Source: Marispirochaeta aestuarii
GTDB taxonomy: Bacteria; Spirochaetota; Spirochaetia; JC444; Marispirochaetaceae
Direction of reading: 5' to 3'
NCBI RefSeq assembly: GCF_002087085.1
Contig: NZ_MWQY01000001.1
Span: 62,001 to 126,000 of the forward strand
DNA: 64,000 nt
The position numbers and the translations under genes were made by a program. Below the pieces are notes generated by a model. It was not told the DNA's origin and did no database searches. It worked only from the letters and a program-made list of their open reading frames with translations. Shown in pieces: positions 1 through 64,000 of the stretch (positions within the stretch are counted from its first letter, which is position 1; every line of letters starts with the position of its first letter).

Positions 1-29
1 TTGAATCCTGTAACGAAATGAGGTACATT
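1..29 (+). promoter_or_regulatory. sigma70-like promoter of the TPR-TonB operon
   Basis: TTGAAT (1-6), a 17-nt spacer and TACATT (24-29). The -10 box ends 8 nt before the ATG at 38, so the transcript would begin at or within two bases of the start codon. No Shine-Dalgarno sequence lies next to that ATG. The element touches the window edge, so upstream context cannot be judged. Confidence 0.5.
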
Positions 30-37
30 TAGCCTGT

Positions 38-2872
38 ATGAGAAATGCCGTAACACGTCTCTCCAGTATTCTCCTGATGCTGATATTCACGGTTTCGCTT
101 TCGGCTGTGGATTCTGCGGATCTTCTTTTTCGTGAAGGAAGCGCACGCTTTGAACGGGGTGACTATTCCGGAGCTGCCGAAAGGTACCGGAATTTTGTAC
201 GGCGATACCCGCAGAATGAGTCGTACCCCGATGCTCTTTACCGCCTGGGGATCTCCTCCATCAAGATCGGGGAGTACGGGGAGGGAATTGAGCTGCTTCA
301 GCGTCTTGAGGCCCGTTATCCCGGCGGCCGTTTCAGGACGGCATTCTGGCTCGGTATCGGGTATGAAGCCCTGGGGGATTCAGAGAGAGCTCTTTCCTCC
401 TGGGACCGGTATATCGCCGGGGAAGATACGGCATACCGCAGGGAGGCCCTGGTGGCCGCGGCATACACATACACCGAAAGCGGCAGGCCGGAGGCTGCGG
501 AGAAACTGCTGCTCGTGCTTGAGGATTATGACGGAGATTTCTTCATCGAAAAAGGCGGTCTGGTCCTCCTCGCGGAGATATACAGGGCTGCCGGATCCTT
601 CGGCAGGATAATAGAACTGGCTGAACGTATTGATTCCGGTTCCGTAAAAGACCTCCCGCCGGCTTTTCTTCTCACCCTGGGCGAGGCCTACCGCCAACAG
701 GAAGATACAGCTGTAGCCGAAGAGCTCTTCCGCAGGGTTGCGGGGTCCGGTTCTCCGGATTTGCGGGCCTCTGCGTACGGCCGGCTCTTTTCTCTCTATG
801 AAGCCTCCAATCGTCTGTCGGAGATGGAGGGTGTGGTTCTGGATGCGGAAAATCAGCTGGCGGGAGACAGGGACGCACTGGCGGCTTTCTGGTTCCGCGC
901 TGGAGCTGTTCTTTCTTCCCGGGGATCGTCCGCCGATGGTATCGCCTATCTGAAACGTGCCTGGGACATCCGTCATCAGGCGGAGCCGCCGGGAACGCTC
1001 CCGATATTTTATGCCCAGGCCCTTATGTCCATGGATGAGACGGAGGCAGCTGTTGAAATTCTGGAAAGCGCTCTCGATGAAGGTATGGGCGATGCCGGAA
1101 GAATTCGCTACAGGCTGGCCGCTGCTTATTCCCGACTGAATGACTGGTCCGGAGTCAGAGATCTGTTGTCTTCCGGGGATCAGTCCCTGGATGCTCCTGC
1201 CTCCCTGTTGCTGGCCCAGGCCCACCTGCGTCTGAAGGAGTATCCCGCGGGTCTTTCCGTGGCATCGGCGGCCCTTGAAGAACAGCCCGCCACGGAATGG
1301 CAGCGCGGACTTCTCAAGGTAAGCTGGCAGCTTCTGGCAGCGGCAGGGGAGTACAGAGAGGCGGTCAAGACATATTCTCAGTATAAACGTCTTCTGGGGG
1401 AACCCGACGATACCGGGGATCTGCAATACCTGCGGCTCCTTTTCAACGCCGGGCTGTATAATCAGGTGGTGCGCCGGGGGAGTTCCGAGGCTGAGTCCTG
1501 GGAGGCAAAACTGCTTCGGGGAATGGCCCTGATCGGTATCCAGGAGTACGGCGAGGCCCGGGACACCCTGTCCTCCCTGTCTTCCCGGGATATTCCTGCC
1601 GAGTACCGGCAGTTCAGGGATTATTACCTTTCCTGGAGTCTCTATCGTCTGGGGGATTATCCCCGGGCTTTGCGCAGTTTCCGGGATTTTCGCAGGGACT
1701 ATCCGGATTCATCCCTGGCGTCGGAAGCGGCCTGGTACGGGGGCTGGTCGGCATTCTCCCTTAAAGACTACGGGTCCGCAGCGGAACTCTTCGGTGCCTG
1801 TGACCCTTCAGGACCCAGGGGCCGGGAAGCCCTTCTGGCCCGGGCCCGGGCTCTTGCCGCGGATGGGCGCAGAGGGGAAGCCATTCTGCTTGCAGAGAGC
1901 TATCTCGGCGAATATGCCCGCCTGGGTGGTGATGAAGCCCTCTACCTTATCTTTGAAATCCATCTGGAAGGCGCTAATCGGGATGACAGTTCCGAAGCCC
2001 TGTCACGGCTGCGTCAGGAGTACCCGGAGAGCCCCTGGACCTCCCGTGCTCTCTACCGGCAGGCCAGAAGCGATCTTGAGGCAGGAAATTTCCGCAGCGC
2101 GGCTGCCGGGTTCGATTCCTACCGGAGACTTTTTCCCTCCGGGGAGTACTCGGAAGAATCCTTCTTTTACCGGGCAGAGGCCTCGGCCGCCATGGGAGAA
2201 ACCCGCCTGGCCCTTCTGTTGTGGGAACGCCTGATTCGGGAGTACCCGGAAAGTCCCCTGCGGCCTCGGGCTCTGTCCCTGCGGGGCGAAACCCTGGCCG
2301 GACTCGGGGAATACAAGGATGCCCTGGAGAGCTATGCCGTACTGCTGCGGGAGTATCCGGCCCAGGCGGAACGCCTCGGTATCCGGAAGGAGGTCTCCCG
2401 GCTTGAATCCCTGCTGGTTTCTCCAGGTTCCGAATATCGACGTCTTTTGACAGAGGCCGAGTCAGCCGGAGGTGCAGAGAGTCGTGAAGGCCGGACCCTC
2501 CTGATCCGGGCCATTCAGAGCGCCATAGCCGAGGGCCGGGCGGAGGATTTTAACGATGCGGGAAGGCTTGTCCGGCAGCTTTTGAATACGTTGCCCGGGG
2601 ACAAAGGTGAACAGGGGAGGATCTTTTTTGTCGCCGGCGAGTATGCCTTCCGGCGCAACGAGTACGCCGAGGCCGCTTCCAGGTATCTCAGTGCTGCGCT
2701 GTCGATGAGCGGCGACCCGGATTTTACCGCCCAGGCGCTCTATCGTTCCGCCCAGATGTCCCTGTATGCCGGTGACCGAAGCGGCTATAACGAGGTTCTG
2801 GAACGACTGCGACGCAATTTTCCGGCCAGCCCCTGGCTTGAGTCCGCGGAATCCCTGGGAGAGAAAAGATGA
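38..2872 (+). CDS. exported TPR-repeat protein
   Basis: A 944-residue protein with an N-terminal signal sequence (hydrophobic stretch about residues 8-22), followed almost entirely by tetratricopeptide repeats. Repeats such as ALYRLGISSIKIGEYGEGIE and YYLSWSLYRLGDYPRALRSF are clear near both ends. It should act in the periplasm as a protein-binding scaffold. It is the first gene of an operon with a predicted outer-membrane barrel, ExbB, ExbD and TonB, and its stop overlaps the next ATG. Large periplasmic TPR proteins often accompany Tol/TonB systems (CpoB/YbgF in Tol-Pal), so a similar coordinating role is inferred, not shown. The start lacks a Shine-Dalgarno site but sits 8 nt after a -10 box. 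Confidence 0.85.
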   Translation: MRNAVTRLSSILLMLIFTVSLSAVDSADLLFREGSARFERGDYSGAAERYRNFVRRYPQNESYPDALYRLGISSIKIGEYGEGIELLQRLEARYPGGRFRTAFWLGIGYEALGDSERALSSWDRYIAGEDTAYRREALVAAAYTYTESGRPEAAEKLLLVLEDYDGDFFIEKGGLVLLAEIYRAAGSFGRIIELAERIDSGSVKDLPPAFLLTLGEAYRQQEDTAVAEELFRRVAGSGSPDLRASAYGRLFSLYEASNRLSEMEGVVLDAENQLAGDRDALAAFWFRAGAVLSSRGSSADGIAYLKRAWDIRHQAEPPGTLPIFYAQALMSMDETEAAVEILESALDEGMGDAGRIRYRLAAAYSRLNDWSGVRDLLSSGDQSLDAPASLLLAQAHLRLKEYPAGLSVASAALEEQPATEWQRGLLKVSWQLLAAAGEYREAVKTYSQYKRLLGEPDDTGDLQYLRLLFNAGLYNQVVRRGSSEAESWEAKLLRGMALIGIQEYGEARDTLSSLSSRDIPAEYRQFRDYYLSWSLYRLGDYPRALRSFRDFRRDYPDSSLASEAAWYGGWSAFSLKDYGSAAELFGACDPSGPRGREALLARARALAADGRRGEAILLAESYLGEYARLGGDEALYLIFEIHLEGANRDDSSEALSRLRQEYPESPWTSRALYRQARSDLEAGNFRSAAAGFDSYRRLFPSGEYSEESFFYRAEASAAMGETRLALLLWERLIREYPESPLRPRALSLRGETLAGLGEYKDALESYAVLLREYPAQAERLGIRKEVSRLESLLVSPGSEYRRLLTEAESAGGAESREGRTLLIRAIQSAIAEGRAEDFNDAGRLVRQLLNTLPGDKGEQGRIFFVAGEYAFRRNEYAEAASRYLSAALSMSGDPDFTAQALYRSAQMSLYAGDRSGYNEVLERLRRNFPASPWLESAESLGEKR

Positions 2873-4458
2873 TGCATACCAGAAACCTGTTCCTGCTGCT
2901 GATCCTTCCGTTGCTGTCATTTTCGCTTTTTACCCAGGAGACTCCGCAGGATTCTGAACCTGACGTGGAGCTTCCGGAGCTGAGCCTGAGTTTTGAGGAT
3001 GTTTTTGGGGAGGATCTTCCCCTTGTGGAGCTGCAGCTTGAAGAAGCCCTGGCACCGGGATTGCCCGAGCTTTCGGAACCGGAAGGGGTCCTTCAGGTCC
3101 GGCCTCATTCGATCGATCTTCCCTCACCGGTATTCGATGCCCTTCCCTACGGCAGCGATTCCGCACCCCTCTACGGCCGGGGTTATATCGGTCTGGGCAG
3201 CTCGAATTCCCTTATGGGAGAGATCGAAATAGCGACCCTGGGGGCTGATCCCGGTTTCGGCCTCTCCTATTCCCACAGCTCACTGGACGGTTTCGGCGGC
3301 AATTCCCCCGGCGAGGGCTATACCTTTCGCCGCGAGGAAGCCCGGGTGAAGGTTGACTACTCAGGAACCGGGGCTGATGCCTTTTTTTCCGGCTCCTTTA
3401 TTGAAGAGGAGCGGGGGCTGCAGGGAGAATCACCCTTTTCCTCCACCCTCTACCGGACAATGGGAGCCGAGGGCGGGTACGAGCTTCCCCCCGACAGGGG
3501 CTGGTACGGAGGTCCCGGTTTCGATGTTTCCGGGGCGTATCAGAACCTTTCCGGAACCTCCCCTGAGGATACCAGCCATTTTACCCTCAGCCCCGTCATG
3601 CGGGGGGGCTATGCCTGGTCCTCCTTCATGCTCGGAGCCGAAGGGCGCTACAGTTTCCGCTCCGGGTCTGAGGGGGATTATATCCAGTATCTGCGTCTGG
3701 ATCTCAATGCCGAGGGGGATCTGAGTCCCCGGGTCGGATTCATCGCCGAGGCTGGGGTGGCGTATATTGTGGACGGGGACGTACGTTTTCCCTTTTCCCT
3801 GCTTCTCAGTGCAGGACTCAGCGAGAATGTGAGCATGGAGGCATCGGGGGGATACTATCACAGTCTTGGCGACTACGCCGCCCTTCTGTCAATGTATCCC
3901 TTCCTGCGTATTCCTGAGGAGCCTCTGGCTGCAGAGGAGGGCTGGGAAGGAGACCTCTCCCTGAGGCTGCGTCTCGGTCATGATCTCTACCTTCGCCTGG
4001 GGAGTTCCCTTACCGCCGGTACCCGTTACAGGGCCGGGGATGCTCCGGAGCCTGCTTCGAGCCTTCTTCCGGTGGCGGAAAAAGATGTCCGGGAACTGGG
4101 TCCCCGGGGAAACCTGGAGTTTCCTTTGGGAAAAACCTTTTTCGGCAGTTTTTCCGCGGGTTTGCGATATGATTACGAGGAGTCCAGCATGGAGGCCTTT
4201 GATGTCGGGCTGGGTGTGGAGAGTGAAGGATTGACCTCCCGGCTGGGACTTCGATTGCAGGGCGACTGGGACCTGTCGGATAATGATCAGACTCCGGTTC
4301 TCGGCAGCGAAGTCTGGTACGAACCTCTTGAGAGCATCCGCTTTATTCTGGGCATTGACGATGCCCTGGGGCTTCTGGACACCGGAGGCAGAAAGGATGA
4401 CAGCGGTCTCGAGGTGCCCGGTTTTGTTATACGCTTCGCCACGGAAATCAGCCTCTGA
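2869..4458 (+). CDS. predicted outer-membrane beta-barrel protein
   Basis: A 529-residue protein of no family I recognise. It has a signal peptide (about 1-21), an acidic proline/leucine-rich segment (25-75), then roughly 450 residues rich in Gly, Ser, Tyr and Phe with alternating polar and hydrophobic positions, the pattern of transmembrane beta-strands. Stretches such as YDYEESSMEAFDVGLGVES fit antiparallel hairpins. The ATG overlaps the preceding TPR stop (ATGA-type), implying translational coupling; a second ATG directly follows and could be used. Downstream lie ExbB/ExbD/TonB genes. Its job as the outer-membrane partner of this energy-transducing complex is inference from gene order and barrel-like composition. 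Confidence 0.7.
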   Translation: MMHTRNLFLLLILPLLSFSLFTQETPQDSEPDVELPELSLSFEDVFGEDLPLVELQLEEALAPGLPELSEPEGVLQVRPHSIDLPSPVFDALPYGSDSAPLYGRGYIGLGSSNSLMGEIEIATLGADPGFGLSYSHSSLDGFGGNSPGEGYTFRREEARVKVDYSGTGADAFFSGSFIEEERGLQGESPFSSTLYRTMGAEGGYELPPDRGWYGGPGFDVSGAYQNLSGTSPEDTSHFTLSPVMRGGYAWSSFMLGAEGRYSFRSGSEGDYIQYLRLDLNAEGDLSPRVGFIAEAGVAYIVDGDVRFPFSLLLSAGLSENVSMEASGGYYHSLGDYAALLSMYPFLRIPEEPLAAEEGWEGDLSLRLRLGHDLYLRLGSSLTAGTRYRAGDAPEPASSLLPVAEKDVRELGPRGNLEFPLGKTFFGSFSAGLRYDYEESSMEAFDVGLGVESEGLTSRLGLRLQGDWDLSDNDQTPVLGSEVWYEPLESIRFILGIDDALGLLDTGGRKDDSGLEVPGFVIRFATEISL

Positions 4459-4514
4459 AGCGGACTGACCGCCGGAGGCTTCACTGTGAATACAATTAAC
4501 TGTAAGGATGGAAT

Positions 4515-5129
4515 ATGGATGGTTTAACAAGTCTGCTGCGCGACGGAGGGCCGATCCTCTGGATTATCATGCTGCTGTCTCTGGCGGCGGGAGCAATTAT
4601 TATTGAACGCTTTCTCTTCTTTCGTCGCATCCGGGTCGACGAGGACACCCTCATAGCCCGTCTGAAAGCCACCCTGGAAAAAGGACACCACGACGAGGCC
4701 TTGAGTATCTGCGAAGGCAATCCGTCGCCTCTGACCAATCTCATGAAGGTAGGGATCGAGAACAGACATAAAGCCCCCGGGGATATACGGGATCTGGTGG
4801 TAAGCGCTGCGAATCTGGAAATACCCCATCTTGAACGTTCCCTCAATGCCCTGGGCACCATCGCCCACATCTCGCCCCTTCTGGGTCTCTTGGGAACGGT
4901 AACGGGGAATATTGAAGCCTTCGGAATTCTGGGAAAATTCGGCGCCGTGGGAGATCCCGCCCTGCTGGCATCGGGAATCGCTGAGGCCCTGATCACCACT
5001 GCGGCGGGTCTGATTGTCTCGATCCCGGCCATCGTTTTCTATAACCATCTGGTGAGCCGTGTGAATCATATCATCATTCGACTGGAGAACAGGGTCAACG
5101 AACTGGTACTTTTTCTGGGAGGTGCCTGA
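4515..5129 (+). CDS. exbB: MotA/TolQ/ExbB proton channel family protein
   Basis: A 204-residue inner-membrane protein with three predicted transmembrane segments (about 12-35, 108-132 and 150-180). The conserved core is visible: LGLLGTVTGNIEAFG followed by AEALITTAAGLIVSIPAIVF, the two pore helices of the ExbB/TolQ/MotA family. In this family the subunit forms a pentamer that passes protons with ExbD/TolR and powers TonB or TolA. A GGATGGAAT-type Shine-Dalgarno precedes the start. Its stop overlaps the exbD start. Whether the complex serves a TonB or a Tol role cannot be settled from the channel subunit alone. Confidence 0.92.
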   Translation: MDGLTSLLRDGGPILWIIMLLSLAAGAIIIERFLFFRRIRVDEDTLIARLKATLEKGHHDEALSICEGNPSPLTNLMKVGIENRHKAPGDIRDLVVSAANLEIPHLERSLNALGTIAHISPLLGLLGTVTGNIEAFGILGKFGAVGDPALLASGIAEALITTAAGLIVSIPAIVFYNHLVSRVNHIIIRLENRVNELVLFLGGA

Positions 5130-5536
5130 TGCAGTTCAGAAGGAGACTGAAAACCAATGCCACGGTGGATCTGGTTCCAATGATCGACGTGGTTTTTCAG
5201 CTGGTTATCTTTTTCATGGTCTCCACCACCTTTATACTGACCCCCGGGATAAACCTTTCCCTGCCCGAATCAAGTACCGCAGAACCCGTTGCGGCCTCCC
5301 GAATTGTTATTACCGTAGCCGGGGAGGAGGAGATCTACATAAACAAGGAACGGGTTACCCTGGACGGTCTGGTGCCGATACTTCAGGGGATGCGTGAATC
5401 CTCGGATATCGGGAATGTCGTCCTCGAAGGAGACCGTCAGGTTCCCTATGCCATGCTGATACAGGTCCTGGACAGACTCCGGGCCGCAGGCTTTTCCGGT
5501 GCCAACCTGAGGACCCTGGAGCCCGGCGGAGGTTGA
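5129..5536 (+). CDS. exbD: biopolymer transporter ExbD/TolR
   Basis: A 135-residue protein with one N-terminal membrane helix and a periplasmic domain. The helix carries PMIDVVFQLVIFFMVSTTF, including the single membrane-embedded aspartate essential for proton coupling in ExbD/TolR. The remaining residues (about 45-135) match the periplasmic ExbD fold in length. The start codon overlaps the exbB stop, so the two are translationally coupled and likely made in fixed ratio. With the TonB-like protein encoded next, it completes an inner-membrane energy-transducing complex. Confidence 0.92.
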   Translation: MQFRRRLKTNATVDLVPMIDVVFQLVIFFMVSTTFILTPGINLSLPESSTAEPVAASRIVITVAGEEEIYINKERVTLDGLVPILQGMRESSDIGNVVLEGDRQVPYAMLIQVLDRLRAAGFSGANLRTLEPGGG

Positions 5537-5543
5537 CCAGCAG

Positions 5544-6518
5544 ATGACCCGACTTTCAGCGGCTGAAAAAGAGCGCTCTCTTATTGCCCTGCTCATATCC
5601 CTGGCCATGCATCTTGTCTTTTTTCTTGTGATGCTGCTGCTGCCTGGGGCGGACCTGGTTCCGGAGCGTCCGAAATCCCTTCCCATACAGGTCAGTTTTA
5701 CCCTGCCCGAACCGCCTGTTCCGGAGCCGAAGGCGGTGGAACCGAAGGCACCGGAGATGCCTGAACCTGTCAGGCAGCCGGAACCGCTTCCCCGGCAGCC
5801 CCGGGTGAAGCCGGTTCCGAAACCCGAACCCCGACCGGCGCCCCGGGCCTCCGCTCCGGCGGCGGCAAGCGCCGAACCGGAATACGAGCCCTGGACACCG
5901 GAGCCTGCGCAGAATTTCCAGAAGAGCTTCTCAAGCAGCGCACAAACAAGCCGCGAGGGGGGCCGTGTCACTACCAGCCAGCCCAGCGACAGCAGAACCA
6001 GATTCGGCGAAACGGAGTTCCAGTCCGGGGATGAAGAGGGTGATGATCCGGTAATCATAAGGTCAGACTCAGCAGACAGGGCTTCCAGGGTCTTGAGCTC
6101 CGGACAGCTGGCGGAACTTGATACGACCCTGGCAGGAGCCGGCCGGGGGGGCGGATCCTCCCGGGGGCAGGGTCCTGTCACCGTGGAGGTGGAGAACCTC
6201 GGCAGCATCGAGAGTATCGAAGATTTAATGAGTTACCGCAATGCTCAGTATGACGGACTGCCTGATCTTGATTCCGCAGTCGCGGCGGAACTGGCTTCAA
6301 AAAAACTCAGCGTACTGAGGGTGGACATCTCCTTTACTATTTCTCCCGATGGAATAGTGGAAGACTTGCAAACCTCAGCTTCTTCGGGCTATCCTGCCCT
6401 GGACGCATTCTTGAAGAAGAATCTGCCGGAGGTTCTCAGCTTTGCCCCTCTGCCCGAGGAGTACGGCAACCTGCGGCAGCAGGTCAAAGATCTTGAACTA
6501 GTCGTCAAATCCAACTGA
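5544..6518 (+). CDS. TonB/TolA-like energy transducer
   Basis: A 324-residue protein with one N-terminal membrane anchor (about 17-36), a long proline-rich region with repeated P-E-P and P-K-P units (about 45-130), a Ser/Gly-rich linker and a C-terminal domain (about 235-320). In that domain ISFTISPDGIVEDLQTSASS, a conserved aromatic/hydrophobic pattern and a predicted final helix resemble the TonB C-terminal fold. TonB spans the periplasm and transmits force from ExbBD to outer-membrane receptors. The gene follows exbD by 7 nt. The anchor contains the His expected in TonB anchors (AMHLVFFLVM). A TolA-like role is an alternative. Confidence 0.82.
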   Translation: MTRLSAAEKERSLIALLISLAMHLVFFLVMLLLPGADLVPERPKSLPIQVSFTLPEPPVPEPKAVEPKAPEMPEPVRQPEPLPRQPRVKPVPKPEPRPAPRASAPAAASAEPEYEPWTPEPAQNFQKSFSSSAQTSREGGRVTTSQPSDSRTRFGETEFQSGDEEGDDPVIIRSDSADRASRVLSSGQLAELDTTLAGAGRGGGSSRGQGPVTVEVENLGSIESIEDLMSYRNAQYDGLPDLDSAVAAELASKKLSVLRVDISFTISPDGIVEDLQTSASSGYPALDAFLKKNLPEVLSFAPLPEEYGNLRQQVKDLELVVKSN

Positions 6519-6531
6519 TAAGCGATGGATA

Positions 6532-7194
6532 ATGAAATTTCGCGCAATAGCTTTCGATATAGACGGGACGCTGTACCCGAATTACCGTATGTACCTCTAC
6601 TCCCTGATTCCGGCCCTGAAGCATCCGATCCTGGCCCTGAATTTCGGCCGGGTGCGGAAGGAAATACGCAAAGTTCGGCCGGTGGAGAACTTTCGGCACC
6701 TCCAGGCCCGGATGCTTGCAGACCATATGGGCTGCAGCGCCGAACACGCTTTTGCTCTGGCAGAACGTTTTCTGTATGAACGCTGGGTGACCTCCTTTCG
6801 CGGACTGAAACCCTTTCCCGGGGTCAGGGCGGTTCTTGATTCCTTCAAACACGCCGGATTCAAACTCGCCGCCATGTCGGACTTCCCGATTCAGAGCAAA
6901 CTGGAGTACCTCGGGCTCTCCGGGCTCTGGGACACAGCCTTTACGGCGGAGGACACCCACTATCTGAAGCCCCACCCCGAGCCCTTTCTGCGGCTTATAA
7001 ACGAACTGGAATGTGGCCCAGAGGAGATCCTCTATGTGGGGAACAGCTACTCCTACGACATCGAGGGGGCCGGTGCAGTCGGGATTCGTACTGCCCATCT
7101 GACTAAGCACCCGGTACCCGGTTCAAGGGCGGATTTCTCCTTTTTTCGCTATAGTGATCTTCGGGATTTCGTTTTTTCCCATTCCGGGGTATAA
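6532..7194 (+). CDS. HAD-superfamily hydrolase
   Basis: A 220-residue soluble phosphohydrolase of the haloacid-dehalogenase superfamily. Motif I is FDIDGTLYPN with the nucleophile and acid/base aspartates (about residues 8-10), motif II lies near AAMSDFP, motif III Lys in LKPHPEPF, and motif IV in YVGNSYSYDIEGA. The helical cap between motifs I and II suggests a subfamily I enzyme acting on a small phosphorylated metabolite, but the substrate cannot be named. It follows the TonB-like gene by 13 nt and probably belongs to the same transcript without a clear functional link. Confidence 0.88.
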   Translation: MKFRAIAFDIDGTLYPNYRMYLYSLIPALKHPILALNFGRVRKEIRKVRPVENFRHLQARMLADHMGCSAEHAFALAERFLYERWVTSFRGLKPFPGVRAVLDSFKHAGFKLAAMSDFPIQSKLEYLGLSGLWDTAFTAEDTHYLKPHPEPFLRLINELECGPEEILYVGNSYSYDIEGAGAVGIRTAHLTKHPVPGSRADFSFFRYSDLRDFVFSHSGV

Positions 7195-7233
7195 TTACCC
7201 TGGGTCAATAGAAAAAAAACTGGGAGAGGGACA

Positions 7234-10200
7234 ATGCTATTCGACTCTTTCTTTCAAGCGGGAAATATAATCACCCTGGCAATAGTTCTTATTATACTGG
7301 CGGTGTATCGCCAGCTCGATAAGGACAACCGGTCTCTGGAGAAACTGAAGAAGTTTGCCGACAGGATGAAGGACGATATCGGCTCCTTTGTCGATGAAAA
7401 GAGCCGGGATATGCAGAACCTGGCCATTGAACTCGATGTACACCAGAAGACAGCAAAAGAGATCCTGTCCCGCCTCGGGAAATCGGAGGAGCAGCTTCAG
7501 GAACGGAGCTGGCATCTGGACGAGGTGCGGGAAAGGATCGAAGGCTATGATGCCTCCCTGAAAGAGCTGGGGACCATGACCGGTAAGGTGGAAGAGAATC
7601 TCCGGAGAATCGCCTCGGAGTCCGAATTCGTCGACACCGTAGCCAAACGGGTAAAAGCGGTGGCCGGGCAGCTGGACGGGGTGGAAAAGTCAATCCCGGG
7701 TATTGAACAGCGTCTCAAGCAGGATTCCCAGAAGATACTCGAGGCCCTTAAACAGGATATCATTAAAGGCGTTTACGACGATGTGGGACGCCTCAAAAAA
7801 GAGGCCCGACAGGCCGGTGAGCAGGTAGATGAGTTTGCCTCCTTCATCTCTTCCCTGCAGGAGAAACAGAGCGATACCGAACGGGAATCCCTCGATGCCC
7901 TCCGTTCCTCCGCGGACGAACTGCTTCAGGAACTGGACAGCTCCCGCAAGAATCTTGAAAACGAGTTCTCCGCGAATATTGAATCCCTGGGAACAGCCAT
8001 GCAGGAAGAGATTACCGGGCGTATCAGGGCCATTATGGATGACGGTCGCAACCTGGAGGGAGAGATCTTTGATTCCCTGAGGGAATACATCGAGGGCAGG
8101 GTAGGGGATGTAAAGGCCGAGACCGCCGCCTGGAAGGTTTCCGCGGACAGAAACCTGGAATCTTTCCAGGAGGGGCTTGAGAAGCGGATGGCGGAGCTCA
8201 ACGACAGGCTCGGTGCATTCCGCCGGGAGGCGGAAACGACCTTTGCCCAGGCTGCCGTGACAACTGAAACCCTGAAGAGTCAGCTGCGGGAGCAGTATGA
8301 AGAGATACGTGACGCCGGTGAATCCTGGAAGCAGGAGGTGGAAAACAGCCTGGAAGGGCACCGGCTGGGAATTCAGAAAAAGACCTCCGAGCTTGAATCC
8401 CGGCTCCTGGAATATGAAGAAGATACGGGCTACCGCTTTTCCCGTATAGAGGAGATTACCCGGGACATGGATCAGCTGGAGGAGAACCTCAAGGCTTCCA
8501 TGGACAGGGTCTCCGCGAAAATACGGAAGGAGTTTGCCGATTTTGCCGCGCAACTCGCTGCCGAAAGGGGAGAAGAGCATGCGAAGGCGGAGCAGGATCT
8601 GGGGGCCATCCGCTCGGCCATGGGAGAGCTTGAAAATGAGCTTAACGAACTGAAATCCAGGGCCTATGACAGCGTTTCGGAGAAGCTTAAACTCTTTGAA
8701 GATGATTTCTTCTCTGATCTGCGGGAGCGGAATGCCTCGATGCAGAACCAGTTCCAGGAGTGGAAAGAGAAGGTGCGTACCAGCCTGGATGCCCTCGGGG
8801 AAGAGTCGGGTCAGAAGCGACGGGAACTTGAGGAGCGCTACTCGGAAGAACTCGAGGAGCGCCTGACTGCCCTTCGGAACGAACTGCAGTCGGGTATGAA
8901 GGACTTCGAGGGGCAGGTGAACGCCTTCTACGGACGGATCGAGCAGAAGATCTCCACTACTGAAACGGACATGAAGAGCCTTGAAGACGGAATCCGGCAG
9001 GACGTTGAGGATGCACGGCGTCAGTCCAGGGCTTCCTTCGAGACGATTTTCACCGAGCACGATACCTCGATAAAGGATCAGATAAAGAAGTCCGAGAGGG
9101 AGTTCCAGGGTGAAATAAAGCGTCTGGGTGATGATCTGGATGCGGGACGAAAAGAGCTTTCGTCGCTGCTTGATGCAGCCAAGTCCGACGTAACGGTCTG
9201 GCAGGCTCAGATACTTCAGCAGCTGAAAGAAGCTGAATCTCAGGTAAGCGAAGACCTGGCGGGATTCAAGCTGTCTGCCAGGGAGAATACCGCCTCTCTG
9301 GTTCAGGCCTATACGGAAGAGCAGGAAGAGCTTGTACAGAACAGCCAGGCCGAGCGAGCCCGGATACGCAATGAGATCAAAAACCTCAATGAATCGGTCA
9401 TTGAGCTGCAGAGTGAGCTGCGAAAACGTACCGAGGAGGCCTTTGACCGTCAGAGCCGTGAGACGGAGAATTCCCTGGCGGAATTCCAGAAACGTTCCAG
9501 GGAGCTGCTTTCCGAAGCGGATGTACGGCTTAAGGAGTTCCGGGAGTCCGCGGCGGATATTAAGGAAAAGGTTGAAGGAGCCCAGGGCAAGCTCTTCGGC
9601 AAGATAGAGGACCAGTACAAGATACTGTCCGTGAAGCTGCAGGAAATCGATAAGCGGCAGAAGAACTTCGTAACCCAGACTAAAATCTTTGATCGTGCGG
9701 ATTCTCTGAAGATATCCCTTGAGGAGAATCTTGAGGATCTCAAGTCAGAAATTGCCCGGGTCGATGCCATGAGCAAGGAAATCAAGGAGTCGGAACGGAA
9801 GTTCATAAAGGTGCAGAAGCTCGGCGAGGAGGTCTCCGCCAAGTTTACCCGTTTCCTGAACGAGCGGGGACGCATCGAGGAGATGGAAGGGGACTTCAAG
9901 AAGCTCATCAACCTGTCCCAGGCCATTGACGTAAAACTGAACGATGTTACCTCCTCCAATGATACCCTGACCTCTCTGCAGGCCCAGCTGCGTCAGCTGG
10001 AAGAGCTTGAGAAGGATGTTAATGTCAAATTCGAACGCCTTGAAAGCAAGGGAAACATCCTGGACGCCACAACCTCCGGGGTGGATAAGAACTTCCAGAG
10101 CCTCAGGGAGCTCGAGGGTCGGGTCAAGGATCTGGGTAGTCAGCTGTCGGTTCTGCCAAAAGAGTTTGAATCGGTCAAGAAAGAGATCCATGTACTGTCC

Positions 10201-10560
10201 GAGAACAAGGAACGGGCCGATCAGGTTATGGAAAAACTGAAGGATCTTGATTCCATACTGAATGATGTCGAGGAACGCAGTCAGAATCTTCAGCAGGCCC
10301 GGGAGTGGCTGGCCCGGACTGAAACCAGGCTTCAGGAAGTGAGCAAGCAGGCCCAGGAACAGGTTAAACTGCTGGGATCAATCATGAAAGAAGAGACCCG
10401 CCGGGTTTCAAGGGAGAAGGGCTCTCCCAATCTCGGGGCCCGGGAAGTGGTTACCAAGCTTGCTCATCAGGGATGGAGCGTGGAAGAGATCGCCAGAGCG
10501 ACAAAACTGAGCCGGGGAGAGGTTGAACTGATTCTGGAACTCCTGCCGAAAAAGAGCTGA
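7234..10560 (+). CDS. SpiroCoCo-family membrane-anchored coiled-coil protein
   Basis: A 1108-residue protein with an N-terminal transmembrane helix (about 9-29, NIITLAIVLIILAVY), then nearly 1000 residues of heptad-patterned coiled coil rich in Glu, Lys, Arg and Gln, and a short C-terminal globular end. The last 40 residues (VVTKLAHQGWSVEEIARATK onward) have the spacing of a helix-turn-helix. The layout matches the protein family known in spirochaetes as SpiroCoCo. It probably forms long cytoplasmic rods tethered to the membrane. The ATG has a GGGAGAGG Shine-Dalgarno. It lies just before the dnaK operon, separated by a promoter, so a functional link to chaperones is not implied. Confidence 0.85.
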   Translation: MLFDSFFQAGNIITLAIVLIILAVYRQLDKDNRSLEKLKKFADRMKDDIGSFVDEKSRDMQNLAIELDVHQKTAKEILSRLGKSEEQLQERSWHLDEVRERIEGYDASLKELGTMTGKVEENLRRIASESEFVDTVAKRVKAVAGQLDGVEKSIPGIEQRLKQDSQKILEALKQDIIKGVYDDVGRLKKEARQAGEQVDEFASFISSLQEKQSDTERESLDALRSSADELLQELDSSRKNLENEFSANIESLGTAMQEEITGRIRAIMDDGRNLEGEIFDSLREYIEGRVGDVKAETAAWKVSADRNLESFQEGLEKRMAELNDRLGAFRREAETTFAQAAVTTETLKSQLREQYEEIRDAGESWKQEVENSLEGHRLGIQKKTSELESRLLEYEEDTGYRFSRIEEITRDMDQLEENLKASMDRVSAKIRKEFADFAAQLAAERGEEHAKAEQDLGAIRSAMGELENELNELKSRAYDSVSEKLKLFEDDFFSDLRERNASMQNQFQEWKEKVRTSLDALGEESGQKRRELEERYSEELEERLTALRNELQSGMKDFEGQVNAFYGRIEQKISTTETDMKSLEDGIRQDVEDARRQSRASFETIFTEHDTSIKDQIKKSEREFQGEIKRLGDDLDAGRKELSSLLDAAKSDVTVWQAQILQQLKEAESQVSEDLAGFKLSARENTASLVQAYTEEQEELVQNSQAERARIRNEIKNLNESVIELQSELRKRTEEAFDRQSRETENSLAEFQKRSRELLSEADVRLKEFRESAADIKEKVEGAQGKLFGKIEDQYKILSVKLQEIDKRQKNFVTQTKIFDRADSLKISLEENLEDLKSEIARVDAMSKEIKESERKFIKVQKLGEEVSAKFTRFLNERGRIEEMEGDFKKLINLSQAIDVKLNDVTSSNDTLTSLQAQLRQLEELEKDVNVKFERLESKGNILDATTSGVDKNFQSLRELEGRVKDLGSQLSVLPKEFESVKKEIHVLSENKERADQVMEKLKDLDSILNDVEERSQNLQQAREWLARTETRLQEVSKQAQEQVKLLGSIMKEETRRVSREKGSPNLGAREVVTKLAHQGWSVEEIARATKLSRGEVELILELLPKKS

Positions 10561-10607
10561 ATCAACGCTGTATTTGCGGCAACTTAATCGAGAGTTATCC
10601 TCAACGC

Positions 10608-10637
10608 TTGACGTATCCCGATGTGTATTAGTAAATT
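10608..10637 (+). promoter_or_regulatory. candidate promoter of grpE-dnaK-dnaJ
   Basis: TTGACG (10608-10613), 18-nt spacer and TAAATT (10632-10637) in the 107-nt gap before grpE. No CIRCE inverted repeat (TTAGCACTC-N9-GAGTGCTAA) is present, so HrcA control is not supported here. Confidence 0.45.
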
Positions 10638-10667
10638 ATCTCACAAGAATCACTGACAGAGGTAGTT

Positions 10668-11324
10668 ATGTCCAAGCAGCAGAATGAAGAGGTGGTCGAG
10701 AATCAACCTCAGGAGGTTGTTGAATCCACCGAAAACGAGAGGTCTGAAGCAGCCGCTACTGAGCCCTCGACTACTGAAGCGCAGGTAGAAGCAGATGACG
10801 GGTTGGAAGTTCTCCGCAAGAGAATACAGGAACTTGAGGCGGAAAACAGTAAACTCAAAGATCAGTATCTCAGAAAAAGCGCAGATTTCGACAACTTTCG
10901 CAAACGGATGTTCCGGGAAAAGGAAGAATCGGTAAAATACGCCAATACCAACCTTCTCTCGGATATCATCAACATCATCGATGATTTCGAACGGGCTATA
11001 AAATCATCTCAGGAATCGAAGGATTTCGATATGTTTCATAGCGGGATCGAACTGATCGAGAAGCAGTTTACCGGGATGCTGGAGAGAAACTGGGGCCTCA
11101 AACGCTTTGAGAGCGAAGGCGAGCCCTTCGATCCACAGAAGCACGAAGCGATCAACATGGAGGAGCGTGAAGGCCTTCAGGATCAGACGGTCCTGGAGGA
11201 TTACCAGAAAGGCTACATGCTTCACGATCGCGTATTACGGCACTCGAAGGTCAAGGTCGGGGTACCCAAAGTAGCCCCGTCCGGGAACTCGGATGATAAC
11301 GATCAAAACCAGAACAAGGAATAA
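10668..11324 (+). CDS. grpE: nucleotide exchange factor GrpE
   Basis: A 218-residue protein with an acidic, disordered N-terminus (1-55), a long dimerising coiled coil (about 60-110) containing the family signature DQYLRKSADFDNFRKRMFRE, and the C-terminal beta-wing with the LEDYQKGYMLHDRVLRHSKV signature (VxxGYxxxxRxLRxAxVxV in the family). GrpE releases ADP from DnaK. A GAGGTAG Shine-Dalgarno precedes the ATG. It is 16 nt upstream of dnaK, in the usual grpE-dnaK-dnaJ order, without hrcA. Confidence 0.97.
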   Translation: MSKQQNEEVVENQPQEVVESTENERSEAAATEPSTTEAQVEADDGLEVLRKRIQELEAENSKLKDQYLRKSADFDNFRKRMFREKEESVKYANTNLLSDIINIIDDFERAIKSSQESKDFDMFHSGIELIEKQFTGMLERNWGLKRFESEGEPFDPQKHEAINMEEREGLQDQTVLEDYQKGYMLHDRVLRHSKVKVGVPKVAPSGNSDDNDQNQNKE

Positions 11325-11340
11325 ATAGGAGAATATCGCA

Positions 11341-13281
11341 ATGGGAAGAATAATCGGCATCGATTTAGGAACTACAAACTCTTGCGTTGCAGTTATGGAG
11401 GGTGGAGAACCGGTAGTTATTCAGAACTCCGAGGGGCAGCGAACAACACCGTCAATTGTGGGTTTTACCGCGAAGGGTGAGCGCCTGGTAGGGCAGCCTG
11501 CGAAGAACCAGATTGTAACCAATCCGGAAAACACCGTCTATTCGATCAAACGTTTCATGGGGCGCCGTTTCGGGGAGGTCCCGGCGGAGATTGGAATGGT
11601 CCCCTATAAAATAAAGGACTCCGGAAACGGCGAGGTGCGGGTCGCTGTCCACGACAAAGAGTACTCCCCCCAGGAGATCTCTGCGGCTGTTCTGCAGAAG
11701 ATGAAGAAGACCGCTGAAGACTATCTCGGCGAGACCGTAAGCGAAGCGGTTATTACCGTTCCCGCTTACTTTAACGATGCCCAGCGCCAGGCGACCAAGG
11801 ACGCAGGACGTATTGCCGGCCTCGAAGTCAAGCGTATAGTCAACGAACCGACCGCAGCCTCCCTGGCATATGGATTCGGCAAGGATAAAAAGGAAGAAAA
11901 GATCGCCGTATACGACCTGGGCGGCGGTACCTTCGATATTTCCGTTCTCGAACTCGGGGACGGCGTGTTCGAGGTAAAATCGACCAACGGCGATACCCAT
12001 CTTGGAGGAGACAACTTCGATCAGCGGATAATAGACTGGCTGGTTTCCAACTTCAAGAACGATTATGGTATTGATCTTACCCAGGACCGTATGGCCCTGC
12101 AGCGACTGAAAGAGGCATCGGAGAAGGCCAAGATCGAGCTTTCCAGCACCCATTCGACGGAGATCAACCTTCCCTTTATTACCGCCGATTCTTCAGGACC
12201 GAAGCACCTGCAGTACAGCCTTACCCGGGCCAAATTCGAACAGATGGTCGCGGACCTGGTGGAGAAAACCAAGGATCCCTGCATAAAGGCCATGAAGGAC
12301 GCCGGGGTAGTGCCGGAGGATATCGACGAGGTGATCCTGGTGGGCGGTTCAACCCGTATGCCCGCTGTACAGGCCATTGTAAAGGAACTCTTCAAGAAAG
12401 AGCCCCACAAGGGCGTCAATCCCGACGAAGTGGTTGCCATGGGCGCTGCAATTCAGGGTGGAATCCTCGGGGGTGACGTAAAGGATGTTCTGCTTCTGGA
12501 TGTTACCCCTCTCTCTCTGGGAATTGAAACCCTGGGTGGTGTGTTTACCAAGCTCATTGAACGGAACACCACCATTCCCACCAGGAAGAGCCAGATATTC
12601 TCCACGGCAGCGGACAACCAGACTGCGGTATCCATCCATGTACTTCAGGGGGAGCGGGAAATGGCCAACCAGAACCGGACCCTCGGCAGGTTCGACCTTG
12701 TGGGTATTCCCGCTGCACCCCGGGGCGTCCCGCAGATCGAGGTAACCTTCGATATCGATGCCAACGGTATCGTCCATGTTTCGGCCAAGGACATGGGAAC
12801 CGGTAAGGAGCAGAAGATCAGGATCGAGAGCTCTTCGGGCCTGTCCGAGGACGAGATCAATAAAATGGTCAAGGATGCTGAGATGCATGCCGCGGAGGAC
12901 AAGAAGGAGCGGGAGAAGATCGAGGTCCGTAACGAGGCTGATAACCTGATCTACGCTACAGAGAAAAGCCTGAAGGAGTACGGTGACAAGGTTGGAGACT
13001 CCGACAGGAACGCCATACAGTCGGCTCTGGACGATCTTAAGGGCAGCCTTGATACTGCATCGGTTGAAGATCTGCGGAACAAGATACAGACCCTTACACA
13101 GGCGTCTCACAAGCTGGCTGAGGAGATGTACAAGAATACCGCAGCTCAGTCGGGCGGCGACGGCGCTCAGGCACAGGGTGCCTCCGGTTCCTCCGACGAA
13201 AGCTCTTCCCAGGGCAGCGACAGCGGCAATGTGGAGGATGTGGATTACGAGGTTGTTGACGACGACGAGAAAGATAATTAA
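11341..13281 (+). CDS. dnaK: molecular chaperone DnaK (Hsp70)
   Basis: A 646-residue Hsp70 of normal length. The ATPase domain starts with [20 protein letters not shown] and carries the phosphate-loop motif [15 protein letters not shown] (about 199-213) and [11 protein letters not shown] (about 340). The substrate-binding domain and lid follow, ending in a Gln/Ser/Gly-rich linker and the acidic terminus [16 protein letters not shown]. It works with GrpE and DnaJ, encoded on either side. An AGGAG Shine-Dalgarno precedes the start. A strong hairpin follows the stop and may set the dnaK:dnaJ ratio. Confidence 0.98.
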
Positions 13282-13304
13282 CCCGGCGACAAGCTGATTA
13301 TAAG

Positions 13305-13330
13305 GCCCGGAGAGGTTTTCCTCTCCGGGC
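13305..13330. terminator. perfect 11-bp hairpin between dnaK and dnaJ
   Basis: GCCCGGAGAGG (13305-13315), loop TTTT, CCTCTCCGGGC (13320-13330). It is followed by AATTTCTCC rather than a T run, so it is at best a leaky terminator; an mRNA-stabilising or processing hairpin is equally likely. It lies 10 nt before the AGGAAGG ribosome-binding site of dnaJ. Confidence 0.6.
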
Positions 13331-13358
13331 AATTTCTCCAGGAAGGATGGATTCTACT

Positions 13359-14489
13359 TTGGCCAAGCGTGATTACTACGAAGTCCTGGGGGTGTCCAAG
13401 GACGCCTCGAAAGAAGAGATAAAAAGAGCCTATCGAAAACTGGCGGTACAAAACCATCCGGATCGCAATCCCGGCGATAAGGAAGCGGAGGAGCGCTTTA
13501 AGGAGGCCACCGAGGCCTATGAGGTCCTGGGAGACGATCAGAAACGGCAGACCTATGATCAGTTCGGTTTTGCCGGACTTGAAGGCATGGCAGGCGGCGG
13601 TACCCACGACTACTCCACCGTATTCCGGGATTTTGAAGATATCTTCGGTGATTTCGGTGGCATATTTGACTCCTTCTTCGGCGGCGGCAGCCGGGGCGGC
13701 CGACGCCGATCGTCGGGTACGGGTAATCGCGGCGCGGACCTGAGGTATAACCTGGAGGTTCCTTTTCGGGATGCGGTTTTTGGTACCAAGGTGGAGATCT
13801 CCTATCGAAAGAACGCCGCCTGTTCAGTATGCAGCGGCAAGGGAACAACCTCCGGAAGCGGCAAACGTGTGTGTCCGACCTGCGGGGGGTCCGGGCAGGT
13901 GCGCAGAAGTTCCGGTTTCTTTTCAATAGCTTCACCCTGTCCGACATGTTCAGGAGAGGGATACATCATCGAAAATCCCTGTTCCGCCTGCGCCGGTTCC
14001 GGGGTTCAGCCCAAAAATCAGAAAATCAAGGTTACCATCCCGCCGGGAATCGAACATGGAAAAAGAATAAACATTCCCGGACAGGGGGATGCCGGATCAA
14101 ACGGGGGATCTCCGGGAGATCTGTACGTATATATTAGCGTCGCTCCCCACAGGTTCTTCGAACGGGACAGAAATGACCTGTACTGTGTGATCCCGATTTC
14201 CATGACCCAGGCGGCTCTGGGGGCTGAGATCTTTGTTCCGACCCTGGATGACAAAAAGATCAAGGTAAAGATTCCCGCGGGAACACAGAACGGAAAAATA
14301 CTGAGAATCAGAAGTGAAGGGGTACCCCATCTGCACAATGCGCAGTCCCGGGGAGATCTCTATATAAAAATCAGCGTCTCCGTTCCCACAAAGCTTTCAG
14401 GAAAGGCCAAGTCCCTTCTTAAGGAATTCTCAGAGCTGGAGGGAGAAAATACTCATCCTGAGCCTGTTCCTCTTTCTCAATTGAGATAA
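13359..14489 (+). CDS. dnaJ: chaperone DnaJ (Hsp40)
   Basis: A canonical type I DnaJ of 376 residues if started at the TTG at 13359, giving the family-typical [12 protein letters not shown]. An in-frame ATG at 13347 would add MDST, but it lies directly against the AGGAAGG ribosome-binding site (13340-13346), which suits the TTG better. The J domain has NHPDRN with the HPD triad. A Gly/Phe-rich segment and four CxxCxGxG zinc motifs follow ([32 protein letters not shown]), then the C-terminal substrate-binding domains. It stimulates DnaK ATPase and delivers unfolded clients. Confidence 0.95.
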
Positions 14490-14519
14490 ACAGATATAAT
14501 TTAAAAGAGGAGGTTTCCC

Positions 14520-15044
14520 ATGGCCAGGAATAAACGCAGGCAGCTGGTGGTGGACAGACGCTTCCAGCTGCGATTCGTGGGTTCTTTTCTGTTGAGTGTA
14601 CTGGTGTCCCTCGTGATCTTCACCCTGGTTGTGGGACTCTACTACTGGGTCTCGAATATGGCAGGTGAGAACCTCTTCAAGGAATTCATTACCATCGATC
14701 GTCAGGTTATTGAAGAACGGATCATTATAGAAGAGGGGGTGGAGAGGGTGGTCAAGGTTCCAGGCACAAAAACCATCCTTGGAATCAAACGATGGGAACT
14801 TGTCCTGCCCGCCATTCTGCTCAATAATCTGATAATCATGATTATTATGATCATTTTCGGGATACGCTACTCCCACCGCATAGCAGGGCCGGCTTTCCGT
14901 ATCAACAGCGATATAGATAAAGTCCTGCAGGGCAGTAAGGGCATACAGATCAAACTCCGGGAAAAGGACCGGCTGCGAGAGGTCGCCTTCAGGGTGAACA
15001 AGCTGATTCGGAGACTGGAAGAGGCGGAAAAAGAGGTTTCGTAA
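14520..15044 (+). CDS. two-TM membrane protein with HAMP-like tail
   Basis: A 174-residue membrane protein. Two hydrophobic helices (about 22-45 and 98-117) enclose a periplasmic segment of about 50 residues, and the C-terminal 55 residues after the second helix start SHRIAGPAFRINSDIDKVLQ and read like a HAMP linker. It resembles the N-terminal part of a sensor or chemoreceptor without any output domain. Such stand-alone proteins occur in spirochaetes, but I cannot name a function. A strong GAGGAGG Shine-Dalgarno lies 7 nt before the ATG. It is probably co-transcribed with the next small exported-protein gene. Confidence 0.75.
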   Translation: MARNKRRQLVVDRRFQLRFVGSFLLSVLVSLVIFTLVVGLYYWVSNMAGENLFKEFITIDRQVIEERIIIEEGVERVVKVPGTKTILGIKRWELVLPAILLNNLIIMIIMIIFGIRYSHRIAGPAFRINSDIDKVLQGSKGIQIKLREKDRLREVAFRVNKLIRRLEEAEKEVS

Positions 15045-15117
15045 AGATTAAAATGACCGATGCCGATAGTGTGGAGGTGAAGCTGCTGCTTCAAAAAAGA
15101 TACTGAGGATGCTTCTG

Positions 15118-15543
15118 ATGCGTATTCCCGCAGTAATTCTGCTCTTTTTTTTGATGTCCTTTCTTACTGTTTTTTCCACGGAACGGGTAGGTTCGGATGA
15201 AAACGGTGACGGCCGTGATGACACCTGGACTGTTTTTGAGGATGGGAAGAGAAAAGCGATTTATTACGACAGTAATTTTGACGGAAATGTCAACTATGCC
15301 CATATCTTTGACAAAGAAGAGGTAATGGTCGAAGAACGGCTGGATTTCAATCATGACGGAAACATGGATGATTTTTATTTCTACGCCGAGGGAGTGTTAA
15401 TCCGGAGGGAGATCGACTCAAACTACGACGGAAAGGTTGATGTATGGGTCCATGTGGAGGAAGGCGTATATATACGCAGGTATGAGCAGGACCTGGACTT
15501 TGACGGCGAAATAGACAAGGTAAAAGATTTCAGCGAAGAATGA
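15118..15543 (+). CDS. small exported protein with Asp/Asn-rich repeats
   Basis: A 141-residue protein with a signal peptide (about 1-19) and a mature region made of repeated units of the form D-x-N/D-x-D-G-x-x-D, such as DENGDGRDDTW, DSNFDGNVNYAH and DSNYDGKVDVWVH. These resemble calcium-binding loops of EF-hand or thrombospondin type 3 style. Calcium binding is inferred from the acidic loop pattern. An ATG at 15109 is also in frame, but the GAGG at 15105-15108 is correctly spaced only for 15118. Its end overlaps the next gene's start by four bases. Confidence 0.72.
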   Translation: MRIPAVILLFFLMSFLTVFSTERVGSDENGDGRDDTWTVFEDGKRKAIYYDSNFDGNVNYAHIFDKEEVMVEERLDFNHDGNMDDFYFYAEGVLIRREIDSNYDGKVDVWVHVEEGVYIRRYEQDLDFDGEIDKVKDFSEE

Positions 15544-16265
15544 GTTTTTTAACAGGTTTCCATGCAATAGAAGAGGCTCTCAAGTCGGCAGGAAGGGGCA
15601 AAGGGACGCTGTATGTTTCAGGAAAGGGCCCCAGGATAAAAAAGATCGAAGAACTTGCCGCGAGGAGGGGGGTACCCCTTGTGCGTCTCTCCGCCCCTGA
15701 ACTCAGGGAACTCAGTTCCAGCGAGCACCGGGGCATAGCCTTATCCATAGAAGGGTATACCCCTGAAAGTTCCTTTGAAGGATTCATTGAATCCATCGGG
15801 GATAATCAGACCAGCCTGCTGGTTCTCCTGCTGGACGGAATTACCGATCCCCATAACTTTGGCGCCATTCTGCGTTCCGCGGACCAGTTTGAAGCCGATT
15901 TTGTATGCATCCCGGAACGTCGTGCCGCTTCCGAAACTGAGGTTGTGGCCAACAGTTCCGCTGGTGCCGTCCATCATGTGCCCTTTGCCCAGGTACCGAA
16001 TCTCTCCCGGGCTGTGGAGAAACTGAAAAAACATGGTTTCTGGGTATACGGTGCCGCCATGGGGGGGGATCCGATCCATTCGGTGGATCTTACCGGCCGG
16101 ATTGCCATTGTCCTCGGCAGCGAGGGGAGGGGAATTTCCGCAAATCTGGCCACCCACTGTGACGCGGAGGTCGCGGTTCCGACGAGAGGCAGGCTGGATT
16201 CTCTGAATGTCTCGGTGGCCGCCGGCATCATTCTCTACGAGATCCGACGTCAGCAGGCCTGGTAG
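15540..16265 (+). CDS. rlmB: TrmH/RlmB-type rRNA 2'-O-methyltransferase
   Basis: A 241-residue SpoU/TrmH-family methyltransferase. The N-terminal substrate-binding part (about 1-75) precedes the knotted SAM-binding domain with its three motifs: LDGITDPHNFGAILRSADQF, IVLGSEGRGI and LNVSVAAGIILYEIRRQ. Family members of this length methylate G2251 of 23S rRNA (RlmB) or a tRNA position. RlmB is the best match because of the N-terminal domain and the order of motifs. The start overlaps the previous stop (ATGA). It ends convergently against lepB with only 6 nt between them. Confidence 0.88.
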   Translation: MSFLTGFHAIEEALKSAGRGKGTLYVSGKGPRIKKIEELAARRGVPLVRLSAPELRELSSSEHRGIALSIEGYTPESSFEGFIESIGDNQTSLLVLLLDGITDPHNFGAILRSADQFEADFVCIPERRAASETEVVANSSAGAVHHVPFAQVPNLSRAVEKLKKHGFWVYGAAMGGDPIHSVDLTGRIAIVLGSEGRGISANLATHCDAEVAVPTRGRLDSLNVSVAAGIILYEIRRQQAW

Positions 16266-16271
16266 CCCCGG

Positions 16272-18134
16272 CTATCGGGTAAGTCCGATCCTTCCGGGAG
16301 GCCAGAAGGTCGCTACAGCTTTACCAAGAATGTTTTTAGACTCCAGCAGATAAGGGTCCAGCAGCGAGAAATACATGATGGAAACGCGGTCGTCCTTGTC
16401 CAGGGAACTGAGACTCCGCCCGGTGTGGGAGTGCCTGAAATCAAGGGAATTGTACCGATTGTCTCCCATGAGAAAATAGCTTCCCCTGGGGATATAGGCA
16501 TCCCTCTCTTCGGGTATGGGAGGAAAATTCCGGTTATCGTAAAACTCGGTCAGGTAGCGGAACAGCTCTTCGGCGTCCTGCTGGGCAGATGCAAAATCCA
16601 CTGAAGACGAGATCTCCGCCGGGGTTGCGCGTTCTTGTACAAAGTCCGCAAAAAGCTGCAGACGCCGTACCTGCTGGACCTTGAAAATCAGGTTCAGCTT
16701 TTTGGAGGATTCCTTGAACTCATTTTCAGTGCTGCTGTTCGCAGAGTCGATTCCCCCCTGCACATAGTCCTCAAGGTCGCTGCCGTCCCCGGTGAGGGCA
16801 TCGAGCAGCAGGAGAATATCGTAGCGGTAGGAGTCGGCATACTGGAATGCCTTCAGGCCGATTGATTCCAGGCGGATATGGATCTCTTCAAGAAGATCCT
16901 CCGGATTGTTTCCCCGCTGCAGCATCTGCCCGATCAGGTTGTTCTCAAGATATTCCACATCCGAAGGGTTAAAGCTTTCCAGGTCTCGCCTTAGAGAATC
17001 CCACAGCTGTTCCAGCTCAAGGCTCAGTCCGCGGATATCTGCATTCGATTTGTAGGCATCCCAATAGTCGAGCATCTGACGCGTCGAGGCATCCAGAGGC
17101 ATATATTCAATCTTCTCACGTATCCTCTCGGGCTGAGCATACAGATCAACATGGGAGTAGGTTTTATCCTCTTCGAGGGGGACAAAATCCGTTCCCTGAC
17201 GCTTTACATACAGTGTGTCGTCGATCATCATCAGTTTTTCACCGGGTTCCCCGACCAGTCTTTTTACTATGAAGCGCTTGCGGGGCATTCCGTTGTCATC
17301 ACGGTCAATATCAACCATTGTCAGGGTTATATAGTAGATAAACTGCTGGAAAACACGTCGGGCCAGGGTCTTGTGGGTGTATTCGGGACTCTGGAATACA
17401 ACGATATCTCCCCGTTCTGGTTTGGAAAGAACCGGGAGCCGCCATTTTGTCAGGGGAATGGCCGGTCCGGACTGGAACTTCGTTACCAGGGTACGGTCTT
17501 TGATCAGATAGGTCGGTACCATGGATTCGGTGGGAATAACATAGAGCTGAAATATAAAATGCTGCAGAATTATTACAATAATAATGGACTGCAGAACCGC
17601 ATCGACATTTTCCCATATCGCGGTTTTAAGGGGACGCTTTATACGCTTCTCCTTCTGCTGTCGCCGAAGTTCCTTCTGCTCAGCTTTAGAGATATATACT
17701 CCCCAGGCTTTTTGAAAGGGCGGATACCAGAGACTCAGGTAAAAGAGGGTCGGCAGCAGGGTGGAAACAAAGGAAGCAATCCACAGCCGGGTGTATACGG
17801 TATCATTTATCAGTCCGGACATTTCCCAGGACATCCGCGGCAGGTTGTAAAAAACATAGACAAATACAATAAAATATCCGGCGTAGGTCTTTGCTTTCTT
17901 GTACCAGCGGGAATCTTCCTTGAGAAACAGCCTGTACAGAAAAAAACTGTTCAGGGATAGTATCAGTAATTTTATCGCCAGGGATGTCAGAAGGGCCCAA
18001 TCCACGCTGCGGAATCCGGTAAAGAATATCGAGAACAGGGAATCAAGTGTCCATATGATCAGCAGAAGGGCTGGCAGATACCAGGAAGGATTATTCCGCT
18101 GCCCTTGTATCAGCGTGGTAATTTTGGTCTTCAT
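16272..18134 (-). CDS. lepB: signal peptidase I, enlarged spirochaete type
   Basis: A 620-residue signal peptidase I, about twice the usual bacterial length. Four to five N-terminal hydrophobic segments (about 18-40, 45-70, 80-98, 116-138, 180-200) lead to the catalytic serine in PTESMVPTY (S204) and the general-base lysine in KRFIVKRLVGEPGE (about K291). Box E, MGDNRYNSLDFRHS, comes only near residue 557. The roughly 240 residues between are predicted helical and charged, an insert absent from E. coli LepB. It cleaves signal peptides at the inner membrane. The ATG has no Shine-Dalgarno but lies 8 nt after a good -10 box, so it is probably a separate transcript from the pur genes. Confidence 0.92.
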   Translation of the reverse strand: MKTKITTLIQGQRNNPSWYLPALLLIIWTLDSLFSIFFTGFRSVDWALLTSLAIKLLILSLNSFFLYRLFLKEDSRWYKKAKTYAGYFIVFVYVFYNLPRMSWEMSGLINDTVYTRLWIASFVSTLLPTLFYLSLWYPPFQKAWGVYISKAEQKELRRQQKEKRIKRPLKTAIWENVDAVLQSIIIVIILQHFIFQLYVIPTESMVPTYLIKDRTLVTKFQSGPAIPLTKWRLPVLSKPERGDIVVFQSPEYTHKTLARRVFQQFIYYITLTMVDIDRDDNGMPRKRFIVKRLVGEPGEKLMMIDDTLYVKRQGTDFVPLEEDKTYSHVDLYAQPERIREKIEYMPLDASTRQMLDYWDAYKSNADIRGLSLELEQLWDSLRRDLESFNPSDVEYLENNLIGQMLQRGNNPEDLLEEIHIRLESIGLKAFQYADSYRYDILLLLDALTGDGSDLEDYVQGGIDSANSSTENEFKESSKKLNLIFKVQQVRRLQLFADFVQERATPAEISSSVDFASAQQDAEELFRYLTEFYDNRNFPPIPEERDAYIPRGSYFLMGDNRYNSLDFRHSHTGRSLSSLDKDDRVSIMYFSLLDPYLLESKNILGKAVATFWPPGRIGLTR

Positions 18135-18142
18135 AGAGAAGG

Positions 18143-18171
18143 ATAGTAGTGGGTTGCCGGAAAAATGACAA
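18143..18171 (-). promoter_or_regulatory. lepB promoter, probably leaderless
   Basis: On the minus strand TTGTCA (18171-18166), 17-nt spacer, TACTAT (18148-18143), then CCTTCTCT and the ATG. No Shine-Dalgarno is present in those 8 nt. Confidence 0.6.
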
Positions 18172-18200
18172 CCCGGAAAAAACCATCGGTGATCGCGAAG

Positions 18201-18599
18201 CTAAACCTTCAGAATCCTTTCGGCAAGGTGTACCGCGTTCAGAACTCCCTGTTTTCCTATGCCCATGGTAGCTACGGGAATGCCCTTCGGGAGCTGCAGT
18301 ATGGAAAGCAGGGCATCAATGCCGCTCAAAGCCCCGGCTACAAGAGGAACCCCGATTACCGGTTTTGTGGATATGGAGGCAACCACCCCCGGAAGCGCTG
18401 CAGAAAGGCCTGCGGCGGCGATAATCAGACGGTAGCTGTCCTCATTCTCCCTGAGAAATTTCTGAAGTTCCTCCAGGTTGCGATGGGCCGAATATACCTT
18501 CAGATCGAAGGATATTTTCTTTTCCTTCATCAGCTCCACGGCAGGCTGCACCGAGTCCTTGTCCGATTCTGAACCGATTAAAACCAGAATGTCTTTCAT
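18201..18599 (-). CDS. purE: PurE, N5-CAIR mutase or AIR carboxylase
   Basis: A 132-residue PurE, shorter than the usual 160 because the C-terminal helix region is reduced. The phosphate and ribose loops are clear: GSESDKDSV near the N-terminus, YSAHRNLEEL (His of SAHR), and PLVAGALSGIDALLSILQLPKGIPVATMGIG. In class I PurE the loop reads AGGAAHLPG; here it is AGLSAALPG, so the histidine is replaced by alanine, a feature shared with CO2-using class II enzymes. No purK is in the cluster. The ATG has a good AGGAG Shine-Dalgarno. Function in step six of purine synthesis is secure; which carboxyl donor it uses is not. Confidence 0.88.
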   Translation of the reverse strand: MKDILVLIGSESDKDSVQPAVELMKEKKISFDLKVYSAHRNLEELQKFLRENEDSYRLIIAAAGLSAALPGVVASISTKPVIGVPLVAGALSGIDALLSILQLPKGIPVATMGIGKQGVLNAVHLAERILKV

Positions 18600-18658
18600 G
18601 CTTGTATCTCCTGTTTTCCGGCGGCGAAAGCCCTGTGCCCCGGTTAATGCTAGGGAAC

Positions 18659-19915
18659 TTAATTCTCGGTAAAGAATTTCTTGCCGATATCCGGTCTGTA
18701 CCAGGAGTCTTTGAACTGGACCTCCGGAACCACGGAATAAGCCTTCGCCCGTGCGCTCAGCGGACTTGAACCCAGCCCGACAACGGTAAAGCAGCGACCT
18801 CCGCCGGTAAGGATCTGCCCCTCCGGACTCAGGGTCGTGGATGCATGGAAAAGTACACAGTCTTTTCCGTTGTCCTTCGGCAGATTATCCACCCTTACGC
18901 CCTTTTTGTAGGGGCCCGGGTATCCCCCGCTTGCGACCACTACCCCCAGGGCCGACTTTTCGGATATCCGCAAGGGGAAGTCCTCAAGTTTTCCCTGTGC
19001 CATGGCATCTATAAGGTTCCCGATGTCGGATTCAATCAGAGGAAGCAGGACCTGGGCTTCGGGATCTCCAAAGCGCACATTATATTCCAGAAGTTTCGGA
19101 CCGGATTCGGTAATCATCAGCCCAAAATAAAGAACCCCCGTGTACATGAGGTTTTCCTTCACAAGCCCCTTGATCGTCGGTTCGACGACGTCCTTTTCTA
19201 TGCGGGCGAGTAAGCCGTTGGAGACCGTAGGAACCGGGCAGATCGCCCCCATCCCTCCGGTGTTGGGCCCGGAATCATCGATACCGGCTTTTTTGAAATC
19301 AGCACAGGGGGGAAGAAGTATATAATTCCTGCCGTCCAGAAGGGCGAAGATGGAGACCTCGAATCCGGTGAGAAACTCTTCCATAATAAGGCTGTCTTCT
19401 TTCAGAACCTCTTCCCCGAAGCTTTGCAGTTCCTCGGTATTGTCAGATTCAAGCACCCCTTTTCCTGCGGCGAGTCCGCTTTTTTTCAGTACCACCTTTC
19501 CGCTGCGGCCAGCGAGTTCCCCGGCCAGCTGTTTCGGGCTGTCGATCGTAACGGAGGCAGCAGTAGGCACCTTGTTTCGGAGCATGAAGTTCTTGGAGAA
19601 CTGCTTACTGGCCTCGAGCTGTGCGGATGCTTTTTCAGGTCCGATTACCGCGATACCCGCGTTTTTCAGGGAGTCCGCAACGCCTGCCGCGAGAGGGACC
19701 TCGGGTCCGATCACCACGTGACTTACCTTGCGGTTCACTGCCGCTTCGGTAATGGCTGCAGGATCCGCCGGATCGACGTCGGGGAGGTTTTCTCCCAGTT
19801 CATCAGTGCCGGCATTTCCCGGTGTTATATACAGCGCCGAGATGCGCTTGCTGGTGCTGAATTTCCAGGCTAAAGCGTGCTCCCTGGCTCCGGAACCTAC
19901 GATAAGTACCTTCAA
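18659..19915 (-). CDS. purD: phosphoribosylamine-glycine ligase PurD
   Basis: A 418-residue ATP-grasp enzyme that joins glycine to phosphoribosylamine (purine step two). It opens with KVLIVGSGAREHALAWKFS, has the ATP-grasp lysine region VVLKKSGLAAGKGV, GGMGAICPVP and the metal-binding LLEYNVRFGDPEAQ. The start codon is TTG at 19915, preceded by a strong AAGGAG 7 nt upstream; no better ATG fits the conserved N-terminus. It lies between purN and purE, all on the minus strand. Confidence 0.96.
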   Translation of the reverse strand: MKVLIVGSGAREHALAWKFSTSKRISALYITPGNAGTDELGENLPDVDPADPAAITEAAVNRKVSHVVIGPEVPLAAGVADSLKNAGIAVIGPEKASAQLEASKQFSKNFMLRNKVPTAASVTIDSPKQLAGELAGRSGKVVLKKSGLAAGKGVLESDNTEELQSFGEEVLKEDSLIMEEFLTGFEVSIFALLDGRNYILLPPCADFKKAGIDDSGPNTGGMGAICPVPTVSNGLLARIEKDVVEPTIKGLVKENLMYTGVLYFGLMITESGPKLLEYNVRFGDPEAQVLLPLIESDIGNLIDAMAQGKLEDFPLRISEKSALGVVVASGGYPGPYKKGVRVDNLPKDNGKDCVLFHASTTLSPEGQILTGGGRCFTVVGLGSSPLSARAKAYSVVPEVQFKDSWYRPDIGKKFFTEN

Positions 19916-19989
19916 ACAGACGCTCCTTGTTGTTGTGTGGGTGATTTATTACATACCTTTTCTGCTTATCCCCGGGGCAGGTACGACCC

Positions 19990-20559
19990 TTAGCTGATGT
20001 TCCCTTCGAGGATGTCCAAGATTACCTCAGGATAGAGGCGATGTTCAAGTGCGTGGATGCGGGCTTCAAAGTCCTCCAGACTTTCGCCGTCGATGCGGGG
20101 TATCTTGCCCTGACGGATTACCGGTCCGGTGTCCAGTCCGTAATCCACCCGGTGTATTGTAATCCCCAGTTCCCTGTCTCCGGAGCGGTAACTCTCTTCG
20201 ATGCCATGGGTTCCGGGGTATTTGGGCAGAAGACTCGGGTGAATGTTGATAATCCGGTCCTTATAGGCGTCCACAAGAAGAGGCGACAGCAGGCGCATAA
20301 AACCTGCCAGGACTATAAGATCTATGGAACGGGGTTTCAGCCTTTCCAGAAGCTCTCTCTCCGCATCCTCCCGGGTATCGCCCCGGAAATAGTTGATGTC
20401 CTCCACCGGTATGCCGGCAGCCTGTGCACGCTGCCGGACATAGGCCTTCTTTCGGTCACAGACCAGCAGAACCAGTCTGTGGGGTGATTCCTTCAGAGCG
20501 TCGGCGATGGCCTGGAAGTTCGATCCGCTGCCGGAGGCGAAAACCGCAACATTCCCCAC
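19990..20559 (-). CDS. purN: phosphoribosylglycinamide formyltransferase PurN
   Basis: A 189-residue folate-dependent GAR transformylase (purine step three). The N-terminal phosphate loop is VFASGSGSNFQAIADAL, the catalytic region INIHPSLLPKYPGTHG contains the Asn-x-His pair, and ITIHRVDYGLDTGPVI carries the catalytic aspartate. It starts with GTG, one base after the purM stop, with a GGAG about 10 nt upstream, so purM and purN are probably translationally coupled. Confidence 0.96.
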   Translation of the reverse strand: MGNVAVFASGSGSNFQAIADALKESPHRLVLLVCDRKKAYVRQRAQAAGIPVEDINYFRGDTREDAERELLERLKPRSIDLIVLAGFMRLLSPLLVDAYKDRIINIHPSLLPKYPGTHGIEESYRSGDRELGITIHRVDYGLDTGPVIRQGKIPRIDGESLEDFEARIHALEHRLYPEVILDILEGNIS

Positions 20560-20560
20560 C

Positions 20561-21523
20561 TTAAAGGTTCTCCGTCTCTACCCGTCCGATGGGGAGTGCC
20601 CGAATTTTCCTGTCCTCGCAGAGCTTGAGCAGGCTGGCTTCTTCCGCCCGGGGAACGACCAGGGCGATGCCGATTCCCATATTGAAAACCCGGTACATCT
20701 CTTCAGTATCGATTCCCCCGTGTCTCTGTATGGCTTCAAAAATCGACGGGACCGGCCAGTTGCGGTCGAGGACCGGACGCAGCCCCTGGGGCAGGACCCG
20801 GATAATATTGCCTTCCAGTCCCCCGCCGGTTATATGGGCCGCTCCGAGGACAAGACCGGACTCGATCAGGGGTGTCAGTTCCCGTACGTATATCCTGGTG
20901 GGAGTCAGAAGTTCCTTCAGGAGCCCGGTTTCGGATTCAGGGATCGCCTTGCGGGCCAGGGAGAGTCCGTTGGAGTGGATTCCTGAAGAGGGAAGGCCTA
21001 TTATTGAATCTCCCGGGCGGATCATCTCTTTTTTGGGAAGCATCCGGGATTTTTCAACCATACCCACGGCAAAACCGGCCAGATCGAACTCCCCTGAATC
21101 GTAGAGATCCGGCATTTCGGCGGTCTCTCCCCCGGCAAGGCGGCATTTCGCGTCTTCGCATCCGGCTATGATACCTTCAACCAAGGGATGCAGAATGGAC
21201 TCATCCAGTCCGCCGATGGCGATATAATCCAGAAAGAGCATCGGCTTCGCACCGCAGACAATCAGGTCGTTCACGCTCATGGCGACAAGATCGATGCCCA
21301 CGGTGTTGTAGGTTTTCAGTTTCTGGGCGATCAGGAGTTTTGTTCCCACTCCGTCGGTGCAGGAGAGCATTACGGGTTCCCGGTATCCCGACAGGTCCAG
21401 CTCCATTCCGCCGGCGAATCCGCCTATCCCCGGACCCAGGGCGGGGGATTTTATTGATGCTATGAAGCGGGCAAAGCGGTCACCGCCTTCGATGTCGACT
21501 CCGGCTTCCTTATAGGTACTCAT
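20561..21523 (-). CDS. purM: AIR synthetase PurM
   Basis: A 320-residue phosphoribosylformylglycinamidine cyclo-ligase (purine step five). The conserved opening is YKEAGVDIEGGDRFARFIAS, followed by GGFAGGMELDLSGYREPVML, the catalytic core DGVGTKLLIAQKL, GGETAEMPDLY and HITGGGLEGNIIRVLP. The open frame extends 30 codons farther upstream, but the ATG at 21523 has a strong AAGGAG 9-10 nt before it and gives the family N-terminus, so that start is chosen. It sits between purF and purN. Confidence 0.96.
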   Translation of the reverse strand: MSTYKEAGVDIEGGDRFARFIASIKSPALGPGIGGFAGGMELDLSGYREPVMLSCTDGVGTKLLIAQKLKTYNTVGIDLVAMSVNDLIVCGAKPMLFLDYIAIGGLDESILHPLVEGIIAGCEDAKCRLAGGETAEMPDLYDSGEFDLAGFAVGMVEKSRMLPKKEMIRPGDSIIGLPSSGIHSNGLSLARKAIPESETGLLKELLTPTRIYVRELTPLIESGLVLGAAHITGGGLEGNIIRVLPQGLRPVLDRNWPVPSIFEAIQRHGGIDTEEMYRVFNMGIGIALVVPRAEEASLLKLCEDRKIRALPIGRVETENL

Positions 21524-21548
21524 AACAGGGGTTCTCCTTGTGGGTAAT

Positions 21549-22946
21549 CTATACTTCCCGGGGCTGCACCGGGTAATTCCCGGTAAAACAGGCATAACAG
21601 TAGCCTTCGCCATCTTTCAGGCACTCCATCAGACGGGGAATTTTCAGGAATTTCACACTGTCCGCTCCTATATGAGCGGCAATTCCATCCGGGCTCAGGG
21701 AGTTGGAAATCAATTCCTTACGGGTGGGTATGTCTATTCCGTAGTAGCAGGGGAATTTTATTTCGGGTGCGGAGAGGCGAAGGTGTACCTCCTTCGCTCC
21801 TGCTTCGCGCATGAGGGATATCAGAATGCGGCTTGTTGTACCCCGTACCAGGGAGTCGTCCACCAGTATTATCCTCTTGCCGCGGACGACCTCCCGGACC
21901 GGATGCAGCTTCATCCGTACCGCAAGCTCCCGCTGGGATGTGGTGGGAAGAATAAAGGATCGGCCGGCATAATGGTTCCGGGTAAGGCCCTGTTCGAAGG
22001 GCAGTCCGGACTGTTCCGCGTAACCCAGAGCAGCGCTGTTGCCTGAGTCGGGGACCGGCATAACCAGGTCGGCCTCTGCGGATTCGTCCATAGCCAGGGC
22101 TGCACCCATGGCCTTGCGGGTCAGATGTACGGACTCTTCAAATACCAGGGAATCCGGCCGGGCAAAATAGATGAGCTCAAAAACACAGCGTTTCGGTTCT
22201 GTTCCGGGAGCGAAGGTTTCACTTTTTACTCCCGAGGAGTCTATATAGAGGATCTCCCCCGGTTTGACTTCCCTGAAGTCCCTGATTTTCAGCATATCCA
22301 GGGCACAGGTTTCGGAGGCAACTGCTGTAATCGTGTCGGAGAAGCCGATATAGAGGGGGCGAAATCCCCAGGGATCCCGTATGGCGATCAGCTGGTCCTC
22401 GTGGAGCATTACCATGCTGAAGGCCCCTTCCAGCTCACCCAGGGTCTCAATAAGCGCCGATTTGAAGTCCGGCTGCCTGGATCGGGCTATCATGTGCAGA
22501 ATAAGCTCCGTATCCGATGTACTTTGGAAAATAGAACCATCCATGGAGAGTCTGGCATTCAGAGCGGAGGCATTCGATATGTTTCCGTTATGAGCGATGG
22601 CCGCCGAGCCCTTGTTGCATGAAGCCGCCAGGGGCTGGGCGTTTTCCAGCCGGTTGCCTCCCCGGGTTGAATAGCGGACATGACCGATGCCCAGGGTTGA
22701 AGGATGGGGTTTTTCCAGATAACGGGACAGGACTGTGGAGACCATCCCGAGGTCTTTGTAGGTCACAAAGCGGCCGGTACCGTCTTCGGGGATCTCCTTC
22801 CGGTAGCAGATACCGGCGCTCTCCTGGCCGCGGTGTTGCAGGGCAAAAAGCCCGTAAAAGAGCTTTTCCGGAATATTGTCGGGATTGGCGCTGTGAACTC
22901 CCACAACGCCGCAGTGATGCCTGAGAGAATCGCCTTGTTGTTCCAT
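21549..22946 (-). CDS. purF: amidophosphoribosyltransferase PurF
   Basis: A 465-residue glutamine PRPP amidotransferase, first step of purine synthesis. A ten-residue propeptide precedes the nucleophile Cys of HHCGVVGVH, which must be exposed by self-cleavage. All four [4Fe-4S] ligand cysteines of the Bacillus-type enzyme can be found (CVFELIYFARPDS, PCYYGIDIP, CYACFTGNYP). The PRPP loop is RIILVDDSLVRGTTS. A TTG at 22982 would extend the frame, but that TTG is part of the -35 box. The ATG at 22946 lacks a Shine-Dalgarno and is 6 nt from the -10 box. It heads purF-purM-purN-purD-purE. Confidence 0.96.
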   Translation of the reverse strand: MEQQGDSLRHHCGVVGVHSANPDNIPEKLFYGLFALQHRGQESAGICYRKEIPEDGTGRFVTYKDLGMVSTVLSRYLEKPHPSTLGIGHVRYSTRGGNRLENAQPLAASCNKGSAAIAHNGNISNASALNARLSMDGSIFQSTSDTELILHMIARSRQPDFKSALIETLGELEGAFSMVMLHEDQLIAIRDPWGFRPLYIGFSDTITAVASETCALDMLKIRDFREVKPGEILYIDSSGVKSETFAPGTEPKRCVFELIYFARPDSLVFEESVHLTRKAMGAALAMDESAEADLVMPVPDSGNSAALGYAEQSGLPFEQGLTRNHYAGRSFILPTTSQRELAVRMKLHPVREVVRGKRIILVDDSLVRGTTSRILISLMREAGAKEVHLRLSAPEIKFPCYYGIDIPTRKELISNSLSPDGIAAHIGADSVKFLKIPRLMECLKDGEGYCYACFTGNYPVQPREV

Positions 22947-22952
22947 TGAGAA

Positions 22953-22982
22953 GATATAACACCCTTTGAGCGGCAGGGTCAA
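22953..22982 (-). promoter_or_regulatory. purF promoter, probably leaderless
   Basis: Minus strand: TTGACC (22982-22977), 18-nt spacer, TATATC (22958-22953), then six bases (TTCTCA) and the ATG. A 17-nt spacing to TTATAT is an alternative. No recognisable PurR box was seen. Confidence 0.55.
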
Positions 22983-23047
22983 CCGTCGCCGCCTGTATTG
23001 AGGAGCTCAGGACCGAATTTCTCGGCCGCCGGCTGAACAGGTCGGCT

Positions 23048-24040
23048 TCACTCCTGAAGGGAAGAGAGGAATTCTGAAAAATAACCGCGGTATTCTCCCA
23101 GGCTTTCACAGTGGACAAGCTGGTTTCGGAATGCGGCGGAACCGTTGATGCCCTTCGTGTAGGAGCAGAGCTGTTTTTTCATTTCCTTGACAGCCAGGGC
23201 TTCGCCTTTTACCTCCACGCAGCGTTCAAGATGGCCCAGGGCCGTTTCAATCCGTTCCCGGGGAGTCGGTGGAGAAAGGACTTCCAGACCGGACAGGAGT
23301 GAGCGTATTTCCCGGAACAGAAAGGGATTACCCAACCCTCCCCGGGCGATCATCACCGCATCGCATCCGGTCTGCAGGAGCATCCTGCGGGCATCTTCGG
23401 CGCAGAAGATGTCCCCGTTACCGGTAACAGGTATTTCCACTGTCTCCTTGAGCCGGGCGATCTGTTCCCAGTCGGCTTTGCCTCCGTAACCCTGGCTCCG
23501 GGTTCGCCCATGCAGGCTTATCATCGATGCGCCCGCATCCTGGGCGCGGAGGGCGGCTTCGATAAAGGTGTAGTTCTGATGGTCCCACCCGGTACGAAGT
23601 TTTACACTTACCGGAAGGGATGTGGTTTTTTTCATGGCCCTCACAATCTCCCCTATCTGCACGGGGTCCTTCATGAGGGCTGCTCCGGCACCGGTTTTTA
23701 TTACCTTGGGTACCGGACATCCGCAGTTGAGATCTATGACAGTTGGTGTAAAGGGGATGATATACTCCATTGCCGCTGCAGCGCTCTCTGGAGAGGAGGT
23801 AAATACCTGGATTCCGTAGTTGGTTTCGTTCCTGCCCCGGATAAGAAGCTTCCGGGTTTTCAGATTTTCCCGGATCAGTGCCTCACAGGAGACCATCTCG
23901 GTAAAGCAGAGGTCCGCCCCTGCTTCCACGGCGAGTTCCCGGTAAGGAACATCCGTAAACCCCGCCAGGGGGGCACACAGTATATTCCCTTCCAGGACTG
24001 TGGTGCCCAGTGTCAGGGGATGCAGCAGAACGGCGGACAT
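23048..24040 (-). CDS. dusB: tRNA dihydrouridine synthase
   Basis: A 330-residue FMN-dependent tRNA-dihydrouridine synthase. It begins with the FMN-binding CAPLAGFTDVPYRELAVEAG, carries the catalytic cysteine in IDLNCGCPVPKVIKTGAGAAL and the tRNA/FMN segment SLHGRTRSQGYGGKADWEQI, and ends with the usual helical domain. Length and motifs fit the DusB group. It reduces uridine in the tRNA D-loop. It follows tatD by 15 nt and precedes purF by about 100 nt, so tatD-dus is one likely transcript. Confidence 0.93.
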   Translation of the reverse strand: MSAVLLHPLTLGTTVLEGNILCAPLAGFTDVPYRELAVEAGADLCFTEMVSCEALIRENLKTRKLLIRGRNETNYGIQVFTSSPESAAAAMEYIIPFTPTVIDLNCGCPVPKVIKTGAGAALMKDPVQIGEIVRAMKKTTSLPVSVKLRTGWDHQNYTFIEAALRAQDAGASMISLHGRTRSQGYGGKADWEQIARLKETVEIPVTGNGDIFCAEDARRMLLQTGCDAVMIARGGLGNPFLFREIRSLLSGLEVLSPPTPRERIETALGHLERCVEVKGEALAVKEMKKQLCSYTKGINGSAAFRNQLVHCESLGEYRGYFSEFLSSLQE

Positions 24041-24055
24041 GTGGCGATCTTCCGC

Positions 24056-24841
24056 TTACTCCTGGATGCCGAAGAAGCGGCAGGCGTTATTGTAGAGGAT
24101 ATCCGCCATCTCTTCGGAGTCCAGTCCCCTCAGCTCCGCCAGGAATTCGGCGGTGGCGCCGATATAGGAGGGGCGGTTCCGTTTTCCCCGGTAGGCGGCT
24201 GGAACCATGAAGGGGCTTTCGGATTCGATGAGCATGCGGTCCAGCGGCATGTTCAGGGCCGTTTCATGAAGGTTCTTGGCGTTCCGGTAGGTGACGTTTC
24301 CTGCGAAGGAGATGTACAGGTTCAGTTCCAGGGCCTGTCTGGCGTAGGCCCAGTCCTCCGAGTAACAGTGAAGGACGCCGCCTTTGGGAGGAAGCTTCTC
24401 GGTGAGAATATCGAGGACGTCACTGCCGGCTTCGCGGTTGTGAATGATCACCGGAAAATCCAGCTTGGCCGCCAGTTCCAGCTGCCGGATAAACAGTTCG
24501 ATCTGGGAATCCCGGTTGCCGAATTTACGGAAATAGTCGAGACCTATCTCTCCAATGGCGACAATTCGGTCGAATGCGGAGCCTTCGATGATTTTTCTTT
24601 CCCAATCTTTGCCCGGATGCGAAACTTCTGATGGAGAAACGCCGATACTGTGATATATATAGTTTGCAGTCTTCAGGTTCTCGTAAACCTGAAAGAAATC
24701 CTGCAAATTATTGCAGATGGAGACAATATGCTGAACCCCGGCCTGTCTGGCCTCAGAAACAATAATAAGCTGATCAATGGGGTCTTCATTGATAAGCCCT
24801 ATATGCGCGTGAGTGTCAAAAAACTTCATGTCGGCTTCCAT
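24056..24841 (-). CDS. tatD: TatD-family metal-dependent hydrolase
   Basis: A 261-residue TIM-barrel hydrolase of the TatD family, usually 3'-5' DNA exonucleases or deoxyribonucleases. Metal-binding motifs are FFDTHAHIG near the start, IGEIGLDYFRKFG (Glu), PVIIHNREAGSDV (His), LHCYSEDW (His) and IESESPFMVP (Asp replaced in part by Glu/Ser). The last motif is normally ETDxP; here it is ESESP, a deviation worth noting. The ATG at 24841 has a -10 box 7 nt upstream and no Shine-Dalgarno; an internal ATG at 24829 (MKFFDTHAH) with GGAAG before it is the alternative. Confidence 0.9.
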   Translation of the reverse strand: MEADMKFFDTHAHIGLINEDPIDQLIIVSEARQAGVQHIVSICNNLQDFFQVYENLKTANYIYHSIGVSPSEVSHPGKDWERKIIEGSAFDRIVAIGEIGLDYFRKFGNRDSQIELFIRQLELAAKLDFPVIIHNREAGSDVLDILTEKLPPKGGVLHCYSEDWAYARQALELNLYISFAGNVTYRNAKNLHETALNMPLDRMLIESESPFMVPAAYRGKRNRPSYIGATAEFLAELRGLDSEEMADILYNNACRFFGIQE

Positions 24842-24848
24842 TGTGTGA

Positions 24849-24876
24849 AGATTACGCAGAATACTTACGTATACAA
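24849..24876 (-). promoter_or_regulatory. tatD promoter, probably leaderless
   Basis: Minus strand: TTGTAT (24876-24871), 16-nt spacer, TAATCT (24854-24849), seven bases, then the ATG at 24841. It is divergent from the M23 peptidase promoter about 40 bp away. Confidence 0.5.
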
Positions 24877-24916
24877 CCGTAAAGTATCACGAAGTATCGA
24901 CGGCGTCAATAATTAT

Positions 24917-24945
24917 TTGACAAAGTTTTATCAACATGGTAATCT
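24917..24945 (+). promoter_or_regulatory. sigma70-like promoter of the M23 peptidase gene
   Basis: TTGACA (24917-24922), 17-nt spacer, TAATCT (24940-24945). A start codon candidate at 24936 falls inside this promoter, which excludes it and favours the GTG at 24990 as the true start. Confidence 0.75.
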
Positions 24946-24989
24946 TTGCTCATTCAGGGAATTATACTTCAGTCCCCGAGGAGAAGGTT

Positions 24990-25997
24990 GTGTCCCCCGC
25001 TAACCAGTACAAAAAAGTGGAAAATAAACTGTTTCTTGCCGTGGGCACGCTGTTTTTTCGTTTGTTTTCCGCTGTCGGACGGTCTTTCAACTCAATAATC
25101 GCCATAGGGAAACAGCGCTTCACCGTAATGTTCATTCCCCATTCGGAAAAAAAGATCTTCAATTTTAAAATATCCGTGTTCGCGATGATCTTTTTTGCCG
25201 CTCTTCTTTCGGGGGTCGTTACCTTTTTCTTTTATTATGGAACCCATTACTCCGGAATCTCCTCCCTGCTCAAGGACCGCTCCATCAATCTGGAAGGTAC
25301 CCAGGCGAATCTGGAACTCATCCGGGACGAGATTGCTTCTCTGAAGAAATCCTCCAGGGTCTTTGAAGCATCCCTGAACGAGGCTCTGTCCACCCTGGGT
25401 CTTCAGGACCGGGGTACCGGGCAGCCGACTGCAGACGGTGACCTGTCCAGCTTTCTCGGCATGGAGGAACAGCAGGAAGGAGTAATGCGGGAACTCAGCG
25501 ATCTCCAGAGCATGGGGGCCCTGTTCCTCGATTCCGCGAAATCCCTGGAGAGTATTTCCAAACTGCTGTCCGCCCAGGGTGATCTGCTGTACGATCTGCC
25601 TTCCATCTGGCCTGTCGAGGGAGGTATCGGACGAATTACCAACCCCTTTGGTCCGGCGGAACACCCTTTTACCAAGCAGTGGTATCTTCATAAGGGTATT
25701 GATATCGCCTACGGGTACGGAATTCCCATAATCGCCGCAGCCAACGGCAAGGTTGTGGAGCGAAAGTACGAACCCCTGGGCTTCGGGAACTATCTACTGA
25801 TCCGGCATAAATACGGTTTTTATTCAAAATATGCCCACATGGGACGGGTCTTTGTCCGGGAAGGGGATTCAATTACCCAGGGACAGCGTATCGGAACCAT
25901 GGACTCCACGGGCCTTTCCACGGGACCCCACCTGCATTATGAAGTCCGCATCGGATCGCAGGTTGTCGATCCCGCCCGATTCCTCAATATTAAATAA
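24990..25997 (+). CDS. membrane-anchored M23 (LytM-type) peptidase
   Basis: A 335-residue protein with an N-terminal cytoplasmic part, one transmembrane helix (about 54-78), a coiled-coil stalk (about 90-190) and a C-terminal M23 domain. The zinc and catalytic residues are intact: LHKGIDIAYGYG (H-x3-D), YAHMGRVFVREGD and GPHLHYEVR (HxH). It should cut peptidoglycan cross-links in the periplasm. The start is GTG with GAGGAGAAGG just upstream; an in-frame ATG at 24936 lies within the promoter. A bactofilin gene follows, a pairing seen in other bacteria where bactofilin scaffolds localise M23 enzymes for cell-shape control. Confidence 0.92.
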   Translation: MSPANQYKKVENKLFLAVGTLFFRLFSAVGRSFNSIIAIGKQRFTVMFIPHSEKKIFNFKISVFAMIFFAALLSGVVTFFFYYGTHYSGISSLLKDRSINLEGTQANLELIRDEIASLKKSSRVFEASLNEALSTLGLQDRGTGQPTADGDLSSFLGMEEQQEGVMRELSDLQSMGALFLDSAKSLESISKLLSAQGDLLYDLPSIWPVEGGIGRITNPFGPAEHPFTKQWYLHKGIDIAYGYGIPIIAAANGKVVERKYEPLGFGNYLLIRHKYGFYSKYAHMGRVFVREGDSITQGQRIGTMDSTGLSTGPHLHYEVRIGSQVVDPARFLNIK

Positions 25998-25998
25998 A

Positions 25999-26145
25999 GG
26001 CACCTCTTAGAACGTGGTATTTTTCCCATAGTCAAGAAGGAAAGATTTTGTAGCGACCGCAGATTCTTGTGCTAACAAGAGTTGAGGACCGCGGGAAATC
26101 TTGACGACGCAGGATATGGGAAAAAGAGTAGTTATCAGAGGTGCC
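25999..26145. repeat. 147-bp imperfect inverted repeat (MITE/REP-like)
   Basis: The gap of 352 bp between the M23 peptidase and bactofilin genes holds a long palindromic element. Outer arms are GGCACCTCT (25999-26007) and AGAGGTGCC (26137-26145). Inside, TTTTTCCCATA pairs with TATGGGAAAAA, GATTT with AAATC, and the centre is TCTTGT-GCTA-ACAAGA. The arms line up at about 71 nt each with scattered mismatches. A third GGCACCTCT lies at 26156-26164. There is no open reading frame inside. It resembles a miniature transposable or REP-type element; it could also act as a terminator-like barrier for the peptidase gene. Confidence 0.75.
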
Positions 26146-26214
26146 CATAAGGCCAGGCACCTCTGAAATCTCAGACCTGATTTCTCATGTTTTCAATGAG
26201 GTTTCCGCTTTGGC

Positions 26215-26303
26215 TTGAAAAACAGGCGCCGAACGATTAGTATATGCCCAGGGATCTTTGTGAACAAACGGTATTTTTCCATGGGTAAAAAAGCCTGTTT
26301 TCA
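26215..26303. repeat. second, smaller inverted repeat before bactofilin
   Basis: TTGAAAAACAGGC (26215-26227) is mirrored by GCCTGTTTTCA (26293-26303), one base shorter. Between them is GGTATTTTTCCAT, nearly the GGTATTTTTCCCAT found in the left arm of the 147-bp element just upstream, so it may be a decayed relative of that repeat. Confidence 0.4.
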
Positions 26304-26349
26304 GGGGTGTTCCCTGCAAATTATAAAACTTGTGGCGGCATAGTATTGT

Positions 26350-26760
26350 ATGAGTGATGTTATTGGCGCTGAAGGCGCTTTTATTAATTCGTTTATCGGC
26401 GAAGGGACCCGTTTTGAAGGGAATCTGTCTCTTTCGGGGCTCCTGAGGATCGATGGAGATTTTCTGGGAACCATCGCAACCGAAGGAAAGGTTCTCATAG
26501 GAAAATCCGGCAGAGTGGAAGGGTCCGTTTCGGCCAGAACTGTTGTTGTGGGTGGGGCAGTAAAGGGAGATATCTCCTGTACGGAGAAACTGGTTATCCT
26601 CTCCTCCGGCCTCATGCTTGGGAATGTACGGTCTCCCCGGCTTATAGTGGAGGAAGGAGTCATAGTGAACGGCGAATGCCGGATAAGCGGGGATCGTGAG
26701 ATTCCCCTTGATACTCCCGATACCGCGGTGTATCAGCCCTTTGAGGCCGCCCGGAAATAG
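26350..26760 (+). CDS. bactofilin
   Basis: A 136-residue bactofilin (polymer-forming cytoskeletal protein). The core, about 20-115, is a right-handed beta-helix with repeating G-x-hydrophobic patterns: GEGTRFEGNLSLSGLLRIDG, GKVLIGKSGRVEGSVSARTV, VVVGGAVKGDISCTEKL. Bactofilins self-assemble without nucleotide into filaments that position cell-wall enzymes. No Shine-Dalgarno precedes the ATG; a weak CATAGT lies five bases upstream. An M23 peptidase is encoded upstream, YaaR and RicT homologues downstream. Confidence 0.93.
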   Translation: MSDVIGAEGAFINSFIGEGTRFEGNLSLSGLLRIDGDFLGTIATEGKVLIGKSGRVEGSVSARTVVVGGAVKGDISCTEKLVILSSGLMLGNVRSPRLIVEEGVIVNGECRISGDREIPLDTPDTAVYQPFEAARK

Positions 26761-26768
26761 GAAGAAGT

Positions 26769-27254
26769 GTGGACCGGATTGATCCGCTGACTGGCGCTCC
26801 AATACCTTTTCATCGGAATGAAAAACGCCGGGTCGAAAAAAAGGGAGAGATAAAAAAGGACTTCAGATCCTTTGTTCAATCCGCCGATGAAGCGGAGGTC
26901 GCTCTCGACCTGCCGGATATTCCCGACGGCGCCGATCTTGAAGGAATTCTCGACGAGATACATGAGGCGGGTGAGCGTCTTTCCGAAGATCCGGGCATGA
27001 AGAACGTTCTTGCCTATAAACGTATTGTCAAGGCATTTCTTCGTTATGTGGTAAAGAATACCCGGCAGATTGAGCATCAGGAAGGTGCCCGTCTGAGCAT
27101 TTTCAAGGCGCCGAAACGCTATACCCTTATATCGGTTGTTGACAAAAAGCTTGAACAGCTGGCCGCCGGGATTCTTCAGAATCAGTCTGATAAACTGGAA
27201 ATTTTGAAAAAAGTAGAAGAGATCCAGGGACTCCTTGTCGATCTGACGGGATGA
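26769..27254 (+). CDS. DUF327/YaaR-family protein
   Basis: A 161-residue helical protein of the YaaR (DUF327) family. The characteristic stretch is LGILDEI-type helices followed by AYKRIVKAFLRYVVKNTRQI and DKKLEQLAAGILQNQSDKLEILKKVEEIQGLLVDL. Its function is unknown in any organism I can recall. In Bacillus, yaaR lies two genes from yaaT; here a RicT/YaaT homologue follows directly with overlapping ends, so the association is conserved while holB is absent. The start is GTG with AGGAAG upstream. Confidence 0.82.
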   Translation: MDRIDPLTGAPIPFHRNEKRRVEKKGEIKKDFRSFVQSADEAEVALDLPDIPDGADLEGILDEIHEAGERLSEDPGMKNVLAYKRIVKAFLRYVVKNTRQIEHQEGARLSIFKAPKRYTLISVVDKKLEQLAAGILQNQSDKLEILKKVEEIQGLLVDLTG

Positions 27255-27274
27255 TCCCAATACGAGGTTTATTT

Positions 27275-28144
27275 ATGGAGAATAATCAGGAACTGAATAA
27301 GGATTCCTGCTGTTATAGAATAAAGGTGGTCCATTCGAGTGAAACCCATCTTGCTCTTTTTCCCAAGGACGATCCCCTTGTAAAAGGTGACATGCTGATC
27401 GTTGACTCCCGCTACGGCAAGGATCTGGCGCTTGTTCTGGGGAACTCCTGCTGCTGTCAGAAAGCCGGCGATAAAGGCGAGATGATCAATATCGTCAGGC
27501 GTGCGAACGATTCCGACATGAAAAGACATGAGGAAAACCTGGAACGGGAGCGGGAGGCTCTGCAGGTCTGCAGAGAAAAGGTGGATGCCAGGGGTCTCGA
27601 TATGAAACTCGTATCCGCCCATTATCTGGATGAAGAGTCCAAGCTGCTTTTTTTCTTTACCGCTGAAGCCCGGGTCGATTTTCGTGAACTCGTCAAGGAT
27701 CTGGTGGCCGTTTTCAAGACCCGTATAGAGCTGCGGCAGATCGGGGTTCGGGATGAATCCCGGGTGCTGGGTGGCATCGGTGTGTGCGGACGGGTTCTCT
27801 GCTGTAACGGAATTACCGACAAGCTGAACCCTGTTTCCATCAAGATGGCAAAGGAACAGAACCTGAGTCTGAATTCCATGAAAATTTCCGGTCCCTGCGG
27901 TCGCCTTTTGTGCTGTCTGTCCTATGAATATGACTTTTACCGTGAAGAGAAGCGTTCCTTTCCTCCCGAGGGGGCTCGTATTCCCTTTAACGGCCTGACC
28001 TATAAAGTCGCAGAAGTCAACGTTCTGTCCAAGACTGTGAAGCTCCATTCAAGTGAGGGCGGGGTGACGGATGTACCGGTGACCAGCTTTGAACGGGATG
28101 GAGAGACCAGAAAATGGAGAATTCTTCGGATTGACGAGGATTAG
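27275..28144 (+). CDS. ricT: PSP1-domain protein, RicT/YaaT homologue
   Basis: A 289-residue protein of the PSP1 C-terminal family. Its cysteine-rich core (GGIGVCGRVLCCNGI, about 170-185, and SGPCGRLLCCLSYEYDF, about 205-220) matches RicT of Bacillus, where cysteines from RicT, RicF and RicA hold iron-sulfur clusters and the complex assists RNase Y in mRNA maturation. Partners RicA/RicF are not in the window. The frame opens at 27251, overlapping the YaaR stop, but GAGG is well placed for the ATG at 27275. Confidence 0.88.
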   Translation: MENNQELNKDSCCYRIKVVHSSETHLALFPKDDPLVKGDMLIVDSRYGKDLALVLGNSCCCQKAGDKGEMINIVRRANDSDMKRHEENLEREREALQVCREKVDARGLDMKLVSAHYLDEESKLLFFFTAEARVDFRELVKDLVAVFKTRIELRQIGVRDESRVLGGIGVCGRVLCCNGITDKLNPVSIKMAKEQNLSLNSMKISGPCGRLLCCLSYEYDFYREEKRSFPPEGARIPFNGLTYKVAEVNVLSKTVKLHSSEGGVTDVPVTSFERDGETRKWRILRIDED

Positions 28145-28149
28145 CGACC

Positions 28150-28179
28150 TTGACTTCTGTTCCGTGAGCATGATAGATT
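28150..28179 (+). promoter_or_regulatory. candidate promoter of the small zinc-ribbon gene
   Basis: TTGACT (28150-28155), 18-nt spacer and TAGATT (28174-28179). The following leader of about 75 nt ends in a GAAGGAG ribosome-binding site before the ATG at 28263. Confidence 0.45.
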
Positions 28180-28262
28180 GAGTCACGTTTTTCTGATATA
28201 TAAAACCATATCCGCAGTATCTGGTATGACTGCGTAGTTATTTTTTGGGAAGGAGTTAAGCG

Positions 28263-28433
28263 ATGGCGCAGATTAGTAAGAACGCCCGTGCAGGTTCCGC
28301 AACTCAGCGTTTTGAGTGCCCCTGCGGCGGCGAGGTCAAGATGAAGTCGATTTTTGCGAACGGACGATTGCGAAACGTCGCAGAGTGTGAAAAGTGCAAA
28401 CGCACTGAACGGCGCCCACGGGATTTCAGATAG
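28263..28433 (+). CDS. 56-residue zinc-ribbon-like protein
   Basis: A short gene encoding 56 residues, MAQISKNARAGSATQRFECP onward. It has CPCGG and CEKCKR separated by 22 residues, forming a CxC/CxxC pair that suggests a zinc ribbon, and is strongly basic (tail KCKRTERRPRDFR), as in small RNA- or ribosome-associated proteins. AAGGAG lies 8 nt before the ATG, a promoter lies upstream and a hairpin terminator follows, so it is a complete monocistronic unit. No known family is recognised. Function is not assigned. Confidence 0.8.
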   Translation: MAQISKNARAGSATQRFECPCGGEVKMKSIFANGRLRNVAECEKCKRTERRPRDFR

Positions 28434-28458
28434 TCCCCGCGAATATAAACAAACGCCG

Positions 28459-28482
28459 GGCCGCACGTACGTGCGGCCTTTA
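28459..28482 (+). terminator. rho-independent terminator
   Basis: Perfect palindrome GGCCGCACGTACGTGCGGCC (28459-28478) with an 8-bp stem and GTAC loop, followed by TTTATTGT. It ends the zinc-ribbon gene just before the rpsT promoter. Confidence 0.75.
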
Positions 28483-28487
28483 TTGTA

Positions 28488-28516
28488 TTGACAGGAAAGG
28501 ATTTATCTGGTACTTT
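28488..28516 (+). promoter_or_regulatory. rpsT promoter
   Basis: TTGACA (28488-28493), 17-nt spacer, TACTTT (28511-28516). The TTG of the -35 box opens the long reading frame, so that upstream start must be wrong. Confidence 0.75.
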
Positions 28517-28562
28517 ACCAGATCGAAACCAGCCTTATTTTACCAACATGGGGGGTAGTACG

Positions 28563-28841
28563 TTGCCTGGAAAAGGTTCCGCCGCCAAGCGGCATAGACA
28601 GAGCCGAGAACGCAGAATGCGTAATAGAATTCGCAGAAGCAGCATTCTTACGGCCAAAAAGAACTTTTTAAAAGCTGTTCGCGATAATGATACAGCTGAA
28701 GCAGAAAGCCGGTATCAGACAGTGGTTAAACTGATCGATACGGCAGCAGGGAAAGGTGTTTATCATCAGAACACCGCTGCACGAAAAAAATCTCGACTCA
28801 ACAAAGTTCTTAAACAGTTGAAGCAAGGAAGCGAGGCTTAA
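28563..28841 (+). CDS. rpsT: 30S ribosomal protein S20
   Basis: A 92-residue S20. The conserved basic N-terminus reads PGKGSAAKRHRQSRERRMRN and the helical body contains KKNFLKAVRDNDTAEAE and the typical lysine-rich end GVYHQNTAARKKSRLNKVLK. The most likely start is TTG at 28563 with a G-rich GGGGGGT seven bases upstream; an ATG at 28548 is in frame but has nothing like a ribosome-binding site. E. coli rpsT also starts with UUG and is feedback-regulated through its poor initiation, so the parallel is notable. The HU gene follows 52 nt later. Confidence 0.93.
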   Translation: MPGKGSAAKRHRQSRERRMRNRIRRSSILTAKKNFLKAVRDNDTAEAESRYQTVVKLIDTAAGKGVYHQNTAARKKSRLNKVLKQLKQGSEA

Positions 28842-28879
28842 AGCAGCCTCGTTTCCGAACCGAAATTTGGTTTTCGAGG
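28832..28879 (+). promoter_or_regulatory. two competing hairpins before the HU gene
   Basis: CCTCG at 28847-28851 can pair with CGAGG upstream (28832-28836, inside the rpsT end, with GCCTCG/CGAGGC extending it and TTT after) or with CGAGG downstream (28875-28879), in a structure helped by CCGAA pairing to TTTGG. The downstream pairing abuts the AAGGAG ribosome-binding site of HU. The two folds exclude each other; any regulatory effect is inference. Confidence 0.35.
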
Positions 28880-28893
28880 AAGGAGCTGCGCAG

Positions 28894-29193
28894 GTGAGTA
28901 ACAAGCTCACAAAAGCCGAAATAATCGATAGTATATTCGAAAAGACCGGCGTTAACCGCAAGGATGTCCATCGGATTCTTGACGAGTTTTTCGACCAGCT
29001 GAAGGATGGTCTGCAGGAAGATCGGGTTGTGGAACTGCGCGGATTTGGAACCTTCGAAATCCGGACCCGTAAAGGTCGAGAAAAGGCTCGTAATCCGAAA
29101 ACCGGAGAAATCGTACCGGTAAGCGCCCACGGGGTAGCAGTTTTTCGTCCTGGTAAGGAACTCAAACAGATTGCCTGGCCCCTGCGAACCTGA
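28894..29193 (+). CDS. hup: HU-family DNA-binding protein
   Basis: A 99-residue histone-like protein. It begins SNKLTKAEIIDSIFEKTGVN, continues with the HU/IHF dimer core and the DNA-binding arm GFGTFEIRTRKGREKARNPKTGEIV, and ends RPGKELKQIAWPLRT. It bends DNA and compacts the chromosome. The start is GTG with AAGGAG (28880-28885) 8 nt upstream; the open frame extends nine codons earlier to a TTG, but that lies in the hairpin and gives no conserved sequence. It follows rpsT closely and likely shares its promoter. Confidence 0.94.
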   Translation: MSNKLTKAEIIDSIFEKTGVNRKDVHRILDEFFDQLKDGLQEDRVVELRGFGTFEIRTRKGREKARNPKTGEIVPVSAHGVAVFRPGKELKQIAWPLRT

Positions 29194-29221
29194 TTGATTA
29201 TCATCGCTTAAGGCAAAAAAC

Positions 29222-30820
29222 ATGAAAACCGTCAGTTCACCTGGTAGTATCGCAGTCAGGCTGCGGTCTCTTGGAATAGACCTGTTTTTACTGATTGTAT
29301 CAGCTCTCTGTTTTTCTCTCTCTTTTCCAAGTTTTCTCTCCACCCGGGGTTGGGGATTTCTGGCGTATATCTCCATCGTTCCCGCTTTTATCGTTGTACA
29401 CCGTACCGGCTGGATATCCTCCTTTGTTCTGGGATGGTTTTACGGTCTGGCCGCGTATGCTGTTTTCAATTACTGGCTGGCGATTTTTCATCCCCTGGCT
29501 ATTTTTATTGTCCCTCTTATCTATTCCGCCTACTTTTTTGTTCTTTTTCCCCTTCTCAAGGCTGCAGACCGGCTTTTTCCCAGATACGGGTACCTGGTGC
29601 AGATACTTCTCTGGATGGGCTATGAATTCCTGAGGACCAAGGGTTTTCTGGGATACCCCTATGGGAATCTGGGCTACTCACAGTACCTGTATGTTCCTCT
29701 GATTCAATTGTCTGCGCTGACCGGAATGTGGGGAGTGTCTCTGCTGGTTATCTTTCCGTCAGCCTATATCGGAAACGCTCTGAAGAAATCCGATCCGCAG
29801 TATGCTCTCCGTTTTTTTCGTGAACATCGAATCGATGCCGCTGTGTGGGCTGTGGTCATGGTCCTTGTCGTCGCCGGAGGAGCGCTGGCCATGGGTGATT
29901 ATACGGATAAGCCGCAGTGGAAGGTTGCCCTGATCCAGCAGAACGAGGACCCCTGGAAGAACAGCATAGATGCGTATAAAAGCGCCCTTAATTCCCTGAC
30001 AGAGCTTTCCGACCGGGCCCTCAAAGAGGATCCGGACATCGTTATCTGGTCGGAGACCGCCTTTGTCCCCCGAATTGAGTGGCACAACCGCTATCGGACA
30101 TCCAGACCTCACTATGAGCTTGTAAGAGACCTGCTGGATTACCTGGAAGAGCAGGATGTTCCCTTTGTGGTGGGAAACGATCATGCTGAAAACAGCGCTG
30201 CTCCGGGAGAGCCCCTTGTTCCCGCTGACTACAACGCTGCCATTCTCTTCGAGAAGGGCGAAATGGTCGAAATCTACCGGAAGACCCATCTGGTTCCTTT
30301 TACCGAGCATTTCCCCTACGAAAACATTCTCCCCGGTATGCATCGCATGCTGATCGAGGCGGATACCCATTTCTGGGAGAAGGGTACGGAGTATACTGTA
30401 TTTGAAACCGGGGGGGTAAGGTTCTCTACTCCCATCTGCTTTGAGGATGTTTTCGGGTATCTGAGTCGTGAATTTGTCCGCCGGGGAGCCCAGGTCATTG
30501 TCAATATGACCAACGATTCATGGTCCGGTTCCGTGGCGGCGGAGATGCAGCATGCCGGGATGGCGGTTTTCCGTGCCGTAGAGAACAGACGCAGTGTTGT
30601 ACGCAGTACCAACGGCGGCATTACCTGCGTAATTGACCCCGACGGGCGTATTACTTCCAGTCTTGAACCCTTCACTGCCGACTATCTCATCGCCGATGTG
30701 CCCATCGATGACAGCCGCACAACCCTGTATACCCGTTTTGGCGACTGGTTTGCCTGGCTGATGCTCATGAGCGGAATAATCGTACTGGTCTTCGGTTTTT
30801 TACGGCCAAGCCGACATTGA
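29222..30820 (+). CDS. lnt: apolipoprotein N-acyltransferase Lnt
   Basis: A 532-residue inner-membrane enzyme that adds the third acyl chain to lipoproteins. About seven membrane segments (within residues 15-235) precede the nitrilase-like catalytic domain. The catalytic triad is present: Glu in VIWSETAFVPR (about 277), Lys in IYRKTHLVPFTEHFPY (about 352), Cys in STPICFEDVFGY (about 404). A final transmembrane helix (about 505-527) closes the protein. Full-length Lnt fits an organism with outer-membrane lipoproteins. AAGG lies 8-9 nt before the ATG. Confidence 0.95.
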   Translation: MKTVSSPGSIAVRLRSLGIDLFLLIVSALCFSLSFPSFLSTRGWGFLAYISIVPAFIVVHRTGWISSFVLGWFYGLAAYAVFNYWLAIFHPLAIFIVPLIYSAYFFVLFPLLKAADRLFPRYGYLVQILLWMGYEFLRTKGFLGYPYGNLGYSQYLYVPLIQLSALTGMWGVSLLVIFPSAYIGNALKKSDPQYALRFFREHRIDAAVWAVVMVLVVAGGALAMGDYTDKPQWKVALIQQNEDPWKNSIDAYKSALNSLTELSDRALKEDPDIVIWSETAFVPRIEWHNRYRTSRPHYELVRDLLDYLEEQDVPFVVGNDHAENSAAPGEPLVPADYNAAILFEKGEMVEIYRKTHLVPFTEHFPYENILPGMHRMLIEADTHFWEKGTEYTVFETGGVRFSTPICFEDVFGYLSREFVRRGAQVIVNMTNDSWSGSVAAEMQHAGMAVFRAVENRRSVVRSTNGGITCVIDPDGRITSSLEPFTADYLIADVPIDDSRTTLYTRFGDWFAWLMLMSGIIVLVFGFLRPSRH

Positions 30821-30863
30821 CAAGCCGGGCGACATATAGGAAGATATTGTATAGGAACGCATA

Positions 30864-31610
30864 ATGAACGCAAAGACAAAGATTCTGATAGTCGATGATG
30901 AACCAATAAACCGCGATTTCTTCGATGTGATGCTCAGCAAACTGGGCTTCCAGGTAAACAAAGCTGAAGACGGCGAAGAGGCTCTGGAAAAACTGAAGAA
31001 TGATCGTCCCGACCTGATCATTCTCGACAATATCATGCCCAAAATGTCGGGTTGGAAACTGACGAAGATTCTGAAAACCAGCGACGATTACGGGGAATTC
31101 AGCGATATCCCTATAATAATGTTCTCTGCCATGGATGATGTGAAGGACAAAATAGAGGGCTTTGAGCTTGGAGTTGAGGACTACATTACCAAGCCCTTCA
31201 ATTTCTCCGAGGTCCTCGCCCGGATTCGTGCGGTGTTGCGCAGCCGGGAACTGTCGCGCCAGGTAGTTCAGAAAGAACGGAAGATAGCATCCATTGAATC
31301 CCTGAATCAGTCCCTTATCTATTTTACCCAGCATCTGAAAGAACCGGTGGAGTCCCTGCAGAAACGGGTAGAGACCCTTGATGTGAACTCGAAAAAAGAA
31401 ATTCAGGACTTTGTTGAGGCGGTGCAGGTGGAAACCAAGCAGGTGCTTGTTACCCTTCACAGCCTGGAGGATGAGATCAGGGATCTTCAGAAGCGCCCTG
31501 AGCTGCAGGAAGATGCGGATGCCGATCTTCTTGAGGATCTGGAAAAAAGGTTTCAGAGACATTTTTCCAGCTGGAAGGAGAACCAGGAGGTTCCCGAGGT
31601 TTCCTCGTGA
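30864..31610 (+). CDS. response regulator with coiled-coil output
   Basis: A 248-residue protein. Residues 1-125 form a receiver domain: ILIVDDEPINRDFF with the acidic pair, phospho-acceptor Asp in LIILDNIMPKMSG (about 53), Ser/Thr in IIMFSAMDD and Lys in YITKPFNF. The rest (130-248) is a predicted coiled coil with no DNA-binding or enzymatic domain. It probably acts by protein contacts. Its stop overlaps the start of the small TPR/cyclase-tail gene, and a bactofilin follows, so the three may work together. An AGGA lies about 8 nt before the ATG. Confidence 0.88.
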   Translation: MNAKTKILIVDDEPINRDFFDVMLSKLGFQVNKAEDGEEALEKLKNDRPDLIILDNIMPKMSGWKLTKILKTSDDYGEFSDIPIIMFSAMDDVKDKIEGFELGVEDYITKPFNFSEVLARIRAVLRSRELSRQVVQKERKIASIESLNQSLIYFTQHLKEPVESLQKRVETLDVNSKKEIQDFVEAVQVETKQVLVTLHSLEDEIRDLQKRPELQEDADADLLEDLEKRFQRHFSSWKENQEVPEVSS

Positions 31611-31828
31611 TTTCGGAAGAGAAAAAAAAAGTATTGGATCTTTTCGGTCAGGGAAGAAAGCAGTATAAGCTTATGGAGTTCGAAAAAGCCAGGCAGTTTT
31701 TTGCCCAGGCTCTGGAGATAGATCCTGAAGACGGTCCATCGAAGGTATACTACCTGCGTTGTAAACATTACATTGAGAATCCACCTCCCGAGGATTGGGA
31801 CGGTGTGTTTGTCATGAATACAAAATAA
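31607..31828 (+). CDS. stand-alone cyclase-tail/TPR small protein
   Basis: A 73-residue protein with one TPR-like helix pair (YKLMEFEKARQFFAQALEID) followed by GPSKVYYLRCKHYIENPPPE and DWDGVFVMNTK. From memory, the ending DGPS-x-YxxRC-xx-PPPxDWDGVF is typical of the extreme C-terminus of class III adenylate/guanylate cyclases in spirochaetes and some other bacteria. Here it occurs alone, with no cyclase domain. The GTG start overlaps the stop of the response regulator. A role as an adaptor is inference. Confidence 0.75.
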   Translation: MISEEKKKVLDLFGQGRKQYKLMEFEKARQFFAQALEIDPEDGPSKVYYLRCKHYIENPPPEDWDGVFVMNTK

Positions 31829-31847
31829 TAACGGATGCACAGACAGC

Positions 31848-32261
31848 ATGGCGATTATCAGCTCCAACAGACTTGAAGTTCCAACAACCACTCTTGGAAG
31901 TGCAACATCCTTTGCCGGAGATCTAAGCTTTACAACCTCTCTGAGAATCGAGGGGCGGTATTCCGGAAAGATTGAGTCCAGGGGTACGCTGCACATTGCC
32001 CCCGGGGCGCATGTGGAAGCAGACATCGTGGTAGGGGCGGTAGTTGTTGCCGGTACCGTGGTGGGCAATATTACGGCCTCCAAGCGTCTTGAGATTGAAG
32101 CCACCGGAACAGTTATAGGCAATATAAAGACCCCGAAGCTGAAGGTAGCCGAGGGTGTTTCATTTCGCGGTAAGTGCGATATGCTCGAAGGCGGTGATGC
32201 TATCGATATCTTTTCCGCTGCTCCGGATAAACTGAAAAAGATTCTTACTCATACCCATTAG
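31848..32261 (+). CDS. second bactofilin
   Basis: A 137-residue bactofilin distinct from the one at 26.4 kb. The beta-helix core spans about 25-115: SFAGDLSFTTSLRIEGRYSG, GTLHIAPGAHVEADIVVGAV and GNITASKRLEIEATGTVIGN. It should polymerise into membrane-associated cytoskeletal filaments. It lies in a row with a response regulator and the cyclase-tail protein (19 nt gap), and directly precedes a cinA-type gene (4 nt gap). Two bactofilins within 6 kb may copolymerise or serve different sites. Confidence 0.93.
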   Translation: MAIISSNRLEVPTTTLGSATSFAGDLSFTTSLRIEGRYSGKIESRGTLHIAPGAHVEADIVVGAVVVAGTVVGNITASKRLEIEATGTVIGNIKTPKLKVAEGVSFRGKCDMLEGGDAIDIFSAAPDKLKKILTHTH

Positions 32262-32265
32262 CAGC

Positions 32266-32985
32266 ATGGATCGATCATATGCAGGATCATTGAATATTCT
32301 CGGAATTACCCCTGAAGGTGTAGAAAGACGTCTTGACGATTGCGGGGTAAACCTGACTGAAGTGGATTATATTTCCGGCGCATACGGAACCATTCTGCGA
32401 AGCAGCACCACCGGCCGTGAAGCGGAGAATCTTAAGCTTGTTGAGCGTTGCTGTGCCCCTTTTATCGCCAGGGGCGATATGAATCCCGCCGGGCTGACTG
32501 TTCAGAGTGCTCTCAGAGCAGGGATTATGCTGGCCTTTGCAGAGTCCTGTACCGGAGGGCTGGCCGGATCAATGGTAACGGGTATAGCCGGAAGCTCTGA
32601 TGTTTTCTGGGGATCCATGGTGACCTATGCCAATGATGCCAAGGAGAGAGTGCTGGGGGTTTCCAGCATTCCTGACCATGGGGCGGTGTCAGAAGAAACC
32701 GTCGGGGCCATGGCGGAGGGCGCTATAAAGCTATCCGGTGCCGACGCGGCTCTTGCCGTCTCGGGGATTGCCGGGCCCGGGGGCGGAACTCCGGAAAAAC
32801 CTGTGGGAACCGTGTGGTTCGCCTTCAGGTATCGCGAAAAAATGCAGACCTTAAAATGCGTGTTCAGCGGAAAACGCGGCCAGGTCAGACACAAGGCGGC
32901 TGCCGTGGCCCTGGCGGGACTCGCAAATCAAATAGATGGGGCTTTACTTGACACCGAATGGATAGCTGATTATACTTGTTATTAA
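32266..32985 (+). CDS. CinA/PncC-family nicotinamide-nucleotide amidase
   Basis: A 239-residue protein whose last 160 residues are the CinA C-terminal domain: TVQSALRAGIMLAFAESCTG with the catalytic serine region, GSSDVFWGSMVTYANDAKER, GAVSEETVGAMAEGA and the SGIAGPGGGTPEKPVGTVWF loop. This domain deamidates nicotinamide mononucleotide. The first 75 residues are not the MoCF domain of full CinA; they resemble at most its linker, so the gene looks like a shortened CinA. The rho promoter lies in its 3' end. Confidence 0.88.
   Translation: MDRSYAGSLNILGITPEGVERRLDDCGVNLTEVDYISGAYGTILRSSTTGREAENLKLVERCCAPFIARGDMNPAGLTVQSALRAGIMLAFAESCTGGLAGSMVTGIAGSSDVFWGSMVTYANDAKERVLGVSSIPDHGAVSEETVGAMAEGAIKLSGADAALAVSGIAGPGGGTPEKPVGTVWFAFRYREKMQTLKCVFSGKRGQVRHKAAAVALAGLANQIDGALLDTEWIADYTCY
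32948..32976 (+). promoter_or_regulatory. rho promoter
   Basis: TTGACA (32948-32953), exactly 17 nt, TATACT (32971-32976): a near-consensus sigma70 promoter inside the 3' end of the cinA-type gene. It would give rho a leader of about 135 nt, in which no open reading frame or strong hairpin was found. Long leaders upstream of rho often serve Rho autoregulation, which would fit. Confidence 0.8.
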
Positions 32986-33120
32986 TTGTTTCACGCATTT
33001 ATGCTCGGTACGATAATCTGAAACCGGGCCTCCTTATATAACGTATAACGGAAATCCAAAATCATGCAAATCTGCCAGGGTGTGAATATTGATTAATCCC
33101 CTACCACATGGAGTACATAC

Positions 33121-34848
33121 ATGGCCTTACTTCGTAAGCGTGGCACCATGAAAAACGCTAGTGAACACGAGGAGTCGCAAGTGGAAACCTCCGAAACGGT
33201 ACAGAATGAATTGAGTCTTACAGAGAATTCAGCGTTTCAGGAAGAAGAAAACAGTAACAGCAAGTCTCCGGAGGATAACCAGGAGTCTTTTAAAAAGCGA
33301 AGGGTCCGGAAAAAATCGGCCAACGGAGAGGGTTCCTCCTCTTCGAACGATGCTTCCGACCTGTCTTCCAGGGAACCGGTAAAGAGACGGCCCAAGAAGA
33401 AGAAAATCCGGGTGGAACTGATTAAGGATTCCCCCATGGATGAAGATAATCAGTCCGAAGAAAGCAGTTCCGACAACCAGGAACAGGCCGCTCCCACCGC
33501 TTCCGCCTATTATCCGGACCATTCAAATCATCACGGCTCCGGAAAAGGGCAGAACTCTTCAGGTAAAGAAAAAGATAAGCTGAGTATAAATGAGCTCACC
33601 CGGATGAATATGGGTGATCTGCGGGCTTTTGCCATAGACAAGGGAGTCTCTCCGGACAATCTTGGGTCCATGAAAAAGCAGGAGGTCATTTTCGCGATTC
33701 TCAAGTCCCATACTTCGGTGGGCGGCGGAATAACTGCCTATGGGTCACTTGAGATTCTCCCCGACGGTTATGGATTTCTCCGGTCACCCCAGAACAGTTA
33801 CCTTCCCGGCCAGGACGACATCTATATTTCTCCTTCTCAGATTCGCCTGTTCAACCTTCGAACCGGCGACACCGTTTCCGGCCATATCCGCCCCCCCAAG
33901 GAAGGGGAGCGCTTCTTTGCAATGCTCAGGGTCGATTCGGTTAACTTTCGGGATCCCGCAGAAGCCCAGACCAGGATACCCTTTGACAATCTGACTCCCC
34001 TCTACCCGGAGACGCGGATCAATATGGAGAGGGAAGGCGGACCGATCTCCACGAGGATGATTAATCTGTTCTGTCCCATTGGAAAGGGGCAGCGGGGACT
34101 GATCGTATCGCCTCCCAGAACAGGTAAAACAATCCTTCTGCAGCAGATAGCCAACGCCATTACCACGAATCATCCGGAGGTCTATCTGATCGTACTGCTG
34201 ATAGACGAGCGTCCGGAGGAAGTGACGGATATGCGGCGTAACGTAAAGGGCGAGGTAATTGCCTCTACCTTTGACGAGCAGGCTACCCGGCATGTGCAGG
34301 TTGCCGAAATGGTTATCGAGAAGGCGAAACGTCTTGTGGAACACGGAAACGACGTGGTTATACTCCTTGACTCCATAACACGCCTGGCCCGGGCCTACAA
34401 CCAGACTGTTCCAACCTCGGGCAAGATCCTCTCCGGCGGTGTCGATTCCAACGCGCTGCACAGACCGAAACGGTTTTTCGGGGCAGCCCGGAATATTGAA
34501 GACGGAGGCAGTCTTACAATTGTTGCAACAGCGCTGATCGAAACAGGCAGCCGTATGGACGAGGTCATCTTCGAGGAGTTCAAGGGCACCGGTAACATGG
34601 AGATTATCCTGGATCGCAGAATGGCGGACCGGCGGCTTTTTCCGTCCATCAATATAAAACGCTCAGGAACCCGAAAAGAGGAACTTCTGCTCACGGAAAC
34701 CGAACTTCAGAAGATGTGGGTCCTGCGGAAGGTAATAAACCCGATGGATGATATCGAGATTACCGAGATGATGATTGACAGAATGAGCAAAACCAAGAAT
34801 AATGAGTCCTTCCTGAGGTCCATGAATACCTCTTCCGTTACTGATTAG
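33121..34848 (+). CDS. rho: transcription termination factor Rho
   Basis: A 575-residue Rho, about 155 residues longer than E. coli Rho. Residues 1-155 are a charged, Ser/Glu/Lys-rich, low-complexity insert with basic patches such as [14 protein letters not shown] and [13 protein letters not shown]. Then come the Rho N-terminal helix bundle ([19 protein letters not shown]), the RNA-binding cold-shock fold ([20 protein letters not shown]), and the ATPase with Walker A SPPRTGKT and Walker [17 protein letters not shown]. It forms a hexameric helicase that ends transcription. GGAG lies 7 nt before the ATG. Confidence 0.96.
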
Positions 34849-34920
34849 AAAATATTAGCCCGGTGACGTACCGCCAGGTTCGGTAATCATCGGGTATCTA
34901 TAGATTTAGGAGAACGAAAC

Positions 34921-35127
34921 ATGAAGAGCGGAATACATCCGAAATACGAGTTTACCACTATAAAGTGTGCCTGCGGGAATGTGATCGAAACCCGGTCTAC
35001 TTCCAAAGACATCGAGGTGGAAATCTGTTCAAGCTGCCATCCCTTCTTTACCGGAAAGCAGAAGCTTGTCGATACTGCTGGACGTGTTGAACGCTTCAAG
35101 AAGAAGTACGGCATCAAGGACGAGTAA
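34921..35127 (+). CDS. rpmE: 50S ribosomal protein L31
   Basis: A 68-residue L31 of the zinc-binding type: [20 protein letters not shown] with CxC and [20 protein letters not shown] with CxxC, ending in a basic tail. Keeping the cysteines means this is the zinc (C+) form. An AGGAG site lies 7 nt upstream. It follows rho by 72 nt, a common order in bacteria, and is ended by a strong terminator. Confidence 0.96.
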
Positions 35128-35146
35128 ACCCATCAATTTTCCCTGT

Positions 35147-35177
35147 AAGGCGGACCGGCTATGTCCGCCTTTTTATT
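35147..35177 (+). terminator. rho-independent terminator after rpmE
   Basis: AAGGCGGAC (35147-35155), loop CGGCTAT, GTCCGCCTT (35163-35171), then TTTATTT. A strong 9-bp stem with a U tract. Confidence 0.88.
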
Positions 35178-35236
35178 TGGCACCCCGGACACCCCTTTCT
35201 CCCCGCTGACTCAAGGATCCTGCAGAAGGAATCTTG

Positions 35237-35265
35237 TTGCAATGGGCGGTTTTTTCCAGTAATAT
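35237..35265 (+). promoter_or_regulatory. promoter of the GHMP kinase gene
   Basis: TTGCAA (35237-35242), 17-nt spacer, TAATAT (35260-35265). The transcript would carry a leader of about 50 nt with GAAGGAAG before the ATG at 35322. Confidence 0.65.
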
Positions 35266-35321
35266 GGGTTAAGTATATTTTTCAAACGAAGCGGCCTACG
35301 GGTGTTGGTGAAGGAAGTTGA

Positions 35322-36488
35322 ATGAAAGAGCTGCAAGCACTGCATGTCGAGGAGTTCGGGCGCAAGCCTGACTGCATCGCCCGGGCACCAGGGATAATTA
35401 ACCTGATGGGTGAACATACCGACTACAGTGAAGGTTTTGTACTTCAGGCCGCCTTGCCTCTTTTCGCCGATGTTGCCGTTTCACGCCGCGATGACGTCTC
35501 TCTGCGTTTTTACACCGCCGATGCCGGAGAGCGAAAAAAGACCTCCGTTCCAAATCTGAAATACAAGCGGGAAGACCGCTGGGCCAACTATCTCAAAGGG
35601 GTGCTGGCAGAGCTGACTGAACGGGGGATTGATATTCCCGGTCTCGAGTTCACTATCAGCAGTACAATCCCCCAGAATATCGGCCTGGGATCCTCCGATG
35701 CCCTGTGTACCGCCACCGCCATGGCGGTGTGCGGATGTCTGGGAGTCAGCCTGTCGGATCAGGATATGATTGATGTGGCCTACGGAGCGGAAGCCCGTTT
35801 CATCGGTCTTCCCAAGGAGCCCGGGGACGTCGCGACCTGCCTCCTTGCGTTACAGGACAGAGCGGTTTTTCTTGATATGCGGACCATGGAATACCGGCAC
35901 ATAAACCTGAAATTGAAAGACGCTGTGCTGGTTCTTACCAACTCCCATGTTCCTCATATAAACGCTGAAGACTACATTGAAGAACGCCGGGAAGAGTGCC
36001 GGCAGTGCGTCGAGCACCTTCAGTCAAGGCGGAGCGGGATATCTTTGCGCGACTACACGGTCAAGGATCTCAAGAGCGGAATCGGCGTTCTGCCCGAATC
36101 CCTGCGCCGGTTGTGCATGCACGTCGTGGAGGAGAACACCCGGGTTAAGGAAGCGATTCAACTTCTGCCGGAGGGCGATATGGAAGCCTTCGGTCGTCTC
36201 ATGTACAGGTCCCACGAGTCCCTGCGGGATTCCTACGAGGTTTCCTGTCCTGAGCTGGACTGGCTTGTAAAGCGGGCCAGCGAAATAGATGGTGTGTACG
36301 GTTCCCGTCTGACCGGACCGGGATTCGGAGGATGCACTCTTACCTTGATCCGCGAAACAGCTTTGAATGATTACATCGACCGTCTGGGGGAATACGAAAG
36401 GATCTTCGGTTTCGCCGCCGAGGCTTTTCCTTTCAGGGTCTCCGACGGTGCCAGGGTATTAAACAATGAAAATCTTACTGACAAATGA
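35322..36488 (+). CDS. GHMP kinase, galactokinase-like
   Basis: A 388-residue GHMP kinase whose overall layout matches galactokinase: IARAPGIINLMGEHTDYSEG near the N-terminus, the ATP loop IPQNIGLGSSDALCTATAMA (about 120-139) and SRLTGPGFGGCTLTL near the end. Two catalytic positions differ from known galactokinases: APGRVN is here APGIIN, so the active-site arginine is Ile, and the CGxMDQ motif that carries the catalytic aspartate is replaced by EPGDVAT. The substrate is therefore uncertain, although annotation as galK would be common. The end overlaps surE by 23 nt. Confidence 0.8.
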   Translation: MKELQALHVEEFGRKPDCIARAPGIINLMGEHTDYSEGFVLQAALPLFADVAVSRRDDVSLRFYTADAGERKKTSVPNLKYKREDRWANYLKGVLAELTERGIDIPGLEFTISSTIPQNIGLGSSDALCTATAMAVCGCLGVSLSDQDMIDVAYGAEARFIGLPKEPGDVATCLLALQDRAVFLDMRTMEYRHINLKLKDAVLVLTNSHVPHINAEDYIEERREECRQCVEHLQSRRSGISLRDYTVKDLKSGIGVLPESLRRLCMHVVEENTRVKEAIQLLPEGDMEAFGRLMYRSHESLRDSYEVSCPELDWLVKRASEIDGVYGSRLTGPGFGGCTLTLIRETALNDYIDRLGEYERIFGFAAEAFPFRVSDGARVLNNENLTDK

Positions 36489-37203
36489 TGATGGAATAGA
36501 AAGTCCGGGACTCAAATCCCTCGAAGAGGCCCTTAGGGAACATGAACTCTGTGTTGTCGCTCCCGACGGCGAACGTTCAGGGAGTTCACACCGGATTACA
36601 TTGAAAGCGCCGGTTAAATTTGCCGAAGCCGGTCCGGGACGCTATGCCTGCAGCGGGACTCCGGCGGACTGCGTGCTCTACTCCGTTCACGGAGCTATTG
36701 ATTTCAGTCCCGATGTAGTTGTCTCCGGCATAAATATCGGACCCAATCTGGGTACCGATCTGATTTATTCCGGAACAGCCGCAGCTGCCCGGCAGGCAGC
36801 CTTTATGGGGATTCCGGGTATTGCCGTCTCCCAGTTACTTAAGGAGAACCGGATCGATTACAGCGCCGCTGCCGCTTTTATCGCGGATACCCTGGAGAAG
36901 CTGGTGAAGGTCTGGGATGAGGATCATTTTATCAACATAAATGTTCCCTATCCGGATCAAGACCTTCTGGAGTATGAGATTACCTATCCTTCCAGAAGGA
37001 TCTACCACGATACAGTCGAGTCCTATACCGCACCGGACGGACATACCTACCATTTCCTTAACGGCACATTTCCGGATGCCGAACCTGTACAGGGGTCTGA
37101 CTGGGATGCGGTCAAGCGTAATCGTATATCCGTTTCGCCCATTTATCTTCATCCTGTTCCCGAATACGACATGGTGAAATTCGGAGAAAGGCTCAGGCAG
37201 TAG
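36466..37203 (+). CDS. surE: 5'/3'-nucleotidase SurE
   Basis: A 245-residue SurE phosphatase acting on nucleoside monophosphates. The metal-binding N-terminus MKILLTNDDGIESPGL contains the Asp pair, followed by VVAPDGERSGSSHRITLKAP, the VVSGINIGPNLGTDLIYSGT segment with the conserved Asn, and the AAARQAAFMGIPGIAVS loop. Length is normal. It overlaps the end of the GHMP kinase gene by 23 nt, indicating coupled translation, and a TPR gene follows 6 nt later. Confidence 0.95.
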   Translation: MKILLTNDDGIESPGLKSLEEALREHELCVVAPDGERSGSSHRITLKAPVKFAEAGPGRYACSGTPADCVLYSVHGAIDFSPDVVVSGINIGPNLGTDLIYSGTAAAARQAAFMGIPGIAVSQLLKENRIDYSAAAAFIADTLEKLVKVWDEDHFININVPYPDQDLLEYEITYPSRRIYHDTVESYTAPDGHTYHFLNGTFPDAEPVQGSDWDAVKRNRISVSPIYLHPVPEYDMVKFGERLRQ

Positions 37204-37209
37204 GATTTC

Positions 37210-37884
37210 ATGGCCGGTAGTATAAACGAAGCAGTCCGACTCTATAAATCCCGCCGATACGAGCAGGCCCTGCGGGTTCTGCTTGCCCTGGAAGATGATC
37301 CGGCGGACAATGTGGAAATCTCATATTACCTCGGGCTCTGTTATACCCAGTTAAAGCAGTATGATGACGCCCTGCTCTATCTTGAGCAGGTTGTCACAAA
37401 TCACGGGAATCTGCTGCAGATTTATCAGAGCCGTATGGTTCTCAGTCTGATTTATGCCGTAACCGATCGGTATCGCCTGGCGAAGTTCGAGCTGGACCAG
37501 CTTATTGGCGGAGGCTACGAATCGAGCCAGGTATTCACCGTCTATGGTTATGTCCTGTATGAGCTGTCACAAATTGATGAGAGCCTCAAAATGCTGCAAA
37601 AGGCCCTGACTCTGGATCCCGACAATGCTACTGCCCTGAACAGCCTGGGGTATATAATGGCGGACAAGGGCCTGGATCCGGCGACTGCGGTGAATTACTG
37701 CAGGGAAGCTGTAAAACTGCGGCCGGAAAGTTTCGCCTGTCTTGATTCCCTGGGCTGGGCCTGTTTTAAAGCCGGCCGGATAGAGGAGGCTCGGACCTAT
37801 CTGCGCCGGGCCATGGAACTTTCCGGCGGCCATCCGGTTATTGCCAGACATATAAGAACAGTTCTTGATACTATTGATTACTAA
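37210..37884 (+). CDS. cytoplasmic TPR protein
   Basis: A 224-residue protein made of about five TPR units with no signal peptide or membrane helix: AVRLYKSRRYEQALRVLLAL, YYLGLCYTQLKQYDDALLYL, and the best-formed pair LDPDNATALNSLGYIMADKG and SFACLDSLGWACFKAGRIEE. It should mediate protein contacts; no partner can be named. It starts 6 nt after surE and so belongs to the same transcript. The next small gene follows 45 nt after its stop. Confidence 0.85.
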   Translation: MAGSINEAVRLYKSRRYEQALRVLLALEDDPADNVEISYYLGLCYTQLKQYDDALLYLEQVVTNHGNLLQIYQSRMVLSLIYAVTDRYRLAKFELDQLIGGGYESSQVFTVYGYVLYELSQIDESLKMLQKALTLDPDNATALNSLGYIMADKGLDPATAVNYCREAVKLRPESFACLDSLGWACFKAGRIEEARTYLRRAMELSGGHPVIARHIRTVLDTIDY

Positions 37885-37929
37885 TGGTCTGAGCCGAAAA
37901 CGCCGATAATGAAGCTAAGGAGGACCAGT

Positions 37930-38091
37930 ATGAGTGTTGATTCCCTCGGGGGGATTAATGCAGCCCCTGTCACCCATTCCGAAGAGCTTCCGATAATGGA
38001 TATGCAGGACATGAAGCGAATCCTGATGCTCGGAATTCGCGGTGAAGTTATGCTTCCCCGGGAAGAGCATGAGGTAGATGTATACGCCTGA
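37930..38091 (+). CDS. 53-residue hypothetical protein
   Basis: A short protein, MSVDSLGGINAAPVTHSEEL onward, ending in EEHEVDVYA. It has no cysteine cluster, membrane helix or recognised family. The frame is open from 37909, but AAGGAGG (37918-37924) is spaced correctly for the ATG at 37930. The strong ribosome-binding site is the main support for its being real. The promoter of the next gene overlaps its 3' end. Confidence 0.55.
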   Translation: MSVDSLGGINAAPVTHSEELPIMDMQDMKRILMLGIRGEVMLPREEHEVDVYA

Positions 38092-38098
38092 GATCGGC

Positions 38099-38104
38099 TA
38101 TAAT
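38099..38104 (+). promoter_or_regulatory. consensus -10 box six bases before a GTG start
   Basis: TATAAT (38099-38104), then TTGAGC, then the GTG at 38111. No clear -35 box is visible at 16-18 nt. This suggests a leaderless transcript for the NHL/VWA-like gene, or an internal promoter. Confidence 0.5.
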
Positions 38105-38110
38105 TTGAGC

Positions 38111-40174
38111 GTGAAGCATTGGTCTTTCCTGATTTTCATTACTATTCTGCTCTTCCTTCTTCCCGTACTTCTTGTTTCCCAGGATCTTGACTGGGATGCT
38201 CTTCGCGGCAGCGAAGAGTTTCGTTTTGGCGTTCAGGCCTACAACAGCGGACTTTTCGATAACGCCCTTCTATCCTTTGAGCGGGCCTTAAGTTATTCTC
38301 CCCTCGAAGCCCTCTACAAAGAGTGGCTGGGACGGACGTATCACCGTCTCGGATATGATGCCACAGCCCTTTCCCTGTGGCGTGAGGTTCTTTCGTCCGG
38401 CGAAGGATCTGCGCTGCTGCAGCAGAGGGTGGATGTTATCTCCGCCCGCAACAGCCTGGAGCGGGAGCGCTCAGCAATGGAACGCTTCGTTCTGGGGGAA
38501 GTCCTCCAGGGCAGACAGGCGGACTATACCCTCTTTGCCAGACCCCTGGGACTGGAACCCTGGCCCGACGGCAGTTATTTTCTGACTTCTTTTGTGAATA
38601 ACGAAGTTTACCATTTCAACCTCAACGGCGGGCTTCTCCATACGCTGCAGGGAGGGGTCCTGGGATTTTCCCGGCCCTACGATGTAATGCGGTATTCATC
38701 CCGGAGAATCTATGTCTCGGAATTCGGTGCGGACCGCATTGCCTACTGCAGACCCGACGGAAGCCAGATAGTCCGTTTCGGCAGATCCGGAGGAGGGGCA
38801 GGGGAACTCTCTGGTCCCCAGTTTCTGGCCAGAGATCAGGAAGGATACATCTATGTGACCGAAGCTGGAAACCGGCGGGTCAGCAAGTTCAGCTCCGAGG
38901 GCGATTTTATCCTCAGCTTTGGACGCCGGGGAAACGGCTTTAACGGATTTCGGACCCCTTCAGGTATAGTCGTGCATGACGGGAAGGTCTTTGTCTCCGA
39001 TACCCGTCAAGGGAGGGTGTTCTGCTTTGATCTTTCGGGGAATTTCCTCTACGAAGCGGGAGCTGATGTCCTGATTCAGCCTGAAGGTATCTCTGTTTTC
39101 AGTGCCCGGGAGCTGCTGATTGCCGACGGGGAGCGGCTCATGATTTTTCAACCCGTTTCCCGAAGCTTCGAGCTTCTGGCGGATTTTGAGGGAGACAACA
39201 GGCGGATTGTGGATGCTGTCCGGGATGTAAACGGCAACCTGCTGGTCAGCGATTTCAACCGCAGCGAGCTTGGGGTTCTCAGTGAACTCTCCACCATGTA
39301 TTCCGGCATCTTTGTGGAGATCGAACGCATCGACGCCACTGGTTTTCCGGATATCTATCTGGATGTTTCTGTCCGGGATCGACTGGGAGATCCTATTGTG
39401 GGATTGCGGGAGAGTAATTTTATTCTTTCGGAAGGTCACGGAATGCCCGGTTCCCCGGCATTGCTGGCCCAGGGGGATGCCCTCGAGGGAATACAGGCAG
39501 CGCTGGTTCTGGAGAAATCCGCCTATACCCGGGGACGGGAAGACGAACTCGCCGCTGCGGTGGAGGATATTCTGGAAGCTCTTCCTGAGGGAAGCTCGGT
39601 ACGGCTTTATACTGCCGGGGAACTGCCTGTTAAAGAGGTACCTCCGGGAGGGGCCGGAAGCGATTATATAGCCGCTGCCCAAAGAACCTCGTATGATGGT
39701 GTCAGCTTTGCTTTTGCAGAGACCATGCGCATGGCCGCTCTGGAGCTGGCACCCCTGCGGGGAAGAAAGCTGATTATCAGCCTCGGCAGCGGCAGGGCTC
39801 CCTTGAGGCGGGATGAATCTTCCGCTCCTTCCACCCCTGTTCTGGCGAACCTGCTGAGCACCAACGGAATCCGCTTCGCCTATGTGCAGCTTGAACGGCA
39901 GCTCTCCTTCGGCAACGATGAGGGTCGGGATATATACTCTTTTCTCGCCAATGAAAGCGGCGGCGGTCTTTACCCGCTTTACCGTCCCGCGGGTATTGCT
40001 CCGGTAATCAGTGAGTACGGGGAACGGCCTACTGGACGTTATTATCTTAAGCTGATCTCCAACATGGATCCGGACTACGGCAAACAGTATCTTCCTGTAG
40101 AGGTCGAGGTTGCATATTATAACCGGACCGGCAGAGATGAGCTGGGGTACTATGCGCCTCCGCCGTATAATTGA
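38111..40174 (+). CDS. exported TPR / NHL-propeller / VWA-like protein
   Basis: A 687-residue exported protein if begun at the GTG at 38111, which places a clean signal peptide first (KHWSFLIFITILLFLLPVLL). An upstream ATG at 38078 is also in frame. After the signal come two to three TPR units (about 40-110), then an NHL-type beta-propeller (about 135-370) with units such as FGRSGGGAGELSGPQFLARD and IYVTEAGNRRVSKFSSEGDF. The final 280 residues resemble a VWA-like fold, including LIISLGSGRAPLRRD, but the metal-site DxSxS is degenerate (LEKSAY). A periplasmic scaffold or sensor is likely; no specific function is known. Confidence 0.8.
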   Translation: MKHWSFLIFITILLFLLPVLLVSQDLDWDALRGSEEFRFGVQAYNSGLFDNALLSFERALSYSPLEALYKEWLGRTYHRLGYDATALSLWREVLSSGEGSALLQQRVDVISARNSLERERSAMERFVLGEVLQGRQADYTLFARPLGLEPWPDGSYFLTSFVNNEVYHFNLNGGLLHTLQGGVLGFSRPYDVMRYSSRRIYVSEFGADRIAYCRPDGSQIVRFGRSGGGAGELSGPQFLARDQEGYIYVTEAGNRRVSKFSSEGDFILSFGRRGNGFNGFRTPSGIVVHDGKVFVSDTRQGRVFCFDLSGNFLYEAGADVLIQPEGISVFSARELLIADGERLMIFQPVSRSFELLADFEGDNRRIVDAVRDVNGNLLVSDFNRSELGVLSELSTMYSGIFVEIERIDATGFPDIYLDVSVRDRLGDPIVGLRESNFILSEGHGMPGSPALLAQGDALEGIQAALVLEKSAYTRGREDELAAAVEDILEALPEGSSVRLYTAGELPVKEVPPGGAGSDYIAAAQRTSYDGVSFAFAETMRMAALELAPLRGRKLIISLGSGRAPLRRDESSAPSTPVLANLLSTNGIRFAYVQLERQLSFGNDEGRDIYSFLANESGGGLYPLYRPAGIAPVISEYGERPTGRYYLKLISNMDPDYGKQYLPVEVEVAYYNRTGRDELGYYAPPPYN

Positions 40175-40273
40175 AGGGATAATCTGTTGGTCTGCAGCTT
40201 CAACCGGACTTGCTTTCCGGGATGATATTGAGCATCTTTAATGGCGAAAGAACGGGAGAGGAGTTGGAAAATT

Positions 40274-40570
40274 ATGTTCGACTATGTTGATTTTCAGCAC
40301 AGGGAAGGCAGTATCAAGGACAGGGAGCTGAAACTGTTTGCTCTGTCCACCTGCGGTTTCTGTAAAAAAGCCATGGCTTTTCTTGAAGAGAACAATCTGG
40401 ACTACGAGTATATATTTGTCGATCTGATTGATTCCGAGGTAAAAAACAAAATAAAGGCGGATTTTGAAAAGAGATTCGAGAAGAAAATGCTTTTCCCGAC
40501 CCTTATAGTAGATGACGAGGAGTTCCTTGTGGGCTTTATTAAATTCTACTGGCAGAAACTGGCGGCGTAA
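40274..40570 (+). CDS. glutaredoxin-family protein
   Basis: A 98-residue thioredoxin-fold protein with the redox motif CGFC (LFALSTCGFCKKAMAFLEEN) and the cis-proline region FPTLIVDDEEFLVGF, as in glutaredoxins/NrdH-type proteins. The frame is open from an ATG at 40241, but GAGAGGAG is placed about 10 nt before the ATG at 40274. The stop overlaps the start of the ferredoxin:thioredoxin-reductase-like gene, so the two are probably redox partners. Confidence 0.85.
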   Translation: MFDYVDFQHREGSIKDRELKLFALSTCGFCKKAMAFLEENNLDYEYIFVDLIDSEVKNKIKADFEKRFEKKMLFPTLIVDDEEFLVGFIKFYWQKLAA

Positions 40571-40911
40571 TGGCAGAAAAAACTCTACAGGAAACTGAAA
40601 ACTTTGTACGCTCCGTGGCGGAGCACAAAGGATGGATATTGAATCGGGACGAAGATTTTATCGGACATCTAATAGAAGGGTTGCGGGTCAACTATAACCG
40701 TTACGGTTTCTATCAGTGCCCCTGCCGCGATTCCTATGGTACGAGAGAGAAGGACAAGGACATTATGTGTCCCTGCGATTATGCCCAGGCTGACATAGAC
40801 GAGTTCGGGCAGTGCTTCTGCGGCCTGTACCTCGCTCCGGATTTTTACGAGACCCATGATGATATCGACGGTATTCCGGAGCGGAGGCCTGAGGATCTTT
40901 ACCCGGATTGA
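40570..40911 (+). CDS. ferredoxin:thioredoxin reductase catalytic-like protein
   Basis: A 113-residue protein with the three cysteine pairs of the FTR beta subunit: FYQCPCRDS, MCPCDYAQ and QCFCGLYLAP. In plant and cyanobacterial FTR the motifs are CPC, CPC and CHC and hold a [4Fe-4S] cluster next to an active disulfide; here the spacings are 14 and 12 residues and the third motif is CFC, without the His. It most likely passes electrons from a ferredoxin to the adjacent glutaredoxin. The start overlaps that gene's stop. Organisms lacking photosynthesis carry such proteins sporadically. Confidence 0.88.
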   Translation: MAEKTLQETENFVRSVAEHKGWILNRDEDFIGHLIEGLRVNYNRYGFYQCPCRDSYGTREKDKDIMCPCDYAQADIDEFGQCFCGLYLAPDFYETHDDIDGIPERRPEDLYPD

Positions 40912-40918
40912 GAGAAGC

Positions 40919-41593
40919 CTAGAGCTGTTCCTTTACCAGCTCGACAGTCCCGCGGGCAAGGTTTTTTCTCAGGATTCCTTCATAAAACAGATAGCGCCCG
41001 TCGTCTGATCTGAGCAGGTACAGACCTTTCCAGAAACGGGACAGCCAGTTGTTTATCGAGATTTTTACCTCCGTGGCCCTCTCCATGATCCCGTGACGAT
41101 TGATAAGCTTTTCCTCACCCCGTACGGCCTTCATGGAGCTGAGGGCGAGGTTCTGGGGCTGTATAAACCAGAAGGCCCGTTCTTTTTCTCCCTGCACGAT
41201 GAAGTTTTCCATTCCGAAGGGAAAAAGCTGGTGCCAGGGCGAACTGTCGGGAATAGTGCATTCTTCGTTGATGCTACGGCGACCATCCCTCTTTTCGATC
41301 TGAATCATCCGGCCGTTTCGTCTGGCACTTATATGCAGATCCTTTGAGAAATCTCTGTATTCCCATTCTCGGGTGTCCCCGCTGGAGTCTACCACTATTC
41401 GCTCGATGGATAGAATTGCGGAGTCGTTCGTTTTGGTCAGGGTATACTCATGATTTCCCTGTTTATCGTCTATCGATATGGAGTAGTCGGTAAGATCTCC
41501 CCGCAGGGTTTCATGGTACAGAAGATCCTCGGCAGATACCCCTGCAACGAGGAACATTGTACATACGAGTGATGAAAGCAGAACGCGAAACAT
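40919..41593 (-). CDS. exported protein of unknown function
   Basis: A 224-residue protein with a signal peptide (FRVLLSSLVCTMFLVAGVSA, cleaved about residue 21). The mature part is beta-rich (YSISIDDKQGNHEYTLTK, LHISARRNGRMIQIEKRDG) and recalls lipoprotein-carrier-like folds (LolA/LolB), but no motif is decisive. The cysteine in the signal is not followed by a lipobox. The ATG at 41593 lacks a Shine-Dalgarno and lies 6 nt after the -10 box of a strong promoter, implying a leaderless mRNA. It is convergent with the FTR-like gene and divergent from the riboswitch. Confidence 0.75.
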   Translation of the reverse strand: MFRVLLSSLVCTMFLVAGVSAEDLLYHETLRGDLTDYSISIDDKQGNHEYTLTKTNDSAILSIERIVVDSSGDTREWEYRDFSKDLHISARRNGRMIQIEKRDGRRSINEECTIPDSSPWHQLFPFGMENFIVQGEKERAFWFIQPQNLALSSMKAVRGEEKLINRHGIMERATEVKISINNWLSRFWKGLYLLRSDDGRYLFYEGILRKNLARGTVELVKEQL

Positions 41594-41599
41594 GGGGAC

Positions 41600-41628
41600 A
41601 GTCTAAAAAAGCATGCTTCTCCTGTCAA
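41600..41628 (-). promoter_or_regulatory. promoter of the exported-protein gene, leaderless
   Basis: Minus strand: TTGACA (41628-41623), 17-nt spacer, TAGACT (41605-41600), then GTCCCC and the ATG. The initiating base should fall on or next to the A of the start codon. Confidence 0.75.
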
Positions 41629-41734
41629 GGTTTTTACCGGAACTTTATGGAAATAATGGAGATTTTAACGTAAATCTAACAAAAATTTTTAAACGAGGGT
41701 ATTTTCTACGGATATTCCTGCTTTTCTCCAATAC

Positions 41735-41763
41735 TTGGCAAAAATAGACTATACACGTATTTT
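41735..41763 (+). promoter_or_regulatory. promoter of the cobalamin-riboswitch transcript
   Basis: TTGGCA (41735-41740), 17-nt spacer, TATTTT (41758-41763). It would start the leader a few bases before the riboswitch domain. Confidence 0.55.
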
Positions 41764-41829
41764 AGTGAGGTAGTAAAATCCATATCAACAGGTTGCTCCC
41801 GGCGGCGAAAGGAGGTCAGAAAAAGCCGG

Positions 41830-41970
41830 CTATGAGGTTCCAGGAAATAACGGAAATCTGTGAAATTCAGATGCGGACGTGCCGCTGTAATCGGTGATGG
41901 TCGATCAATCCACTGTAGCATAAGCGCGATGGGAAGGATCCGACAAAAAAACCGTAAGCCAGAAGACGAT
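41830..41970 (+). ncRNA. cobalamin riboswitch
   Basis: The leader of the TonB-dependent receptor gene shows the conserved cobalamin-aptamer pieces in order: GGAAATCTGTGAAATTCAGA, the junction GCGGACGTGCCGCTGTAATC, CCACTGT, GGGAAGGATC, and the B12 box AAGCCAGAAGAC (41956-41967). ATCTG and CAGAT form the expected short stem. A terminator follows directly, so adenosyl- or other cobalamin binding should stop transcription of the receptor and the tonB behind it. The 5' boundary is approximate. The 532-bp gap 41594-42125 holds two promoters, this element and the terminator. Confidence 0.9.
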
Positions 41971-41982
41971 TTTTTGGAGCCG

Positions 41983-42005
41983 GGGCAGCAGAGCTGCTCG
42001 TTTTT
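41983..42005 (+). terminator. riboswitch expression-platform terminator
   Basis: GGGCAGC (41983-41989), loop AGA, GCTGCTC (41993-41999), then G and TTTTT (42001-42005). The stem includes one G-U pair. Its position just after the B12 box suits a transcriptional off-switch. Confidence 0.7.
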
Positions 42006-42125
42006 ACCATTTCTCTCACGTATGGGGAACTGGGATTATGAAGACCCGCCTTTTGTGCAATTCTTTATACCCGTTCCTTCCTTACCAGAGATTCTGCAGA
42101 ATGCAAAAGAACGAAGGAAGGTTCA

Positions 42126-44114
42126 ATGAAACGTAAACAACTGTCAGTACGTATAATAAGTCTCGTACTTTTCTTGCTTTTTCCTCTTTTTCTTGTGGCC
42201 GATGACCCGGCGGATCTGTCGGTTGTGGTAACCGCTGATCGGGTGGAAAAAGCGGAAACCGAAACAAGCGCCACCGTCAGTGTTATTACCGCCGAAGATA
42301 TCGAGGATAGCGGTGCTTCCAACCTGACGGACCTGCTGGAAACCCTGCCGGGGGTGCAGTTCAGGAGTTATTCCGGACCCGCAGAGGCCCAGGTTTCCAT
42401 GGGAGGCTTTGGGGAGAACTCCTACGGCCGGGTAGTGGTTCTGGTGAACGGACGTCTGAAGAACAACATCGACATGCGGGGCCTGAACTGGATGTCCGTG
42501 CCCCTTGAGTCGGTGGAACGTATCGAAGTTCTTCACGGCGGCGGCAGCGTCCTGTACGGCAGCGGAGCTGTCGGCGGAGTCATCAATATTATCACCAAAG
42601 AGACTGATGCCCCCCTGGAGGTCGAAGCCGGAGTGTCCGTGGGCAGTTTCCTGACCCACAGGGAGAGCGCCTCCGTGGGGGCCTCGAACTCCCTGGGGTC
42701 CCTGCGGGTGGGGGGGAGCTATTACTCCACCGACGGCTATCGGGACAGAAGCGCATCGAACTATGCCGCCGCCGGCCTGTCGGGAAGCCTCTACCCCACG
42801 GATCTGCTCCGTTTCCGCCTGGATCTGGATTATAACCGGAACTTTTACGAGATGCCCGGGGGACTGACGAAGGAGCAGTTTGAGGACGACCCAAGCCTGG
42901 CCGTCAACAGGGAAGATGAATCCACGGAGCATGAGTTCGGTGCAAGCCTCAGCGGGGAGTACCTGATTGGGGATGACCTTGTCCTGGAAACTCTGCTTGG
43001 CTACAGCTACAAGAACATGGCCCCGGATATGGCGAGTTATCCGGCGTTTTACAATCGACTGTATAATACCTTCGATCTTCAGCCGAAAATCAGCTGGGAA
43101 GCTTCGATTGCTAGTCTCCCTGTTTCCCTGGTCAGCGGAGTTGATCTGCGCAGTTCAACCCTGGCACTGGAAAACTACTCTGACAAGGATCGCAAGACCT
43201 TGTCCAATGAGTTTGATGTGGCCCTTTTATCCGGCGGCGGATATATAAATACGGATATTTCTTTCACTGATTCCTTTGGTCTGAACACAGGCTTTCGTTA
43301 TGACGCCGCCGGTATAAGCGCGGTCAATATGGATGAATCGGTGGATGATGACAAACTGCACACCGGACCCGCCTGGTCTGCGGGACTGCGCTGGAACCCC
43401 ACGCCCGTATCAAAGGTCTATCTTCGTCATGAGAGGATGTTCCGTTATCCCTTTACGGATGAGCAGGCATCGCTTTATGGATTCGGTGATGCTTTTCTCG
43501 ATGACCTTGAAGCGGAGAGAGGGTATTTGTACGAGATGGGAGGGCTTTATCGGGTTGCGTCCTTTGCACGGCTTGACCTTCGGGCTTATCTGATGGACAT
43601 GCAGGATGAGATTGCATGGAATGATGCGACCAGCAAAAACGAGAATATCGAGGATACCCGCAGGATCGGTGCAGAAGGAGCTCTTACTCTTCTGCCGGTC
43701 AGAAGTCTGAAGATTACCGCTTCGTATGCGTATGTATTGCCGACCTTTCTCAAGGGTGATGATAAGGAGAATCAGATTCCTCTGGTTTCAAACCACGAGA
43801 TAGAGGGAGGATTTACCTGGTACGGTCCCGCTGATATTGAAATATCCGCGGATGCGTCATTCCGCAGTGATTATTACCAGGCCGGGGATACCGCAAACGA
43901 CCAGAAAAAAGAGGGATCCTATCTGCTGTTGAATGCAGGTATACGCTGGAGAGTCAGTCTTGCTTCAGGAGATCTTGCTCTTGCTTTATCCGCAGACAAT
44001 CTGCTGGATACCGAATATTCGCAGGTTGTTGCCTATAATGAATGGACAGATACCAGTTCTTACTACCCCGCTGCCGGCAGAAGCATAAGCCTCTCGGGCA
44101 ACTATAAAATGTAG
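42126..44114 (+). CDS. btuB: TonB-dependent vitamin B12 receptor (BtuB-like)
   Basis: A 662-residue outer-membrane receptor. After the signal peptide (about 1-26) comes a TonB box, DLSVVVTADRVE, close to the BtuB form. The plug domain follows (TSATVSVITAEDIEDSGASN, TDLLETLPGVQFRSYSGPAE, LVNGRLKNNIDMRG, IEVLHGGGSVLYGSGAVGGV; about 35-155), then a 22-strand barrel to the C-terminus, ending SISLSGNYKM. Control by a cobalamin riboswitch supports a corrinoid as ligand. TonB is encoded next. GAAGGAAGG lies shortly before the ATG. Confidence 0.92.
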   Translation: MKRKQLSVRIISLVLFLLFPLFLVADDPADLSVVVTADRVEKAETETSATVSVITAEDIEDSGASNLTDLLETLPGVQFRSYSGPAEAQVSMGGFGENSYGRVVVLVNGRLKNNIDMRGLNWMSVPLESVERIEVLHGGGSVLYGSGAVGGVINIITKETDAPLEVEAGVSVGSFLTHRESASVGASNSLGSLRVGGSYYSTDGYRDRSASNYAAAGLSGSLYPTDLLRFRLDLDYNRNFYEMPGGLTKEQFEDDPSLAVNREDESTEHEFGASLSGEYLIGDDLVLETLLGYSYKNMAPDMASYPAFYNRLYNTFDLQPKISWEASIASLPVSLVSGVDLRSSTLALENYSDKDRKTLSNEFDVALLSGGGYINTDISFTDSFGLNTGFRYDAAGISAVNMDESVDDDKLHTGPAWSAGLRWNPTPVSKVYLRHERMFRYPFTDEQASLYGFGDAFLDDLEAERGYLYEMGGLYRVASFARLDLRAYLMDMQDEIAWNDATSKNENIEDTRRIGAEGALTLLPVRSLKITASYAYVLPTFLKGDDKENQIPLVSNHEIEGGFTWYGPADIEISADASFRSDYYQAGDTANDQKKEGSYLLLNAGIRWRVSLASGDLALALSADNLLDTEYSQVVAYNEWTDTSSYYPAAGRSISLSGNYKM

Positions 44115-44132
44115 GAGCAATCCGCAAGAGCC

Positions 44133-44861
44133 ATGACGGGTGATCGAAAGCGCATGGGGGCGGCAATCGCCGCCTCTGCGCTGCTAAATCTGTTTTTTCT
44201 CATCAGCATATCCCTGGCTCCTGGCGGGATGCCCGCCGAGCCTCCCGGCATTGATCGGTCTTCTCCGCTGCGGGTGGGTCTGCTGCCTTCCGTGAGCAGA
44301 GGGGCCCGGCTGCCCGGAAAGGTTTCCGGAGAGCCGGAGGCTGCATCCACCGGTGAGGAAAAAAAACAGGATACCCTCAAGGCTCCGCGAGCTGAACCGG
44401 TCCCGGAGCGGGAACCGGTGCTGCAGGAGTCTGCCGGGCCGGAGAATATTCAGCTCAGATCCCCGGCGGAGGCTGACAGGGCAGAAGCAGACGGCGGCGG
44501 AGAAGAGGACTTCTTCGCAGATACGCCGTATTCGCCGGACCGGGGAAGTTCAGCTTCCGAATCATCAGAGGAATCCCTGCATGACCTGCGTTCCAGATTT
44601 CTTGTGTATCTTCAGAATGAGATTGCCGTGCGGCAGGAATATCCCCTCAGGGCGAGGCGCAGGGGAACGGAGGGGACGGTAGTGCTCTCTCTCCAGGTTC
44701 TGGCGGACGGCTCCCTGCATTCATACAGACTTGAAAGGAGTTCCGGCAGTTCAAGTCTGGACCGGGCTGCAGAAAAACTGATTACAGGAATCTTTCCAAC
44801 TTCCCTGTCCCCTGGAAAGGATATTGCCTGTACCGTGGCAGTGGAGTACCGTCTTAATTGA
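44133..44861 (+). CDS. tonB: TonB energy transducer (second copy)
   Basis: A 242-residue TonB-type protein: membrane anchor (about 10-30), a charged and Glu/Pro-rich linker (45-150), and a well-preserved TonB C-terminal domain. The domain contains YPLRARRRGTEGTVVLSLQV, ADGSLHSYRLERSSGSSSLD and AAEKLITGIFP. It follows the BtuB-like receptor by 18 nt and shares its riboswitch, so it is probably dedicated to corrinoid uptake. No exbB/exbD lie beside it; it would rely on those at 4.5-5.5 kb or others outside the window. The stop overlaps the open frame of the next gene. Confidence 0.88.
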   Translation: MTGDRKRMGAAIAASALLNLFFLISISLAPGGMPAEPPGIDRSSPLRVGLLPSVSRGARLPGKVSGEPEAASTGEEKKQDTLKAPRAEPVPEREPVLQESAGPENIQLRSPAEADRAEADGGGEEDFFADTPYSPDRGSSASESSEESLHDLRSRFLVYLQNEIAVRQEYPLRARRRGTEGTVVLSLQVLADGSLHSYRLERSSGSSSLDRAAEKLITGIFPTSLSPGKDIACTVAVEYRLN

Positions 44862-44900
44862 AGCCCCGGAAATCCGGGCTACCCACTCCCTCAGTGTCTG

Positions 44901-44909
44901 TGGTAGAAT
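44901..44909 (+). promoter_or_regulatory. extended -10 promoter of dacF, leaderless
   Basis: TGG-TAGAAT (44901-44909), an extended -10 element, ending 8 nt before the ATG at 44918. No good -35 box and no Shine-Dalgarno are present. Confidence 0.4.
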
Positions 44910-44917
44910 CCCGCCCA

Positions 44918-46309
44918 ATGCGACGAATCATCATTCCCTCTGTCATCGGTGCTGTGCTGTTAAGCGTTTCTGTCTTTACTGCGGCCCTCGGGCTGGCCGG
45001 CACCCTTACCCCGGCTCCGGAGGTTCTGCCTCAAAAGCCTGTATCCGATTCCAGGGCCGATGTTCCTCCCTTCGACTGGACAGCCTCCTCATTTCAACCG
45101 CGTCCGCCTGAAATAGATGCCCTGGCGGCGGTGCTCCTGGACTATGAGACGGGCGCCGTCCTGTACGAGAAGAATCCCGACGATGCCCTTCCTCCCGCCT
45201 CGCTGATCAAGCTCGTGGTGATGGACGCGGTGCTGGATGCTGTCGATTCCGGAACACTGGATCCCGACGGGGACATTCCGATTCCCCCGGCCGCCTGGTC
45301 GCGGAACGCACCGCCCCGATCCTCCCTTATGTTTCTGGGGCCGGGTCAGCGGGCTTCCCTGGACGACCTGATGCTGGGGCTTGCCATACCCAGCGGTAAC
45401 GACGCTGCTGTGGGGGCAGCCCTTCTTCTGAACGACTCGGTGGAGGATTTTGTGGCGGTCATGAACCGCAGGCTTGCTTCCAGGGGCTACGAAAAGACCC
45501 GCATGGTGGAGCCCTCGGGCTACAGCCTGGATAACAGCACAAGCGCCGCAGAGTTTGCCCGCTTCTGTCGGGAGTATATTCTGCGGCACCCTGAGGCCCT
45601 GGAGAAATACCATTCCGTTCCGGCCTTCAGCTATCCGCGTCCGGAGAACATGCTCCCGGGGCACCATGAGAATACGATCTATCAGCAGAATTTCAACCGC
45701 CTCCTGAGCCTCATGCCCGAGGCGGACGGCCTGAAAACCGGGACGATTCCATCTTTCGGTTACAACCTCGCCGCCACAGCCATACGTGACGGAAGGCGCC
45801 TGGTCTCGGTTGTGCTGGGGGTCCAGGGGGAGAGTGCCCGGGAGGGTAACGACAGGCGGGCCATGGTTTCCCGGGATCTGCTGGAGTACGGCTTTAATGA
45901 GTATTCCCTGGTGGAAGCTGACCTGCCGGATCCCGGATCTGTCCGCCTTTACGGGAGCGAATACCGGGAAGTCCCGCTGTATATAGATGCCGCCTGGGCG
46001 GGGGAGGGTGAGAAAATCGCCGTCCCGGCTGGCCTCGGGGATAAGCTCAGAGCTCATCTGCGCGGAGCCCGTCGTCTGCGGGGCCCTGTCTCTGCGGGAA
46101 CGGAACTGGGAGAAATCGTCGTCACCGCTGACGGGGAAGAAGTTCTTACTGCCCCCCTGCGCACCCTGATTGCAGCGGAAGAGGCTGTGTGGTGGAAGAG
46201 GATCGCCGACTGGGCGCTGATTGCATGGGAGAGACTCCAGGGAGAAGCCGTTCCCCCCGGGATTGATGATTATTTACGCTCTTCAGCTGCAGTTCACCCG
46301 GGAAACTGA
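44918..46309 (+). CDS. dacF: D-alanyl-D-alanine carboxypeptidase (PBP5/DacF type)
   Basis: A 463-residue penicillin-binding protein that trims the terminal D-Ala from peptidoglycan peptides. The N-terminus is a membrane anchor or signal (RRIIIPSVIGAVLLSVSVFT). All three active-site motifs are present: SLIK in PPASLIKLVVMD, SGN in IPSGNDAAVG, and KTG in ADGLKTGTIPSFGYN. A beta-rich C-terminal domain follows, then an amphipathic end (VWWKRIADWALIAWERLQGE) that could attach to the membrane. The frame is open from 44858, but residues from there to the ATG at 44918 show no signal. Confidence 0.93.
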   Translation: MRRIIIPSVIGAVLLSVSVFTAALGLAGTLTPAPEVLPQKPVSDSRADVPPFDWTASSFQPRPPEIDALAAVLLDYETGAVLYEKNPDDALPPASLIKLVVMDAVLDAVDSGTLDPDGDIPIPPAAWSRNAPPRSSLMFLGPGQRASLDDLMLGLAIPSGNDAAVGAALLLNDSVEDFVAVMNRRLASRGYEKTRMVEPSGYSLDNSTSAAEFARFCREYILRHPEALEKYHSVPAFSYPRPENMLPGHHENTIYQQNFNRLLSLMPEADGLKTGTIPSFGYNLAATAIRDGRRLVSVVLGVQGESAREGNDRRAMVSRDLLEYGFNEYSLVEADLPDPGSVRLYGSEYREVPLYIDAAWAGEGEKIAVPAGLGDKLRAHLRGARRLRGPVSAGTELGEIVVTADGEEVLTAPLRTLIAAEEAVWWKRIADWALIAWERLQGEAVPPGIDDYLRSSAAVHPGN

Positions 46310-46380
46310 TAGACGGACATCAAGGCAGCGATCAGAACGAATCCCCGCTGCTTCAGGCTGAGTCGGAAATTCAGCGCCCA

Positions 46381-46409
46381 TTGACAAAGCGGTGTATAAA
46401 ACGTAGTGT
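46381..46409 (+). promoter_or_regulatory. candidate prfC promoter
   Basis: TTGACA (46381-46386), 17 nt, TAGTGT (46404-46409). The -10 box is poor, so this rests mainly on the consensus -35. The remainder of the 139-bp gap shows nothing recognisable. Confidence 0.35.
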
Positions 46410-46448
46410 TAAGGGGCCTCATATTAAGATCCCATAGGTACGTATATT

Positions 46449-48083
46449 ATGCCGAATCGCGCCACCGAAGCAGCCACGACGGATAAAACGCCGCTGCAAC
46501 AGGAAATAGATAAACGACTCACCTTCGCAATTATTTCTCACCCCGATGCGGGAAAGACCACCATAACCGAAAAGCTCCTTCTTTTTGGAGGGGCAATCCA
46601 TATAGCAGGGGCTGTCAAAAGCAAGAAGAACGCCAGGCAGACGGTTTCCGACTTCATGCAGATGGAAAAGGAGAGGGGGATTTCTATTTCCACCTCGGTA
46701 ATGGGTTTTGATTACCGTGACAGGACCGTGAACCTGCTTGATACTCCGGGTCACGCCGACTTTTCCGAGGACACCTACCGTACCCTGACGGCCGTCGACA
46801 GTGTTCTGATGGTAATAGACTCGGTTAAAGGTGTGGAGGAGCGGACCCGTAAACTCTGCGAAATCTGCAAGATGCGGAAGACCCCCATCATCACCTTTCT
46901 GAACAAGTTCGATCGGGAAGGCAAGGAACCCATAGAGCTGCTTGATGAAGTCGAGGCTGAGCTGAACATCAGGGCCTGTCCCATGAGCTGGCCGGTAGGG
47001 CAGGGGGCATCCTTTAAAGGGGTTTACAGTATTTACGAGAAACGCCTGATCCTCTTCAAGCCCCACGATATTCAGAATGTCGAAAGCTCCGTGGCCATTG
47101 AAAATATGGATGATCCTCTGCTGGACGAAAAACTCGGTTCTCTGGCTGACAGGCTGCGGGAGGAGCTGGAACTCGTGCAGGGGGTCTATCCTGAGTTCTC
47201 CATGGAGGAATATCTGGCGGGTACCATTACCCCCACATTTTTCGGTTCCGCCCTGAACAATTTCGGTGTACGGGAACTCCTGGACGCTTTCGTGGATATT
47301 GCACCGGCCCCCCGGGCACAGGAATCCCGGGAGCGTCTTGTGGCTCCGGATGAAGAGAAGTTTTCCGGCCTGATCTTCAAGATCCACGCAAATCTTGATC
47401 CCAACCACCGGGACCGGATCGCCTTTATGCGCATATGCTCCGGGATGTTCGAGCGCAACAAGCTGTACCATCATGTGAGAACGGGAAAGACCTTCCGTGC
47501 TGCGAACCCTACCGCCTTTATGGCCAGCGAACGCAGCATTGTGGATACGGCCTATCCCGGAGATATAATCGGGCTGCACGATACGGGGACCCTGAAAATC
47601 GGCGATACGATTTCCGAAGGGGAGAATATTGAATATACGGGAATCCCCAGCTTTGCGCCCCAGATCTTCCGGCAGGTAATCAACCTGGAACCCATGCGCA
47701 GCAAACAGTTGAATAAAGGACTGGAACAGCTTACCGAGGAGGGGGTCGCCCAGCTCTTCATCAAGGAGTATTCCGCTGACAAGCTGCTCGGGGTCGTGGG
47801 AATGCTGCAGTTCGAGGTTATCCAGCACCGTCTGAAGGAAGAATACAAAGCCTCCGTACGATTCGAACAGGCTGACTACGGCGGGGCCGCGTGGATCGAG
47901 GCGGAAGATTCCAGGGCCATGGAACAGTTCATGCGTTTTCACGGAAACCATGTCGCCCTGGACAAGGATGAAGAAAGAGTTTTTCTGTACCGTAACCGCT
48001 GGGCGGTTTCCAGGGCAATGGAGGAGAACCCGAAGATCAGGTTCTATTTTACTTCCGACAAAAAGGACCTGCTGGTTCCCTGA
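46449..48083 (+). CDS. prfC: peptide chain release factor 3
   Basis: A 544-residue translational GTPase of the RF3 group. G motifs: IISHPDAGKTTITEKLL (G1), the switch region MEKERGISISTSVM (G2), LLDTPGHADFSEDTYRTLTA (G3), and TFLNKFDREGKEPIEL (G4). RF3 removes RF1/RF2 after peptide release. RF1 is encoded a few kilobases away on the other strand. The ATG has at best a weak AGG upstream. It is followed 24 nt later by a small conserved gene with a strong ribosome-binding site. Confidence 0.96.
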   Translation: MPNRATEAATTDKTPLQQEIDKRLTFAIISHPDAGKTTITEKLLLFGGAIHIAGAVKSKKNARQTVSDFMQMEKERGISISTSVMGFDYRDRTVNLLDTPGHADFSEDTYRTLTAVDSVLMVIDSVKGVEERTRKLCEICKMRKTPIITFLNKFDREGKEPIELLDEVEAELNIRACPMSWPVGQGASFKGVYSIYEKRLILFKPHDIQNVESSVAIENMDDPLLDEKLGSLADRLREELELVQGVYPEFSMEEYLAGTITPTFFGSALNNFGVRELLDAFVDIAPAPRAQESRERLVAPDEEKFSGLIFKIHANLDPNHRDRIAFMRICSGMFERNKLYHHVRTGKTFRAANPTAFMASERSIVDTAYPGDIIGLHDTGTLKIGDTISEGENIEYTGIPSFAPQIFRQVINLEPMRSKQLNKGLEQLTEEGVAQLFIKEYSADKLLGVVGMLQFEVIQHRLKEEYKASVRFEQADYGGAAWIEAEDSRAMEQFMRFHGNHVALDKDEERVFLYRNRWAVSRAMEENPKIRFYFTSDKKDLLVP

Positions 48084-48107
48084 ATCCAAACTACAAGGAG
48101 GTTTCGT

Positions 48108-48431
48108 ATGAAACACACAGATATAATGCGCATGGAACGAGAAAAGCGCCGGGCTGAGAAAAAGGCGGAACGTATTTCCAAGGGCGGCAGCGAGACCCGT
48201 TCGGTAAAAGATTTTATCGATGAACTGCATGACCTTTTTTTCTACGATGCCACGAAGATCTACAACCTCAAGGATAACGTGGAAATTATGGAACTCTTTG
48301 AGGATATGCGGGAGGAGATCCCGGAGAAACAGTGGGAAAATGTTCTGAAAAAAGCGATCCGGAAAGCAAAGATTGCTCAGAAGGACGAAGCCTACACGGA
48401 GCTGAAGTCAATACTGGATGATTTGGAATAG
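48108..48431 (+). CDS. 107-residue charged helical protein
   Basis: A protein of unknown family. The first 35 residues are strongly basic (MEREKRRAEKKAERISKGGS); the remainder is predicted helical with FIDELHDLFFYDATKIYNLK and EIPEKQWENVLKKAIRKAKI. There is no signal or membrane helix. AAGGAGG lies 6 nt before the ATG and the codon use matches its neighbours. It sits in a row with prfC and ends convergently against rlmI with a 14-nt gap. Confidence 0.75.
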   Translation: MKHTDIMRMEREKRRAEKKAERISKGGSETRSVKDFIDELHDLFFYDATKIYNLKDNVEIMELFEDMREEIPEKQWENVLKKAIRKAKIAQKDEAYTELKSILDDLE

Positions 48432-48445
48432 ACCGCGGCAGTGCT

Positions 48446-49636
48446 TCAGCGTATATGTAAAAGTAAACCCTTCAGATACTCTCCCTCAGGCTGATAGATA
48501 CTGACCGGATGATCAGCCCCCTGGGAGAGTCTGGCAAGGATCTGCACCCTTCGCCCTGTTTCGATGGCAGCCGCCCGTACCGCCCCCTCGAAAAGATCAC
48601 CCCCTACCACCTGACTGCAGGAGAAGGTCATGACGTAGCCTCCGCTTGGAACGGCGCGTATGGCCTCGTGGTTTAATCGTTTGTAGCCCTGTACCGCCTG
48701 GTGTCGTGCGCTTTTATGTTTGGCAAAGGCAGGGGGATCGAGGATAATAAAGTCAAAGTCCCTGCCCCGCTCTTTCAGCACCGGCATGACCTCGCTTTGC
48801 AGCGTCTCGTGGTTTTCCCCGACGCTGTTGTCCGCTATATTCCGTTCCAGCATTCCAACGGCGTGGGCGGAGGAATCCACGGAAAGAACCTTTTCTGCTG
48901 CCCCTTTGAGGGCATATACGGAAAAACCGCCGGAATAACTGAAAGCGTTCAGGACTTTCCGTCCCCGGGCGAGGTGCTGAACACGTCTGCGATTCTCTCT
49001 CTGATCGAGAAAGAACCCGGTTTTCTGACCTTCTTCCCAATTGACATGGAATCTGTGACCGGATTCCAGCACATCCCATTCCGCGACGGGATTTTCACGG
49101 CAAAAGAGGTAGCGGTTTTCTATGGCCGGAAGCCTGCGTCCTCCCAGACAGTTGCCTGACTTGTCGTAGACCAGTTTCAGTCGTTTTCCTGTAACCCGGG
49201 CGAGGGCTTGTGCTACCGTGTCTCCCAGGCGGTAGATGCCGTAGGAGTGGGCCTGTACGACCGCATGGCCGTCGTACCAGTCGATTATCAGTCCCGGAAG
49301 TCCGTCGCCGTCCCCGTGAACCAGGCGGAAGGCGTTGGTTTCCCGTGATTCCGTAAGTCCGAGATCCTGACGAAGCCTCCATGCTGCGCTTATCCGCTGG
49401 AAAAAAAGTTCCTCGTCGATAAGGTCTCCGGCAAAGCTCATTATGCGGACGGCAATGCTTCCTCCTTCCCAGAGGCCTGTGCCGAGGAGGGTATTGTCGG
49501 CCCCGCGGATCTGAACCGGATCTCCGATGGCTGGTTCGGATTCGGTTCGAGCTATGGCTCCGGAGAAAATCCAGGGATGAAGACGCTTGAGGGATGATTC
49601 CTTGCCCCGTTTGAGGACTACTGTGCTGTAATTCAT
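48446..49636 (-). CDS. rlmI: 23S rRNA m5C methyltransferase, RlmI-like
   Basis: A 396-residue class I SAM methyltransferase with an N-terminal PUA domain (about 1-75, ESSLKRLHPWIFSGAIART). The central and C-terminal parts contain VNWEEGQKTGFFLDQRENRR, the SAM loop LNAFSYSGGFSVYALKGAAE, and the catalytic-type IILDPPAFAKHKS with YVMTFSCSQVVGGD (second Cys). These match RlmI/YccW, which methylates C1962 of 23S rRNA. The gene begins three bases after relA/spoT ends; a TATACA lies 7 nt before the ATG. Confidence 0.92.
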   Translation of the reverse strand: MNYSTVVLKRGKESSLKRLHPWIFSGAIARTESEPAIGDPVQIRGADNTLLGTGLWEGGSIAVRIMSFAGDLIDEELFFQRISAAWRLRQDLGLTESRETNAFRLVHGDGDGLPGLIIDWYDGHAVVQAHSYGIYRLGDTVAQALARVTGKRLKLVYDKSGNCLGGRRLPAIENRYLFCRENPVAEWDVLESGHRFHVNWEEGQKTGFFLDQRENRRRVQHLARGRKVLNAFSYSGGFSVYALKGAAEKVLSVDSSAHAVGMLERNIADNSVGENHETLQSEVMPVLKERGRDFDFIILDPPAFAKHKSARHQAVQGYKRLNHEAIRAVPSGGYVMTFSCSQVVGGDLFEGAVRAAAIETGRRVQILARLSQGADHPVSIYQPEGEYLKGLLLHIR

Positions 49637-49639
49637 CTG

Positions 49640-51631
49640 TTACTGTATACTCATTACTGATGGAATGGTGCGGATACTCTTGAGGACAGTCTTGAAGTCT
49701 TCCTTCCGGTCGAGTTCCATGGTAAAGAAACCTGTAAGGTTTCCCCGGTCGTTTTCTTCAAGCTTGCCTTCTATAAGATGTCCGCGATATTTACGTATTG
49801 CTCCCTCGATCTCCGAAAAAAGGTCCGAAGTCATACGGGCTGTTATCTGGAAGCGTCTGGTCGCCCTGGGCGTGGCGGCTTCCCACTGGACCTCCACACT
49901 GCGCTCCTCGAACTCGTTGATGTGAGCCAGGTTGGGACAGTCCCGGCGGTGCACGATGATCCCGCGGCCCCGGGAAATATATCCGATGATGTCGTCCCCC
50001 GTGGCGGGGGAGCAGCACTTCGCCATGGTGATCATCATGTTCTTTTCGCCCCCGATCTTGAAGGCTACCTTGGCCCTGTCGACAATCTGCTTGATTATCT
50101 CTCCGGCTTCAGGCGGACTCTGGGGAACTTCCTCACCCTGGGGAGGCTGCGCCTCCTGCCGCTTTTTGGCGATGATGTTCTTGTCGATTATCAGGGAGTC
50201 GTCGTGCTGGTTCAGCCAGTGGCGTATCTTGCCCCGGGCGCGGGCGGTTTTTACAAATTTCAGCCAGTTTACATGGGGATGGGCACTGTTGCTGGTAATA
50301 ATATCCACTACCTGGGTGTTCTTGAGCTCCGTACTCAGGGATATTATGGAACCGTCGGCCTTGGCTCCAAGACAGTGATTCCCGACTTCCGTATGAATGT
50401 GATAGGCGAAATCCAGGGCCGTGGCCCCCTTGGGCAGTTCTATTATGTCCCCCCGGGGGGTGAAAACGTAGATCGTGTCCTTGAGAAGCTCGCTCTTTAT
50501 TTCCGCAAGAAACTCCGCAGAAGAGTATCCCCGACCGTTGAGGCTTTTCAGTTTGTTGATGATAGCCAGGTCCTCTGAGCGGGTACGGTCCTTGCCCTGT
50601 CGCCGTTTGTAGGACCAGTGGGCGGCAATTCCCATTTCCGCGGTGGCGTGCATCTGGTGGGTCCTGATCTGGATCTCCAGCTGCTTTCCTTCCCAGCACA
50701 TCACCGTGGTATGGAGGCTCTGGTACTGATTCGATTTCGGCATGGCGATGTAGTCTTTGAACCGGCCTTCGATGGGAGGCCACAACTTGTGGACCAGTCC
50801 AAGCAGGGTGTAACATTCACCGGTGGTGTTGCAGAGGATCCGCAGGCCCAGAAGGTCGTGAATCTCGCTGAAACCCTTCTGCCTCCGCTTCATTTTCTGA
50901 TAGATGGAAAAGAAGTGCTTCGCCCGGCTCTGGACCTCTATGGTGATTCCCTCTTTATGGGCTTCCTGCTGGATCGTCCGTTCCACTTTCTTAAGGTAGT
51001 CCGCCCGTTTCCGTTTCTTCTCCGTCATCGCTTCTTTGATCTGGGTGTATACCAGGGGATGCAGGTTCTTGAGGGCCAGATCTTCCAGTTCTATCTTTAC
51101 CCAGGAGATACCGAGCCTGTCCGCCAGAGGCGCATAGATGTCGAGGCATTCCTGGGCTATACGTTTGCGTTTCTCCTCGGGAAGGTATTCCAGGGTGCTC
51201 ATATTGTGCAGCTTGTCGGCCAGTTTGATCAGGATTACCCTGATATCCTTGGTCATGGCAAAAAGCATTTTCCGGATGGTTTCCGCTCCCTGAACGCTTT
51301 TACTCTTTGCCCTGAGGATCGAGATCTTGGTTACTCCGTTGACCAGCGCGACTATTTCTTTTCCAAAGCGGCGCTGCATCTCCTTTTTCGTCCCTTCCGT
51401 ATCCTCCAGAACATCATGGAGCAGGGCGGCGATGATGGTCTCGTAATCCATCTCCAGCTGGACCAGAATCTCCGCCACCTTCATGGGATGTATGTAGAAG
51501 GGTTCTCCGCTGGCGCGTTTCTGCTCGCGATGCAGTTCTTCCCCCCAGAGGAGGGCTTCCATTATCTTGCTCCGCTCCTCCGGCGTGTAACGGGTTAACT
51601 GTTTTTCGAACTGCTCTATTCTTGTCTGCAT
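49640..51631 (-). CDS. relA: bifunctional (p)ppGpp synthetase/hydrolase RelA/SpoT
   Basis: A 663-residue long-form RSH protein. The HD hydrolase domain (about 30-190) is intact with FYIHPMKVAEI and AALLHDVLEDTEGT, so degradation of (p)ppGpp is expected. The synthetase domain (about 230-350) has KMKRRQKGFSEIHDLLGLRI and MPKSNQYQSLHTTVMCWEG. A TGS domain (IYVFTPRGDIIELPKGATAL) and a C-terminal ACT-like domain follow. It sets the stringent-response alarmone level. The start overlaps the prmC end by 16 nt. Confidence 0.95.
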   Translation of the reverse strand: MQTRIEQFEKQLTRYTPEERSKIMEALLWGEELHREQKRASGEPFYIHPMKVAEILVQLEMDYETIIAALLHDVLEDTEGTKKEMQRRFGKEIVALVNGVTKISILRAKSKSVQGAETIRKMLFAMTKDIRVILIKLADKLHNMSTLEYLPEEKRKRIAQECLDIYAPLADRLGISWVKIELEDLALKNLHPLVYTQIKEAMTEKKRKRADYLKKVERTIQQEAHKEGITIEVQSRAKHFFSIYQKMKRRQKGFSEIHDLLGLRILCNTTGECYTLLGLVHKLWPPIEGRFKDYIAMPKSNQYQSLHTTVMCWEGKQLEIQIRTHQMHATAEMGIAAHWSYKRRQGKDRTRSEDLAIINKLKSLNGRGYSSAEFLAEIKSELLKDTIYVFTPRGDIIELPKGATALDFAYHIHTEVGNHCLGAKADGSIISLSTELKNTQVVDIITSNSAHPHVNWLKFVKTARARGKIRHWLNQHDDSLIIDKNIIAKKRQEAQPPQGEEVPQSPPEAGEIIKQIVDRAKVAFKIGGEKNMMITMAKCCSPATGDDIIGYISRGRGIIVHRRDCPNLAHINEFEERSVEVQWEAATPRATRRFQITARMTSDLFSEIEGAIRKYRGHLIEGKLEENDRGNLTGFFTMELDRKEDFKTVLKSIRTIPSVMSIQ

Positions 51632-52464
51632 GGTCCCTTTCTTCCCCGGGCTATCCGCGCCTTCCCTGCCAGATCCGTCACCTGGACTATATCGGTATAA
51701 TTATATTCACCCATGGTCTCCGCAACCAGGGGAACCAGAACAGGAGAGGCTTCGATAATAAGATAGCCATTCTCATTAAGAGAATCCAGCGCTTCTTCGA
51801 TCAGTCGGGGAATGAGATCGAAGCCCGATTCGCCTCCGTCCAGGGCGAGGGCCGGTTCGGGCCAGTTATTCTCCTTCAGATGCTCGACATAGTCATGTTC
51901 CACGTAGGGGGGATTGCAGGTAATCAGGTCGAAGGATCCCTGGACGGAACTAAGAAGGTTGCTGAGACTGGACGGGAGGGCCTTCCCCGTAAGGGAGCGG
52001 GCGTTGAAATCCGCCACCTCCAGGGCATCGGCGGAGATATCGGAGATCGAGATGTCCAGATCAGGGTATTCCGATTTAAGAGCGACAGCGATACATCCGC
52101 TTCCGGTGCAGGAGTCGTGTATACGCCGGATTGACGGATTTCCGGCAATCAGCCGCAGGGCCTCCTCCACCAGGACCTCTGTGTCAGGCCGGGGAACGAG
52201 GACCCGGGAATCCACGTAGAAGTCGAGACCCCAGAACTCCTTCCGGTTCCGGATGTAGGAAACCGGCTCTCCCGCCAGACGCCGCTGAATAAATCCTTCA
52301 AAAAGGACGGCGGTAATCTCATCGGCCTGGAGCGGAAGGTCCGCCAGGAGACGCTCCTTCTTCATTCCCGAAGCGTGGGACAGGAGCACCAGAGCATCCA
52401 GATAGGGAGTGCTGGCATCCTGCAGCCTACGGCTTGCGCTGGTAAGTAATTCGCGAAAAGTCAT
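51616..52464 (-). CDS. prmC: release factor glutamine methyltransferase PrmC
   Basis: A 282-residue methyltransferase that modifies the GGQ glutamine of RF1/RF2. A helical N-terminal domain (about 1-80) precedes the SAM-binding fold with DSCTGSGCIAVALKSEYPDL and the defining LITCNPPYVEHDYVEHLKEN. The gene directly follows prfA, whose product is its substrate, 21 nt apart, and overlaps relA. The conserved LVPRPDTEVLVEEAL is present. Confidence 0.95.
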   Translation of the reverse strand: MTFRELLTSASRRLQDASTPYLDALVLLSHASGMKKERLLADLPLQADEITAVLFEGFIQRRLAGEPVSYIRNRKEFWGLDFYVDSRVLVPRPDTEVLVEEALRLIAGNPSIRRIHDSCTGSGCIAVALKSEYPDLDISISDISADALEVADFNARSLTGKALPSSLSNLLSSVQGSFDLITCNPPYVEHDYVEHLKENNWPEPALALDGGESGFDLIPRLIEEALDSLNENGYLIIEASPVLVPLVAETMGEYNYTDIVQVTDLAGKARIARGRKGPCRQE

Positions 52465-52485
52465 CTGTTCTGTTCCCTGTTTTCT

Positions 52486-53556
52486 TTAGGAGGCGATACC
52501 CTTGAGCATCTCCTCCCGGGCGCTGACCTTCAGGGTTTCCAGAAGTTCTTCCAGATCTCCCTGAATGATGGAATCGAGCTTATACAGAGTCAGATTGATG
52601 CGGTGGTCTGTCAGACGGTTCTGGGGAAAGTTGTAGGTCCGTATACGCTCCGAGCGGTCCCCCGACCCGATCTGGTTTTTCCGGGTCGCCGAACGCTCGG
52701 CGGCTTTGCGGGCTTCCTCCGCTTCAAACAGCCTGGCCCGCAGTACCTTGAGGGCCTTGTCGCGGTTTTTATGCTGGGATTTTTCATCCTGGCAGGAGAC
52801 CACAAGTCCGGTGGGGATGTGGGTAATCCTTACTGCCGAATCGGTGGTGTTTACGTGCTGTCCTCCCGCACCCTGGGCACGGAAGGTATCAATGCGCAGA
52901 TCGCTCTCCTGAACCTCGATGTCCGTCTCTTCCGCTTCGGGGAGAACCGCCACGGTGACCGCGGAGGTGTGAATCCTCCCCCCGGATTCGGTGGCAGGTA
53001 CCCGCTGGACCCTGTGGACGCCGCTTTCATACCGCAGGTTTTCGTAGACGTTCTTTCCGCTTACGGAGAACACAATCTCCTTGAATCCCCCCAGTTCCAT
53101 CTGGTTGGCTTCCATTATTTCAATTTTCCATTTTCTGTCTTCGGCAAAACGGCTGTACATGCGGTAGAGATCCGCCGCGAAGAGGGCGGCCTCGTCGCCC
53201 CCTGTTCCCGCACGAATTTCCATGATGATGTTCTTGGAATCCAGGGGGTCCCGGGGAATTATAAGGAGCTTGAGCTCCTGGGTGAGTTTTTCAAGCTGTT
53301 CCTCGAGCCGGGCGACCTCCTCTTTGGCCATCTCCCGCATTTCCGGGTCCGTCTCCTTTGCGGCCAGTTCCCTGGCGTCCCTGTGCTCCTGCTCAACAGC
53401 GAGGTATCCCTTGTATGTGTCAACCAGCTCGCTTACATGCGAATGTTCCTGCATCAGCTCCCGGTAGCGGCGGATATCCTTCATTACGTCGGGATCAGAG
53501 ATAAGGGTCTCGAGTTCCTTGTGCCGAAGAACGTACTCTTCAAGTTTATCGAACAT
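52486..53556 (-). CDS. prfA: peptide chain release factor 1
   Basis: A 356-residue class I release factor. The codon-recognition tripeptide is PAT in [16 protein letters not shown], which marks RF1 (UAA/UAG), and the peptidyl-transferase motif is GGQ in [20 protein letters not shown]. The helical N-terminus (1-100) and normal length agree. It is followed by prmC. AAGGAG for its start lies inside the end of the small upstream gene, implying translational coupling. Confidence 0.96.
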
Positions 53557-53561
53557 AGGCT

Positions 53562-53735
53562 TTAGGCTTTCTCCTTGAACCTGGGACAGGTATAGATCAC
53601 CAGTTCCATTTCGTGATTTCGCTGGCCGTCATAGTCCTGCAGGGACCGGCGTATTGTCTTTTGAAGCACACAGCTCCCGTTTCTGACACAGAGGGGACAG
53701 GCTCCGTTTTCCCTGTTGTTTATTTCAACCTTCAC
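53562..53735 (-). CDS. 57-residue Cys-containing protein upstream of prfA
   Basis: A small gene reading [20 protein letters not shown] onward, with CPLC, a third Cys in NGSCVLQK and a fourth in [10 protein letters not shown]. The cysteine spacing suggests a metal site. The start is GTG at 53735 with no Shine-Dalgarno but with an extended -10 element (TGC-TATTCT) six bases upstream. Its stop is five bases before the prfA ATG and its last codons contain the prfA ribosome-binding site, which supports real translation. No family is recognised. Confidence 0.55.
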
Positions 53736-53741
53736 AGGTAT

Positions 53742-53750
53742 AGAATAGCA
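53742..53750 (-). promoter_or_regulatory. extended -10 promoter of the 57-aa gene and prfA
   Basis: Minus strand TGC-TATTCT, with TATTCT at 53747-53742, ATACCT after it, then GTG. No convincing -35 box. It may drive the whole prfA-prmC-relA-rlmI transcript. Confidence 0.4.
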
Positions 53751-53820
53751 AATTCATTCTATTTCTGGAAGAAGGCAGTAAAGAGTTGTTTTTTCCGCCA
53801 GGACCAGAAAGGCCTTACCG

Positions 53821-54411
53821 CTATTCTGTCTCAGGTTCCGCTGCGGTTCTTCCGCTTCTTCCCCCGCCGAAACCGAAAAGAGAACCGCAGATACCACCGA
53901 GAATATGGGCTGTCTGGGATACATCATCGGCGGCGGTGATGAGGATAATCTCTTTTACAAGATAAAGGATTACAACCAGTATAAAGGTCAGGGGAATATC
54001 GCCGTTTCTTACATTTGTAAAGGAAACCAGGATGATCATCATGAAGACAATACTGGAGGCACCCAGAAGGGCGGTATGGAAAAAGAGGGTATTCACCAGT
54101 CCGGTTACCAGGGCAGTAAAGAATATCATCCATAAAAGACGCAGGGATCCGTGTTTTTCTTCCAGGATCGGGCCGATCAGGAGGATTATGGCAAAGTTGC
54201 TTAGAAGATGCTCCCATCCCAGGTGACCGACTATGTGACTTATCAGCCGGACATAGGCCAGGGGATTTGCAAAATCAAAATTCCCCCGGGGCAGGGCGGT
54301 AAAGAGGAGCAGGGTGAGATTTGACCGGGTGACTGTGTCAAAAAGAAGTACCGTTGTGGCCAGAAGTGCAAAGGTCAGTGTTACGGGGGCGTTGTATCGA
54401 ATGCGCATCAT
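53821..54411 (-). CDS. rhomboid-family intramembrane protease
   Basis: A 196-residue membrane protein with about six helices. Rhomboid marks are HLGWEHLLSNFAIILLIGPI (the H-x3-H/N segment of TM2), the serine in LLGASSIVFMMI (GxS), and the histidine in SQTAHILGGICGSLFGFGGG (last helix). Such proteases cut transmembrane substrates in the bilayer. The start codon overlaps the stop of the DUF2141-like gene. The serine motif is GASS rather than GASG, so activity is likely but not certain. Confidence 0.87.
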   Translation of the reverse strand: MMRIRYNAPVTLTFALLATTVLLFDTVTRSNLTLLLFTALPRGNFDFANPLAYVRLISHIVGHLGWEHLLSNFAIILLIGPILEEKHGSLRLLWMIFFTALVTGLVNTLFFHTALLGASSIVFMMIILVSFTNVRNGDIPLTFILVVILYLVKEIILITAADDVSQTAHILGGICGSLFGFGGGRSGRTAAEPETE

Positions 54412-54848
54412 TTCAAAATAACCTCTATATCCTCAAGATTTCCGTCAAGGAAAAAGGCGATTTCCCTGAATCGAGGCCCCCTCATGAAGGGGCGTACCGG
54501 ACGGTAGGTGCCCCAGGGCTCTATTCCCCTCAGGGAAAAGTCGATTTTCCCGTTGCCATTGGTGTCAAGGAAAGACCGGATACCGTATGTACCGGGAGGG
54601 ATATTCTCCAGTGTAAACAGGCCTGGTGATTCATCGGGCGAACTGATCTCGATTATCGCTCCACGGAAAAATCCGGTCTCCTCTTCGTTGAAACCGGCCT
54701 CGTCGACTATCTGCAGGTAGACTGTTCCAGGCCGGCTGCTTGTGATGCTTCCGGTAACGGTGTAAAGTTTCTCTGCTTCCATCCGGAGGACAGGGAAGCA
54801 CAAGAGGACCAGAAGGAAGAAAAATCCGGTTTTTTCTTGCGATTGCAT
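54408..54848 (-). CDS. DUF2141-like exported protein
   Basis: A 146-residue protein with a signal peptide (FFFLLVLLCFPVLRMEA region) and a beta-sandwich body. The stretch FTLENIPPGTYGIRSFLDTN and GNGKIDFSLRGIEPWGTYRP matches the DUF2141 pattern (PPGxYxxxxxxDxNxNGKxD). Function is unknown. A longer frame starts at 54866, but that ATG is inside the -10 box; the ATG at 54848 is 8 nt from the -10 and has no Shine-Dalgarno. The next gene, a rhomboid protease, overlaps its stop. Confidence 0.8.
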   Translation of the reverse strand: MQSQEKTGFFFLLVLLCFPVLRMEAEKLYTVTGSITSSRPGTVYLQIVDEAGFNEEETGFFRGAIIEISSPDESPGLFTLENIPPGTYGIRSFLDTNGNGKIDFSLRGIEPWGTYRPVRPFMRGPRFREIAFFLDGNLEDIEVILK

Positions 54849-54856
54849 ATATGAAA

Positions 54857-54885
54857 AGTTTACCATATTAAATATAGGCTTCCAA
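54857..54885 (-). promoter_or_regulatory. promoter of DUF2141-like gene, leaderless
   Basis: Minus strand: TTGGAA (54885-54880), 17-nt spacer ending in TGG (extended -10), TAAACT (54862-54857), then eight bases and the ATG at 54848. Rhomboid is likely co-transcribed. Confidence 0.65.
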
Positions 54886-54907
54886 CTGATGCCGAAGGGA
54901 TCTTTTA

Positions 54908-54935
54908 TTGTTACTTTAGTGGTATGGATTATTCT
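54908..54935 (+). promoter_or_regulatory. candidate promoter of TPR-fliG genes
   Basis: TTGTTA (54908-54913), 16 nt, TATTCT (54930-54935), followed by AAAGGAGGGG before the GTG at 54953. The short spacer makes this moderate. Confidence 0.4.
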
Positions 54936-54952
54936 GCTGAAAGGAGGGGTAT

Positions 54953-55522
54953 GTGACTCCCACTGTCCAGAAAGGTTTGAGTCTGCTGCAAAACGGCCGC
55001 TATGAAGAAGCGAAGGAGGTCTTTCTGCAGGTGCTGTATGAAGACCCGAAGGATCCGGATGCCCTCAGGAATCTCGGCATTGCGTATACCGAACTCGGGC
55101 GCAATGAGGAGGCGGAAAAGACCCTCTACTATTATCTTGACCTTTATCCTGAAGATGCAGAGGCACTGGAAGGCCTGGGCTGCGCTTTTTACCGACAGAA
55201 GGCCTATTACAAGGCCCTGGAACTGCTTACCCGGGCGGTCTCCCTGCGTTCCGAAGCACCTTCCATTTACCGTAATCTCGGTCTGGCACAGCTCGCCATC
55301 GATATGAAGGAAGAGGGCTATGAGAATCTGAAAAAGGCCCATGTAATGAACCTCTTCGATTATAAAACTGCCTATGCCTATGCAGCGGCCTGTCAGAAAA
55401 CCGGGCGCCTCGATGAAGCCGAGGAGATCCTCACTGAGCTTCTTCAGGACTATCTGCCGGAGGAGCTGGAATCGACCATACGGAAGGATCTGGAGCTGCT
55501 GAGAAAAACACGTCTTCGTTGA
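54953..55522 (+). CDS. cytoplasmic TPR protein
   Basis: A 189-residue protein with four to five TPR units: LLQNGRYEEAKEVFLQVLYE, LGIAYTELGRNEEAEKTLYY, LGCAFYRQKAYYKALELLTR and YRNLGLAQLAIDMKEEGYEN. It lacks a signal peptide. The start is GTG behind a strong AAAGGAGGGG. Its stop overlaps the open frame of the FliG-type gene that follows, so it may serve flagellar assembly, but that is inferred from position only. Confidence 0.85.
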   Translation: MTPTVQKGLSLLQNGRYEEAKEVFLQVLYEDPKDPDALRNLGIAYTELGRNEEAEKTLYYYLDLYPEDAEALEGLGCAFYRQKAYYKALELLTRAVSLRSEAPSIYRNLGLAQLAIDMKEEGYENLKKAHVMNLFDYKTAYAYAAACQKTGRLDEAEEILTELLQDYLPEELESTIRKDLELLRKTRLR

Positions 55523-55554
55523 CCCTTGTTCAAGGGGCTGATACTATTCTGTGT

Positions 55555-56724
55555 ATGGATATGCGGCGCAAAATATCCCGGGCCTACGGCGGGGATTCCG
55601 GCAAGGCTGATAAAAAACCGCTTGTACGCCCCGTGAACTGGGCACAGTTTGACGGTTCCCCGGACAATACCGGCGGCGGGACGCAGACGAGCGGAAATAA
55701 ACCCTCACTAAAACCACAGGGACTCCTGAAAACCGTAAAAGACGGGGATGGTGTGCAGAAGGCGGCAAAATTCCTTTTGCTGCTTGACAAGGACGATGCT
55801 GCAAAGATAATGCGACATTTTTCCGAGGACGAACTCCTGAGGATTTCCGCAGCTATGGCGGAGGTCCGGTCTGTTTCATCGGAGGAGGCGAAAAGTCTTT
55901 TAAAGGAATTCGGGTTCCTGAAAATTCCTCCCCATACATCCACCGGAGGTGTGGATGTAGCATCCGCCATTCTGACCGCCTCCTTCGGAAAAGAGAAGGC
56001 CGATCAGATCCTCAAAAAGGTAGTGCCCTTCGGCGGAGAGAGGCCTTTTTCGTTTCTTGAAGAGTACGAGGCGCATCAGATTACCACCCTGCTGAAAAAG
56101 GAGAGTCCGCGGGTTATTGCCCTGGTCCTGCGTTTTTTGTCGGCAAAAAAATCCTCCGCGGTATTGAAATCCCTCCCCGTCACCACCAGGGTAGAGGTTG
56201 TACGAAGGCTGGGACGAATGGACAAGGTGGACAACGACGCCCTGGACAGGATGCAGACAGCCCTGCGGGAGAAGATCAGGTCCATGGGCAAGGTCGTTAC
56301 CCAGGAGGTCGACGGTCCTTCAACCCTGGCGGCGATCCTGAAACACCTTTCCCTTGACCATGAGGACCGGCTGCTCAGGGGGATTGAAGAGGCAAATCCC
56401 GAACTTGGAAAAGAGATCAAGGAGAAGGTATACACCCTGGATCTTCTGTTGAATGTGGATGACAAGGAGCTTCAGGACGTTCTCCGGACTCATCCCGACG
56501 AGGAAATCGCCAGAATGCTCAAAGGGCGGGATATGCGGGTAAGTGAAAAGGTCCTGCATAATCTCTCCGCCCGGCGCAGACAGATGGTGGAAGAGGAAAT
56601 CCTGCACCTGGGTTCGATTCCCCGGCGCGAGGCTGACGAAGCGGCCCGGGAGTTTCTTGATTATCTTATGCGCCTTTCGGACCAGGGTCTGGTCCATTTT
56701 GTGGACCGGGACCAGCTGGTATAG
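55555..56724 (+). CDS. fliG: FliG-like flagellar motor switch protein (paralogue)
   Basis: A 389-residue FliG-family protein with a 50-residue Gly/Thr-rich N-terminal extension. The N-domain (about 65-150) has GVQKAAKFLLLLDKDDAAKI, the middle domain (about 160-250) has IALVLRFLSAKKSSAVLKSL, and the C-domain (about 300-375) has ARMLKGRDMRVSEKVLHNLS. The middle-domain EHPQ motif, normally contacting FliM, reads ESPR. Spirochaetes are known to hold two FliG proteins, of which FliG1 is the divergent one; this gene fits that. The start is uncertain: TTG 55519, ATG 55555 and ATG 55561 are possible. Confidence 0.85.
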   Translation: MDMRRKISRAYGGDSGKADKKPLVRPVNWAQFDGSPDNTGGGTQTSGNKPSLKPQGLLKTVKDGDGVQKAAKFLLLLDKDDAAKIMRHFSEDELLRISAAMAEVRSVSSEEAKSLLKEFGFLKIPPHTSTGGVDVASAILTASFGKEKADQILKKVVPFGGERPFSFLEEYEAHQITTLLKKESPRVIALVLRFLSAKKSSAVLKSLPVTTRVEVVRRLGRMDKVDNDALDRMQTALREKIRSMGKVVTQEVDGPSTLAAILKHLSLDHEDRLLRGIEEANPELGKEIKEKVYTLDLLLNVDDKELQDVLRTHPDEEIARMLKGRDMRVSEKVLHNLSARRRQMVEEEILHLGSIPRREADEAAREFLDYLMRLSDQGLVHFVDRDQLV

Positions 56725-56728
56725 ATCC

Positions 56729-57079
56729 TCAGCCCCTGAGATCGTCCCTGGGGGGAGAGAAAAAATCCAGCAGGACTGTCGGCTCATCGTATATTCTGAC
56801 TTCATGTTCGATCCCGATGGGCGCATGATACCAGTCCCCCGGAAACAGATCTTTTGTTACTCCGTTGACGGTAAAACAGGCTTTTCCCGATACCACATAG
56901 CCCATCTGTTCGTGGGCATCGTGGCTGTGAGCGGGAAAGCTCTTGTTCGGCGGAAAATGGTACTCAACCACCTGCAGGTGTTTACCCGTGTAGATGTACC
57001 GGACTACATCTCCCTCTACAACTTCCTTGCGCATCTCTTCGGCATTGAAAAAGGCCTTCCAGTTCTGTAGTGCATCCAT
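56729..57079 (-). CDS. cupin-domain protein
   Basis: A 116-residue single-domain cupin. The metal-binding motifs are VVEYHFPPNKSFPAHSHDAH with EQMGYVVSGKACFTVNG, then GDWYHAPIGIEHEVRI. Small cupins of this sort may bind ligands or act as isomerases; the substrate cannot be read from sequence. The ATG lies 7 nt after an extended -10 element, without Shine-Dalgarno, and beyond the cstA terminator, so it is probably its own unit. Confidence 0.88.
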   Translation of the reverse strand: MDALQNWKAFFNAEEMRKEVVEGDVVRYIYTGKHLQVVEYHFPPNKSFPAHSHDAHEQMGYVVSGKACFTVNGVTKDLFPGDWYHAPIGIEHEVRIYDEPTVLLDFFSPPRDDLRG

Positions 57080-57086
57080 ACAAAAT

Positions 57087-57095
57087 ACTATACCA
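57087..57095 (-). promoter_or_regulatory. extended -10 promoter of the cupin gene, leaderless
   Basis: Minus strand TGG-TATAGT (57095-57087), seven bases (ATTTTGT), then ATG. No -35 match at 17 nt. Confidence 0.5.
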
Positions 57096-57105
57096 GTGCA
57101 CAGGG

Positions 57106-57136
57106 CAAAAATATACCCCCGCCTGCAGCGGGGGTA
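57106..57136 (-). terminator. rho-independent terminator of cstA
   Basis: Minus strand: TACCCCCGC (57136-57128), loop TGCAG, GCGGGGGTA (57122-57114), followed by TATTTTTG. A 9-bp stem and U tract. Confidence 0.82.
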
Positions 57137-57158
57137 AAATGAGTGCCGATGAATCGGG

Positions 57159-58586
57159 CTACTGAACGGGAGCCAGAGCTTCTTTTTTGGGCAGTTTCAG
57201 CAGGAAGAGGGTAAGCAGCGCTGCGGCCGCAATCAGTCCCACAGGATAGGAGATTGTTGTGGGAAGCCGGAGTCCCTCCGGGGCCTGGAGTATATAGGTT
57301 GTAACCACAGCGGTCATGAAGGTTGCAGGAGCTGTGGCCAGCCAGTGAAAGCGTCTGTTTACTGCCAGGTATGCAGCGGCAGCCCAGAGGACGATGGTGG
57401 CCAGGGTCTGGTTCGACCAGGCGAAGTAGCGCCAGATAATCGAGAAGTCGATGAAGGTCAGGATAAACCCGACACCCAGAAGCGGGATCGCCAGGAGGAG
57501 CCTGCTTTTTATGGGGGCCTGGTCCAGATTGATGGAGTCGGCGATGGTAAGCCGTGCGGAACGGAAGGCGGTGTCGCCGGAGGTAATGGGACAGGCTATA
57601 ACACCCAGAATGGCAAGAATTCCGCCTATTGTGCCGAGAAGCCCGATGGATACGCGGTTGACCACGAGGCCGGTGCCTCCCTCCGCCAGGGTAGCCTGGA
57701 GACCCGCAATGCCTCCGTCAAAGAATGTCATGGCGGCAGCTGCCCAGATCAGTGCGATTATGCCTTCACCCACCATGGCGCCGTAGAAAACCCTGCGACC
57801 GTACTTCTCATTGGGGAGACAACGGGACATGATGGGCGACTGGGTTGAGTGGAAGCCGGAAATAGCGCCGCAGGCTATGGTGATAAAAAGCATGGGCCAC
57901 ATGGAGAGCCCTTTCGGGTGCATGTTGGAAAGGGAGATCTCGGGTATCGGCATGGCACCGAAGATGAGAGCTCCTCCGATTCCGATTGCCATAATCAGGA
58001 GAACCGCTCCGAAAAGCGGGTACAGGCGGCCGATTACCTTATCCACCGGAATGATGGTGGCAAGGAAATAATAGGCCAGGATCAGTACGAGCCAGAAGCT
58101 CTTCTGGGCGAATATTCCACCCATTCCCAGGTTCGCGAGAAGTCCCGCGGGTCCGTACATGAATACCGTACCTACCAGTACCAGCAGGACGACGGAAAAT
58201 ACCCGCATTACCATCCGGATCTTGTCGCCCAGGTAAAACCCGACGATTTCCGCAACACTTTTTCCGTCGTGCCGGATGGAAAGCATTCCGGAAAAGTAGT
58301 CGTGAACTCCACCGGCGAAGATGGTACCAAGCACGATCCAGAGAAAGGCGGCGGGCCCGAAGAGGGCTCCCATGATGGCGCCGAAAATCGGTCCGAGGCC
58401 TGCAATGTTCAGGAGCTGTATAAGGAAGATCTTATACCAGGGAAGCTCCACATAATCGATGCCGTCGGCTCTGGTCAGGGCGGGGGTCTTTCTGGAGGGA
58501 TCCACGCCGAATACCTTGTCGACAAAGGCGCCGTAGACAAAGTAGCCCCCGATCAAAACGGCCAGGGAGAGAAGAAAGCTTATCAT
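57159..58586 (-). CDS. cstA: CstA-family pyruvate/peptide transporter
   Basis: A 475-residue polytopic membrane protein with about 13-14 helices, of the short CstA type (E. coli CstA and BtsT are near 700). Family segments include DGIDYVELPWYKIFLIQLLN, GLGPIFGAIMGALFGPAAF, GTIFAGGVHDYFSGMLSIRH and SGFHSTQSPIMSRCLPNEKY. E. coli BtsT and CstA carry pyruvate. The gene lies directly downstream of a LytS/LytR pair and has the YpdB-type repeat in its upstream DNA. AAGGAGG precedes the ATG, and a terminator follows. Confidence 0.93.
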   Translation of the reverse strand: MISFLLSLAVLIGGYFVYGAFVDKVFGVDPSRKTPALTRADGIDYVELPWYKIFLIQLLNIAGLGPIFGAIMGALFGPAAFLWIVLGTIFAGGVHDYFSGMLSIRHDGKSVAEIVGFYLGDKIRMVMRVFSVVLLVLVGTVFMYGPAGLLANLGMGGIFAQKSFWLVLILAYYFLATIIPVDKVIGRLYPLFGAVLLIMAIGIGGALIFGAMPIPEISLSNMHPKGLSMWPMLFITIACGAISGFHSTQSPIMSRCLPNEKYGRRVFYGAMVGEGIIALIWAAAAMTFFDGGIAGLQATLAEGGTGLVVNRVSIGLLGTIGGILAILGVIACPITSGDTAFRSARLTIADSINLDQAPIKSRLLLAIPLLGVGFILTFIDFSIIWRYFAWSNQTLATIVLWAAAAYLAVNRRFHWLATAPATFMTAVVTTYILQAPEGLRLPTTISYPVGLIAAAALLTLFLLKLPKKEALAPVQ

Positions 58587-58657
58587 TCGATAACCTCCTT
58601 GAAGTTGGAATTTGAGGCATCCTACTGTCTGTTTTCAGGATTGTGGGGGACGGGGGC

Positions 58658-58688
58658 ATGAAATGCCGAAATTCCGGCATGAAATGCC
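58658..58688 (-). promoter_or_regulatory. LytTR-type direct repeat operator before cstA
   Basis: On the minus strand GGCATTTCAT (58688-58679), 11 nt, GGCATTTCAT (58667-58658), located 72-102 nt before the cstA ATG. The spacing of 21 bp centre to centre is two helical turns, as for LytTR regulators binding tandem sites. It is identical to the site known for E. coli YpdB. It overlaps the last codons of nothing: the regulator gene ends at 58703. Confidence 0.8.
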
Positions 58689-58702
58689 TTGCCTGCGGTG
58701 AT

Positions 58703-59449
58703 TTACAGGTTCAGTCGCTTGCGAAACTCCCCGATGTGGCTCCGGGAGACGGGTATCATCTCTGCAGTTCCTGCCAGGCGGAGCATAAAGGTATTGTTGA
58801 CCCACAGATCAATGCGTTCCACCAGGGATATGTTTACAATATAACTGCGGTGACAATGGAGAAAGTCCGGGTGGGTCAGCTGCTCCTCGATCTGCCAGAA
58901 GGTGCCGTGGTAGAAGAACTCGCCCCTGTTGCTGACAATACGGACCTCCCTTCCCCGGGCTTCCACAAAGATAATATCCTGCTGCTTAAGGGGTACGATA
59001 GTCTCACCGGCGTACAGGGGCAGGGGTTTATGGTCCGCCTGTACAGGTGCATGGAGACGGCTTATAAGGCGTTCCAGATCCTCCACCGAGGGCTGGCGGG
59101 TTTTTACCCGTTTCAGGGTTTTATTGAGGCGTTCCTGGGAGACGGGTTTTACCAGATAGTCCAGGGCATGGACTTCGAAGGCCTGAAGGGCAAACTCGTC
59201 ATAGGCGGTCTGGAAGATTATCGTGGGAGGGTTTTCCAGCCGGAGTATTTCCCTGGCCGCTTCGATTCCGTTTTTACCGGGCATCTGAATGTCCAGAAAC
59301 ACCAGGTCCGGTTTCAGTTCCCGGGACAGTTCAAGGGCGGCGAAGCCGTTTTCACCTTCTCCCACTATCGTCATGCCGCCTGCCTCTTCCAGGAGAAAGC
59401 GTATCTCCTCCCTGGCCAGGGGTTCGTCGTCGACGATGAGTACCCGCAC
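58703..59449 (-). CDS. LytTR response regulator (YpdB/BtsR-like)
   Basis: A 248-residue response regulator. The receiver domain (1-120) has RVLIVDDEPLAREEIRFLLE, phospho-acceptor Asp in LVFLDIQMPGKNGIEA and KPVSQERLNKTLKR. The C-terminal LytTR DNA-binding domain (about 145-245) has PLKQQDIIFVEARGREVRIV and FLHCHRSYIVNISLVERIDL. The frame is open to 59521, but a GTG at 59449 next to the kinase stop (TGAGGTG) fits the conserved N-terminus. It should bind the direct repeat in front of cstA. Confidence 0.93.
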   Translation of the reverse strand: MRVLIVDDEPLAREEIRFLLEEAGGMTIVGEGENGFAALELSRELKPDLVFLDIQMPGKNGIEAAREILRLENPPTIIFQTAYDEFALQAFEVHALDYLVKPVSQERLNKTLKRVKTRQPSVEDLERLISRLHAPVQADHKPLPLYAGETIVPLKQQDIIFVEARGREVRIVSNRGEFFYHGTFWQIEEQLTHPDFLHCHRSYIVNISLVERIDLWVNNTFMLRLAGTAEMIPVSRSHIGEFRKRLNL

Positions 59450-59450
59450 C

Positions 59451-61244
59451 TCAGGCTCCCACGGACGCTGTGGCCGGCGCAGGAACGGCAAAGCCCACGG
59501 TGGTGCCTTCTCCCGGAACACTGCTTATCATGAGCCCGCTGCCGTAGAGATACTCCAGACGTTCGTTTACATTCCGCAGCCCGATGCTGTCGCTGGTATC
59601 TCCAGGATTCAGGGCCCGTTTGAGTTTTTCGGGATTCATTCCGACACCGTCGTCCCGGACCTCAAAACAGATCGACTCCCCCTGACGCCAGGCGGAGAGC
59701 CGTATTTTCCCTCCCTGAAGTTTGCCTGCTATCCCGTGCTTGACGGCATTCTCCACAATCGGCTGCAGGGTCAGGGGCGGAAGCAGGGTGTTCTCGGGGG
59801 CCTCCACGGCATATTCTATGCTGAGCTTGTCGCCGAAGCGGCTTTTTTCTATTTCCAGATAGGAACGGATGTACCGGAGCTCCTCTTCCAGGGGAATGTG
59901 ATTTTCCGGCTTTTTCAGCGAGCGTCGCAACAGTTCGCTCAAGGAGATCAGGAGCTCCCGGGCCTGCCGGGGTTTGGTCCGGATGAGGGATGTTATGGTT
60001 GTAAGGGCATTGAAAAGAAAATGGGGTCTGATCTGGCTTTGCAGGGCCTGCAGCTCCGCCGTTGCCAGCAGCTCCGACTGCCGCTGGAGTTCACTGACCT
60101 CGATCTGGGTGGAAAAGAGGGTGGCCAGTCCCAGGGCAACCTCCGTATCCACGGAGTTGACCGTTCTGCGACCGGTACGATAGAGCTTGAGGGTCCCGAC
60201 GGTCTCTCCCTTGACCTTCAGAGGCACAATTACCGCGGAACTCAGGGGGCAGCCCTCTTCCGAGCAGCCTATCTCCTCCTTCGTGCCGGCCACGCGGTAT
60301 GACCCGCTCTGAATAACCTCACGGGTCAGGTTTGTTCGAAGGGGTTCCAGGGCTTTATGATGGTTCTCGCCGGCGCCCTTGTGGGCGAGGCATTTTTCCC
60401 TGTTCGTCAGGGAGACTGCAGAGACCTTGAGGTTTTTCAGGATAATTGACGCCGCTATTGCGGCCGTCTCCGGTGTGAATCCTGAACGCAGGAATTCGGT
60501 AGTCTCCCGTGCGGTTGCCAGGACCCGGTGCGACTGCCTGACGGCGATACGTTCTTCTTCGCGGAAGGCATCCTCCGAAACCGCGATGAACATACCGATG
60601 CCCACGGCGTTTCCCAGAACCATGGGAACGGCTATTATCTGGACAAGCTGCAGGGCTTCTGCAAAAGGTCTGGCGATCAGAAGTATCAGGAGCATCTGCA
60701 CCAGTTCCGCCGTGGCCCCCCATCGGGCGGCGAAGAGCCATTTGTTCTCCGCCCTGCGAAAACGGGGACTCAGGAATCCGGCGATAAGCCCTTCGGTAAT
60801 GGTGGACACCATGCATGCCACGGAGGTGAAACCTCCGATATCGATGGACCAGCGATGGAACCCCGCCAGTATTCCTGCTGTGATCCCCACCAGAGGACCT
60901 CCCAGAAGTCCCCCCACAAAAACTCCCACTACCCGGGCATTCGCCAGGGCTCCCATTATCGGAATTCCCGTGTATGTGCCCAGAATACCGATGCCGGAAA
61001 AAAAGAGAAGAAGTACGATGATCTCACGAGGCCTGGGACTGGTAGCAAGAACCATTCTTTTAAGACCGCGTATTCTGGTCAGTAAAAAGGCGAAAAAGAG
61101 AATCAAGCCTCCCTGGCTTACCAGATTGCGCAGCAGTATGATTACCTGATTATCGAAGTGCATAGAATTACCGGGGTCAGAATACAACAAAGACAAAGGC
61201 TTCTCAAGCATCAATCTTCTATAGTAGTATTTGAAGGTGCCCAT
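59451..61244 (-). CDS. LytS-like sensor histidine kinase (YpdA/BtsS type)
   Basis: A 597-residue kinase. About six membrane helices of the 5TM LytS module (30-215) come first, including FSGIGILGTYTGIPIMGALA and GGPLVGITAGILAGFHRWSI. A GAF domain follows (about 240-375, with ECSEEGCPLSSAVIVPLKVK-like residues), then a histidine-kinase core with the phospho-His in QSQIRPHFLFNALTTITSL and the ATP site LQPIVENAVKHGIAG and VRDDGVGMNP. Homologues BtsS and YpdA sense pyruvate. It is transcribed with the regulator and the CstA gene. The start lacks a clear ribosome-binding site. Confidence 0.93.
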   Translation of the reverse strand: MGTFKYYYRRLMLEKPLSLLYSDPGNSMHFDNQVIILLRNLVSQGGLILFFAFLLTRIRGLKRMVLATSPRPREIIVLLLFFSGIGILGTYTGIPIMGALANARVVGVFVGGLLGGPLVGITAGILAGFHRWSIDIGGFTSVACMVSTITEGLIAGFLSPRFRRAENKWLFAARWGATAELVQMLLILLIARPFAEALQLVQIIAVPMVLGNAVGIGMFIAVSEDAFREEERIAVRQSHRVLATARETTEFLRSGFTPETAAIAASIILKNLKVSAVSLTNREKCLAHKGAGENHHKALEPLRTNLTREVIQSGSYRVAGTKEEIGCSEEGCPLSSAVIVPLKVKGETVGTLKLYRTGRRTVNSVDTEVALGLATLFSTQIEVSELQRQSELLATAELQALQSQIRPHFLFNALTTITSLIRTKPRQARELLISLSELLRRSLKKPENHIPLEEELRYIRSYLEIEKSRFGDKLSIEYAVEAPENTLLPPLTLQPIVENAVKHGIAGKLQGGKIRLSAWRQGESICFEVRDDGVGMNPEKLKRALNPGDTSDSIGLRNVNERLEYLYGSGLMISSVPGEGTTVGFAVPAPATASVGA

Positions 61245-61270
61245 ACGTTTTTAACTGGAGGTTCTTTGAT

Positions 61271-61477
61271 ATGGTCAGCAGCGGTGAGTTTTTCTCCGTC
61301 CCCATAGGACAGGCTCTGGTTCAGCAGGGAGAATTAAGCAGAGAGCAGGTTGATCAGGTACTGCAGATGCAGAAGAATGGCGATAAGCGTCTCTTTGGCG
61401 AAATAGCTGTGGACATGGGATATCTCGATTTATTAACGGTAATCCGCTACCTGGAAGCCGAAGACAGAGGAGAATAG
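61271..61477 (+). CDS. 68-residue protein with MshEN-like helix pair
   Basis: A small protein whose middle (PIGQALVQQGELSREQVDQV, then LFGEIAVDMGYLDLLTVIRY) resembles the N-terminal helical motif of GspE/MshE ATPases (LGxxLvexGxixxxqLxxAL). In longer proteins that motif can bind cyclic di-GMP. Alone, its role is unknown. TGGAGG lies 9 nt before the ATG. It is divergent from the LytS-type kinase and convergent with the sensor protein at 61.5 kb. Confidence 0.7.
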   Translation: MVSSGEFFSVPIGQALVQQGELSREQVDQVLQMQKNGDKRLFGEIAVDMGYLDLLTVIRYLEAEDRGE

Positions 61478-61482
61478 GCTCC

Positions 61483-63099
61483 TCAGCCCGCTTTGCAGGT
61501 AATAGTAATCTTTACGCCGCGCGTGTTCTCTATTTCCAGCGAACCATCCAATTGACGGACAAGGGCGTCAATCAGTTTGAGGCCAAGCCCGGAACCCTTT
61601 TCTGTTTTAATATGCTCAGGCAATCCGGATCCGTTGTCCCTGTAAACAAGTCTCAGTGATGAATCGCCTCCTTTCGACACCTTCAGCCTGATCTGCCCCT
61701 CCGGAGTTTCGTTGAATGCGTGTTTCATGGAATTTGTAATCAGTTCGGTAATAATAATCCCAAGAGGAGTCATGACCTTTGGCTTTATTTTCAGATTCTC
61801 CACATCAACGGAGCAGTTTATACCGGGTCTCGGCGGAAAGGAATCCGCTATTCTCTGTACCAGGGGAGGGATGAAATCATTTGCATTGAGTTCACGATAG
61901 TTCTCCGAACGGTACAGCTGTTCGTAGAGCAGCATCATGGTCTGCAGCCTGCCGGCAGCATCCTTGAGAATATTCCGGCTGTTTTTGTCTTCCAGGGAGC
62001 GGGACTGAATTGACAGCAGGCTGTGGATCATGTTCATGTTGTTCTTTATGCGATGGTGGGTTTCCTGGAGAAGCAGTTCCTTTTCCCTGAGCAGGTTCTG
62101 GAGCTCCTGTCTGCTGTTCCGCAGATCCTCCTCAATTTTCTGTCTCTTCAGTGCAATGCTTGCCTGTCGTACGAAAGCCTCTATGGTTTCGCTGTTCTTT
62201 ATGGTGTTCCCCCTTTTCATGAGGAATGTGGAGGTCGCATATATCTGTTTGTCCACCATAAAGGCCATTCCGTATATACTGCCTATCTGAAAAAAACTTT
62301 CCAGGGCGCTGCAGACCCTTTTGGGAATTCCCCCGAAGGTCAGCTCATGGAGTCCCCCGGAGAACTCTTCGAGTTTTCCGCCTGCAAGTTCAAATATGGA
62401 TGAATCCACCCTGTAGGTATTTCCGACGGGATTGAGACCCATTATGGAAATCAGCCTGTCGTACCTGTTTCCCACCCCCAGCAGGGCCTCCGTGGTCAGA
62501 ACCCCCTCGTTCTGGTTAACCGAGTTAACCGTGATGTATGCCTCCGGGACCAGGGTGTGAAGGCATTCGCCTATGTACCTGTAGATGTTCCGGTCCACCG
62601 CGGTGTCTATGAACTGAACTGCCGTGTCGGCAAGGAACCTGATATTCCTGAGCTGCTCATTCGCGGCCCCTTCGGCGGATTCCTTCCGGGCGTTCTCCTT
62701 TTTCAGCTGGCTCTGGGTTTCAAACAATTCGAAGGCCATGTTTATGGATTCAATCAAAACGAACTCGCCGGCGTACTTGAGAACATAGCCGTACCTGGCG
62801 ATTCCCCGCACCTGGTCTACCATCTCCTTTTCCGCGTGATTGGTACAGAAGATTATGGGAAGATCCCGTAAGGTCAGGATCTTTTCTGCGGTTCCGGTGC
62901 CATCCGGTTTTCCCGGTCCCAGATCGATATCCATAAGGACCATATTTATTGAAGGGTCCCTTTTTATGCATTCAATGGCCTGTGCCCCGCTGTTTGCCGG
63001 TATGACCGCAAAACCGTACTCCTCGAGGGTCAGTTTCTGACTTGCAGCCACCAGGACTTCATCTTCTACAAGGAGGATTGTTTTTTGTGCCGCAGTCAT
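61483..63099 (-). CDS. REC / GAF-like / HisKA_2 sensor histidine kinase
   Basis: A 538-residue protein with a receiver domain at the N-terminus (KTILLVEDEVLVAASQ; phospho-acceptor in VLMDIDLGPGKPDG), a middle region like a GAF sensor (about 160-300), and a HisKA_2 kinase at the C-terminus. The kinase contains LLQETHHRIKNNMNMIHSLL with the phospho-His, and ATP-binding LIITELITNSMKHAFNE and YRDNGSGLP and GLGLKLIDALVRQLDG. Putting the receiver first suggests that an upstream kinase controls this one. AAGGAAAC precedes the ATG at 63099; the frame extends 44 codons farther, but without support. Confidence 0.88.
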   Translation of the reverse strand: MTAAQKTILLVEDEVLVAASQKLTLEEYGFAVIPANSGAQAIECIKRDPSINMVLMDIDLGPGKPDGTGTAEKILTLRDLPIIFCTNHAEKEMVDQVRGIARYGYVLKYAGEFVLIESINMAFELFETQSQLKKENARKESAEGAANEQLRNIRFLADTAVQFIDTAVDRNIYRYIGECLHTLVPEAYITVNSVNQNEGVLTTEALLGVGNRYDRLISIMGLNPVGNTYRVDSSIFELAGGKLEEFSGGLHELTFGGIPKRVCSALESFFQIGSIYGMAFMVDKQIYATSTFLMKRGNTIKNSETIEAFVRQASIALKRQKIEEDLRNSRQELQNLLREKELLLQETHHRIKNNMNMIHSLLSIQSRSLEDKNSRNILKDAAGRLQTMMLLYEQLYRSENYRELNANDFIPPLVQRIADSFPPRPGINCSVDVENLKIKPKVMTPLGIIITELITNSMKHAFNETPEGQIRLKVSKGGDSSLRLVYRDNGSGLPEHIKTEKGSGLGLKLIDALVRQLDGSLEIENTRGVKITITCKAG

Positions 63100-63165
63100 T
63101 TGTTTCCTTTCGCAGTCGCAGTTGTACCGGCGAATACCCGTATCCGACAGCAGAATATATCTTAT

Positions 63166-63193
63166 AGTATAGCTGTTTACGGCATTTTTACAA
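63166..63193 (-). promoter_or_regulatory. promoter of the REC-HisKA_2 gene
   Basis: Minus strand: TTGTAA (63193-63188), 16-nt spacer, TATACT (63171-63166). It gives a leader of about 60 nt, with a Shine-Dalgarno before the ATG at 63099. Confidence 0.55.
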
Positions 63194-63224
63194 ACAGGTG
63201 GAATACCGGAAGATTCGATAAATC

Positions 63225-63254
63225 TTGACACCCCTTCGAGTTCGACGGTACTAT
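63225..63254 (+). promoter_or_regulatory. alaS promoter, probably leaderless or near-leaderless
   Basis: TTGACA (63225-63230), 18-nt spacer, TACTAT (63249-63254), nine bases, then the ATG at 63264. No Shine-Dalgarno lies between. Confidence 0.6.
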
Positions 63255-63263
63255 GCTAATCCT

Positions 63264-64000
63264 ATGACAGGCAATGAACTACGAAGCAAATATCTTGATT
63301 TCTTCAGGCGCCACGGCCATGCCGTTATTTCCGGCGCAAGTCTAATACCCGAGAACGATCCCACCGTTCTCTTTACCACCGCCGGGATGCACCCTCTTGT
63401 ACCCTACATCCTTGGTGAGCCCCATCCGGCGGGAACCCGGCTGACGGATGTGCAGAAGTGTATCCGAACCGGCGACATAGACGCTGTGGGGGATCCCAGT
63501 CATCTTACCTTTTTCGAGATGCTGGGAAACTGGTCCCTGGGGGATTATTTCAAGGATGAGGCCATACGGATGAGTTACGAGTTTCTCACCTCTCCGGAAT
63601 GGCTGGGAATCAGCCCGGACAAGCTGAGTGTAACGGTGTTTGCCGGAGACGATGATGCCCCCCGGGACGATGAGTCCGCATCTGTATGGCGTTCCCTGGG
63701 AATTCCCGAAGAGCGCATTTACTATCTGCCGAAAGAAGACAACTGGTGGGGGCCCGCCGGCCAGACGGGACCCTGCGGCCCCGACAGCGAGATGTTCATG
63801 GACACCGGCAGGGAGGCCTGCGGCCCGGACTGCCGGCCAGGCTGCCACTGCGGGAAGTACTTCGAGGTATGGAACGACGTGTTCATGCAGTACAACAAGC
63901 AGGCCGACGGTACATATGCAAAACTGCAGCGGAAATGCGTTGATACCGGCATGGGAATCGAACGGACCATAACGATTCTTCAGGGTAAGGCCTCGGTGTA
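63264..64000 (+). CDS. alaS: alanyl-tRNA synthetase, N-terminal part
   Basis: The first 245 residues of AlaRS, cut by the window end. The class II catalytic core is present: [80 protein letters not shown] and [21 protein letters not shown] four-cysteine cluster ([19 protein letters not shown], about 186-199) after the motif 2 region is notable as a possible zinc site. It charges tRNA-Ala. No Shine-Dalgarno precedes the ATG; a promoter with its -10 box nine bases upstream does. Confidence 0.95.

Follow-up and report, generated by a model that had tools for sequence, protein, structure and literature searches.

A probable split glutaredoxin and ferredoxin:disulfide reductase pair in the spirochaete Marispirochaeta aestuarii

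Two overlapping genes of Marispirochaeta aestuarii very probably specify a ferredoxin:disulfide reductase (FDR) and a glutaredoxin dedicated to it, acting in a route that would lead from ferredoxin through the FDR and the glutaredoxin to protein disulfides. They lie in a window of 64,000 nucleotides, the whole stretch of DNA analysed here (contig NZ_MWQY01000001.1, positions 62,001 to 126,000). A first-pass annotation of this DNA had proposed ferredoxin-driven reduction of the adjoining glutaredoxin, and this is the best reading of the pair, as a prediction, on the grounds of homology, fold, the pairing seen at every locus and a fusion that occurs in nature. The hypothesis is correct in outline and largely anticipated by known systems: the window pair is a split, spirochaete example of a type of pair already known from other anaerobes. 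It comprises the following features.

40274..40570, + strand: glutaredoxin/NrdH-like gene (open reading frame; frame open from 40241)
40352-40363, + strand: CGFC active site of the glutaredoxin (sequence)
40568..40572, + strand: TAATG, one-base overlap of glutaredoxin stop and FDR start (sequence)
40570..40911, + strand: FDR of the FTR catalytic-subunit family, short type without a rubredoxin domain (PF02943, PDB matches, model)
40717..40821, + strand: CPC-X14-CPC-X12-CFC of the FDR (C50-P-C52-X14-C67-P-C69-X12-C82-F-C84)

The overlapping frames and both motifs were found as first annotated, and each frame scores above a curated family cut-off (PF00462 and PF02943). The stop codon of the glutaredoxin, TAA at 40568-40570, and the start codon of the FDR, ATG at 40570-40572, have one base in common, and the two genes are therefore probably translated together. 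We preferred the ATG at 40274 over 40241 as the glutaredoxin start because AGGAG lies 5' of it at 40259-40263 and relatives begin near MFDYV. On the same strand, the pair is preceded by genes for a galactokinase, SurE, a TPR protein and an NHL-repeat protein; it is followed by a 224-residue protein on the opposite strand, with no family match at E 0.001, and then by a TonB-dependent receptor on the + strand. None of these flanking genes hints at the function of the pair.

Family, fold and cysteine motif of the reductase

The likeness to the FTR catalytic subunit, remarked on in the first pass, was borne out by sequence and by fold. The 113-residue FDR matched a sole Pfam family, FeThRed_B (PF02943), at 79.4 bits (cut-off 22). 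A search of NCBIfam gave nothing above cut-off and one match below it, and identity as an FtrB double selenoprotein (NF041072) was rejected at 44.8 bits versus a curated cut-off of 160. The nearest solved chains by sequence were 4TPU (1.5e-24) and 7PWE (1.8e-24), with plant and cyanobacterial FTR chains at 5e-5 or weaker; when a profile of 16 FDR sequences was run against the PDB, 4TPU and 7PWE were found at 1e-44 and 1e-37 and the plant type at 2e-9 or weaker. An AlphaFold (AF2) model of the FDR (pLDDT 95.1, pTM 0.86) matched 7PWE_B with Z 16.5 over 110 residues, 4TPU with 14.7 and 1DJ7 with 10.2, and the first unrelated entry followed at Z 2.8.

The six cysteines of the FDR are each conserved in every one of the 16 relatives aligned. 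By comparison with plant-type FTR, we take C50, C67, C69 and C82 to hold the predicted [4Fe-4S] cluster and C52-C84 to form the redox disulfide. Reduced ferredoxin, probably from pyruvate:ferredoxin oxidoreductase (PFOR), would feed electrons singly to this cluster, which would reduce the adjacent C52-C84 disulfide; C52-C84 would then exchange with the glutaredoxin's CGFC disulfide, and the reduced glutaredoxin would in turn reduce target proteins. We infer the cluster, the ferredoxin donor, the electron transfer from FDR to glutaredoxin and every target by analogy with FTRs and FDRs.

The plant and cyanobacterial FTR catalytic subunit (1DJ7, 2PVG, 7C3F) shares PF02943 and the fold with the window FDR (Z about 10), and the six cysteines align; it carries CHC and a shorter last spacing, whereas the window FDR has CFC at C82-C84 and X12. 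The plant-type mechanism involves the histidine of CHC and a disulfide between C57 and C87, and the plant-type catalytic subunit works with a variable subunit. That partner, FeThRed_A (PF02941), had no match at E up to 1 in the organism's own genome (97% complete), and it was found in the control, Synechococcus elongatus.

The spacing and the absence of CHC had at first been considered unusual, a view that did not survive comparison with 113 related loci. These were selected by FDR similarity alone (33 spirochaete loci picked among the best matches, plus the best 80 of 563 in a genome collection), and three are copies of others. X14/X12 spacing occurs in 111 of the 112 loci with a readable motif, L071 having X15/X12, and in every one of the 112 the motif closes with CFC or CYC. 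CPC-X14-CPC-X12-C[FY]C is standard in archaeal and bacterial FDRs, including 4TPU and 7PWE, and both this spacing and the lack of the histidine are therefore normal for the FDR branch. The locus with the unreadable motif, L094 from an Actinomycetota MAG, has a TGA at the last cysteine (CY-TGA, L094:3250-3252), a redox-active position at which it may specify selenocysteine; a CGWC glutaredoxin lies upstream. Separately, a spirochaete genome holds a divergent FTR-family frame ending CH-TGA (L142, G098:C140), with no glutaredoxin seen nearby. FTR selenoproteins are already known, according to the accessible parts of PMC2398784 and PMC13188914. Across spirochaetes, the reductase family was matched in 68 of 296 sampled genomes, 6 of the 68 matches being weak or interrupted by stops.

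Pairing with the glutaredoxin and the direction of electron flow

A survey of gene neighbours, suggested in the first-pass annotation, found a glutaredoxin-family frame beside or inside the FDR in all 113 loci (112 by profile, L094 by eye). It lies upstream on the same strand in 112, counting the glutaredoxin-FDR fusion L100; in L095 it lies 279 bases downstream of the FDR, and in L082 the glutaredoxin frame is broken. A rule-based choice of start was possible for 105 loci: 44 of these have overlapping genes, 38 a gap of 0-20 bases, 17 a gap of 21-60 and 6 a gap of 61-150, which makes 82 with an overlap or at most 20 intervening bases. The window's own genome has four glutaredoxin-family matches in its 4.2 million bases, and arithmetic puts the chance of such closeness at about 1 in several thousand per genome. 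Chance adjacency, or a pair in decay, is next to impossible: we found nothing in favour of either, and both are refuted by intact frames without stops, the invariant motif, the order kept in three genus/family relatives (L002-L004) and the pairing throughout the set. Neighbourhood and fusion indicate partnership; they do not give the direction of electron flow.

The window glutaredoxin matched PF00462 at 39 bits, above cut-off. Its closest solved chains are the glutaredoxins 5cax and 3nzn, presumably Methanosarcina proteins, and it also matches the N-terminal domain of the 7PWE fusion. A profile of 106 FDR-linked glutaredoxins, built without the window protein and its three nearest relatives, placed the window protein (L121) top among the redoxins of its own genome, at 100.8 bits versus 62.5 and 34.7 (E 6e-31 versus 5e-19 and 2.5e-10). 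Evidence to the contrary came from the glutaredoxin domain of the L100 fusion used as a lone query, which scored another glutaredoxin of the window's own genome, L120, slightly higher (28.7 bits, 1.5e-8) than L121 (23.5 bits, 6.4e-7).

The FDR, still driven by ferredoxin, could chiefly serve thioredoxins or other redoxins, with the adjoining glutaredoxin as one client of several. Plant-type FTR reduces thioredoxins (complex structures in the PDB), a Methanosarcina FDR reduces a thioredoxin (accessible text of PMC6262447), and the window's own genome holds six thioredoxin-family matches; but the glutaredoxin-family frame adjoining or fused to every FDR of the set, and the 7PWE fusion, in which the FDR is paired with a glutaredoxin, make this decidedly unlikely. 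The same genome has one TrxR above cut-off with two strong relatives below it, besides its thioredoxin- and glutaredoxin-family matches, so other partners are possible, and the FDR route would run parallel to the NADPH thioredoxin route without replacing it. We regard as highly improbable a donor other than ferredoxin, that is, a separate rubredoxin or flavoprotein feeding the short-type FDR. A rubredoxin-like cysteine pattern is present at the C-terminus in 27 of 109 tree-placed loci (L010 and others, by sequence), so rubredoxin can belong to the route; however, no rubredoxin domain is present in the short type or in the 7PWE fusion structure, and the plant-type enzyme binds ferredoxin directly (title of 2PVG).

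For the preferred donor, ferredoxin, the organism's own genome encodes a PFOR (1898 bits). Some PFOR match occurs in 68 of 68 FDR-positive spirochaete genomes, 14 of these matches being weaker than an E printed as 0, versus 184 of 228 others; since so many FDR-negative genomes also match, PFOR as a marker of ferredoxin supply lends weak support only. Rubredoxin fusion set against Trp in the glutaredoxin CxxC gave counts of 26, 3, 1 and 77 (n = 107). Co-evolution of the two was rejected: when traced on the FDR tree, the rubredoxin label takes only 2 changes, with 1 independent pair on supported branches, and it is therefore a clade marker that we did not use as evidence.

Several further observations concern archaeal loci. 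Spirochaetes share the combination of short FDR and CGFC glutaredoxin with Asgard archaea (L037, L043, L054, L055, L059 and L061), and the top named match to the window FDR is from a Lokiarchaeota MAG (57% identity); this sharing may reflect either transfer or binning error. In the Asgard MAG locus L047, the FDR-adjacent glutaredoxin is without both active-site cysteines (SRGGFG, near base 190), through either real loss or assembly error. A flavodiiron-type protein (ODP/flavodoxin) lies near the pair in four Asgard loci (L043, L054, L070 and L107; Pfam check for L043 only).

Known systems and candidate targets

The closest known counterpart is 7PWE from Desulfotalea psychrophila, titled a glutaredoxin/ferredoxin disulfide reductase fusion, which has the same two domains in the same order. 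Its FDR part is 39-40% identical to the window FDR over 108-110 residues, with equal cysteine spacing; it is a single polypeptide, whereas the window pair is two overlapping genes. The ferredoxin-dependent disulfide reductase of Methanosarcina acetivorans (4TPU) has CPC-X14-CPC-X12-CYC and an IPERRP tail, with Tyr in the last CxC where the window FDR has Phe. The 4TPU chain, of 173 residues and named Rubredoxin, presumably carries a C-terminal rubredoxin domain, in contrast to the short type of the window.

Proteins of this kind from non-photosynthetic organisms already have entries in the structure database (4TPU, 7PWE) and are in print (accessible part of PMC6262447). The same text presents FDRs as archaeal and bacterial Fe-S enzymes akin to FTRc; its reference 32 has a title on an FDR delivering electrons to class III ribonucleotide reductase, and Wei et al. 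stands in its reference list. Searches on 7PWE, the M. acetivorans FDR with rubredoxin and Desulfovibrio/Clostridium Grx-FTR found no paper in literature that covered few subscription papers, so that absence means little. The carrier in the work of Wei et al. is reportedly glutaredoxin-like NrdH; Balsera et al. 2013, Kumar et al. 2015 and Prakash et al. 2018 are named as references only.

By sequence, the window's own genome encodes a ribonucleotide reductase of class III whose finger loop carries MCCR, a motif whose meaning we took from the accessible part of PMC9669993. We considered this enzyme as a target of the FDR and glutaredoxin and rejected it: its small subunit has its own CPNC redoxin, and among the 23 genomes in which a full-length relative of this subunit stands alone, only 3 are also FDR-positive, so we claim no link. 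The enzyme itself is split.

L036:4590-5144 and L036:5168-7264, - strand: split class III ribonucleotide reductase (same genome, other contig)

A 699-residue NrdD frame has an ATP-cone, MCCR and zinc-site cysteines and ends without a glycyl-radical motif; a separate 185-residue frame has RIVGYY and a CPNC glutaredoxin-like domain, and the 232-residue frame after it resembles the activase NrdG by eye. Full-length stand-alone relatives of the 185-residue subunit occur in 23 of 198 spirochaete genomes, and the enzyme is split in 10 of 12 fetched loci. Judged from these frames, a split anaerobic ribonucleotide reductase with a separate, predicted glycyl-radical/redoxin subunit is conserved in spirochaetes; it has no mention in the accessible parts of PMC9669993, PMC9531940 and PMC11226230, nor in literature listings.

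Gene order pointed to another candidate. In 10 of 103 non-duplicate loci with enough downstream sequence, an IscS-like gene follows the glutaredoxin and FDR genes on the same strand (L080, L081, L067, L068, L050, L086, L009, L020, L082 and L006), and ThiI comes next in 9 of the 10, the sequence of the tenth (L006) being too short to judge; the families were assigned by Pfam for L081. All ten have short-type FDRs, nine in spirochaete genomes and one (L082) in an unplaced bacterium; neither IscS nor ThiI is among the neighbours of the window pair. The ten runs are a modest hint at sulphur transfer to tRNA as one target of the pair. A bolder proposal, which we rate as unlikely, is that in some spirochaetes ferredoxin, FDR and glutaredoxin would form a dedicated reductant for tRNA thiolation, resolving the ThiI disulfide or persulfide at each turn in the IscS-ThiI run. 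If this were true, tRNA thiolation would be tied to low-potential ferredoxin instead of NADPH. Little is known about the clients of the FDR pathway, and the IscS-ThiI run offers one target that can be tested. The window pair places a known anaerobic route of thiol reduction in spirochaetes, and CFC and X14/X12 prove to be nothing out of the ordinary.
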